Below the pieces are notes generated by a model, which was not told the origin of the DNA, ran no database searches, and worked only from the letters and a program-made list of their open reading frames with translations. This document shows positions 1-42,220 of a DNA stretch of 42,220 nt, piece after piece; the first letter of the stretch is position 1, and the number at the start of each line of letters is the position of its first letter. The position numbers were made by a program, and so were the translations under genes. The stretch lies in contig JAGXFS010000124.1 in the NCBI GenBank assembly GCA_024637275.1, positions 1 to 42,220 on the forward strand. Direction: 5' to 3'. Source of the stretch: Acidimicrobiia bacterium. GTDB lineage: Bacteria > Actinomycetota > Acidimicrobiia > Spongiisociales > JAENVV01.

Positions 1-304
1 CGACAAGGCAACCGGAGCGACCGTTGGTGACGTCGGCCTGCATGTACGGGCGGCCGATCCGTCGACCGCCGACGTCGGCTACACGATCGCCCGCAATTAT
101 CAGCGACAGGGCTATGCCTCCGAGGCGGTGGGAGCGATCATCGAGTACGCCTTCGACGTCGTCGGGGTTCGAACCATCTTCGCCAATGCGCTTGCCGAGA
201 ACGCGGCATCGCGCGGGGTCGCCGAGCGGGTTGGTATGGCGCTGGATAAACAGTGGCTGACCAATGACGGCGCCGAGCTGGTGCGCTACTCGATCGTTAA
301 CTAG
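1..304 (+). CDS. GNAT-family N-acetyltransferase, 5'-truncated by window edge
   Basis: Open frame from base 2 to TAG at 302-304: DKATGATVGDVGLHVRAADPSTADVGYTIARNYQRQGYASEAVGAIIEYAFDVVGVRTIFANALAENAASRGVAERVGM; GNAT (RimJ/RimL-like) YxxxxxxQGxASEA and N..S..v.e+.GM motifs. Confidence 0.85.
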   Translation, partial: DKATGATVGDVGLHVRAADPSTADVGYTIARNYQRQGYASEAVGAIIEYAFDVVGVRTIFANALAENAASRGVAERVGMALDKQWLTNDGAELVRYSIVN

Positions 305-387
305 CGCTGCTAGTGGTGATGGTCCCCGTGGCCATCATCATCGTGGGAGTGTGAATGGCCATCCGAACCGGAGGCGTCAGGACCCAC

Positions 388-540
388 TCAGCAACCGGGT
401 TCCCCGTGGTTGCCACAGCAACTCGTGCCGTTCTTGAGTTTGATCGCGTTGTTCTTGATGGTGAGGCGAAGCCGCTCGGCTAGATCGAGCTCGGAACGCA
501 CCCAGTTACCGACAACGTGTTTGAACCCTGCTCGTGCCAT
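388..540 (-). CDS. Small Cys-rich protein (50 aa to the TGA): MARAGFKHVVGNWVRSELDLAERLRLTIKNNAIKLKNGTSCCGNHGEPGC; may continue in frame through TGA to 310
   Basis: Only the 3' part of the 163-aa track ORF 388..879 looks coding; ATG at 540. The same frame continues past TGA (388-390) to TAG (310-312) as VGPDASGSDGHSHSHDDDGHGDHHH. Confidence 0.65.
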   Translation of the reverse strand: MARAGFKHVVGNWVRSELDLAERLRLTIKNNAIKLKNGTSCCGNHGEPGC

Positions 541-576
541 GGCCGGGAGCCTAGACGTTCCTGCAACAATGGCGGA

Positions 577-1152
577 GTGCAAACTCAGCTTCCCGATGGG
601 GAAACAATCACCATCCGGCCAATTGATCCGGCAGACCGCTCCCAACTGGTCTCCGGTTTCGAAGCCACCAGCGAACAGAGCCGGTTCTTCCGCTTTATGC
701 GGGGGGTTGATCGCCTGACGGAAACCGAGTTGGACTACCTGGTGAACGTTGACGGCAGGGACCACGTGGCGTTGGTTGCGGCGCTTGAGACTGGCCAGGG
801 AGTTGGGGTTGCTCGATATGTTCGCGACCCGTTCGACGCCACCGTGGCGGAGGCTGCGCTGATCGTCGTCGACGCTCATCAGGGACGTGGAGTCGGAACG
901 AAACTGCTGCAGGCTCTCGCCGACACCGCACTCGAAAACGGCATCGAAGCCTTCACCGCGTACGTGCTCCCGGACAATCGGGCCGTGGTCGACGCCATGA
1001 CGAGGGCTGGCGCGAATACCGAACCGGAAGATTCACTGCTCCGAATGACTATCCGACTACCGATCGACGCGTCGTTGTTCGCCGACAGCACCCTTCGAGC
1101 GGCGCTGCGACAAGCCGCCGCAGGGGCACTAAGCCTCAACGATCAGTTCTGA
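577..1152 (+). CDS. GNAT-family N-acetyltransferase
   Basis: GTG start at 577 (VQTQLPDGETITIRPIDPADRSQLVSGF...); acetyl-CoA loop VVDAHQGRGVGTKLLQALADTA; upstream part of the 517 ORF overlaps the divergent small gene. Confidence 0.85.
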   Translation: MQTQLPDGETITIRPIDPADRSQLVSGFEATSEQSRFFRFMRGVDRLTETELDYLVNVDGRDHVALVAALETGQGVGVARYVRDPFDATVAEAALIVVDAHQGRGVGTKLLQALADTALENGIEAFTAYVLPDNRAVVDAMTRAGANTEPEDSLLRMTIRLPIDASLFADSTLRAALRQAAAGALSLNDQF

Positions 1153-1158
1153 CACCAA

Positions 1159-2583
1159 TCAGCTCTGACACAGTGCCTCAACCTCGTCAGGGTCGACCGG
1201 TAGGGCTGCCGTAAGGTTCTCTGAGCCTGCCGCGGTGATGGCAATGTCGTCTTCGATGCGAACCCCAATGCCGCGGAACTCGGCTGGAATCTCGTGGGTG
1301 ACCCGGGGCGCGTCCTTGGTCTCTTCTTGTTCGAGCTTGCGGGCGGCGTCCCAACCCATCCGAAAACGTCGTTCGTAAATCGCCGCCGGGTGTAAGCCCT
1401 CCATAAGGACAAACTCGACGGTCTCCTGGTCGGGCGCCACGTAGATCCCCGGTTCGACGGTGAACGACATGCCAATCTCAAGTGTCCGCGACTCGTCACC
1501 GATTTGGACGGATCCCGCGTCGTGAACGTCCATGCCAAGCCAGTGTCCAGTCCCGTGCATGAAGTACTGCCGGTAGTGGTGCATGCTCAGTGAGTCTTCG
1601 AGGCCGCGCGGCAACAGACCGAGGTCAACAAGGCCTTCGGTGACGACTCGCTTGGCAGTCTCGTCCATGTCCCGGTGCGTATTACCTACGGTGCCCACCG
1701 CAATCGAGGCCCTTTGGGCAGCCAGCACGACGTCATAGACGGCTCGCTGGGGGGCGGAAAAGCGGCCGTTGGCGGGGAACGTCCTGGTGATATCGGATGA
1801 GAAGTGTCCTGATTCTGCGGCCGCATCAATGAGCAGTAGATCGCCGTCCTCAATCAGGCGGTCATTCTCGGTGTAGTGGAGGATGCAAGCGTTCGGCCCC
1901 GACGCAACGATCGAAGGATAGCCGTTACGCGGTGATCCCTCCTGGCGAAACACGTGCTCCATGGCTGCTTGTACCTGGTATTCGTGAACCCCGGGTTTGG
2001 TGAACCGCATCGCGGCTTCGTGTCCGAGTACCGAGACATCACAGGCCCGCCGGAGGTGCGCCAGTTCGGGGTCGGACTTGCGGAGTCGGAAGCCATCAAG
2101 GATCGGTGACGGGTCGATCAACCGGGTGGGGATGATCCGCCCGTATCGAGCGGCGAGCGGGGCCAGGCTTTGGATCATCCCGAGCAATGTGTCATCGAGT
2201 GGGCTGCCGGTCCGGTAGTACACCGTATCGGTACCGATCAAATGTTCTTTCAGTTGGTCTGACAAGTCCTCGATCGGGAATGCCGCATCTGCACCAAAGC
2301 GAGATTTCGCTCCTTCGGTACCGGCCCGGTATCCGTTCCAGATTTCCATTTCCCGATCCCGCGGCCGGACAAACAAGGTATATGGCGCGGTCGGATGGGA
2401 CGGGTGAATCACCGCAACCGCGTCCGGTTCGGAGAACCCGGTCAGGAAATAGAAAGTGGAATCCTGGCGAAATTCGTGACCGACGTCGTCGTTGCGGGTT
2501 GTTTCCCGACCGGCTGGAATGACGGCGACTCCATCCCCGATCGCATCAGCGAACTGAGCTCTGCGTTGTGCGAATTGATCCAT
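1159..2583 (-). CDS. pepP: Xaa-Pro aminopeptidase (M24 metallopeptidase family)
   Basis: N-terminal AMP_N domain (RRAQFADAIGDGVAVIPAGRE) and M24 metal motifs (LLIDAAAESGHFSSDITRTFP, HGTGHWLGMDVHD, MSFTVEPGIYV, GIGVRIEDDI). Confidence 0.93.
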   Translation of the reverse strand: MDQFAQRRAQFADAIGDGVAVIPAGRETTRNDDVGHEFRQDSTFYFLTGFSEPDAVAVIHPSHPTAPYTLFVRPRDREMEIWNGYRAGTEGAKSRFGADAAFPIEDLSDQLKEHLIGTDTVYYRTGSPLDDTLLGMIQSLAPLAARYGRIIPTRLIDPSPILDGFRLRKSDPELAHLRRACDVSVLGHEAAMRFTKPGVHEYQVQAAMEHVFRQEGSPRNGYPSIVASGPNACILHYTENDRLIEDGDLLLIDAAAESGHFSSDITRTFPANGRFSAPQRAVYDVVLAAQRASIAVGTVGNTHRDMDETAKRVVTEGLVDLGLLPRGLEDSLSMHHYRQYFMHGTGHWLGMDVHDAGSVQIGDESRTLEIGMSFTVEPGIYVAPDQETVEFVLMEGLHPAAIYERRFRMGWDAARKLEQEETKDAPRVTHEIPAEFRGIGVRIEDDIAITAAGSENLTAALPVDPDEVEALCQS

Positions 2584-2800
2584 CCTTCCAGGCTACCGCA
2601 CCCAACGCGACCACTACCCACGACCCTGATCGACCCGAGTAGCCCCACCGATCGCCGAAACCCTGGGTTCAACCCAGGGTTCGTACGCCCGAAAACGGGC
2701 ACTGGAGCCCGAAGAACGGATCGCGTCGAGCAGAAACCGCGGATCGTCCGACGCGCGAGGTGTGCTTCACCTACCATCGGGGCATCCCAAGGGAGAGACA

Positions 2801-3175
2801 TTGAAACGAGATGACATCCTGACCCGACTCGGTGAGCTAGCCGGCGAAATCGAAAAGGCCCGCACCGACACTGGAGATATTGGAGCCCTGGCAGCCCTGA
2901 CCGAGGAGCGGGACGACCTGAGAGACATCCTCCGATCGCACGCTCCACTTACCGTCGCGGATATGCAACGCGAGCTAGAAGGACTCAAAGCGCACCTGGC
3001 TCGCTTCCCCGGTCAGGGCCTTCAACTGGCCATCGCCGGCGAGGGCTCAGTATCCGGAACACGAAACTCCGTCAACGCCATCGCCGACGAACAAAGTTCG
3101 GCTGACCCGCACAGTGCCGTGGCATGGATTCGCCAGCGGATCGCCTTCCTCGAAGAACAGATCGCCAAGGGCTAG
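2801..3175 (+). CDS. Hypothetical protein, helical/coiled-coil-like
   Basis: TTG start at 2801 preceded by GGGAGAGA; LKRDDILTRLGELAGEIEKARTDTGDIGALAALTEERDDLRDILRSHAP... Confidence 0.6.
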   Translation: MKRDDILTRLGELAGEIEKARTDTGDIGALAALTEERDDLRDILRSHAPLTVADMQRELEGLKAHLARFPGQGLQLAIAGEGSVSGTRNSVNAIADEQSSADPHSAVAWIRQRIAFLEEQIAKG

Positions 3176-3210
3176 CTGATCGGCCAGGCAATCGACCGGC
3201 ATTCGTAACC

Positions 3211-3837
3211 ATGGAACTTGCGATCAAACTGTTGCTTTCGGTTTTGGTCGGCGGACTCGTCGGCGCCGAGAGGGAATACCGGGACAAAGCCGCTGGATTT
3301 CGAACCATCCTGCTCATAACCCTGGGCGCCACGCTGTTCACGATCATCTCCGAAGAACTGGCAGGCAGCACCAACGACCCCGGTCGGGTCGCGGCAGGAA
3401 TTGTTGCCGGCGTCGGCTTTCTCGGCGGGGGCGTGATCTTCAAGCATCATGGCAACGTCTCAGGAATCACCACCGCGGCAACCATCTGGGTCGCAGCAGC
3501 ACTGGGAATGGCGATCGGAGCCGGGCAATATGCGGCGGGCCTCGCCACCTTTGGGGTGATGATGATTGTTCTCGTTGTCCTGCCCAAGATCGAGATCATG
3601 ATCGACCGGCAGTCTGAGCAAATGATCTACCGGATCGTAACCACGGCCGGCCACGAGAAAGTCGATGCCTTGCGAGAAGAAATCGTAACGCTGGGCCTCC
3701 GGGTCCGTTCGTTCAAAGAAGCGAAAGACCGCGAACACCTCATCACGTTCTTTGATGTAACCGGCCCCAAAACCGCCCATCGAGCAGTCATGCAATCCCT
3801 CTACGAAGACCCGGATATCCTCGAGTTCGAAACGTAG
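3211..3837 (+). CDS. MgtC/SapB family membrane protein
   Basis: MELAIKLLLSVLVGGLVGAEREYRDKAAGFRTILLITLGATLFTIIS...VAAGIVAGVGFLGGGVIFK; canonical MgtC_SapB motifs (GxERE, GxRT, GVGFLGGG). Confidence 0.9.
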   Translation: MELAIKLLLSVLVGGLVGAEREYRDKAAGFRTILLITLGATLFTIISEELAGSTNDPGRVAAGIVAGVGFLGGGVIFKHHGNVSGITTAATIWVAAALGMAIGAGQYAAGLATFGVMMIVLVVLPKIEIMIDRQSEQMIYRIVTTAGHEKVDALREEIVTLGLRVRSFKEAKDREHLITFFDVTGPKTAHRAVMQSLYEDPDILEFET

Positions 3838-3856
3838 CCAGAAACAGACACCCCGG

Positions 3857-4720
3857 TCACAAGGTGGCGAGCCAGCGGGCCAGTTCCCGGCCAATTTCGG
3901 TGCCAGAATCCTCCTGGATGAAGTGCAATCCCGGGACCGTCATTTCTTGCTGGTTGGGCCAGTTCCGGCAGAATTCTCGCTGGGCTCCAATCAGAATCGA
4001 TCCAGGATCGGCGTTGAAGAAATACTTCGGTACCGATGAGGTGGACAGCCACTCCGAATAAGCCCCAACGATCTCCGCTACGTCGGCCGGTTCGCCTTCG
4101 ATCGGAATCTGCCGCGGCCACGTCAGCGTTGGGCGACGGGCCTCACCCCCGGCGACATATGGCCGTCGATACTCGGCCATCTCAGCATCGGCCAATTCCC
4201 GAAGTACGGCACTGGGAAGAACACGCTCTACGAACATATTCTTGTCGATGATCATCGACTCACCCGCTTCGGACCGGAGGCCTTGAAAGAACTTGCGAGC
4301 CGATTCGGGCCAATCGTCCCAGCTGGCAATCGGCTGGACGATCGCTTCCATGTAGGCGATGGCCCGGACGCGATCGCGGTGCCGATTCGCCCAGTCAAAG
4401 CCAAGCCCCGAACCCCAGTCGTGTATGACCAGAACTACCCGGTCACCGAGGTCGAGCGAATCCAGCAGCCCATCGAGGTATCGGCGATGTTCGACGAACG
4501 TGTATGAGTCAGGACCCGGGTCGTCGAGCTTGTCCGAGTCGCCCATTCCGATCAGATCAGGAGCGATCAATCGTCCGTGACCCTTCAGACCGGCCATAAC
4601 GAATCTCCACAAGAACGAGGAGGTCGGATTCCCATGCAAGAACACGATCGGATCGCCCGCGCCCACGTCGACATAGGCCATCTGCTTTCCGAGAATGCGC
4701 CGGAATGACTTTGGGTACAT
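3857..4720 (-). CDS. dhaA: Haloalkane dehalogenase (HLD-II-like alpha/beta hydrolase)
   Basis: ATG at 4720 with GGAGG upstream; [35 protein letters not shown] (nucleophile Asp + halide Trp), YMEAIVQP (acid), GLHFIQEDS (His). Confidence 0.85.
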
Positions 4721-4745
4721 CGGTCCTCCGCCTGGAAATTTCACC

Positions 4746-5945
4746 CTAGCTGTCGCGTAGTTCCTTTTCATAAGGGCTGGGGAATCGAAAGCGCAGGCTG
4801 ACCGGACCTATCCATTGGGAGAGTCGCTCTGCTTCGAGGTTGAGCGCCGTCCGAGCCCCGGTTCCCCGGCCTCGCAACGCTCCGACGGCAATCGAGCCGT
4901 CCGAGCGCTGCGCCCAACCACCGACGATCTCTCCGTTGACCCAGGCCGTCGGTCCGGCGTTGCCGTTGCGGTCGAACAAGCGCCCGGCCAGGTCTCCAAG
5001 TATCCAATCGCGCGCTTTCCAGCCCATCACGCTTGGATCGAGCCCGGGCAACAGTGCCACCCACGGCCCGGGGTCGGGGTCGGGAGACTGCGTGGTGTCG
5101 GTAGGGAGAACAAAACCGACGCCTCCCTCGAGCGCCACTTCTTGGGCGCCGACCCACCCGAGAGCTCTTTTGGTCTTGGCGACGGTCCACCCCGTCCACC
5201 ACTTGATATCTTCGAAGGTTCCGGGCCCGTACGCAGCCAACCAGCGGGACACGAGTCGCCCTTCAGCGTCCGCGGTAGGCAAGTCGGTGAGCGGCTCGCC
5301 AGCCCAGGCACCCAACGAGCGCCACTCATATTGTGAAGACCGCCACGTACCTGCCGGTCGCCCTTTGGCCACCTGGCAGTCCATCGCCAAGAGCATCAGC
5401 AGCCGACTGGCCAGGCTCATAGTTACTTCAGGTCGGTTTCCCTGGCGGACGGTCAGTTTGGTGTCGAGACCGTCGACGTTTTCCTTCATCTCTGCGGTGG
5501 TAGCCGTCCCCACTTCTTCCAAATACGCAACCGCGGCCCTGGCTACCTGCTCTAGCCACGCCTCCGCGTCAACGGTTCCATGGTTTGCCTGAAACATCTT
5601 CAGTAACTTGCGTCGCTCGTTAGCCACTACATCACGAGTCGCCGCTGCATACATCACCGAGCCCAAGTCGGGCGGCACCATGAACATCGTGCGTCGCATT
5701 GCCCAGATTCGCCACAGGTCCGCCCGGTCATAGAGAGCGGACTCGATGTCTTCGATCGTGATGCCGTCTATGCGCGCTCGCAGAGACAGAAAGACGGTGG
5801 CCGGGTCGCTTCCGTGGAGCCCGACCAACGCATCGGCAACCTCCGGGACCGTACCCAAAGGGCTAGTAAGCCCGTGACGCCTGCCCAAGCGGTTCCTTCG
5901 CTCGACGTCAGAGATTCGCGGCATGATGGGACCCCGGTTTGGCAT
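4746..5945 (-). CDS. Winged-helix DNA-binding domain protein (HTH_42 / YcaQ-like)
   Basis: [24 protein letters not shown]...[23 protein letters not shown] typical of the family. Confidence 0.75.
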
Positions 5946-5962
5946 CCGCCCACCCTATCGAC

Positions 5963-6247
5963 TCAGGGTTCAAGAGAAGTGAGAATCGCCTCTGTGGAGG
6001 CTCGCGCCAGGAGGACCGACGTTTCCTGCCCAACCGCTACCTCGACAAACAGCAGCGGTTCGCCGTCGAGCTCGGCAAGTTCGGAGAACCAGAAGGCCTC
6101 TCCCCCCGCCGCCCGTTCAGAAATGACCCTCGTGGCCGACCTGCTCCAGTTGATCCCGTCCAGCGACGTGCCGATGCCGAGCTTGCGGGTGATGCGATTT
6201 GCCGACAGTGCAGCTGTGGAAGAGGATGCCGCCGACCTCAAATCCAT
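5963..6247 (-). CDS. Hypothetical protein (94 aa)
   Basis: ORF fills the gap between same-strand genes; no recognisable domain, start uncertain. Confidence 0.4.
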   Translation of the reverse strand: MDLRSAASSSTAALSANRITRKLGIGTSLDGINWSRSATRVISERAAGGEAFWFSELAELDGEPLLFVEVAVGQETSVLLARASTEAILTSLEP

Positions 6248-6294
6248 TGATCAAAGCATGGTGTGCGTGGAAGGATTCAGAGGCGTGAACCTCG

Positions 6295-6726
6295 CTAGTA
6301 GCCGACTGTGTCGTCCGAGCCAGTGATCTTGGTAGGGCGAACTCGCACCAGCCACTCTCCAGGAGCGCCATTGCGGCGCCCGAACTCTCCTGCCCGGTCG
6401 GGTCCCATGTACCGGCGGCCGATCTCGGTCGCCCACCGGATAAGTGCCGCTGGCTCAGCGCTTAGTTCCGCACGGCCTTCGATGATGACGAAGCTATAGG
6501 GCGGGGTCTGATCGTCGACGGAGATCGATACCCGGTTGTCTCGGTCCAGGTTCTTGCCTTTGACGCTCGTGTCAGCCGTGTTGAACAGGACGTCATCGCC
6601 ATCGAGCACAAACCAGATCGGGGCTACATGCGGCCGCCCGTCGCTCCGGACCGTTGCTAGCTTGCCAGTCAGCGTTCCAGCCATCAGGAACTCACGAACT
6701 CGTTCAGGTGACATAGGCGTCGACAT
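6295..6726 (-). CDS. PPOX-class (pyridoxamine 5'-phosphate oxidase-like / F420-dependent) oxidoreductase
   Basis: GKLATVRSDGRPHVAPIWFVLDGDDVLFNTADTSVKGKNLDRDNRVSISVDDQTPPYSFVIIEGRAEL split-barrel motifs. Confidence 0.85.
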   Translation of the reverse strand: MSTPMSPERVREFLMAGTLTGKLATVRSDGRPHVAPIWFVLDGDDVLFNTADTSVKGKNLDRDNRVSISVDDQTPPYSFVIIEGRAELSAEPAALIRWATEIGRRYMGPDRAGEFGRRNGAPGEWLVRVRPTKITGSDDTVGY

Positions 6727-6792
6727 GCCATCGAAGATACCCGATGGGAGCCGAACGTGGTCTCCGAGTCCACCAACCTAGAGTGACGCACC

Positions 6793-7698
6793 ATGACCGA
6801 CCTGGCTCCCATCTTCGTCGACATCCTGCTTCCGGTATTCGGTCTGGCCACGATCGGCCTGCTCATTGGGCGGCGCATGGGGCTCGATCCTGCGCCACTC
6901 GCCAAGGTCGCCTATTACATCCTTGCGCCGGCCTTCTTCCTGGATCTACTGCGCGACGCGGACGTCACGACGGGGGTCGTGGCGCAAATGGCGATCGTTA
7001 TGGGCATCACGACGGCGGTTGTCGCTCTGCTCGGTCTTGCGGCTGGCAAATTGCTCCGATCGGGCTATTCAGTGACGGCCGCTACGGTCCTGGTCGCGGT
7101 CTACGGAAATGTCGGCAATTTCGGCATTCCCATCGTGGCGTTCGCGTTCGGCGAGGACTCCCTGCCGCTGGCAGGGGTTTCGTTCTTGATCATCAACTTC
7201 TCGGCTTTCATGATTGGAGTCACGGCAGCCACCTGGCGGACATCGTCACCGGGCCGGGCTATTTTTCGAGCGCTAACCACTCCCACCGTCGCGGTCTTGC
7301 CCATCGCAATACTGTTCAACGTCAACGACGTTCGCCTTCCAGTGTTCGCCGACCGGGCGATCACGCTGCTCGCCAACGCGATGATCGGTGTGATGCTCTT
7401 GACCCTCGGCGTGCAGCTTGCCGGAATGCAGCGACCTCGTTTTACTACCGAGGTATGGATTGCCTCCGGCCTTCGCTTGCTGATAGCCCCGGCGGTCGCG
7501 GCCCTGGCGGCCGCAGTCGTCGGTTTGGGTGGGGTCCCCGGCGGAGTAACAATCCTTCAATCGGCCATGCCGGCGGCAGTGTTCGCTGCGTTAATCGCGA
7601 TCGAGCACGATCTGGAGCCTGATTTCGTGACCACGACGGTGCTCGTTTCTACGGTCGCAAGTGCGCTCACCCTCGCGACGATCATTGCCCTACTTTGA
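6793..7698 (+). CDS. AEC (auxin efflux carrier) family transporter
   Basis: Hydrophobic 301-aa protein; VFGLATIGLLIGRRMGLDPAPLAKVAYYILAPAFFLDLL, GNVGNFGIPIV motif. Confidence 0.88.
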   Translation: MTDLAPIFVDILLPVFGLATIGLLIGRRMGLDPAPLAKVAYYILAPAFFLDLLRDADVTTGVVAQMAIVMGITTAVVALLGLAAGKLLRSGYSVTAATVLVAVYGNVGNFGIPIVAFAFGEDSLPLAGVSFLIINFSAFMIGVTAATWRTSSPGRAIFRALTTPTVAVLPIAILFNVNDVRLPVFADRAITLLANAMIGVMLLTLGVQLAGMQRPRFTTEVWIASGLRLLIAPAVAALAAAVVGLGGVPGGVTILQSAMPAAVFAALIAIEHDLEPDFVTTTVLVSTVASALTLATIIALL

Positions 7699-7723
7699 GG
7701 TCGAGTTCGAGAGAACTCCCCAA

Positions 7724-8068
7724 CTAACGGCGGACAAAGAGCCGAGGCCGGAGACGTCGGGGAAGCCTCCGTCCGAACAGACTAAGGGCGTGTTGGCGGA
7801 CCGCCAACCCGTATCCAATCCCGCCTAGCGGTGCCATCAACAACACAACCACCGGGGATGCACCCAGGTCAAACAGATCAAGCCGAGTCAGGACTTGCCA
7901 GGAGACCAACCAATAGACCCCGGCCAGGGAAGCCACCCGTACGGTGCGTCGGACCATGACGCGTCGAGCCGCCGCCCGATCGGGCGCATTCCAATTGTTC
8001 GTCGCTTTGCCGAGGGCCCAGCCCAGTGAGCCGAAGCCCAGGGCCGACAGCCAGGGGAGCAAGTCCAC
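7724..8068 (-). CDS. Hypothetical membrane protein
   Basis: 114 aa, two to three hydrophobic segments, Arg-rich C-terminus; convergent with AEC gene. Confidence 0.55.
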   Translation of the reverse strand: MDLLPWLSALGFGSLGWALGKATNNWNAPDRAAARRVMVRRTVRVASLAGVYWLVSWQVLTRLDLFDLGASPVVVLLMAPLGGIGYGLAVRQHALSLFGRRLPRRLRPRLFVRR

Positions 8069-8137
8069 CGGGACGCTTCCTTACGTTTGAGTCGAATGGC
8101 CTGGCAGGAACTGAGACGCCCGGCCGTCTGCTTGACC

Positions 8138-9505
8138 CTAGTTCCTGATATCTTCCAGCAGTGAGCGTAGGCGCTTGATTTGCTTGACGACCTCGCGATA
8201 CGAACCGCCACCAGGCGTCACCCTATGTTCGACTGAAGCCACCGGGTCGAGGCGATCGATATCGCCTGCCTCAAACAGTTCATGTGCGGTAATCAAGTCG
8301 GCGGCATTCGCTTCCTCCAATGTCCGTCCGTCCTCGCCAAGGTTTCGCAACAGGCGACCGACGGCTTCGTGAGCAGTCCGGAAAGCCACGCCTCGCCCGA
8401 CCAGGATCTCAGCCATGTCGAGGGCCGTCACCTCCGGATTCGGTGCAGGCGGGTTGAACACAGCCGTCGCCAACATCGCGGCCAGGGTCTGAAGCGACCC
8501 GGCCAGCACGTCGTCGGCGTGAAATACGATCCGCTTGTCTTCTTGAAGGTCGCGGTTGTAGGTCAACGGCAGACCCTTTTGCAGCGACATGATCGCCGTC
8601 AAGTCCCCGATAACCCCGGCAGAACGCCCCCTTACAAGTTCAGCGACGTCGGGGTTCTTCTTCTGAGGCATCGCCGACGACCCGGTCGTGAAAGAGTCCG
8701 GGAAGCTCACCCACCCGAACTCGCTTGTCGCCCACAGGACGATCTCCTCCGACAACCTGGAGAGATGGACCATGGATTGGGCGCAGACAAAGACGTATTC
8801 GGCGACAAAATCTCGGGATCCAACGGCATCCATCGAGTTGGTGAAATGCCAGCTCCAACCGAGAAGCCGGGCCGAAATCGCCGGATCAAGCGGCAGACTT
8901 GAACCACCTGATGCGCCGGCTCCGAGCGGAGACACCTGAGTCCGGTAGATCGCCGCCTGTAGACGTTCGGCGTCGCGTCGAACCATCTCTGCATACGCAA
9001 GCAAATGGTGGGCTAGCGGGACCGCCTGAGCCTGCTGAAGATGCGTGTAGGAGGGGACCACGACATCGCCTACCCGTTCGGCCTGATCCACGAGCACCGT
9101 TGCGAGACTCGCCAAACGCTGTAGTTGTAGGGAACCTGACCGCGCCAGGTAGAGACGCAAGTCCAGTGCTATCTGATCGTTCCTAGAACGGCCGGTATGC
9201 ACCTTCCGCCCGACGTCTCCCACCAGCTCGATCAGCCGGCGTTCGGTGGCCGAGTGGACGTCCTCATCGGTGTCGAGAAAGACGAAGTCACCCGCTTCGG
9301 CTTCGTCGACAATCTCAAGGATCCCGGCCTGCAACTGCGCCGCCTCTTCGTCGGTGACGATCCCCTGTTCTCCAAGCATGCCGACGTGAGCCCAGGATCC
9401 GTGCAGGTCGTCGAAGATGAGCCGTCGATCCGCCGTGTCAACCGTGAAGGCCCACAAAAGGGCGTCGGGGCTCTCGGCGAAGCCTCCTCCCCAAAGCGTC
9501 GACAT
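8138..9505 (-). CDS. argH: Argininosuccinate lyase
   Basis: LWGGGFAESPD..., HTGRSRNDQIALDLRLYL, signature GSSAMPQKKNPD. Confidence 0.98.
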   Translation of the reverse strand: MSTLWGGGFAESPDALLWAFTVDTADRRLIFDDLHGSWAHVGMLGEQGIVTDEEAAQLQAGILEIVDEAEAGDFVFLDTDEDVHSATERRLIELVGDVGRKVHTGRSRNDQIALDLRLYLARSGSLQLQRLASLATVLVDQAERVGDVVVPSYTHLQQAQAVPLAHHLLAYAEMVRRDAERLQAAIYRTQVSPLGAGASGGSSLPLDPAISARLLGWSWHFTNSMDAVGSRDFVAEYVFVCAQSMVHLSRLSEEIVLWATSEFGWVSFPDSFTTGSSAMPQKKNPDVAELVRGRSAGVIGDLTAIMSLQKGLPLTYNRDLQEDKRIVFHADDVLAGSLQTLAAMLATAVFNPPAPNPEVTALDMAEILVGRGVAFRTAHEAVGRLLRNLGEDGRTLEEANAADLITAHELFEAGDIDRLDPVASVEHRVTPGGGSYREVVKQIKRLRSLLEDIRN

Positions 9506-10708
9506 CTACTCTCCTTGGCCGAGGCGAGCCTCGGCAGACCGGCGCAAACGCAGCGCATTCAGCCGGATGAAGCCCGCGGCATCGGCCTGGTCGTACACGT
9601 CGTCTTCTTCAAACGTCACCGTCGCCTGATCATACAGACGGTAATCAGACCGTCGCCCTTCGACATAGACGCCTCCCTTGTACAGCTTCAGGCGGGTCTC
9701 GCCCGACACGCGCTCCTGGGTCGTGTCGACAAAGGCCTGCAGGGCTTCACGCTCGGGCGAAAACCAGAAACCGTTGTACACCATGGCTGCGTACCGGGGA
9801 ATCAAGCTATCCCGCAGGTGCATAACCTCGCGGTCCAGCGTCAGGGACTCCACGGCCCGATGCGCGTAATGCAGCACCGTTCCCCCTGGTGTCTCGTAGA
9901 CGCCCCGCGATTTCATACCCACGAACCGGTTTTCGACGACGTCGACCCTGCCCACCCCATGGGCGCCCGCCAGTTGGTTGAGTCGGGCCAGGAGTGCGGC
10001 GGGTCCGAGCGTTTCACCGTTGACCGCAACCGGGTCCCCCGCCTCGTAGGTCACGGTGACGATTTCCGGTTCGTCAGGGGCGTCCTGGGGATCAACCGTC
10101 ATCTTGAACATATTCTTGGGGGGCGCTACCCACGGGTCCTCAAGCACTCCCCCTTCGTAGGAGATGTGGAGCAAATTGGCGTCCATCGAATAAGGTTTGT
10201 CCTTGGTCACCGGGACCGGAATGCCACGTGCCTCGGCATAGGCAATACAGTCGGCGCGTCCCTTCAAGTCCCATTCGCGCCACGGAGCGATCACCTTGAT
10301 GTCCGGCTTGAGGGCGTACGCCGATACTTCGAATCGGACCTGATCATTGCCCTTACCGGTAGCACCATGGGCGATGCCATCAGCTCCGGTAGCTTCGGCA
10401 GCTCGAACGAGGCCCTTGGCGATCACCGGACGGGCCAGTGCGGTTCCGAGCAGGTAGTGGCCCTCGTAAATCGCGTTGGCCCGCAGTGCGGGAAACACAT
10501 ACTCAGACACAAATTCCTCGGTCAGGTCCTCAGCGATCGCTTCAACCGCACCGGTGGCTATCGCCTTGACTTTCGCCTCTTCGACCTCTTCGCCCTGGCC
10601 GACATCGGCGGTGTAGGCAACCACCTCGACGTCGTATTCCTCTCTCAGCCACGTGAGAATGACCGAGGTATCGAGGCCCCCCGAATACGCAAGAACGATC
10701 TTTTTCAT
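9506..10708 (-). CDS. argG: Argininosuccinate synthase
   Basis: [39 protein letters not shown]. Confidence 0.98.
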
Positions 10709-11166
10709 CAGCCAGCTCCGATTTGTTCGAGGCGGTTCGCCAATCCGATACCGCCATATTGTTCATCTGCGACGATCATCACGGTGTCGTCGCCCGCGAT
10801 CGTTCCCAATACCCCATGCAACGGCGCCCCGTCAACCGCGCCAGCCACGACCCCGGCCGCCCCCGGTGAAGTCTTGATCACCACCAGATTGGCGGAAACC
10901 GAGATCGACTCAACGAACTCGATCAGTGCCCGTGACAGCGTCAAGAATTCCCCGTCAGCAGTGGAGTGGTCGTCCGGCAACACATACTGCAAGTGACCGT
11001 TGCGACGAGACTTGACGGCGCCGAGCGCATGCAGATCTCGAGATACGGTCGCCTGAGTCACCTCATGAGATTCGTCAAGAAGCAGATCCACAATTTCGCT
11101 TTGGCTCGAAACAACGTTCTCGAGCAGCAGTTTGCGGATGAGCCGTCGGCGTGAGGCGGTATTCAT
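10708..11166 (-). CDS. argR: Arginine repressor
   Basis: [48 protein letters not shown]-terminal [12 protein letters not shown]. Confidence 0.96.
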
Positions 11167-11208
11167 GAGCGCATAACGATACGAGTCGCCGAATATCCAT
11201 GCAACATG

Positions 11209-12105
11209 TCAGCGCGGCTCGATCATGGTGCCGATGCCCTCTGGAGTGAATACCTCCAAAAGGACCGCGTGCTGCACCCGTCCGTCAAGGATATGAGCTT
11301 GGGGAACGCCGGCCCGCATCGCCGAAATGCACGACCGTAGTTTGGGCACCATGCCGGCCGATGCCGATCCGGACGCAATCATGGATTCGAGTTCGGTGAT
11401 CCCGACCCGTGATAGCAGGGTCTCTTCGTCGCCAAGGTCCAAATAGAGGCCTTCGACATCCGTCAGATAGACCAGCTTTGTGGCACCCAACGCTTCTGCC
11501 AACGCCCCGGCCGCGGTGTCGGCATTCAGGTTGTAGGCGTGGCCATCGGCGCCGAGCGCTAGTGGGGCCACCACCGGCACGATACCCTGGCTCAGCATGC
11601 CGAGGACGAGCGTCGGGTCGACCGACTCGATCTCACCGACGAACCCGAGCCGCTCGTCTTTCGGAGTGGCCTTGAAGAGGCCGCCGTCGATCCCGGTCAC
11701 CCCGGCCGCCACCGCCCCATGGCCGCTCAGCAGGCGGACGATATCGGGGTTCACCTGCCCGGCGAGCACCGACTGGACCACACGGATCGTCTCCGAGTCC
11801 GTGACGCGGAGTCCGTCCACCCACTGGGGTTCAATGCCGGACTGGCTCATCGCTCTGGTGATCTGTGGCCCGCCACCGTGCACGATGACCGGCTTGATAC
11901 CGACCAGGCTCAGCAAGGTTATATCGCCCGCGAACGAGTCTCGCAGTTCATCACTCGTCATCGCCGAACCGCCATACTTGATGACTACGGTCTTGCCCTT
12001 GAAGGCCCTGATATACGGCGCGGCCTCGGTAAAGATTTTGGCTTTTGCCATGGTCGAAGCGATCCGGCTCTTGCGGGCACTCGGGGAGGTGTGTCCGGTG
12101 CTCAT
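11209..12105 (-). CDS. argB: Acetylglutamate kinase
   Basis: KTVVIKYGGSAM, KPVIVHGGGPQI, VYLTDVEGLY; start either ATG 12105 (overlaps argJ stop) or ATG 12051 (MAKAKIFTEA). Confidence 0.97.
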   Translation of the reverse strand: MSTGHTSPSARKSRIASTMAKAKIFTEAAPYIRAFKGKTVVIKYGGSAMTSDELRDSFAGDITLLSLVGIKPVIVHGGGPQITRAMSQSGIEPQWVDGLRVTDSETIRVVQSVLAGQVNPDIVRLLSGHGAVAAGVTGIDGGLFKATPKDERLGFVGEIESVDPTLVLGMLSQGIVPVVAPLALGADGHAYNLNADTAAGALAEALGATKLVYLTDVEGLYLDLGDEETLLSRVGITELESMIASGSASAGMVPKLRSCISAMRAGVPQAHILDGRVQHAVLLEVFTPEGIGTMIEPR

Positions 12106-13220
12106 GAGGGCGCTCCATTGAACTCGACGTATCCCGGGGTTAGGTCGGTCGAGATGATCGTGGCGGTTCCCGGACCCCAGCCAACTCGCACTTCGAGGGC
12201 AAAGTCATGGCGAAGAAGCAGACGCACGGCGGCCGGGTCGTAGTCCACCTGGCAGCCGTCTTTGGCGACCAACACACCTTCGTAGGCAACTGCGAAAGCA
12301 TCCGGGTCAATCATCACTTCGGACACCGCGGCTGCCTGAAGCAAACGACCCCAATTGGGATCGCCACCGTAGAAGGAAGATCGCACCAGGTCGGAATCTG
12401 TCATGGCCCGTCCGATTCGGCGAGCGGCGTCGCTAGTTGCCGCCCCGGTTACGGTCAGATGCACGACCCGATTGGTTTCTTCCCCGTCCCGGGCAATCAT
12501 CACGGCCAGTTCCATACATACCTCGGCCATCAGGCGTTTCACAACGGTCAGGTCGGCGCCGGTTTCGCTGGTGGCAAAAGCGATGACCGTGTCGTTCGTT
12601 GATTGACATCCGTCGATGTTGAGCGAGTTGAACGATGGCGCCACAGCCTCGCGCAAACAGGCGTCGAGGTCCGACGAACCGATATCAGCGTTGGTCGCTA
12701 CGACCGCCAACATCGTTGCCATGTCTGGACGAATCATTGCGGCACCCTTTGCCATACCCTGCACCATGAGGTCGCCGAACGAGCGCCGCGCCACCTTGGC
12801 AAAGGTGTCGGTTGTCCGGATGGCTTCTGCTGCATCGTTCCAACCGTCCTCGCCGAGTTCGATGCCGGTGAGGGCCGATTCGATATTGGCGATCGGCAAC
12901 TGGGGGCCGATGGGTCCGGTCGAACAGATCAAAATGTCCTCGACGGCGCAGCCGAGCGCTCCAGCGGCAGCCTGTTGCATCCGTTTGGCATTGGCCAACC
13001 CGACTGCACCGGTACCGGCGTTGGCGCAACCCGAATTGATAACGACTGCCCGCGCCTGCCCGGCGCTGGCGATCTGTCGACTCACAATCACGGGGGCAGC
13101 TGCGGCTTGGGATCCAGTGAATACAGCCGCACAGGGGACGGCCCTGCCCATATCGATCAGAGCCAGGTCACGTGCCCCGGATGCCTTGATGCCGGCCGAA
13201 ATACCCGCAGCCCGGATCAC
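12102..13220 (-). CDS. argJ: Bifunctional glutamate N-acetyltransferase/amino-acid acetyltransferase
   Basis: KGAAMIRPDMATMLAVVATNAD (autocleavage KGxxMIxPxMATML), GDPNWGRLLQA. Confidence 0.97.
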   Translation of the reverse strand: MIRAAGISAGIKASGARDLALIDMGRAVPCAAVFTGSQAAAAPVIVSRQIASAGQARAVVINSGCANAGTGAVGLANAKRMQQAAAGALGCAVEDILICSTGPIGPQLPIANIESALTGIELGEDGWNDAAEAIRTTDTFAKVARRSFGDLMVQGMAKGAAMIRPDMATMLAVVATNADIGSSDLDACLREAVAPSFNSLNIDGCQSTNDTVIAFATSETGADLTVVKRLMAEVCMELAVMIARDGEETNRVVHLTVTGAATSDAARRIGRAMTDSDLVRSSFYGGDPNWGRLLQAAAVSEVMIDPDAFAVAYEGVLVAKDGCQVDYDPAAVRLLLRHDFALEVRVGWGPGTATIISTDLTPGYVEFNGAPS

Positions 13221-14239
13221 GGCATCCAGCCCGACGCCGGCAGTCCGGCTGCTTCGTCAAAACCCAGCATGAGGTTGGCCGCTTGCAGGGCCTGACCGGC
13301 AGCGCCTTTGAGGAGATTGTCGATCACCGAGAGAATAATCGCATTCCCGGTCGACTCGTCGAGATAAACCGACACGATCGCCCGATTCGAGCCAACCGCC
13401 CACCGGGTCTGCGGGGGACCCGCTACTACCTGATAGAAGGGTTTGCCGTCCCCGAAATCGGCCAGGACGCCACGTAAATCGTTGGCGGTAACCCCTTCGG
13501 AGACCGGGACCGTGATTGTGGCGTGAATCCCTCTCAACATCGGGACCAGGTGTGGAGTGAAGGTAAGACGGACCGGCGCCCGACCGGTGTAGGCCTCTAG
13601 CGCCATCTCGATTTCGGGCCGATGCCGGTGTGTGGTCACCCCATAGGCTGCGACCCCTTCGGCAACGGCACCGAACAGGAGGCTCTCGCTCAGTGACCGA
13701 CCCGCACCCGACACGCCTGAGACGGCATTGACCACGATCGAGTCGAACCCAACCGCTCCGGCGGCGAGCAGCGGCGCGAGCCCCAACAGCGTGGCCGTCG
13801 GATAGCAGCCAGGTGCAGCCACTTTGTTCGTATCGCCAATGTCGACCAATTCCGGTAGGCCGTAGGTCCAATCCCCCAATTGGTTCGGAAACGGATGGGG
13901 CGCACCGTACGCAGCCTCGTATCGCTCTGCCGTATCCAACCGAAAGTCCGAACCGAGGTCGACCACCGCGACTCCTCGCCCGGCAAGCTCGCTAGCCAGG
14001 TGAGCCGACGCCCCATGAGGAAGGGCGAGGAAGACGATGTCTACGCCATCGAGGTCGGCAGTGTTCTGTTCCAGAATTCGGTCGGAGTCACCCAGCTGCG
14101 GGTGGACCTCTTCGAGTCGCTTACCTGCCTGCGAATGGGCTCCAAGATAAGTAATATCTAGTTCCGGGTGACCATCGATCAGGCGAATCAACTCGCCTCC
14201 GCCGTATCCGGAAGCGCCGAGAATCGCCGCAGATTTCAT
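13217..14239 (-). CDS. argC: N-acetyl-gamma-glutamyl-phosphate reductase
   Basis: AAILGASGYGGGELIRLIDGHP, KVAAPGCYPTATLLGLAPL active-site Cys. Confidence 0.97.
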   Translation of the reverse strand: MKSAAILGASGYGGGELIRLIDGHPELDITYLGAHSQAGKRLEEVHPQLGDSDRILEQNTADLDGVDIVFLALPHGASAHLASELAGRGVAVVDLGSDFRLDTAERYEAAYGAPHPFPNQLGDWTYGLPELVDIGDTNKVAAPGCYPTATLLGLAPLLAAGAVGFDSIVVNAVSGVSGAGRSLSESLLFGAVAEGVAAYGVTTHRHRPEIEMALEAYTGRAPVRLTFTPHLVPMLRGIHATITVPVSEGVTANDLRGVLADFGDGKPFYQVVAGPPQTRWAVGSNRAIVSVYLDESTGNAIILSVIDNLLKGAAGQALQAANLMLGFDEAAGLPASGWMP

Positions 14240-14252
14240 GTTGACCCCATCC

Positions 14253-14286
14253 GCATAATTATACAGCTATGCGCATAGACTCGCAA
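14253..14286 (-). promoter_or_regulatory. argC promoter with embedded palindromic operator
   Basis: Minus strand TTGCGA-17 nt-TATAAT (plus 14281-14286 and 14258-14263); the spacer contains perfect palindrome CTATGCGCATAG (14267-14278). Confidence 0.7.
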
Positions 14287-14290
14287 TTCG

Positions 14291-15844
14291 TCAGCCGGTC
14301 AGAGGTGACAAACCCAGGCTGGGTATCGGCGGCATCGCTTCGTCATAGAGCCAGGCATTCAAGAAATCAGTGAGGTCGCGACCGGTAACTGCCGCGACGG
14401 TGGCGACGAAGTCGGCCGTATCGGCGTTTCCGTACGCGAATTGCTTCTGGAACGTTCGAGCAATCTCGAAGAAGTCTTCATCCCCGACCTCGAGCCGTAG
14501 AGCATGGAGGGTCAATCCTCCTCGCAGATACACCGAAGCGTTGAAGATGTCATCCGCACGAGGAGAACCGGCCGGCGAGAACTGCCGGTACGCTTGCGCG
14601 GCTGCGACCGGTTCCGAGTCGGTGCCGTTCAAGAACTGGCGGCCGCTCATCAAATCATAGGACTGAGCGATCCGCACATCACGAAACTCCGGTCCCCGAG
14701 TTTCCTCGATCCAAAGCCATTGGGTATAGGTCGCGAACCCTTCGTTCAGCCAGATGTCGTTCCACCTGCGCAGAGACACCGAGTCGCCAAACCATTGATG
14801 GGCGAGTTCGTGGATCACCACCTCTTCACCCAGTCCAAGAATCTGGGTTCCAAAGGTTGACAACGTCTGGGTTTCGAGGGCTACCGCCACCTCGGAAGTT
14901 TCGAGAACCATCGCTCCGTACACCTCGAACGGATAGGGACCGAACCGCTCGGCGAGGAAATCGATCATCTCTCCTTGCCGGTCGAAGATGGACAGCGACG
15001 ATTCTCGAATGTCGACATCGAAGTAGTTCCGGATGTCCACACCAGCGGCACTCTGTTCCTCCACCCGCTTGAAGCCACCAACCCCAAACGCCAACAAGTA
15101 GGGGGCTACCGGGTCTCGGGTCTCGAACGTGTACGTGATGAATCCGTCGTCTCCTTGCACCGTGTCAATCAGCGTTCCGGAAGCCGCGGCGACGAGCGGG
15201 CCGGGTACTGAAATGGCGAGGCGATAGGTCGCTTTGTCGCTGGGATGATCGTTGGCTGGCATCCAGGAGGACGTGCCGTCCGGCTCACTGAGGGCGAAAA
15301 AACCATCTTGAGAACGTTGCATCCCCATCATGAATGTCGCAGCAGGCGAGTCGTAGGGTTCTGTAAGGCCGCTATAGGCGATCGACATCAAGAAGGACTC
15401 CCCCTTTTGCACGACCGCATCAGGATCGATTCTCAGTTCGCCACCTTCGTGAGTCCACTTCGCCGCGGCACCGTTGACGAGCACCTCTGACGGAAAGAGA
15501 ACGTCCAGATCTACCGACCAGGAGTCGAGGTTGTCAAGGGCGATCGCTTCGATTTCGGCGTGGCCCTGTAGTCGCCCCGACGAGGTGTCGAGGCGAATCG
15601 ACCCGTCAACATGTTGGACGTCGTATCCGGCATTGCCCAGATCCGGATAGAGCGGATCGCCAAGGCCATCTGCAGCATCAATGCCCGAGATCGCCCGAGA
15701 GGTCGATGGGCTTGCCCCCGACTCTCCCCCGGCGGTCGTGGTCGTTCCGCCTGAAGCGTCCGGAGTGCTGCTGCCGACGCAGGCGCCCAGCACGGCTCCC
15801 ACGACCACCAGGGCCACCGCCAGCTTCGCTCGATGCCTACCCAT
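14291..15844 (-). CDS. M1-family metallopeptidase, lipoprotein
   Basis: Lipobox LGAC at N-terminus; VVIHELAHQWFGDSVSLRRWNDIWLNEGFATY (HExxH-x18-E). Confidence 0.95.
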   Translation of the reverse strand: MGRHRAKLAVALVVVGAVLGACVGSSTPDASGGTTTTAGGESGASPSTSRAISGIDAADGLGDPLYPDLGNAGYDVQHVDGSIRLDTSSGRLQGHAEIEAIALDNLDSWSVDLDVLFPSEVLVNGAAAKWTHEGGELRIDPDAVVQKGESFLMSIAYSGLTEPYDSPAATFMMGMQRSQDGFFALSEPDGTSSWMPANDHPSDKATYRLAISVPGPLVAAASGTLIDTVQGDDGFITYTFETRDPVAPYLLAFGVGGFKRVEEQSAAGVDIRNYFDVDIRESSLSIFDRQGEMIDFLAERFGPYPFEVYGAMVLETSEVAVALETQTLSTFGTQILGLGEEVVIHELAHQWFGDSVSLRRWNDIWLNEGFATYTQWLWIEETRGPEFRDVRIAQSYDLMSGRQFLNGTDSEPVAAAQAYRQFSPAGSPRADDIFNASVYLRGGLTLHALRLEVGDEDFFEIARTFQKQFAYGNADTADFVATVAAVTGRDLTDFLNAWLYDEAMPPIPSLGLSPLTG

Positions 15845-15849
15845 TGTGC

Positions 15850-17235
15850 CTACGCATCATTCCCACTCTGGTTTGCCGCCCACTCGTCAACGAGGGCGTA
15901 GGCTGCGTCCGGGTCATAGGGACCATGTTCGATGCGATGTTCAAGCAGCATCGACATGATCTGACCTACCGCTTTCCCCGGTCCGATCCCCAGACGAGCC
16001 ATCACGTCGTTACCGTCGATCGGTGCTCGCAACTTGTCGAGCTCTTCTTGCTCGGCGAGCACCGCAATTCGCTCCTCGAGTTCGTCGATTCGCCTCGAAA
16101 TCGTTGCTGCCCGTTTGGCGTTGGCCGTTGTTACGTCCGACCGTACGAGTTGGTTGAGGTCCTCGAGCAGTTCCCCAGCATCGCGGGCGTACCGGCGCAC
16201 CGCCGAGTCCGTCCACCCCATTTTAAAGGTATGCGGGCGCAAATGCAGGAACACGAGTTGGCCAACTTCCTCCACGAACTGTTTGGGATAACGCAGTTCG
16301 CGGAGTCTCCGTCGCGCCATCCGGGCCCCAACCACCTCGTGGTGATGAAACGTAACCCCACCGGCGCCGAATTCCTTCGTGGCGGGCTTGCCGATGTCGT
16401 GAAGCAGCGCGGCCATTCTGATCCTGAGCTCTGGATCGGTCTTTTCGACCACGGCCAGCGTGTGTTCCCAGACATCTTTGTGGCGATGGAAAGGATCTTG
16501 TTGTTCGCTCAGGATCACCAGTTCCGGCAAGAAGCTGTCCGCGAGACCAGATCGAACAATGCCGCGCAATCCACGCGCCGGGAAGTCGCCGACGAGCAGC
16601 TTGGATAGCTCGTCGCGAATTCGCTCTGCCGAAACAATCCCTATACGAGCCGACATGTCATGAGCAGCTCGTTCGGCGACGGCGTCGCATTCGAACCCGA
16701 GCGTCGCCGAAAATCGATAGAGCCTGAGCATACGAAGCGGGTCGTCGGAGAAGGCGATCTCGGGGGCTAAAGGCGTGCGCAGCTCTTGCCTGGCGAGGCC
16801 AGCCAAACCGCCGAAGGGGTCGATGATTTGACCCGTTCCGATATCGAGAGCCATGGCGTTGATGCTGAAATCACGACGGGAGAGGTCGGTTTCGAGGTCG
16901 TCGCCAAACTCGACCCGAGGCTTGCGACTCCCATCGTCGTAGACCTCTGACCGGAACGTAGTGATCTCGAAACGCTGATCTTCTACTTGTAGGCCGATGG
17001 TGCCGAACTGCTCACCCATCGTAAACACTGCACCGAGCGGGTCGACAATTCTCTTGATGTCGTCTGGTCGGGCATTTGTTGCGAAGTCCAGGTCCTCTGC
17101 GGTCCGCTCGAGCAGCGCATCACGCAAGGAGCCTCCGACCAGGTACAGGTCGAAGCCGGCATCGGCGAAGCGGGCGCCAAGGCGCGACGAGGCAGAGTCC
17201 GGAGCGACGAGCCAGGAAAGGCGTTCAGGAATCAT
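15850..17235 (-). CDS. pcnA: CCA tRNA nucleotidyltransferase with HD domain
   Basis: LVGGSLRDALLERTAEDLDFATNARPDDI, RDFSINAMALD, HD motif RMAALLHDIGKPAT; neighbour of the sigM-trx locus as in mycobacteria. Confidence 0.93.
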   Translation of the reverse strand: MIPERLSWLVAPDSASSRLGARFADAGFDLYLVGGSLRDALLERTAEDLDFATNARPDDIKRIVDPLGAVFTMGEQFGTIGLQVEDQRFEITTFRSEVYDDGSRKPRVEFGDDLETDLSRRDFSINAMALDIGTGQIIDPFGGLAGLARQELRTPLAPEIAFSDDPLRMLRLYRFSATLGFECDAVAERAAHDMSARIGIVSAERIRDELSKLLVGDFPARGLRGIVRSGLADSFLPELVILSEQQDPFHRHKDVWEHTLAVVEKTDPELRIRMAALLHDIGKPATKEFGAGGVTFHHHEVVGARMARRRLRELRYPKQFVEEVGQLVFLHLRPHTFKMGWTDSAVRRYARDAGELLEDLNQLVRSDVTTANAKRAATISRRIDELEERIAVLAEQEELDKLRAPIDGNDVMARLGIGPGKAVGQIMSMLLEHRIEHGPYDPDAAYALVDEWAANQSGNDA

Positions 17236-17291
17236 CAGGGCTAGAGGATAGATCCTCCCGCCGCTTGGCTAGATCACCGATTTCACACGAA

Positions 17292-17325
17292 ACGAGGGCC
17301 GCACGCTCGTCGCGGCGACCCTCGT
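17292..17325 (-). terminator. Candidate hairpin terminator downstream of pilT-like gene
   Basis: ACGAGGG/CCCTCGT 7-bp plus CCGC/GCGG 4-bp stem; only a weak T-tract. Confidence 0.4.
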
Positions 17326-17401
17326 CCCTTACTCCGCCCGCAAAGTTCGGCTCCGAGCGGCCGAAGCCAGCTGGAACCCGTGCGGGTACCTGGCGCTGAA
17401 C

Positions 17402-18481
17402 CTACACCGAGATGAGTCCTTCTTGCTCGGCCTTAACCCGGAAGTCGTGGGGGTTCGAAGCCGATGTCATGGCCGTCTGGAACGAGATCTGACCGGCCTT
17501 GAACAGGCCGAGGATCGATTGATCGAACGTCTGCATGCCATAGAACTCAGACTCGGCGATGACCTCAATAAGGCTGTTGGTTTGAGATGAATCCACGATG
17601 CGGTCGTAAACCCGGCCGTTGTTCGTCATGATCTCAACCGCCGGCACCCGGCCGCCGTCTACTTTCTCAAGCAGCCGCTGGCTTACTACGCCCTTGAGCG
17701 TTGCAGCCAACATGATTCGAACCTGCTGCTGCTGGTAGGGAGGGAAGAAGTCAATGATCCTGCTGACCGACTCGGTCGCGTCAACGGTATGGAGCGTCGA
17801 CAACACCAGGTGACCGGTTTCGGCCGCTTGCAGTGCCGCCTTCACCGTCTCGGCGTCTCGCATCTCGCCAATCAGAATGATGTCGGGGTCCTGACGTAGT
17901 GCCCGACGCAGGGCCTCAGTGAAGTCCTTCGTGTCCATCCCGATTTCGCGCTGGGCGATGATCGAGAGCTTGTCACGGTGCAGGACCTCGATCGGGTCCT
18001 CGATCGTGATGATATTCACCCGACGGGTTCGATTCATGTAGTCGATGATCGATGCGAGCGTGGTGGTCTTTCCTGACCCGGTAGGGCCCGTGACCAGAAG
18101 GAGGCCGCGGGATTCTTGAGACAGCTTCTCCAGAACGGTCGGCAAACCCAATTCTTCGAAGTTCTGGGTCGACGGAAGTACGCGCCGCAGCACCAGGCTC
18201 ACTGAGCCACGCTGGCGATAGACGTTTACGCGGAAACGGCCCAACTCGGCCTTCCCGTATGCGAAGTCGGCCTCGTTCATCTCGCGAAACTCGGATGCGG
18301 CCCGCTGCGTGAAAATCGAATGCGCATACTCCTCGGTGTCGTTGGGGAGAAGCATGGCAAGGCTGGTCGGATGCAGCTCACCGTCAATGCGCATGACGGG
18401 CGGCGATCCAACCTTGAGGTGCAGGTCAGATGCACCCACTTCAATCATTTTTTTCAATAGCTCATCGAGCGAGGCAGACAC
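17402..18481 (-). CDS. pilT: PilT-family type IV pilus twitching motility ATPase
   Basis: LLVTGPTGSGKTTTLASIIDYMN Walker A, LRQDPDIILIGEMRDAETVKAALQAAETGHLVLSTLHT. Confidence 0.95.
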   Translation of the reverse strand: MSASLDELLKKMIEVGASDLHLKVGSPPVMRIDGELHPTSLAMLLPNDTEEYAHSIFTQRAASEFREMNEADFAYGKAELGRFRVNVYRQRGSVSLVLRRVLPSTQNFEELGLPTVLEKLSQESRGLLLVTGPTGSGKTTTLASIIDYMNRTRRVNIITIEDPIEVLHRDKLSIIAQREIGMDTKDFTEALRRALRQDPDIILIGEMRDAETVKAALQAAETGHLVLSTLHTVDATESVSRIIDFFPPYQQQQVRIMLAATLKGVVSQRLLEKVDGGRVPAVEIMTNNGRVYDRIVDSSQTNSLIEVIAESEFYGMQTFDQSILGLFKAGQISFQTAMTSASNPHDFRVKAEQEGLISV

Positions 18482-18535
18482 ACACCCTCCAGGTTCATTT
18501 ACGTACTTGATTCATCGGCCGGTGTGGACCGGTAC

Positions 18536-19555
18536 TTAACCGATCTCCCAAAAAGGACTGAGAGAAGCTGCCGTCAGGTCAATCGCTCGCCAGGCCGCAG
18601 ATGGAGACATAACCCCCTGCTTATCGGCGAATGCAAGTTCTCCGACCGCTCCGTCGATGGTGGCGGTCACCGACGCCTCGATGGCGGCCAGATCGTAACC
18701 ACCCTCCAGGAAATAGATGACCCGACGTTCGGGAGCCAGGCCGGCGATTCGACCAGCCATATCTCCGTAGTCGGATGCCACGAGGGCGCCGTCTGCCAAT
18801 GGATCGTCTCGATGGGCGTCATAGCCGGCTGAAACCAGGATCCAGTGGGGATCGAATTGGCGCACAATGGGTTCGATCAACCGCCCAAACGCTTCCCGAT
18901 AAGCATCCCCGGCAGTCCCGGCGGGGAACGCCAGATTGACGTTGAACCCGGCACCACGGCCGGTTCCTACCTCGTCAACCCAACCGGTACCCGGATAGAA
19001 GGGAAACTCGTGCAGGGAAAGGTAGAGCACGTCAGGGTCCTCGAAAAACAAGTCCTGCGTCCCGTTACCGTGATGGACATCGAAGTCGACGATCGCCACT
19101 CGCTCTCCCGCGTCCGCCAGATGCCGGGCGGTCACGGCGACATTGTTAAAAAGACAGAACCCCATTGCCTGGCTGGCTATCGCGTGATGGCCCGGGGGGC
19201 GCACGGCGAGAAAGGCCAGATCAGCCGCACCGTGTCTGAGGCCGGCAACCGCCTGAATTCCTGCTCCGGCGGCCCGCCTGGCTGCTTCCCAACTGGCCAA
19301 ACCGGCATAGGTGTCGGGATCCAGATAGCCACCTCCTGCCCGGCAGAAGGCCTCAATCGAGTCGACATAGGGAGCTGGATGGACCCTAAGCAAGGCGCCT
19401 CGGTCAACCGGCTCGGCCAACAGGTGATTAAGCTGTACCGAGGCGTTGTCGAGTCCGGCGAGAACCGCTCGAAGCCGGTCGGGCCGTTCCGGATGCTGGC
19501 GGCTCGACGCCTTGTGCTGCCCGAACACCTCGTGGTGGACCAATAAGAGTTCCAT
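18536..19555 (-). CDS. Histone deacetylase-family (AcuC / acetylpolyamine amidohydrolase-like) protein
   Basis: ATG at 19555 (MELLLVHHEVFGQHKASSRQHPERPDRL); RPPGHHA, IVDFDVHHGNGTQ, VSAGYDAHRDDPL, EGGYDL. Confidence 0.92.
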   Translation of the reverse strand: MELLLVHHEVFGQHKASSRQHPERPDRLRAVLAGLDNASVQLNHLLAEPVDRGALLRVHPAPYVDSIEAFCRAGGGYLDPDTYAGLASWEAARRAAGAGIQAVAGLRHGAADLAFLAVRPPGHHAIASQAMGFCLFNNVAVTARHLADAGERVAIVDFDVHHGNGTQDLFFEDPDVLYLSLHEFPFYPGTGWVDEVGTGRGAGFNVNLAFPAGTAGDAYREAFGRLIEPIVRQFDPHWILVSAGYDAHRDDPLADGALVASDYGDMAGRIAGLAPERRVIYFLEGGYDLAAIEASVTATIDGAVGELAFADKQGVMSPSAAWRAIDLTAASLSPFWEIG

Positions 19556-19631
19556 CTCCCCCACTCTGCCATAGTCGGTGCAACCACAACCGCCAGTAGG
19601 ACCATAGAGTATCGCCAACGAAGGAACACCT

Positions 19632-20345
19632 GTGACGATCACGATGCGCGGCAACTGGCCGGGACAATTGACTCTGCGTCGTGGATGGGCCAAAGCGATG
19701 GCCCGACCCTGGAACGACGACTTCCCCGGCGTGCAGCTGCGACTGGTCCGGGGCAGTGCTGACTTCGTAACGGCATGTTCGACCGAACTCGCCGCCGAAT
19801 ACGGCCAGGTTGTTTCGCCGCCGCTTCCATCAACCAACCAGAAGCTGTGGGTCGAAGCCGGCTTCAGACCCTGGCTCTACCTCGACCTCTTTTCGAGAGA
19901 CCTTCACGAGCGGATTGAGCCGCCGTCCGCCTCCATCATCACAGGCGAAGCAACCGACTGGGATGCGGCGATCGCCATCGATCGCCTCTCCTTCGAGACG
20001 ACTTGGCGGCTCGGGGCCACCGGCCTGGCCGAGTCGAGGGAAGCAACTCCTCGCAGTTCGTTTCTGGTCACTCGCATCGACGACGCCGTAGCAGGGTTCA
20101 CGATCGTGGGAGTTTCGGGATCAGTCTCGTACCTACAGCGGGTCGCGGTCCGTCCGGATCTTCAGGGTCGAGGACTTGGCCGGTCTCTGGTCCGGGCATC
20201 GCTCCGGTGGGGACAGAAGCACGGTGCCTCGACCATGCTGTTGAACACCCAACCTGACAATACCGCCGCCGCCGGCCTGTACTTGTCGGAAGGTTTCGTC
20301 CGGCTGGCAAGCGGCCTCGACGTCTTGAAGTTCGAGGCAAGCTAA
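19632..20345 (+). CDS. GNAT-family N-acetyltransferase
   Basis: VSYLQRVAVRPDLQGRGLGRSLVRASLRWGQKHGASTMLLNTQPDNTAAAGLYLSEGFV. Confidence 0.88.
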   Translation: MTITMRGNWPGQLTLRRGWAKAMARPWNDDFPGVQLRLVRGSADFVTACSTELAAEYGQVVSPPLPSTNQKLWVEAGFRPWLYLDLFSRDLHERIEPPSASIITGEATDWDAAIAIDRLSFETTWRLGATGLAESREATPRSSFLVTRIDDAVAGFTIVGVSGSVSYLQRVAVRPDLQGRGLGRSLVRASLRWGQKHGASTMLLNTQPDNTAAAGLYLSEGFVRLASGLDVLKFEAS

Positions 20346-21670
20346 TGGCTCCCCTGCTCCCAGACCGGTACCGACTTGAAGTCCGGCTCGGGTCTGATGG
20401 CGACATCGAGGAATGGTTAGCGACCGACCTGCCCCTCGACCGACCGGTGCTGCTCCGCTTCCTCCCGTCAGGGACAAGCCCTGAGCGAGCCGATGACTTC
20501 CTTGCGAGCGTCCGCGCCGCCGCGGGGGTTTCGCACACGCATTGCGCCACGGTGTATGCGGCTGGCAAGCTCGACGATACGACTTACTCGATCAGCGAAT
20601 GGGCTGGTGGGGTATCACTGGCGGATCGGGCACTGGCTCGTGAACCGATTCCCCCGGAGGAACTCCTTCCGAATGCTGCCGGTCTCGCTAGCGCTCTGGC
20701 TGCGCTGCACGCGGCGGGCATCGTCCATGGAGCCATCGACGCCGAATCCATCTTGTTCTCGACAGCGCATCCCGCCAAGATCGCCGGGTTTGGTCGTCCT
20801 CCGAATTGGCGCACCCAAACGGAAGACGTACAAGCGCTCGCCGCCCTCGTCGAAACCACTCTTACGGGGCGCCCCATAGGTGCGGCACTCCCGTCACAGG
20901 TGGTCGATGCCATACCTACGCAGGTCGATCACGCTTTGGAGCTGGGTCGGACCGGCGAGGTCGACGCTCTTCGCCTTGCCGCCTCGCTACGGGCGGCTCC
21001 CCTACTGGCTCCATCCCGGAGAGCCCGGAGTGGGTGGACCTGGAGGTGGTTGGGACCGGCCATCACGCTTTTTGTGATCGCCAGCCTCCTCGTGGCGCTC
21101 GGCGCCAACCTCACACGCCAGAGCCGCAGCAACGTCACGATCGGCTCACCGGCAGGCAACACCAGCGTGGCCGATCCGACCGTCGCTGGGCCGGCTGCCA
21201 CCGATGGAACCACAACCGACACTGTCCCCGAGAGTTCGTTGCTGGTCGCCGAGACCGTCAGTGCGGCGGCCTATGACCCCTTCGGAACCGACGGCGAACA
21301 TGACGAGCTGGCAGATCAGGCCATCGACGGCGACTTCGGCACATCGTGGAAGACCGAGAGCTACAACTCGCCGCTTCCACGACTCAAGGACGGGGTGGGA
21401 CTGCAGGTCGTCGTGAGGGGGCCGGTTACGGCCGTCGAGATAACCGGCGCGCGCGACGGAACCGTGTTCGAGCTTTACTGGGCGCCAGTCCCTGCCGAGA
21501 AATTCGCCGACTGGACCCGTGTGGCCGAAGGCACGATTCGAGGGGGAAATGCCGACGTCTCAGTCCCTCCGACCGATGGTGGCGTTTGGCTGGTCTGGTT
21601 CACCGATCTCCCGGCCACGACCGAGGGTACCTACACGGGGGCGATCTCGGAAGTACGATTCCGTTCATGA
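20345..21670 (+). CDS. Pseudokinase-TM-C-terminal galactose-binding-like protein, resembling the C-terminal half of mycobacterial MviN
   Basis: Kinase-like fold without catalytic residues (HGAIDAESILF at HRDxKxxN; AGFG at DFG); TM WLGPAITLFVIASLLVALGA; extracellular AYDPFGTDGEHDELADQAIDGDFGTSWKTESYN; TAATG overlap with the upstream GNAT. Confidence 0.75.
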   Translation: MAPLLPDRYRLEVRLGSDGDIEEWLATDLPLDRPVLLRFLPSGTSPERADDFLASVRAAAGVSHTHCATVYAAGKLDDTTYSISEWAGGVSLADRALAREPIPPEELLPNAAGLASALAALHAAGIVHGAIDAESILFSTAHPAKIAGFGRPPNWRTQTEDVQALAALVETTLTGRPIGAALPSQVVDAIPTQVDHALELGRTGEVDALRLAASLRAAPLLAPSRRARSGWTWRWLGPAITLFVIASLLVALGANLTRQSRSNVTIGSPAGNTSVADPTVAGPAATDGTTTDTVPESSLLVAETVSAAAYDPFGTDGEHDELADQAIDGDFGTSWKTESYNSPLPRLKDGVGLQVVVRGPVTAVEITGARDGTVFELYWAPVPAEKFADWTRVAEGTIRGGNADVSVPPTDGGVWLVWFTDLPATTEGTYTGAISEVRFRS

Positions 21671-22251
21671 CGGCCTCCCGAGCAGACGAAGACAGCCTGC
21701 TCGTCGCACAATTCCTCGACGGCAGCCTGCAGGCATTCAACGAGCTGATGGCCGCCCACGAAGATCGGGTGTTCGGTATTTGCTTGCGGATTATGCGCGA
21801 CCGGGAAGCCGCCTTGGACGCCGCGCAGGAAACGTTCCTCACGGTGTATCGAAAAGCCGGAAAGTTCACGGGTGAATCCGCCTTTTCCACGTGGTTGTTC
21901 CGGGTCGCTACCAACACTTGTTACGACCAGCTGCGGAAGATCAAACGGCGCTCTGCCGGCCCTCTTCCCGACGCCACCGATCCGGCTGATCCACAATCAG
22001 ACATGGCGTTCCTAGCGGTCGAGCTCCGCCCCGACTTGCAGCGTGCGCTGGCCACCTTGGCGCCGGAGTTTCACAAGGCCATCGTCCTGGCTGACATGGA
22101 AGGGCTCCCTTTGCAACAGGTCGCTGAGGTGCTGGGGGTGCCGGTCGGCACGATCAAGTCGCGAGTATTCCGCGCTCGAAGACAACTGGCCGAAGCTTTG
22201 CGGAACCAAACAACCGACTCGGAACGTCGTAACGGTGATAACGATGCATGA
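21667..22251 (+). CDS. sigM: ECF RNA polymerase sigma factor, SigM-like
   Basis: AAHEDRVFGICLRIMRDREAALDAAQETFLTVYRKAGKFTGESAFSTWLFRVATNTCYDQLRK; sigma4 PLQQVAEVLGVPVGTIKSRVFRARRQLAEAL; ATGA overlap with previous gene. Confidence 0.93.
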   Translation: MTASRADEDSLLVAQFLDGSLQAFNELMAAHEDRVFGICLRIMRDREAALDAAQETFLTVYRKAGKFTGESAFSTWLFRVATNTCYDQLRKIKRRSAGPLPDATDPADPQSDMAFLAVELRPDLQRALATLAPEFHKAIVLADMEGLPLQQVAEVLGVPVGTIKSRVFRARRQLAEALRNQTTDSERRNGDNDA

Positions 22252-23077
22252 CCATGACCTCGACCTCGTCGCCGCGTATGCGGAAGGAAGCGCTTCCAGC
22301 GCCGAAGCCGAACGCGCCCGCGAGTGGATAGCCTCCTGCGAAGTCTGTTCACAAGAGTTCAATTATCAGGAACTGGCCCTGGCGTCGCTCGGCGATGTTG
22401 AACCGGTCGTTCTCTCTGATATCGAACGGGCCCTTCTCCACCGACGAGTACGGGACTCGATTGCCAGCGACGAGCTCGCCAACGTTCCCGAACCCCGCCC
22501 GGCACCGAAGTCCGGCAGGTGGCTGAAGGTGTTAACCGGTTCGGCAGCTGCGGTGCTCGTGTTGGTGGTGGGTTTCGGAGTGGTCATTCCGTCGTTCACC
22601 GGATCCGACGGAGCCGCCGACTTCGCGGCCGTGACAGCCGATACCATCGCCGAGGCCGCCCAGGCACCCTCTAGCGCCGCGCTCACCGCCAACGACGACA
22701 CCTCAATGGCGGCAGACGCGGCTGGCATTGATGAAATGGCCATCTCTCCACCGGTCCAGGCGCTTGGAGATCTCACCCTCGAAGACCTGACCGCCATGGC
22801 AGCTCCCATTGAAATGTTTGATGCAACAGACGCAACGGTCACCGCCTTCGAAGAAGCGCCTCGCGACGCTCCGCTACCAGCCGATCGGATGGCGTACAAC
22901 AGCGCGATTGAAGAACCGCTCACCTGTCGGGACGAGGGCCTCACCCTTCTCGACGGCGACGTACTTTGGCTGGGGATCGCCACACTGGACGGACAAATCA
23001 TCGAGCTCTATCGCTCCGAGCCCATGCTCCTGGCGTTGGAAGCCGGAACATGCACGATCGTCTTCCCGACCGAATAA
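22244..23077 (+). CDS. Anti-sigma factor-like membrane protein
   Basis: MHDHDLDLVAAYAEGSASSAEAERAREWIASCEVCSQEF (ZAS-like CxxC), TM VLTGSAAAVLVLVVGFGVVIP; immediately after the sigma gene. Confidence 0.8.
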   Translation: MHDHDLDLVAAYAEGSASSAEAERAREWIASCEVCSQEFNYQELALASLGDVEPVVLSDIERALLHRRVRDSIASDELANVPEPRPAPKSGRWLKVLTGSAAAVLVLVVGFGVVIPSFTGSDGAADFAAVTADTIAEAAQAPSSAALTANDDTSMAADAAGIDEMAISPPVQALGDLTLEDLTAMAAPIEMFDATDATVTAFEEAPRDAPLPADRMAYNSAIEEPLTCRDEGLTLLDGDVLWLGIATLDGQIIELYRSEPMLLALEAGTCTIVFPTE

Positions 23078-23112
23078 GGCCTCGCCCCACTCCTGGCTAG
23101 TCTGTTTTCTAC

Positions 23113-23403
23113 ATGGATCAGTTCGCAGACAAATTCGCCGATTTCCTCGAAACGCAGGCACAGAAGGTTCGTTCGCTGACCGTCGATCGACTCGACCGGC
23201 TCAACATCGTCGTCGCGCTGGGAATCATCGCGGCTGTCCTGACGTTTGTTGCCCTAACGCTCCTTTCGATTGCATTGTTCAGAATTGTCGCGACCTATGT
23301 GACCTCCCCCGGGGCCTACGCGATATTTGGGGGAATCTTCGTCATCGCCGGAGCGTTCGCATGGACACGACGTAAACCCAAACAGGAAACGGACAATGGC
23401 TGA
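23113..23403 (+). CDS. Small two-TM membrane protein
   Basis: [59 protein letters not shown]...[21 protein letters not shown]; overlaps trxB start. Confidence 0.75.
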
Positions 23404-24313
23404 AGACCTCATCATCATCGGATCCGGCCCGGCCGGATACACCGCCGGCCTCTACGCGGCCCGAGCCGACCTAGACCCGCTGCTCTTCGAAGGTAGCCAG
23501 CGCGGCGGGCAGCTCATGATTACGACCGACGTCGAGAATTACCCCGGCTTCCCTGACGGAATCATGGGACCGGACCTCATGGAGAACTTCCGCAAGCAGA
23601 CCGAGCGATTCGGTACCCGACTCATGACCTCCGATATCACCAAGGTCGACTTCTCACAACGGCCTTTCAAGGTATGGGAAGGCACCGAAGAGTACGAGGC
23701 GAACGCGATCATTGTTGCTACTGGCGCATCGGCCAAGTGGCTCGGTATTCCCGGCGAAGAGCGCCTCACCGGACGCGGGGTTAGTGCCTGTGCCACCTGC
23801 GACGGATTCTTCTTCCGTGACAAGGAACTGGTCGTAATTGGTGGTGGAGACTCGGCGATGGAAGAAGCGCTTTTCCTCACGAAATTCGCCAGCAAAGTCA
23901 CCGTCGTGCACCGACGCGACGAATTTCGTGCCAGCCGAATCATGGCGACGCGAGTGCTGGAGCATCCGAAAGTCGAGGTGCTCTGGAACACGTCGGTTAC
24001 CGAGGTACTCGGCGAAGACTCGGTCACCGGCGTTACGCTCGCCGATGCTCAAACCGGTGAAACCCGTCACTTCGCAACCGACGGCGTGTTCGTCGCGATC
24101 GGGCACAAACCGAACACGGATATCTTTCTCGACCAACTGGTCCTCGACGAGGCCGGGTACATCATCATCGACGACAAAACCACGGCAACGTCGGTCGAAG
24201 GGGTCTTCGCTGCCGGAGACGTCGCCGACCATGTCTATCGACAAGCCATCACCGCGGCCGGGACCGGCTGCCAGGCTGCGATCGACGCCGAACGATGGCT
24301 AGCTGAGCAATAG
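23396..24313 (+). CDS. trxB: Thioredoxin-disulfide reductase
   Basis: [18 protein letters not shown], active site [24 protein letters not shown]. Confidence 0.98.
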
Positions 24314-24321
24314 GAGCACTA

Positions 24322-24648
24322 ATGAGTGAAAACATGGAAAACCTGACGGACGCAACCTTCGACGGTGCGATCGGATCCGGGCAACCTGTCCTGGTCGACT
24401 TCTGGGCGGAGTGGTGCGGTCCGTGCAAAGCAATCGCTCCGGTGCTTGACGCCATTGCAAGTGAGTACGCGGGCAAGATCACCATTGCCAAGCTGAATAT
24501 CGACGACAACCCCCAAAGCACCGCCAAGAGCGATGTCATGAGCATCCCGACGATGATCGTGTTCAAGGATGGCGTCGAACAAAAGCGTATTGTCGGCGCC
24601 CGCCGCAAAGACGACATGGTCAAAGAACTCGCCGATTTCATCGGATAG
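24322..24648 (+). CDS. trxA: Thioredoxin
   Basis: [21 protein letters not shown]. Confidence 0.98.
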
Positions 24649-24743
24649 AAACGGGCTCTCGTGCGGCTGATTGTGGTGGCCGCCCAGCAAGCAGACGGCC
24701 GGGTTGCCGATCTACCATCCGCATGTCTCACACAAGGAGCCTG

Positions 24744-25715
24744 ATGCGCCTCTACCGGCAGGGCGATTCGGGGGAAGCAGTCCGCGATATCCAGCAACGG
24801 CTGACCGGGCTCGGCTTTGACTTCGCTCCCGACCCGCCAGGAGAGTACCTTGACGGCACCGCTCAGGCTGTCAAAAATTTCCAGACCGCCCGTGGCCTGG
24901 ATCTCGATGGCATCGTCGGCTCTGACACCTGGCGGAGCCTCTATGAGGCCAGCTACCAACTCGGCGATCGTATCCTCTACCGCCGCAGCCCGATGCTGCG
25001 GGGCGACGACGTCGAGGAGCTCCAGCGACGCCTCAACGACCTCGGATTCGACGCCGACAAGGTCGACGGTGTTTTCGGGCCGCACACCCATCAAGCCCTG
25101 CTGGACTTCCAATCCAACCGAGGCGTGGCCGAAGACGGCGTGGCCGGTCCGCTCGTGGTTCGCGAACTGACTGCCATCCGACGGGGTGCCCCCCAAGCGG
25201 GTCGGGAGCGGATTCGAGAACGAGAATGGTTGCGAGCTCTACCGACCACGTTGGTCGGCGCGCGGATCTTCATCGACCCGGCTGCCCAAGAAGGTCCGGC
25301 TGCCGACGAACTTTGGCGACTCGCCACCAGCCTGGCCACTTATTTCCAGAAATTAGGTGCCTCTCCCCTGCTTTCTCGCAGCGTCGACGTGTACCCCCCG
25401 GCTCCTATAAGGGCACGCCGGGCGAACCGATTAGGAGCGCACCTAAGCGTCTGTCTCGCCAACGCAGACCAGGACCCCGAATGTGTCTATTTCTTCGAGT
25501 CTGACCTGGCCCGATCTGAAGCGGGCAGCCTGCTGGCCGAATGTGTCGCCAACCGTCTAGGCCTCCCAACGGGGGGTCGGGCGTCGGCGATGCTACGAGG
25601 GACTCGATCGCCGGCGATCGTCACTTCTGCTGCCCTCGACGAGAAGGCAGCAGAGACTATCGGGCAGGGGGTCGTCGATTTCTTCGCATGCGCTGCCGAA
25701 CAATTCGGCGCGTAA
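24744..25715 (+). CDS. cwlM: CwlM-like protein: two PG_binding_1 repeats plus degenerate amidase_3-like domain
   Basis: ATG 24744 with AAGGAG; repeats GDSGEAVRDIQQRLTGLGF...FQTARGLDLDGIVGSDTW and GDDVEELQRRLNDLGFD...FQSNRGVAEDGVAG; positioned after trxA as in mycobacteria. Confidence 0.85.
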   Translation: MRLYRQGDSGEAVRDIQQRLTGLGFDFAPDPPGEYLDGTAQAVKNFQTARGLDLDGIVGSDTWRSLYEASYQLGDRILYRRSPMLRGDDVEELQRRLNDLGFDADKVDGVFGPHTHQALLDFQSNRGVAEDGVAGPLVVRELTAIRRGAPQAGRERIREREWLRALPTTLVGARIFIDPAAQEGPAADELWRLATSLATYFQKLGASPLLSRSVDVYPPAPIRARRANRLGAHLSVCLANADQDPECVYFFESDLARSEAGSLLAECVANRLGLPTGGRASAMLRGTRSPAIVTSAALDEKAAETIGQGVVDFFACAAEQFGA

Positions 25716-25721
25716 CGCCAG

Positions 25722-26582
25722 TTACTCGTAAAACACCCGGTAGATCCGCTCCAGGTCAGCGACCGAGCTGTAGGAAATCATGATCTTTCCGCGGCTGGCG
25801 GCCCCGTGTTTGATGGCCACCGCGGTCCCAAGGCGTTCGCCGAGCCGCTGCTCGAGTTCGATGATCGCAACCGGCCGAAGTGGCTTCTCAGTCGGCTGAT
25901 TCGTCGGCGTATTCTCAGACCGATTCCTGACGGCGTCCTCCACTTGACGCACCGACCATCCTTCGGCTGCCGCCCGCTGTCCGATGTGCTCGGCGTATGC
26001 CTGGTCTTCGAGTCCGACGAGGGCCCGGGCGTGGCCCGCCGACAATTCGCCCCGCTCAACCATTCCCTGAATGGCGGCCGGCAGCGTCAGCAGGCGTAGT
26101 GAATTGGAAACCGCCGAGCGGCTCTTGGCGACCCGATCGCCGATCTCTTGGTGCGTTAACCCAAAATCTTCCAGTAGCTGTTTGTACGCGGCGGCCTCTT
26201 CGAGCGGGCGGAGGTCCTCTCGTTGCAGGTTTTCGATGAGTGCGGCCGTCAGGGACACCTCGTCGCCGTCCACGGTCCGAATCACTACCGGTACCTCGTC
26301 GAGTCCGACGTCTCGGGCCGCTCGCAGTCGCCGCTCCCCCGCTACCAACATGTAGGTTCCGTCTTCTGCCGGGCGAACCACCAACGGCTGGAGTATCCCG
26401 ACCTCGACGATCGAGGCGGCCAATGCGGCCAGCCGCTCTGGATCAAACGACGAGCGCGGTTGTTGCGGGTTGGGAACGATGGAGCCGACCGGCACGAGCG
26501 CGAAGTCCGATGGTGGTTCTTCGTCTACGTTGGGAATCAGCGCGTCGAGTCCCCTACCAAGCCCTGTGCGTCGTGTGCCCAT
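25722..26582 (-). CDS. parB: Chromosome partitioning protein ParB
   Basis: LGRGLDALIP, IVPNPQQPRSSFDPERL, LVAGERRLRAARDVGLDEVPV. Confidence 0.97.
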   Translation of the reverse strand: MGTRRTGLGRGLDALIPNVDEEPPSDFALVPVGSIVPNPQQPRSSFDPERLAALAASIVEVGILQPLVVRPAEDGTYMLVAGERRLRAARDVGLDEVPVVIRTVDGDEVSLTAALIENLQREDLRPLEEAAAYKQLLEDFGLTHQEIGDRVAKSRSAVSNSLRLLTLPAAIQGMVERGELSAGHARALVGLEDQAYAEHIGQRAAAEGWSVRQVEDAVRNRSENTPTNQPTEKPLRPVAIIELEQRLGERLGTAVAIKHGAASRGKIMISYSSVADLERIYRVFYE

Positions 26583-26590
26583 GTCGTCGA

Positions 26591-27373
26591 CTACTCCTTG
26601 TTGTGTCTCGCCAGAAATTCGCGACCCAGCTCACGATAGGCGATTGCACCCCTACTCATTGGGTCGAACGCTTCGATTGGCTCACCGTATGAGGGAGCCT
26701 CAGAAAGCCGCACCGAACGGGGGATCATGGTCCGATAGGCCCGGTCTCCGAAGTATTCGCGGACTTGTGTGGCCACATCGGAGGACAGGTTGGTTCTCGC
26801 GTCGTACATGGTGAGAACTGCCCCGTGCACCACGAGCTCGGGATTGATGTTCTTCTGAACAAGTTCGACGTTCCGTAATAGTTGACTGAGCCCTTCCAGA
26901 GCGTAATACTCCGACTGGATCGGGATCAGGACCTCTTGTGCTGCCGCCAGCGCGTTGATCGTCAAGAGTCCCAGCGACGGGGGGCAGTCGATAAGGATGT
27001 AATCGAACTCTCCGTCGACACCCTTGAGCGCCATTTTGAGCCGTTGCTCCCGGGAGAACGCCGACACCAGGGCGATTTCGGCTCCTGCGAGGTCAATTGT
27101 GGCGGGCAACACAAACAGGTCCCGGACACTGGTCGGCTCAACCACGTCTTCGACGGGTACATCTTCGAGCAGTACCTCATACACCGACTGCTCGACGCTC
27201 GAACGGTCGATACCGAGGCCAGACGTGGCGTTTCCTTGCGGGTCCAGGTCTACGAGCAGTATCTTTTGCCCCTGGTAGGCCAACGCCGCCGCCAGGTTGA
27301 TCGACGTCGTTGATTTGCCGACGCCGCCTTTTTGGTTGGCGAGCGCGATGATACGGGTTTCTCGATGGGTCAC
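26591..27373 (-). CDS. parA: Chromosome partitioning ATPase ParA/Soj
   Basis: IIALANQKGGVGKSTTSINLAAALA deviant Walker A; DLDPQGNATSGLGID. Confidence 0.97.
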   Translation of the reverse strand: MTHRETRIIALANQKGGVGKSTTSINLAAALAYQGQKILLVDLDPQGNATSGLGIDRSSVEQSVYEVLLEDVPVEDVVEPTSVRDLFVLPATIDLAGAEIALVSAFSREQRLKMALKGVDGEFDYILIDCPPSLGLLTINALAAAQEVLIPIQSEYYALEGLSQLLRNVELVQKNINPELVVHGAVLTMYDARTNLSSDVATQVREYFGDRAYRTMIPRSVRLSEAPSYGEPIEAFDPMSRGAIAYRELGREFLARHNKE

Positions 27374-27987
27374 GATTTGGACATAATAAGCATCCAGGCG
27401 GGTGGGTCAAGTACCTTTAGCGTTTCAACCCTGACATCGAGGCCTGCACCCCCCTCCAATCCCAGCTCTTGGACGGATTCTGAGGCTTCAGACCTGCTCA
27501 GGCCGACCACCGCTCTACCGCCTGGAGCCAGGAGATCCGCGCAAAGCGCCGCAGCCCCAATGGGTGGCAGGGCCGCTCGCATGACCAGGGCCTCCCGGTC
27601 GCCCTCCAGGTCACAAATGTCTTCTTCGAGCACCCTGACGTTCTGTAGCCCCAGAATCCGCACCGCTCGACGCATCAGCCGTACCCGCCTCCCGCTCCTA
27701 TCAACCAACTGCAGCTCGGTATCAGGCCACAATACGGCCAGAACAATACCCGGAAGACCGACGCCGGATCCAAGATCGACGCAAACCTGCGGCGGAATGG
27801 GCCAAAAGGCGCTGAAGGCGGCCGAGTCGAGTAGGTGGCGGTCCCACAACCGGCCAGCTTCATGCGGACCGATACCGCCGGCGGCGGCCCCTTCGGTCCT
27901 GAGCCACTCGGCGAAAGCTTGCATGAGGTCGGTCTCGCCTCTTTGAGCCGGGCGACCGAGGACCTGTTCGAGCACAGAAAAGGGCAC
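27370..27987 (-). CDS. rsmG: 16S rRNA (guanine(527)-N(7))-methyltransferase RsmG
   Basis: RLWDRHLLDSAAF...VCVDLGSGVGLPGIVLAVLWPDTELQLVDRSGRRVRLMRRAV; GTG start may be 27987 or a downstream in-frame GTG. Confidence 0.95.
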   Translation of the reverse strand: MPFSVLEQVLGRPAQRGETDLMQAFAEWLRTEGAAAGGIGPHEAGRLWDRHLLDSAAFSAFWPIPPQVCVDLGSGVGLPGIVLAVLWPDTELQLVDRSGRRVRLMRRAVRILGLQNVRVLEEDICDLEGDREALVMRAALPPIGAAALCADLLAPGGRAVVGLSRSEASESVQELGLEGGAGLDVRVETLKVLDPPAWMLIMSKS

Positions 27988-28010
27988 TACCGGATAGTAG
28001 TGCCCTTTTG
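27978..28010 (-). terminator. 13-bp stem hairpin in the jag-rsmG gap
   Basis: AAAAGGGCACTAC-CGGATA-GTAGTGCCCTTTT; T-rich on both strands. Confidence 0.6.
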
Positions 28011-28024
28011 TTTCACGTGAAACA
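28009..28024. promoter_or_regulatory. parS centromere site (ParB binding)
   Basis: Exact 16-bp palindrome TGTTTCACGTGAAACA. Confidence 0.95.
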
Positions 28025-28038
28025 GTGTCGGGGAGTGG

Positions 28039-28938
28039 CTACTCCTCCGAAGAGCTGTCGTCGTCCGAATCGGCGCCGTCCATGTCATTGTCGTCGTCGT
28101 CGGGGACCGTAACCGATCCGTCTGGCCCGAGAACCACGAATCGGCGGGGTTCTTCGCCCTCGCTGTACGAGCGGATGCCATCGATCTCCGCGACCGAGTC
28201 GTGGATCACCTTGCGATCCGCCGCATTCATGGGCTCTAGCTGCAGTTCCGTGCCTTCTTGTAGGACTCTCTGACCGAGTCGCCCTGCATAGATGGCCAGA
28301 GCCTCACGTCGTCGCTCCCGGTACCCGGCAATATCGAGTCGAATTCGGACCCCGTCGTGGGTTTGCCGCTGTACGACGGTACGGGTCAGTTCTAACACCG
28401 CCTGAAGAATCGCCGCGCGGTCGCCGACGAGGGCTTCGGTCTGGTCTCCGAATACCTGGGCTACGACTGCGTCGTCCTCCACGACCACCTGAACGTCGCC
28501 TTCGAGGCCGAACGCCTCCAGCAGACCGTTGAGGAAGCCCCGTACAACATCGGCTTGTTCGTCTCTGTTCACGACGATCTTCTCCTTTTCTTCGGCCTGT
28601 GGTTTGTCTTGTTCCTGCCGCTTGTTGCCAGAAGACCGTTGCTGGCCCTGGCCTGACCGCTGATTCGATCGATTCTGGCGGGGCTGGTTGGTCTCACGAC
28701 CGTCACGCGACTCCCCATCTCGGGGCTTCCTGGTCCGCCGGCGCCTCTTTTTCTGGGCTGGCTTCGGCTTGACCCGCACAATGGCGTCCTTCTTACCAAA
28801 ACCGAGTGTCCCCCGAATCCCCTCGTCGATTACCTCAATGTCGGCCAATTCCCGATCGGAAATCCCCAGCTCTTCAAGCGCCACGCCGACGGCGATATCC
28901 ACCGTCTTTCCGTGTACCTCGACCCATTCAACTTCCAC
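28039..28938 (-). CDS. jag: Jag/KhpB RNA-binding protein (Jag-N, KH, R3H)
   Basis: GTG 28938 preceded by AGGAGG; VEWVEVHGKTVDIAVGVALEELGISDRELADIEVIDEGIRGTLGFGKKDA; R3H RREALAIYAGRLGQRV. Confidence 0.92.
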   Translation of the reverse strand: MEVEWVEVHGKTVDIAVGVALEELGISDRELADIEVIDEGIRGTLGFGKKDAIVRVKPKPAQKKRRRRTRKPRDGESRDGRETNQPRQNRSNQRSGQGQQRSSGNKRQEQDKPQAEEKEKIVVNRDEQADVVRGFLNGLLEAFGLEGDVQVVVEDDAVVAQVFGDQTEALVGDRAAILQAVLELTRTVVQRQTHDGVRIRLDIAGYRERRREALAIYAGRLGQRVLQEGTELQLEPMNAADRKVIHDSVAEIDGIRSYSEGEEPRRFVVLGPDGSVTVPDDDDNDMDGADSDDDSSSEE

Positions 28939-28939
28939 G

Positions 28940-29767
28940 TCAACTCCTCCTGCGCCGATTGCGCTTCTTTGATCCCTGAGGCTTCTTTGGTGCAGTCGGA
29001 GCCTCAGGCTCTTTGCTCGCAGCGTCTTCCTCGTCCTTACCGTCTTCCGATGGTTTCTGAGGTCTGCCGTCGATCTTGAAAATGAAGGCCTGCTGGGCAA
29101 GGCGGAAGAGGTTTGAGGTTGCCCAATAGACAATGACCCCGGCCTGGAACTGGATAGCGATAGCGCCGAAGAAGATCGGCATCGCCCGGGTGATCTTCTG
29201 CATGGTCTGAGCCTGCGAGCTCGTGTCCTGCTGGATACCCATCTGCGAGTGAACTTGCTGGAAATACTGGGCAGCGATCATGAGCATAATGGCAATGGCA
29301 TAGGGCAGGACCGCTACGAAGCCGGCTTGCCAAGCGACGGTGGCGGTGCTCAGCAGGTCCATCCCGAGGAAGCTGAGCTGGCCAGCGGCGATCGCGTCGT
29401 GTAGCCCCGTGTTGATGGGCACAAAGTCGAGTGGATCTCGGAGCATTCGGAAGAGAGCAAACCAGATCGGCATTTGCACGATCATTGGCCCCAGGCAGCC
29501 CAGGGGAGTGGCGCCACTCTCACGCTGGATGGCTGCCATCTCCTTCTGCATGGCTTGAGGATCATCTTTGTACTTGGCTTGCAAGGCTTTGATCTGGGGC
29601 TGCAGCGCGGTGAAAGCCCGGCTCGCCCGAGTCTGTTTTAGTACCAACGGAAATAGGATCGTGTTGATCAAGAGAGTGAGAAGGATGATTGAGACACCGA
29701 GACTCGGAACAAAGTCGAAGAACAACGCCAGAATCGACGCGAGCGGGCGTGCAATAAAGTCAATCAC
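28940..29767 (-). CDS. yidC: Membrane protein insertase YidC/OxaA
   Basis: [61 protein letters not shown]. Confidence 0.97.
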
Positions 29768-29994
29768 GAGATGAGGTCTCTTTCAGGTACGGGGTCATAG
29801 CCGCCTTCCCGGAGCGGATGGCATCGAGCTAACCGCTTGGCGCCGAGGGAAACGCCCTGCACCACACCGAATCGCTCGATCGCCTCATAGGTGTAACGGG
29901 AACACGTTGGTTGATATCGGCAGTTCTTACCGAGGAACGGAGATACCACTTTTTGGTAACCCGCTATCAGCAGCAGCGCAATCCGCCTAGACAT
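29764..29994 (-). CDS. yidD: Membrane protein insertion efficiency factor YidD
   Basis: [43 protein letters not shown]. Confidence 0.96.
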
Positions 29995-30304
29995 GGTTGG
30001 CCTCTTCCAACCAACGCACCAAGTCACTAAACGGCGCCGTCAGAACGCTGGGAGTGGCCGAGTACACGGCATCCACCTGGGGATTCGGCTGAACCCGGGC
30101 CAGGGCGGCGCGCATGCGCCGCTTGGCACGATTTCGCGCCACCGCACCACCAACCTTGCGGCTGGCTACAAAGGCGACCCTTCCGGGTTCGCTGAGTGCG
30201 GGGGCGAGAATCACGGTCAAACCACCGATGCGGTGGTGGCGGCCCTTGGTATACAACCGATCGAAGTCGGCGCGGCCGCGAAGCGTAGAAACCTTAAGCG
30301 GCAA
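29987..30304 (-). CDS. rnpA: Ribonuclease P protein component
   Basis: [24 protein letters not shown]; flanked by yidD and rpmH. Confidence 0.95.
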
Positions 30305-30428
30305 TCCGCTGACGGCCCCGGGCCCGACGGCGGCTCAGGGTGGCGCGACCAGCACGCGTCCGCATCTTTGAGCGGAATCCGTGCTTACGCTTACGGCGTC
30401 GCACATTGGGTTGATAGGTTCTTTTCAT
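30294..30428 (-). CDS. rpmH: 50S ribosomal protein L34
   Basis: [44 protein letters not shown]. Confidence 0.98.
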
Positions 30429-30798
30429 GGGGTCTCCCGAGAGGTGAGGTGACGAGAAGGTTACGAATCCCTGCATACCTTGTCAAAGTAGGAAGCCACG
30501 CCCGACCTCTTACTTAAGGGCCCTACGTTCCAAACCGCGAAGAATTCCGGTAGGTCGCGAAAAGTTGGTGCAGGTCAGTTCGGTCCGAAACGCCGCCGAG
30601 GTCGCGAAATCAAGATAAACAAAAAGGCCCTTTAAGCAGGGGTTTTCCCGAAAACGAGCTGCCCTTAGAGTTCCTTTAGGCCCGATTTTCTCACTCTTGT
30701 CAGCGGCGGCTCACTACCCCTACAGTCTCCACCAGCGGAACCTGGCGTTCACTTCCCGTTACCGGGTCTTTCGCAGACGAACGGGCACACCCGCTTCG

Positions 30799-30831
30799 TT
30801 TTCCACATAATGTGGATAGATCTGTGGATAA
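30799..30831. promoter_or_regulatory. Cluster of three DnaA boxes upstream of dnaA
   Basis: TTTTCCACA (30799-30807), TGTGGATAG (30811-30819), TGTGGATAA (30823-30831, exact consensus). Confidence 0.85.
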
Positions 30832-30853
30832 AATTCGTAATGGAGGGCAACAG

Positions 30854-32230
30854 GTGACCCACGCCGTCACGCAGGAATGGGACGTTTTCAGAGACCTGAT
30901 CCGTTCCAAGGTTTCCCCGGTTACCTGGCAAACCTGGTTGGCAGCCCTAGAAGACGACGGATCCGAACCGCCGCACCTTCGTTTGGCAGCTCCGTCGGAA
31001 TTCCATCTCAAGTGGGTGATCGACAAACACCTCGAGGTCATCACCGAGGCAGCCGCCGGAATCTGGGGGCCAGGAGCCGAAGTTGAGCTCCTCGCACACA
31101 CGCCCGAAATATCCGTCGACCTTGAAGACGATTGGTCAGCTCCCGAGCCGAGTCTCTCCCCGGTGCATCAGCGATCCGTGGATCAAGTGCCTATCAAGAG
31201 CACCAGGCTGTTGAGCCGGTATCGATTTGATGAATTTGTAGTGGGCCCTTCCAACAGATTCGCTCATGCCGCGGCCATGGCAGTCGCCGAACAACCCGGT
31301 CTGCACTACAACCCGCTGTTCATTTATGGTGCGGCCGGCCTCGGCAAAACCCACCTCCTGAACGCGGTGGGGCATCACGCGTTGGAGCTCAATCCCAACG
31401 CAGTTGTGAGATACGTCTCCTCAGAAAACTTTTTCAACGAATTCATTGAAGGAATCCGAAAGAAGCGGATGGCCGAGTTCAAGATGCGTTATCGAACCAT
31501 CGACGTCTTACTTCTCGACGACATCCAGTTTTTCGAAGGCAAGGAACAGATCCTCGAAGAGTTCTTTCACACCTTCAACGATCTGTACGAAACCGGCAAA
31601 CAAATGGTGCTTAGTTCGGACCGACATCCCCGAAACCTTGCCCATCTTGATGATCGAGTGCGTTCACGTTTTGAATGGGGCCTACTCACCGACATCCAGG
31701 TTCCCGACATCGAGACGCGTTTGGCGATTCTCCGTAAGAACACGGCAGGTTCGGCACACGAGTACCCCGAAGATGTCCTTGAGTTCATCGCTGGCAACGT
31801 ATCTGACAACATCCGTGAGTTGGAAGGCGCCCTTACACGGGTGACCGCCTACGCAACGTTGCACGGTGAAATCATCTCCCTCGCAACCACCCAGGACGTT
31901 CTTCAGGATTTGATCCCTGGCTCCTCCTCGCGCCCGGTAACGCCGCTTGAGATCATGACCTCAACGGCTGCCGCCTTCGGGTTCTCCCACGACGAACTGG
32001 TGAGCGCCGGCCGCAAAGCACCGCTGGCGCGCGCCCGCCAGATCGCCATGTACCTCGTACGCGAACACAGCTCCCTTTCTCTGCCGAAGATCGGCGCATT
32101 GTTCGGTGGCAGGGATCACACCACCGTTTTATATGCCATTGAGAAGGTCAAAGGCCTGTTGAAAACCGACCACGAAACCTTTGAACAAGTCACCGCGTTA
32201 TCCCAAGACATCCGGATCCGTCCCCAATGA
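30854..32230 (+). CDS. dnaA: Chromosomal replication initiator protein DnaA
   Basis: GTG start at 30854 after GGAGGG; NPLFIYGAAGLGKTHLLNAVGHHA; domain IV LSLPKIGALFGGRDHTTVLYAIEKV. Confidence 0.98.
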   Translation: MTHAVTQEWDVFRDLIRSKVSPVTWQTWLAALEDDGSEPPHLRLAAPSEFHLKWVIDKHLEVITEAAAGIWGPGAEVELLAHTPEISVDLEDDWSAPEPSLSPVHQRSVDQVPIKSTRLLSRYRFDEFVVGPSNRFAHAAAMAVAEQPGLHYNPLFIYGAAGLGKTHLLNAVGHHALELNPNAVVRYVSSENFFNEFIEGIRKKRMAEFKMRYRTIDVLLLDDIQFFEGKEQILEEFFHTFNDLYETGKQMVLSSDRHPRNLAHLDDRVRSRFEWGLLTDIQVPDIETRLAILRKNTAGSAHEYPEDVLEFIAGNVSDNIRELEGALTRVTAYATLHGEIISLATTQDVLQDLIPGSSSRPVTPLEIMTSTAAAFGFSHDELVSAGRKAPLARARQIAMYLVREHSSLSLPKIGALFGGRDHTTVLYAIEKVKGLLKTDHETFEQVTALSQDIRIRPQ

Positions 32231-32416
32231 ACCGCCCCTCATACACACCCCCAAATACCCGGTGGTGGAAAGATCCCTAGTTCTCCCCACCACATGTGGA
32301 AAGCTAAACCATCGATTACCAGGGGTTTTAGAAAGTTATCCAGTTTCCACACCCCCTATTACTGCTACTACCGTTTAAGTTAATAACTAATAACAACAGA
32401 AGAAGGGCAAAGTCCT
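32231..32416. other. Probable oriC core (dnaA-dnaN intergenic)
   Basis: DnaA-box-like ATGTGGAAA (32294-32302), TTATCCAGT (32336-32344), TTTCCACAC (32344-32352), then trinucleotide-like ACTGCTACTACC and AT-rich GTTTAAGTTAATAACTAATAAC. Confidence 0.8.
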
Positions 32417-33505
32417 GTGCGAATCAGAGCTGAACGAGATGACCTGGCTGACGTGTTCTCACGCGCCAACCGGGGGGTTGGTCTACGGTCCGCCCAACCG
32501 ATTCTGACTGGCGTCCTGTGCGAGGTGACCGGAAGTACGTTGCAGGTAACGGGTACCGACCTCGAAGTCACCGTTCGAACGACTACCCAGGTCGAAGTAC
32601 TTGAGGAGGGCTCACTCGTAGCCCCGGCCAAGCTGGTCGCTGAAGCCATCAAAAAAATGCCTATCGGAGCGGTGATGGTCGCATCCGAAGATGGCGAAGT
32701 TGTTATTTCGGGCAAGGGGCCGAAATTCTCGCTCCGGGAACTGCCTGTGTCTGAGTTCCCACAGTTGCCAGATGTCTCGCTTGAAGGGGCAACCACGGTT
32801 GACGGAACCATGCTCGCTGATGCCATTGCCCAGGTCACAATTGGAGCGTCATCCGATGCTGCCCGCCCCATTCTGACCGGTGTGTTGGTCGAGCACGATG
32901 ATGACGGAGTTCGATTTGTCGCGACGGACTCGTACCGGTTAGCGGTCCGGTCGCTTCCGGGGGTCGAGCTAGCCGGATCAGGGTTGGTACCGGCCAGGGG
33001 ACTTCGGGAAATGGCCCGGACCATCGGAGCCGCCAAGGTGAGCGTTGGTGTCATGGGAAGAGAAGCAGTTTTCGCTTCAGACCGTGGTTCGCTGACGCTT
33101 CGTCTCATCGAAGGAACGTTCCCGAACTATCGGCAACTACTCCCCGCTTCGTACCCGAACCGTTTCGTGGTGAACAAAGAAGCTTTGCTGGAAGCACTCG
33201 GAAGAGCGTCGCTCGTTGCCGAAGATCACATTCCGGTCCGACTTCGTATGGCCGCCGGCGGTGTCGAAGTTACGGTGATTCGCCAGGATGTTGGTGGTGA
33301 AGTCGAGCAAATCGAAGGCACGTTTGAGGGCGAAGCCGACGAAGTACTCATCGCGTTCAACCCTCGTTACCTCACCGATGGAGTTCAGGCAATCGTGGCT
33401 GACGAAATTGAATTCAGCGTTATCGACGGATTGAAGCCTTCGGTATTACGTGGTGTTGGTGACGACCAGTTCACCTATCTGCTGATGCCGGTTCGCGTTG
33501 CGTGA
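32417..33505 (+). CDS. dnaN: DNA polymerase III subunit beta (sliding clamp)
   Basis: MRIRAERDDLADVFSRANRGVGLRSAQPILTGVLCEV...; C-terminal YLLMPVRV. Confidence 0.98.
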   Translation: MRIRAERDDLADVFSRANRGVGLRSAQPILTGVLCEVTGSTLQVTGTDLEVTVRTTTQVEVLEEGSLVAPAKLVAEAIKKMPIGAVMVASEDGEVVISGKGPKFSLRELPVSEFPQLPDVSLEGATTVDGTMLADAIAQVTIGASSDAARPILTGVLVEHDDDGVRFVATDSYRLAVRSLPGVELAGSGLVPARGLREMARTIGAAKVSVGVMGREAVFASDRGSLTLRLIEGTFPNYRQLLPASYPNRFVVNKEALLEALGRASLVAEDHIPVRLRMAAGGVEVTVIRQDVGGEVEQIEGTFEGEADEVLIAFNPRYLTDGVQAIVADEIEFSVIDGLKPSVLRGVGDDQFTYLLMPVRVA

Positions 33506-34614
33506 ATCTCAAGTGGCTTGAGTTAGCCGAGTTTCGTTCGTACGAAACCCTTCAACTCAAACCTGAGACCGGCGTCAACATCTACGTCGGGGAAAACGCG
33601 GCTGGCAAGACCAACATCCTCGAGGCCGTGGCGTATCTGGCCCTCATGCGGTCATTTAGAGCGATCCCGGACTCTGGGCTGGTACGACAGCTACCGGGCC
33701 AACCGCCGGCTCTAGCGGCCGTCCTGCGGGGCGAGATCGAATCTGGGGATCGCAACAGCCTGATTGAGTTGGAATTACCTTCAGACGGCCGCCGCCGCAT
33801 CCAGGTGAATCGACAAAGGTTGGCAAGAACCGCCGATATTCTCGGTTACGCCCGGGTGGTCGTCTTCCTGCCTGATGATCTTGACATCATCAAACGGAGC
33901 CCCGGCCTTCGACGACAGTTCCTTGACCAGGTCGCGGTGCAACTTCGTCCAGCCGCGTACGTTGATCAACAGGAGTATGAGCGAGTTGTGAAACAACGCA
34001 ATTCGCTGTTGCGGCTGAACGGACGATATACGGACGCGGCTGTCTTGTCGGCCTGGAACGAAAAAATGTCCCAGACCGGCGCGAGAGTTATGGCACGACG
34101 GGCCGCCAGTGCTGCTGCTATCGGGGAATACGTTCAGGGAGCCTATGAAGAGCTGGCTGGCGAACCCATTGACATTAACCTCGGGTATACGTCAGGGTGG
34201 GAAGCAACGCTCGATCCAGAAACCGGGGTCGCCGAACTGGAGGCCCGTCTATGGAACGCCTTGGAACGGGCCGACGTAACGGACAGAGAAAGGAGAGTCA
34301 CCACGGTGGGACCACATCGCGACGAACCAGTGTTTACGCTCGGGGGACGACCTTCCCGAACCCAGGCAAGTCAAGGAGAACAACGTTCGCTGGTACTGGC
34401 TCTGCGGCTGGCTGCGCACCGGGCGATCACAGCCAGCACCCAGGAACCCCCGATTCTGGTCCTCGACGATGTGTTCTCGGAACTCGATATCACCCGGGCC
34501 CGGGCGCTGGCCAACGCTCTGCCGCAAGCGCAAACGTTCATCTCGACGGCTCGCTTCGAAGAAGTCCCTGTTGAAGGCAAACGTTGGCTGGTTAAGAAAG
34601 GAACCGTTACGTGA
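33502..34614 (+). CDS. recF: DNA replication/repair protein RecF
   Basis: GENAAGKTNILEAVAYLAL Walker A; SQGEQRSLVLALRLA signature; VLDDVFSELD. Confidence 0.97.
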   Translation: MNLKWLELAEFRSYETLQLKPETGVNIYVGENAAGKTNILEAVAYLALMRSFRAIPDSGLVRQLPGQPPALAAVLRGEIESGDRNSLIELELPSDGRRRIQVNRQRLARTADILGYARVVVFLPDDLDIIKRSPGLRRQFLDQVAVQLRPAAYVDQQEYERVVKQRNSLLRLNGRYTDAAVLSAWNEKMSQTGARVMARRAASAAAIGEYVQGAYEELAGEPIDINLGYTSGWEATLDPETGVAELEARLWNALERADVTDRERRVTTVGPHRDEPVFTLGGRPSRTQASQGEQRSLVLALRLAAHRAITASTQEPPILVLDDVFSELDITRARALANALPQAQTFISTARFEEVPVEGKRWLVKKGTVT

Positions 34615-34916
34615 ATCGGGACCTCGAAGCAATTGGGTCGGGACTCTCTGCCTGGTTGCGCCGGTTAGGTCTGGCCGACGCCGACTTGTTCTTCACGCTC
34701 GTGGCTGCCTGGCCAGGTGCGGCTGGCGAACCCTGGCAGTCGGCCGCTGAACCGGTGATGCTTGAGGCCGGGGAGCTGACAGTACGAGTACACAATCGCT
34801 CATCTATCCGCCTTCTTTCCTATGGGGTTAACGACCTCATTAGCCGGCTAAACGGAGCCATCGAACAGCCGGCGATCGAGACCGTCCGACTGGTGGGACC
34901 GTCGCCAGGCCAGTGA
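34611..34916 (+). CDS. DUF721 / DciA-family protein
   Basis: Position between recF and gyrB; WPGAAGEPWQSAAEPVMLEAGELTVRVHNRSSIRLLSYGVNDLISRLN. Confidence 0.8.
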   Translation: MNRDLEAIGSGLSAWLRRLGLADADLFFTLVAAWPGAAGEPWQSAAEPVMLEAGELTVRVHNRSSIRLLSYGVNDLISRLNGAIEQPAIETVRLVGPSPGQ

Positions 34917-34995
34917 CCAGGGAGCGGTCCGAAAAACTCAAGCCCGATAAGCGTTTCTGGCCTTTTGTGCACCTGGTCAGAATGGGTCCTCTGGC

Positions 34996-35024
34996 TTGGT
35001 CAAGTGCCCCAAAACGACTAAACT
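34996..35024 (+). promoter_or_regulatory. Candidate gyrB promoter
   Basis: TTGGTC-17 nt-TAAACT located 78 bp before the gyrB GTG. Confidence 0.5.
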
Positions 35025-35101
35025 TACAAATGTGTAATACCGCTCCGGTTGCAGAGACAAGATCGAGCGACTGTTGAGCGTTTCGCGAACAAAGGAAACC
35101 C

Positions 35102-37018
35102 GTGGCTACTGAGAAACCAGGGCAATACAAAGCGTCCGAGATTACCGTACTCGAGGGTCTGGATCCGGTACGTAAACGCCCGGGTATGTACATCGGCTCG
35201 ACCGGCCCGCGCGGACTACACCACCTGGTTTGGGAAGTTGTAGACAATGCGGTCGATGAGGCGATGGCCGGATATTGCACCCGGATCGACGTGACCCTGC
35301 TTGCTGACGGAGGCGTCAAAGTCGTCGATAACGGTCGTGGTATTCCCGTCGATAAGCACAAGGTAACCAAGGAATCGGCGCTCACGACCGTCCTGACCAC
35401 GTTGCATGCCGGCGGTAAGTTCGATTCAGGGGCCTATCAGGTCTCGGGTGGACTGCACGGCGTAGGCGTGTCTGTCGTCAACGCACTGTCGATTCGTCTC
35501 GAGGCCGAAGTCCGTCGCGACGGGGCAATCTACGCGCAGTCCTTTGAGCTAGGCGTGCCGAAGGCCCCAGTCAAGAAAGTCGGCGAGGCCAAGAAGAACG
35601 GCACCACGATTGCGTTCTGGCCTTCACCAGCCACGTTCACCGAGACGACCGAGTTCAACTACCAAACCATTGCCGGGCGACTTCGCGAAATGGCTTTCCT
35701 CAATAAGGGCCTCGAAATCAGACTGCTCGACGAGCGGGGCGAAGAACTCGTTGGTGAGAACTTCCTGTACAAGCAGGGGCTCATCGATTTCGTCAAGCAC
35801 CTAAATACCAGCCGCGAACCGATTCACGGTCGAATTCTCCAGTTCGAAGACAGTGCCGATCAGCATGAGCTGGACGTAGCGATGCAGTGGACGAGCGGTT
35901 ACACGGAAACCGTGCTGACGTTCGCCAACAACATCAACACGCATGAGGGTGGTACCCACGAAGAGGGGTTTCGTACCGCATTGACAAGAGCCCTCAACGA
36001 GTTCGCACGGTCCAAAGGGATTTTGAAGGAAAAGGACGACAACCTCAGCGGGGAGGACGTTCGCGAGGGCTTGACGGCCATCATCTCCGTAAAGGTTCGT
36101 GAGCCCCAGTTCGAAGGCCAGACGAAAACAAAGCTCGGGAATACCGAAATCCGCAGCTATGTCACCAAGGCCATGAACCGCATGCTCCCCGAGTGGCTGG
36201 AGCGCAACTCGGCCGAAGCACGGCGGATCGCCGAGAAGTGTGTTTCGGCGCAGAAAGCTCGCCAGGCCGCTCGCAAAGCGCGTGACCTGACCCGTCGTAA
36301 GACGGCACTCGAGTCGGCGTCGCTGCCAGGCAAGCTGGCCGACTGTTCATCGCGCGAAGCATCACTATCGGAACTGTTTATCGTCGAGGGTGACTCGGCC
36401 GCCGGACCGGCTAAACAGGCTCGCGACTCCGAGTTCCAGGCGATCCTGCCCATTCGCGGCAAGATTCTCAACGTAGAGAAGGCCCGCCTTGCCAAGGCGC
36501 TCCAGAACAACGAGGTGCAAGGGATCATTACCGCCTCGGGGACCGGCATCGGCGACGAGTTCGACATTGAGAAGGCCCGCTATCACAAGATCGTGATGCT
36601 CGCTGACGCCGACGTCGACGGTTCGCACATTCGCACGCTGCTTCTGACGCTCTTTTTCCGCCACTTGCGGGGCTTGATCGAAGCCGGGTTCATCTATGTG
36701 GCGGTTCCGCCGTTGTACCGGGTCAAGATGGGCAAGCAGGTCATCTACCTCAAGGACGACGCGGCCCTGGCGACCTTTATGGCCGAGAACGAAGGTCGCA
36801 AGATCACCCCGTCTCGATTTAAGGGCCTTGGTGAGATGAACGCCGACGAGCTATGGGATACCGCCATGAATCCGGACACCCGGACGTTAATGCGGGTCGA
36901 GATCGACGACGCGGCGATCGCCGATGAGATGTTCACGATCCTCATGGGCGACGACGTGCAGGCCCGCAAAAGCTTTATTCAGCAGAACGCCAAAGACGTT
37001 CGCTTCCTGGACATTTAG
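35102..37018 (+). CDS. gyrB: DNA gyrase subunit B
   Basis: [54 protein letters not shown]. Confidence 0.99.
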
Positions 37019-37027
37019 GAGTTCCGC

Positions 37028-39505
37028 ATGGCAGACGAAATCACCGACGGCATACCCGAAATCGACATCAAGGACGAGATTTCTGCGTCGTTCCTTGAAT
37101 ATGCAATGTCGGTCATTGTGTCCCGAGCGCTTCCGGACGCCCGGGACGGCTTGAAGCCGGTTCAGCGCCGCATCATCTATTCGATGTTTGAGAACAACAT
37201 GACGTCGGCTTCGGCACACCGGAAGTCGGCAACCGTGGTTGGGGACGTCATGGGTAAGTATCACCCCCACTCCAACGATGCCATCTATGACGCCATGGTT
37301 CGTATGGGCCAGGACTTCTCGCTGCGCTATCCGCTTATCGACCCGCAGGGAAACTTTGGAACTCCCGACGATGGAGCGGCTGCCATGCGTTATACCGAGG
37401 CGCGTCTGTCGCCACTGGCGTCGTATTTGCTTCAGGACATTCGCGAAGACACGGTCGATTTCACCTCCAACTATTCGGGCGAGTTCTACGAGCCTTCGGT
37501 CCTGCCGGCCCGGTTCCCGAACTTGCTTGCGAACGGCAGCCAGGGAATTGCCGTCGGCATGGCCACGAACATGGCACCCCACAACCTGGGCGAAATCATC
37601 GACGGGGTTATGTTCGGCATCGACAACCCGGACGCTCCTGTTGAGGATTACCTCCAGTTCGTGAAGGGACCCGACTTCCCGACGGGCGCCTACATCGTCG
37701 GCACCCGGGGCAGCAAAGATGCCCTGCTCACCGGGCGCGGGTCGATCAAGATCCGGGCCGTCACCGACGTGCAAGAGGTCAGGGGACGAACCTGTATCGT
37801 CGTCACCGAACTCCCGTATCAGGTCTCAGCCAGCCGGGTACTCGAACGCATCGCCGGGTTGGTGAATGACAAGGCTCTGAACGGGATTTCCGACTTGCGC
37901 GATGAGTCCAGCTCTCGAGTCGGCACTCGTATCGTTATTCAACTCAAGCGCGACGCAGTGCCTCAGGTAGTGCTCAACCAGCTCTTCAAGATGACCCAAC
38001 TGCAAGACTCCTTTGGCGTCAATAACGTGGCGCTCGTCGATGGGATTCCGCGCACACTCAATGTCGCTGAGCTGATCGGTTACTACATCGATCACCAGAT
38101 GGAAGTGATCGAACGGCGGACCCGCTTCCGCCTCGAAAAGGCCCAACGTGAAGCCCACATCGTCCAGGGTTTGGTCATCGCCGTTGACAACATCGACGAG
38201 GTCATCAGGATCATCCGTGGTTCCGCCGACACCGAGACGGCCAAGAACTCGCTGATCGAACGATTCGAATTATCTGAGGAACAGACCAAGGCCATTCTTG
38301 ATATGCCCTTGCGCCGGCTTACGGCTCTTGAAGTCGACAAGCTGCGGGAACGCTACGAAGAGTTGATGGCGCTTATCACTGAGCTGGAAGGCATCCTCGC
38401 CGACCCCGAGATTCGCCGAACGATCATTAAAGATGAACTCAACGAGGTCCGGGACAAGTTCGGGGACAGCCGCCGCAGTCGGATCGTTCCGGATGAGGGC
38501 GATCTGTCGCTTGAAGACCTCATCGCCGACGACGAACTGATCATCTCGGTCACGCAGTCCGGTTACCTGAAGTCAGTACCAGCCAACACCTATCGGCTGC
38601 AGGGTCGTGGGGGTCGGGGTGTGAAAGCCGCCGAGGTGCGCGAGGACGACGTAATCACCCGGCTCCTGCATACGACGGCTCATGCCATCTTGTTGTTCTT
38701 CACGAACAAAGGACAGGTACACCGGATCAAGGCCCATCAGGTACCGCGTCAATCGCGTACGGCCAAGGGCGTGTTGGCTCAGGCGGTCCTTCCCCTGCTT
38801 CCTGACGAACACATCGAAGCCATCGTTGACACGCGGGACTACGAGACCGCCCGCTACCTGGTGATGATCACCAAGAATGGCGTTGTGAAGAAGACCGCTT
38901 TCTCCGAGTATGACTCACGGCAGTCGTCGTTGATTGCCATCAAGTTGCAAGAGGACGACGAAGTCGTGGCGGTCCGGACCACCAACGGCGAAAACGACGT
39001 CCTGATCTTCACCGAACAGGGCATGGGTATCCGCTTCTCAGAAAACGACCTACGTCCGATGGGCCGGGCGACCCAGGGCGTTCGAGGCATTCGATTGCGC
39101 GAAGGCGACCGGGTTGTGTCAGCGGCCTCAAGCACCGACGGTTCGGAGCTCGTGCTCCTTACGTCGGGCGGGTACGGCAAGCGCACCAAGATGGACGAGT
39201 TCCGGCCACAGAAGCGTGGCGGAATCGGTCTCAAGACGATGAAACTGACCCGGGTTCGGGGAGTCATGGTCGGTGCTCGGGCGGTAAGCGACGACATGGA
39301 ACTGTTCGTCATTTCCTCTTCTGGTGTAGCCATCCGGACCCCGGTCAAGAAGATCAGCCGTCAGAAACGAGGAGCGAGCGGGGTCAAGGTGATGAACCTT
39401 CCCGAGGGCGACCTGATCGCCGCCTTCGCCGTCGTGCTCCATGAGGACGAACCCGAGACCGAATCTGGGACCGAATCTGGGATCGAAAACGGAAACCAAG
39501 CATGA
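37028..39505 (+). CDS. gyrA: DNA gyrase subunit A
   Basis: [47 protein letters not shown]; GyrA box QGRGGRGVK. Confidence 0.99.
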
Positions 39506-39604
39506 GTCCGGAACTCTTAGGAGGGCCTTGTCGTTCTTTGAACGTAGGGTTGAACCCCGTACTGCATTACACTTTCCTGAACCCGGCAAGGAGCTGAACG
39601 CCGT

Positions 39605-40108
39605 ATGGCCCAAGTACGCAGAGTGCGTCGGATTATCCGCAAGATTGATCCCTGGACAGTCCTGAAGGTCTCGTTCGCGTTGTACGCGGTCATGGGCCTG
39701 GCGCTGGTGCTGGGCGGCATCATCTTCTGGTCCTTCGTGACCGCGGCTGGTTATCCGACCTTCATCGAGGATTCGTTGTCCAGTATTGGCCTTCGGGATG
39801 TGGCAGCTGGTCCGCTGGTACCCACCAATGACTACATGTTCCGCCTGGCCGCGTTCTTAGGCGTGGCTTTCACGGTGCTGATGACCGGCATGACGACCCT
39901 CGGAGCGGTCATGTACAACTTGATCTCAGACGTCGTGGGTGGTCTTGAAGTCGTCGTGCTCGAGGAATCATTCAATGCTCCGGTCACGGCATCTAACCGT
40001 CCGGTCCGACAGGTTCAGTCATGGCAGACGGCCCCGTCAACGAGCGAGACAGTCGCGGCTACGCCAGTCGAGACACCGACGAAAGCTCCGGCTCCGACGG
40101 GACGCTAA
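39605..40108 (+). CDS. DUF3566 transmembrane protein (Rv0007-like)
   Basis: VRRIIRKIDPWTVLKVSFALYAVMGLALVLGGIIFWSF...LSDV-like second TM; downstream of gyrA. Confidence 0.85.
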   Translation: MAQVRRVRRIIRKIDPWTVLKVSFALYAVMGLALVLGGIIFWSFVTAAGYPTFIEDSLSSIGLRDVAAGPLVPTNDYMFRLAAFLGVAFTVLMTGMTTLGAVMYNLISDVVGGLEVVVLEESFNAPVTASNRPVRQVQSWQTAPSTSETVAATPVETPTKAPAPTGR

Positions 40109-40725
40109 CTGCTCGGTTCTTGCCGGGCAATGACAATTCCGGCCGCCTGGCAGGCACGTACGTAGGTTTCCGCGACGTCGATGGGTGTCAGCTGCCGTGG
40201 CGATTCCAAGACCGGGCCAGAAGCAATAACGCCGGCCGCCCAGCAGACTGCCGCCAGGAACTCGGAGTCGTCGACGACTGCGTACTGAATCGGACCTCCC
40301 TCTGTCTCGATCTCGACTACGAAAGAGGCAATGGCCGATCCGGCCGGAGCCATCGTGAGGGTGTCAGTTACCTTTGAGCCGTACCGCAGCCCGACCGGCG
40401 ATGGGAAACGAACCGGCTCGGCCCCACGGGAACTACCGGGTTTTGCCCACGAAATGTGCTTCACGTGTCCGCCGGCCACCCGCGACAGGGCCTTCGCGAG
40501 GCCGAGCGGGTTGCAGTCGGCTATGCCGGACCCCTCGAGCCGCTCATCAGCTGTGACCACGAACCGTGGCGCGGGTCCGACCGCCTCATCGTCGGCGTAC
40601 GCGACAGTTACATCTGTGTCATTTCGTCCGTCCCAGTAGCTGACCGTGGTGATGGTCGGGTCGGCGGTCAACACCCGCGATACCCGCTGCAGGAGCGGTG
40701 TTTTCCTACTCAGCGTGACCTTCAC
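40105..40725 (-). CDS. Hypothetical protein (206 aa)
   Basis: Long ORF, GTGA start/stop overlap with upstream small gene, stop overlapping the DUF3566 stop. Confidence 0.65.
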   Translation of the reverse strand: MKVTLSRKTPLLQRVSRVLTADPTITTVSYWDGRNDTDVTVAYADDEAVGPAPRFVVTADERLEGSGIADCNPLGLAKALSRVAGGHVKHISWAKPGSSRGAEPVRFPSPVGLRYGSKVTDTLTMAPAGSAIASFVVEIETEGGPIQYAVVDDSEFLAAVCWAAGVIASGPVLESPRQLTPIDVAETYVRACQAAGIVIARQEPSS

Positions 40726-40853
40726 TCGGAGAGTGGGTTTACGGGTTTCCAGATGCCGTCAGCCGAAGGGGGATCGAGCTGTTTCTGCTTGTTTAGGTAG
40801 GACGCGATTGCTCCGGCGAGAGCTGTGAGAATGAGAATGTTTCGTATTTTCAT
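40722..40853 (-). CDS. Small (43 aa) membrane-anchored protein, possibly DLW-39-like; absent from the ORF track
   Basis: MKIRNILILTALAGAIASYLNKQKQLDPPSADGIWKPVNPLSE; stop overlaps next start (GTGA). Confidence 0.6.
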   Translation of the reverse strand: MKIRNILILTALAGAIASYLNKQKQLDPPSADGIWKPVNPLSE

Positions 40854-41037
40854 GAGGCCATTGTACGCAGGTCGAATGACTAGCTCTGGAAAAATGGGTC
40901 GAGCGGCCCATAGAATCGCGCCGTGAGCGGTTATATATTAGGAGGGCGAGTACGGCCTACGCCACCGGTGCTAGATAGCCTCCCAGCTACTCTTCCCACA
41001 ACATCGGTGATTCTGTCCGGTGTCGCCAGGGATCGAT

Positions 41038-41064
41038 GGGCCCGAGAGCTAACGCCTCGGGCCC
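41038..41064. terminator. 9-bp stem hairpin
   Basis: GGGCCCGAG-agctaacgc-CTCGGGCCC. Confidence 0.45.
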
Positions 41065-41142
41065 CTCGTGTCCCTGAACCAGGGTCGCGAAAACTTTCGC
41101 TCTGGGTGGTTATTTCTGGGGGAAAAGCGGGGGGAAAAGCAG

Positions 41143-41168
41143 AGAGACCTGCCGGAAGGCGGGTCTCT
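41143..41168. terminator. Strong hairpin terminator
   Basis: AGAGACCTGCC-GGAA-GGCGGGTCTCT (11 bp, one G-U) followed on + by TTTGTCTTT; minus side has a short TTTT after the stem. Confidence 0.75.
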
Positions 41169-41260
41169 TTGTCTTTGGGCAGACAAAAGCCTGGAAGCGC
41201 TTGGGGCCGAACCGCTTACCAGGAGGCTGTCTTCGGAGAGGATCGCCGCCAGGGTAGATT

Positions 41261-41294
41261 GCAGATTCCCCGCTTCGGGGAGCGGGGAATCTGC
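41261..41294 (-). terminator. 14-bp perfect hairpin adjoining tRNA-Ile 3' end
   Basis: GCAGATTCCCCGCT-TCGGGG-AGCGGGGAATCTGC. Confidence 0.65.
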
Positions 41295-41299
41295 TTCTG

Positions 41300-41374
41300 T
41301 GGGCCTACCTGGATTTGAACCAGGGACCTCTTCCTTATCAGGGAAGCGCTCTAACCAAGCTGAGCTATAGGCCC
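41300..41374 (-). tRNA. tRNA-Ile (anticodon GAT)
   Basis: Minus: GGGCCTATAGCTCAGCTTGGTTAGAGCGCTTCCCTGATAAGGAAGAGGTCCCTGGTTCAAATCCAGGTAGGCCCA; complete cloverleaf. Confidence 0.97.
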
Positions 41375-41477
41375 GAAGGATCCGGAATTGTATCAGCCAG
41401 ATTGGTGGATGCTGCCACCAGACCTGATCCGGATTTGAATTGTCAATGGATACCGTCGGGATGGACCGATTCGATTG

Positions 41478-41551
41478 TGGAGCTGAGGGGATTTGAACCC
41501 CTGACCCCCTGGTTGCAAACCAGGTGCTCTGCCAAGCTGAGCTACAGCCCC
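41478..41551 (-). tRNA. tRNA-Ala (anticodon TGC)
   Basis: Minus: GGGGCTGTAGCTCAGCTTGGCAGAGCACCTGGTTTGCAAACCAGGGGGTCAGGGGTTCAAATCCCCTCAGCTCCA; G3-U70 wobble identity element present. Confidence 0.97.
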
Positions 41552-41642
41552 GGGGTCCGGGTAGTTTACGCCCAAACCGGCATCGACACGAAACCGAAAT
41601 CGATGACCGGTGTACGCTGCTCGGAGCTACCTGGAGATTTCC

Positions 41643-42220
41643 CTGTCAAGAGCGGTCATCGTCGACGCGGTTCGTACCCCGATCGGGCGTCGCGAAGGGC
41701 AACTTAAGGATCTACATGCCGTAGACCTGGCGGCACTACCGCTGGCTGCGCTGATCAGCCGTACCGGAATCGACCCGGCGCTCGTCGAGGACGTGATCAT
41801 GGGCTGCGTTATGCAGACGGGGGAGCAAGGCTTCAATATTGGGCGTAACGCGGCACTCGCCGCCGGATTTCCCCCAGGCGTTAGTGGTACGACGGTGGAC
41901 CGCCAGGACGCTTCTTCCCTCCAGGCCATCCACTTCGCCGCTCAAGGCGTCATAGCGGGCGCCCATGAAGTCGTGGTTGCCGCCGGGGTGGAAGCCATGA
42001 CCCGGATTCCCATGGGAGTAACGGCATATCAAGGACCCGGGCAGCCATTCGGACCAACCATGCAAGATCGATACAAGCTCGTTCCGCCCGGCGTATCCGC
42101 CGAACTCGTTGCCGCCGAGTGGTCGTTGAGCAGGGACTATCTCGATAGGTTGGCCGCCGACTCGCATGCTCGAGCCAGACAGGCCGTGGCCGGGGGTCAC
42201 TTCGCTCAGGAAATCTTGCC
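41643..42220 (+). CDS. Thiolase-family protein (acetyl-CoA acyltransferase-like), 3'-truncated; nucleophile Cys replaced by Asp
   Basis: SRAVIVDAVRTPIGRREGQLKDLHAVDLAALPLAALI...TTVDRQDASSLQAIHFAAQGVIAGAHEVVVAAGVEAMTR; open to window end; start CTG 41643 with GGAG upstream, or GTG 41610. Confidence 0.88.
   Translation, partial: MSRAVIVDAVRTPIGRREGQLKDLHAVDLAALPLAALISRTGIDPALVEDVIMGCVMQTGEQGFNIGRNAALAAGFPPGVSGTTVDRQDASSLQAIHFAAQGVIAGAHEVVVAAGVEAMTRIPMGVTAYQGPGQPFGPTMQDRYKLVPPGVSAELVAAEWSLSRDYLDRLAADSHARARQAVAGGHFAQEIL

Follow-up and report, generated by a model that had tools for sequence, protein, structure and literature searches.

The window, a stretch of 42,220 nucleotides from an Acidimicrobiia genome, carries on its minus strand a small gene in which the apparent stop codon UGA is, in all likelihood, read as selenocysteine (Sec), and with hardly less assurance the gene can be predicted to encode a small selenoprotein of 76 residues. 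Both statements rest on sequence comparison, and there is no experimental proof of Sec. In the proposed mechanism, SelB with Sec-tRNA-Sec would bind a hairpin just 3' of the UGA, selenocysteine would be inserted as residue 51, right behind Cys50, and the ribosome would then read on through a short tail to end at TAG (Table 1). The recoding was first suggested in a preliminary description of this DNA, and is supported by the UGA column in the relatives, by Cys forms, by a covarying hairpin, by a coding tail and by the Sec machinery.

The core peptide before the TGA is MARAGFKHVVGNWVRSELDLAERLRLTIKNNAIKLKNGTSCCGNHGEPGC (MARAGFKH...CCGNHGEPGC; minus strand, window positions 310-540). An ORF caller is able to move the start of the gene out to 879; in the family alignment, the starts of the relatives (M[AS]R..., M[CP]...) correspond to position 540, which is therefore the likely start. 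The sequence and coordinates of the preliminary description were exact (TGA 388-390, TAG 310-312, with the frame open for 25 codons between them), and the hairpin folds as described there, with an apical GUU loop 19 nt past the UGA, a bulged U and an MFE of -18.7 kcal/mol. The gene is flanked by two ORFs that by eye resemble GNAT-like acetyltransferases, at 2-304 (+) and 517-1152 (+), one convergent and one divergent.

Table 1. Elements of the predicted selenoprotein gene, in window coordinates.
Feature	Position	Strand	Basis and remarks
N-terminal core, 50 codons	391-540	minus	start ATG 538-540; ends in CCGNHGEPGC; translation and family alignment
UGA, putatively read as selenocysteine (Sec51, right behind Cys50)	388-390	minus	TGA in 116/116 clustered TGA members; TGC in three relatives
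In-frame tail, 25 codons, His/Asp-rich, VGPDASGSDGHSHSHDDDGHGDHHH	313-387	minus	translation; third-codon-position excess in relatives; in-frame 30-nt indel
True stop TAG (predicted)	310-312	minus	sequence and translation
SECIS upper hairpin (predicted), GCC-UCCG-GUU-CGGA-(U)-GGC	358-375	minus	fold; covariation in 30 relatives
Apical loop GUU (366-368) and bulged U (361)	within 358-375	minus	fold
Complete predicted stem-loop, including lower GUGGG/CCCAC stem	343-387	minus	lower stem from single-sequence fold only

The UGA position, the hairpin and the in-frame tail recur across about 130 distinct relatives, which belong to Acidimicrobiia, Chloroflexota and Thermodesulfobacteriota. With one genome scanned per species, 37 loci were obtained from Acidimicrobiia, Chloroflexota, sulfate reducers and others, the nearest relative (92% identity) belonging to an Acidimicrobiia MAG (Actinomycetota). 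Within the window's class, a single query matched 27 of 296 genomes and a profile 32. Profile matches were also obtained in 39 of 346 genomes (about one in nine) of Thermodesulfobacteriota, sampled as the phylum of Ca. Desulfobia pelagia, and in 41 of 301 (about one in seven) of Chloroflexota, sampled as the phylum of an Anaerolineales genome. The invariant columns of the aligned core are two Asn, the CCG, one Gly and the PGC. One Chloroflexota genome harbors a tandem pair of different family members, both with UGA (L180, G895:C5:231466-231826). Another locus (L112, G472:C70) has an additional TGA just 5' of the CC motif, at a position occupied by Gln in relatives; it may reflect a sequencing error or decay, or with lower probability a second Sec.

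TGA stands directly behind the GC of the motif in every member except three Cys forms and L192 (G236:C42, genus g27), a degenerate copy reading RCCGFSTAP-stop without the GEPGC-UGA end and possibly a pseudogene. Neither TAA nor TAG was seen at the first-stop column among the relatives. Clustering at 85% left 116 TGA members, 27 of them from loci below 50% GC, and their second (tail) stops comprise 64 TGA, 31 TAG and 21 TAA. With TGA making up 55% of those stops, the chance of finding it at the first site in 116 of 116 is ~1e-30, assuming independent clusters. We therefore see very little room for the view that a 50-residue Cys-rich peptide really stops at the UGA, that the hairpin behind it is a conserved 3'-UTR element (terminator or stability) and that the tail is open by chance, as a true stop would not be expected to exclude TAA and TAG where 45% of the tail stops use them. 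Nor does a true stop sit well with relatives in which TGC replaces TGA and translation continues.

These relatives, three Chloroflexota loci (L120, L128 and L130), have Cys at the very column where the preliminary description had proposed looking for Cys or Sec in homologues, and they read past it as GCC-ATGSCSIGPEHPH (L120) and GCC-E (L128 and L130). The outcome that would have spoken against recoding, homologues with other stops at this site and no conserved in-frame tail or hairpin, was not met, as no other stop occurs there and the tail and hairpin are kept. The hairpin is gone in L120 and L128, and weakened but kept in L130. Neither a selA nor a tRNA-Sec match was found in the genome of L128 (G759), the completeness of which is unknown, and both are present in the genomes of L120 and L130. 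Judged by these sequences, the Cys forms would look like a Sec-to-Cys transition in which hairpin and machinery are lost later. The Cys forms also bear on whether UGA might be read through as another amino acid, by a near-cognate tRNA or because UGA is reassigned. Although the inserted residue is not named by sequence alone, we consider this exceedingly improbable: the residue that replaces UGA at this column is Cys, which is the usual counterpart of Sec; the occurrence of the family follows that of selA and tRNA-Sec; and neighboring genes such as ORF 517-1152 end in TGA, so that UGA is not globally reassigned.

Partial recoding to Sec is a separate matter, since both the 50-residue peptide and the Sec protein could be functional, perhaps in a selenium-dependent ratio. 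The core does end in an intact Cys-rich motif, and recoding in E. coli in vivo is reported to amount to 30-40% and to depend on selenium supply (PMC4513850). In the Cys homologues, however, the additional residue is retained and the protein goes on behind it, an indication that residue 51 is required, and there is no direct evidence that the short form has a function; we regard a dual product as unlikely.

The genome of the window contains the machinery for Sec insertion in large part. The preliminary description had called for selA, selB, selC and selD; selA (C80:4538-5839) adjoins selB (C80:2724-4517), and selD is present and is itself broken by a single TGA (HGAG-UGA-ACK), a second Sec-type codon. 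For selC, the evidence comes from relatives. No tRNA-Sec was found in the MAG of the window, which is 90.6% complete (Rfam, ARAGORN on parts, and an anticodon/T-arm pattern), but it is present in 29 of 30 other family-bearing genomes of the class that were searched, among them all three congeners and G278, and G197 is the only one of the 30 where it was not found. The regions around selA of the relatives contained no selC, and a 'tRNA-???' call in L209 was dismissed as a candidate, as it reads as coding sequence. The MAG itself seems to be a strain mixture: the SelD with HGAG-UGA-ACK occurs twice (G000:C58:4016-4945 and C51:5-928; L086, L087), and a second allele of the window locus (L088/L073, G000:C82:28780-29261), ended by a contig edge, has a flank ~93% identical.

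Across genomes, the family is linked to selA. In the one-genome-per-species scan, selA was above cut-off in 33 of 37 family genomes. In the window's class, it was detected in 31 of the 32 genomes with the family (all except G278), compared to 200 of 296 genomes overall (p = 3e-5), and in Chloroflexota in 36 of 37 genomes with a TGA member compared to 29 of 40 without the family (p = 0.002); neither value is corrected for relatedness. A true stop at the UGA would leave this link to selA and tRNA-Sec unaccounted for.

The fold of the window alone is unremarkable (z = -1.56 in energy against shuffles), and the case for the hairpin therefore rests on the relatives. As a G in the loop was a condition of the family scan, the controls for hairpin frequency were searched with this condition imposed as well. 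In a fixed-limit search of 116 rows, one of them (L188) wrongly assigned, a score of at least 15 was reached by 63% of the members, as against 12% among 455 further ORFs ending in TGA and 6% among shuffles, and a score of at least 12 by 85, 27 and 18%, respectively. GC-rich hairpins are thus common behind TGA-ended genes, with more than a quarter of the control ORFs reaching the lower score, a point that a true-stop reading can claim. The MFE of the 50 nt past the UGA was rejected as a discriminator, as values of -7.5 kcal/mol or lower occur in 94.8% of the family, 87.8% of shuffles and 89.7% of controls.

More telling is the pattern of substitution. Of 115 members, 113 fit a stricter search, and in these the UGA-to-loop distance is 15-25 nt (three at 15); at every one of the four inner pair levels, several different standard pairs are seen. 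The main loops in the family are GGUC, GU(U/C), CGUG(A/C) and GGU. RNAalifold, applied to a MAFFT alignment of 30 sequences made without regard to structure, returned a seven-pair stem with 94.3% of cells paired (73.7% when shuffled), changes on both sides of the stem in 46 cells (15.4 when shuffled) and a covariation of 0.558, compared to 0.168 for shuffles and at most 0.217 for slid versions; GGU is invariant in this alignment. The 30 rows were chosen largely for common spacing, which favors finding a stem. The published bSECIS model has an apical loop of 3-9 nt that starts with G, an upper stem of 4-16 bp, a UGA-to-loop spacing of 16-37 nt, and an MFE of -7.5 kcal/mol or lower (PMC13188914). 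The window hairpin meets all of these limits, with a loop of 3 nt (GUU), 4 bp, a bulge and 3 bp, a spacing of 19 nt and an MFE of -18.7 kcal/mol. Its proposed likeness to a bacterial SECIS is thus borne out by the covarying upper stem and by the G opening the loop; the bulged U, also invoked at the outset, is not the diagnostic feature.

Beyond the UGA, the sequence changes in the manner of coding sequence. In 61 equal-length pairs of tails, mismatches at codon positions 1, 2 and 3 number 112, 96 and 196, and in the part beyond the hairpin 28, 21 and 50 (18 pairs); the pairs are not independent in either set. The tail of the second allele on C82 in the same MAG is 10 codons longer and in frame (a 30-nt indel). 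Three loci of genus g120 of the window's class (L072, L074 and L075) have in common an extension of 64-74 residues past the UGA, coiled-coil-like by eye and with an excess of third-position changes, and the tail MTKDEARAAGLIK is common to several Chloroflexota. Both the third-position excess and the conserved extension argue against a chance-open frame behind a true stop. On the other side, the tail of many members is very short, with a minimum of one codon, so that the hairpin lies largely past the second stop. In Thermodesulfobacteriota, tails are mostly of 1-12 residues with the hairpin partly past the second stop, and the constraints on RNA and protein are therefore separate. Of the Cys-Sec pair and His-rich tail originally envisaged, the vicinal Cys-Sec is near-invariant, but the His-rich tail is a lineage feature, and the conserved core is therefore CCG[NH]xG[EQ]PGC-U.

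The product probably consists of a two-helix peptide and, behind it, a CCG[NH]xGEPGC-U center; the AlphaFold model shows two helices with a disordered tail, but its confidence is low (pLDDT 60). The likeliest biochemistry is thiol/selenol redox, a reading inferred from motif chemistry and sparse neighbors, to which we give an even chance and which is favored because CC and CU are near-invariant. The Cys-Sec pair would form a selenenylsulfide, for which either the Cys-Cys pair further upstream or a partner reductase could serve as exchange partner. Among the 75 loci scanned, no one partner gene proved to be conserved. A FAD disulfide reductase, identified by Pfam, lies on the same strand in 3 of the 75 (L034, L121 and L122), and sequence clustering adds L032; these reductases belong to the dihydrolipoyl dehydrogenase/MerA/glutathione reductase superfamily. 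DUF523-DUF1722 neighbors occur in 5 of the 75, all in Thermodesulfobacteriota (the name of PF04463 is 2-thiouracil desulfurase). An isoprenyl-transferase-like gene facing the family gene in Acidimicrobiia was rejected as a partner, as it is convergent.

By inference, metal binding may be a further role of the His/Asp-rich tail in Acidimicrobiia and many Chloroflexota. A selenoprotein that binds or carries metal, metalloid or selenium species, without redox turnover, is a somewhat doubtful but serious possibility: Cys, Sec and His are available as ligands, His-rich tails recur in these two groups, and L127 lies just upstream of genes with what by eye are MSCxxC heavy-metal-type domains. Such a role is harder to reconcile with the short, His-poor tails of most Thermodesulfobacteriota, and with the flavin disulfide reductases and DUF523-DUF1722 being the only recurrent neighbors.

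The family occurs in about one in nine of the class genomes sampled, yet is without a curated model, and ordinary gene callers cut it short at the UGA. According to the deep-Sep paper (PMC12013277), selenoproteins without Cys homologues may be filtered out, a statement that describes this family because its Cys forms are rare. The family enlarges the known selenoproteome of Acidimicrobiia, a group that goes unmentioned in two selenoprotein papers examined for its name. For study, the family provides a very small and tractable protein that has a Cys-Sec pair, together with a Sec-to-Cys series with hairpin decay, and it is a candidate marker of Sec use.

No match to the family was found in Pfam, NCBIfam (June 2026) or PDB chains, no motif listed in the 119-family selenoprotein catalogue of 2026 fits (PMC13188914; the table gives short motifs only), and the signature strings of the family had no text match in the open-access literature searched. 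As far as found, this is a new, undescribed family of a known kind, the bacterial selenoproteins; an earlier description under another name is not fully excluded, because the literature search covered open access only. KCU-star/DUF466 (YbdD-type, NF033934), with a C-terminal CU motif (PMC13188914 Table 1), is similar in being small, in its Cys-Sec pair and in probably being missed by ordinary gene calling, but the window family differs in its CCG[NH]xGEPGC-U motif and in having a tail behind Sec. None of 31 family members matched the DUF466 and KCU-star models (NF033934, Pfam). A comparison with an approximate DUF466 sequence gave no similarity either, the HMM scans being the real test. The CU motif and richness in Cys are shared with SaoC (NF040734, a Cys-Cys-COOH selenoprotein) and MbdU (NF045648, a metal-binding double selenoprotein), but the family has no NCBIfam match and a single Sec, whereas MbdU is listed with two (PMC13188914). 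SelD of the same genome (TIGR00476) has UGA recoding in common with the window gene, but is an unrelated protein.

Animal thioredoxin reductase has a C-terminal GCUG arm with a Gly-Cys-Sec redox center. The family resembles this arm in its Gly-Cys-Sec end, and a few of its genes adjoin flavin disulfide reductases; it differs in that the GCU center resides in a separate protein of 50-76 residues with an extra CC pair, and no homology is claimed. Tentatively, and with rather less than even confidence, we suggest an almost Sec-only micro-selenoprotein family of at least three phyla, in which the CC...GCU unit would work on its own in redox or metal(loid) handling, as a detachable equivalent of the Sec arm found at the C terminus of large reductases.
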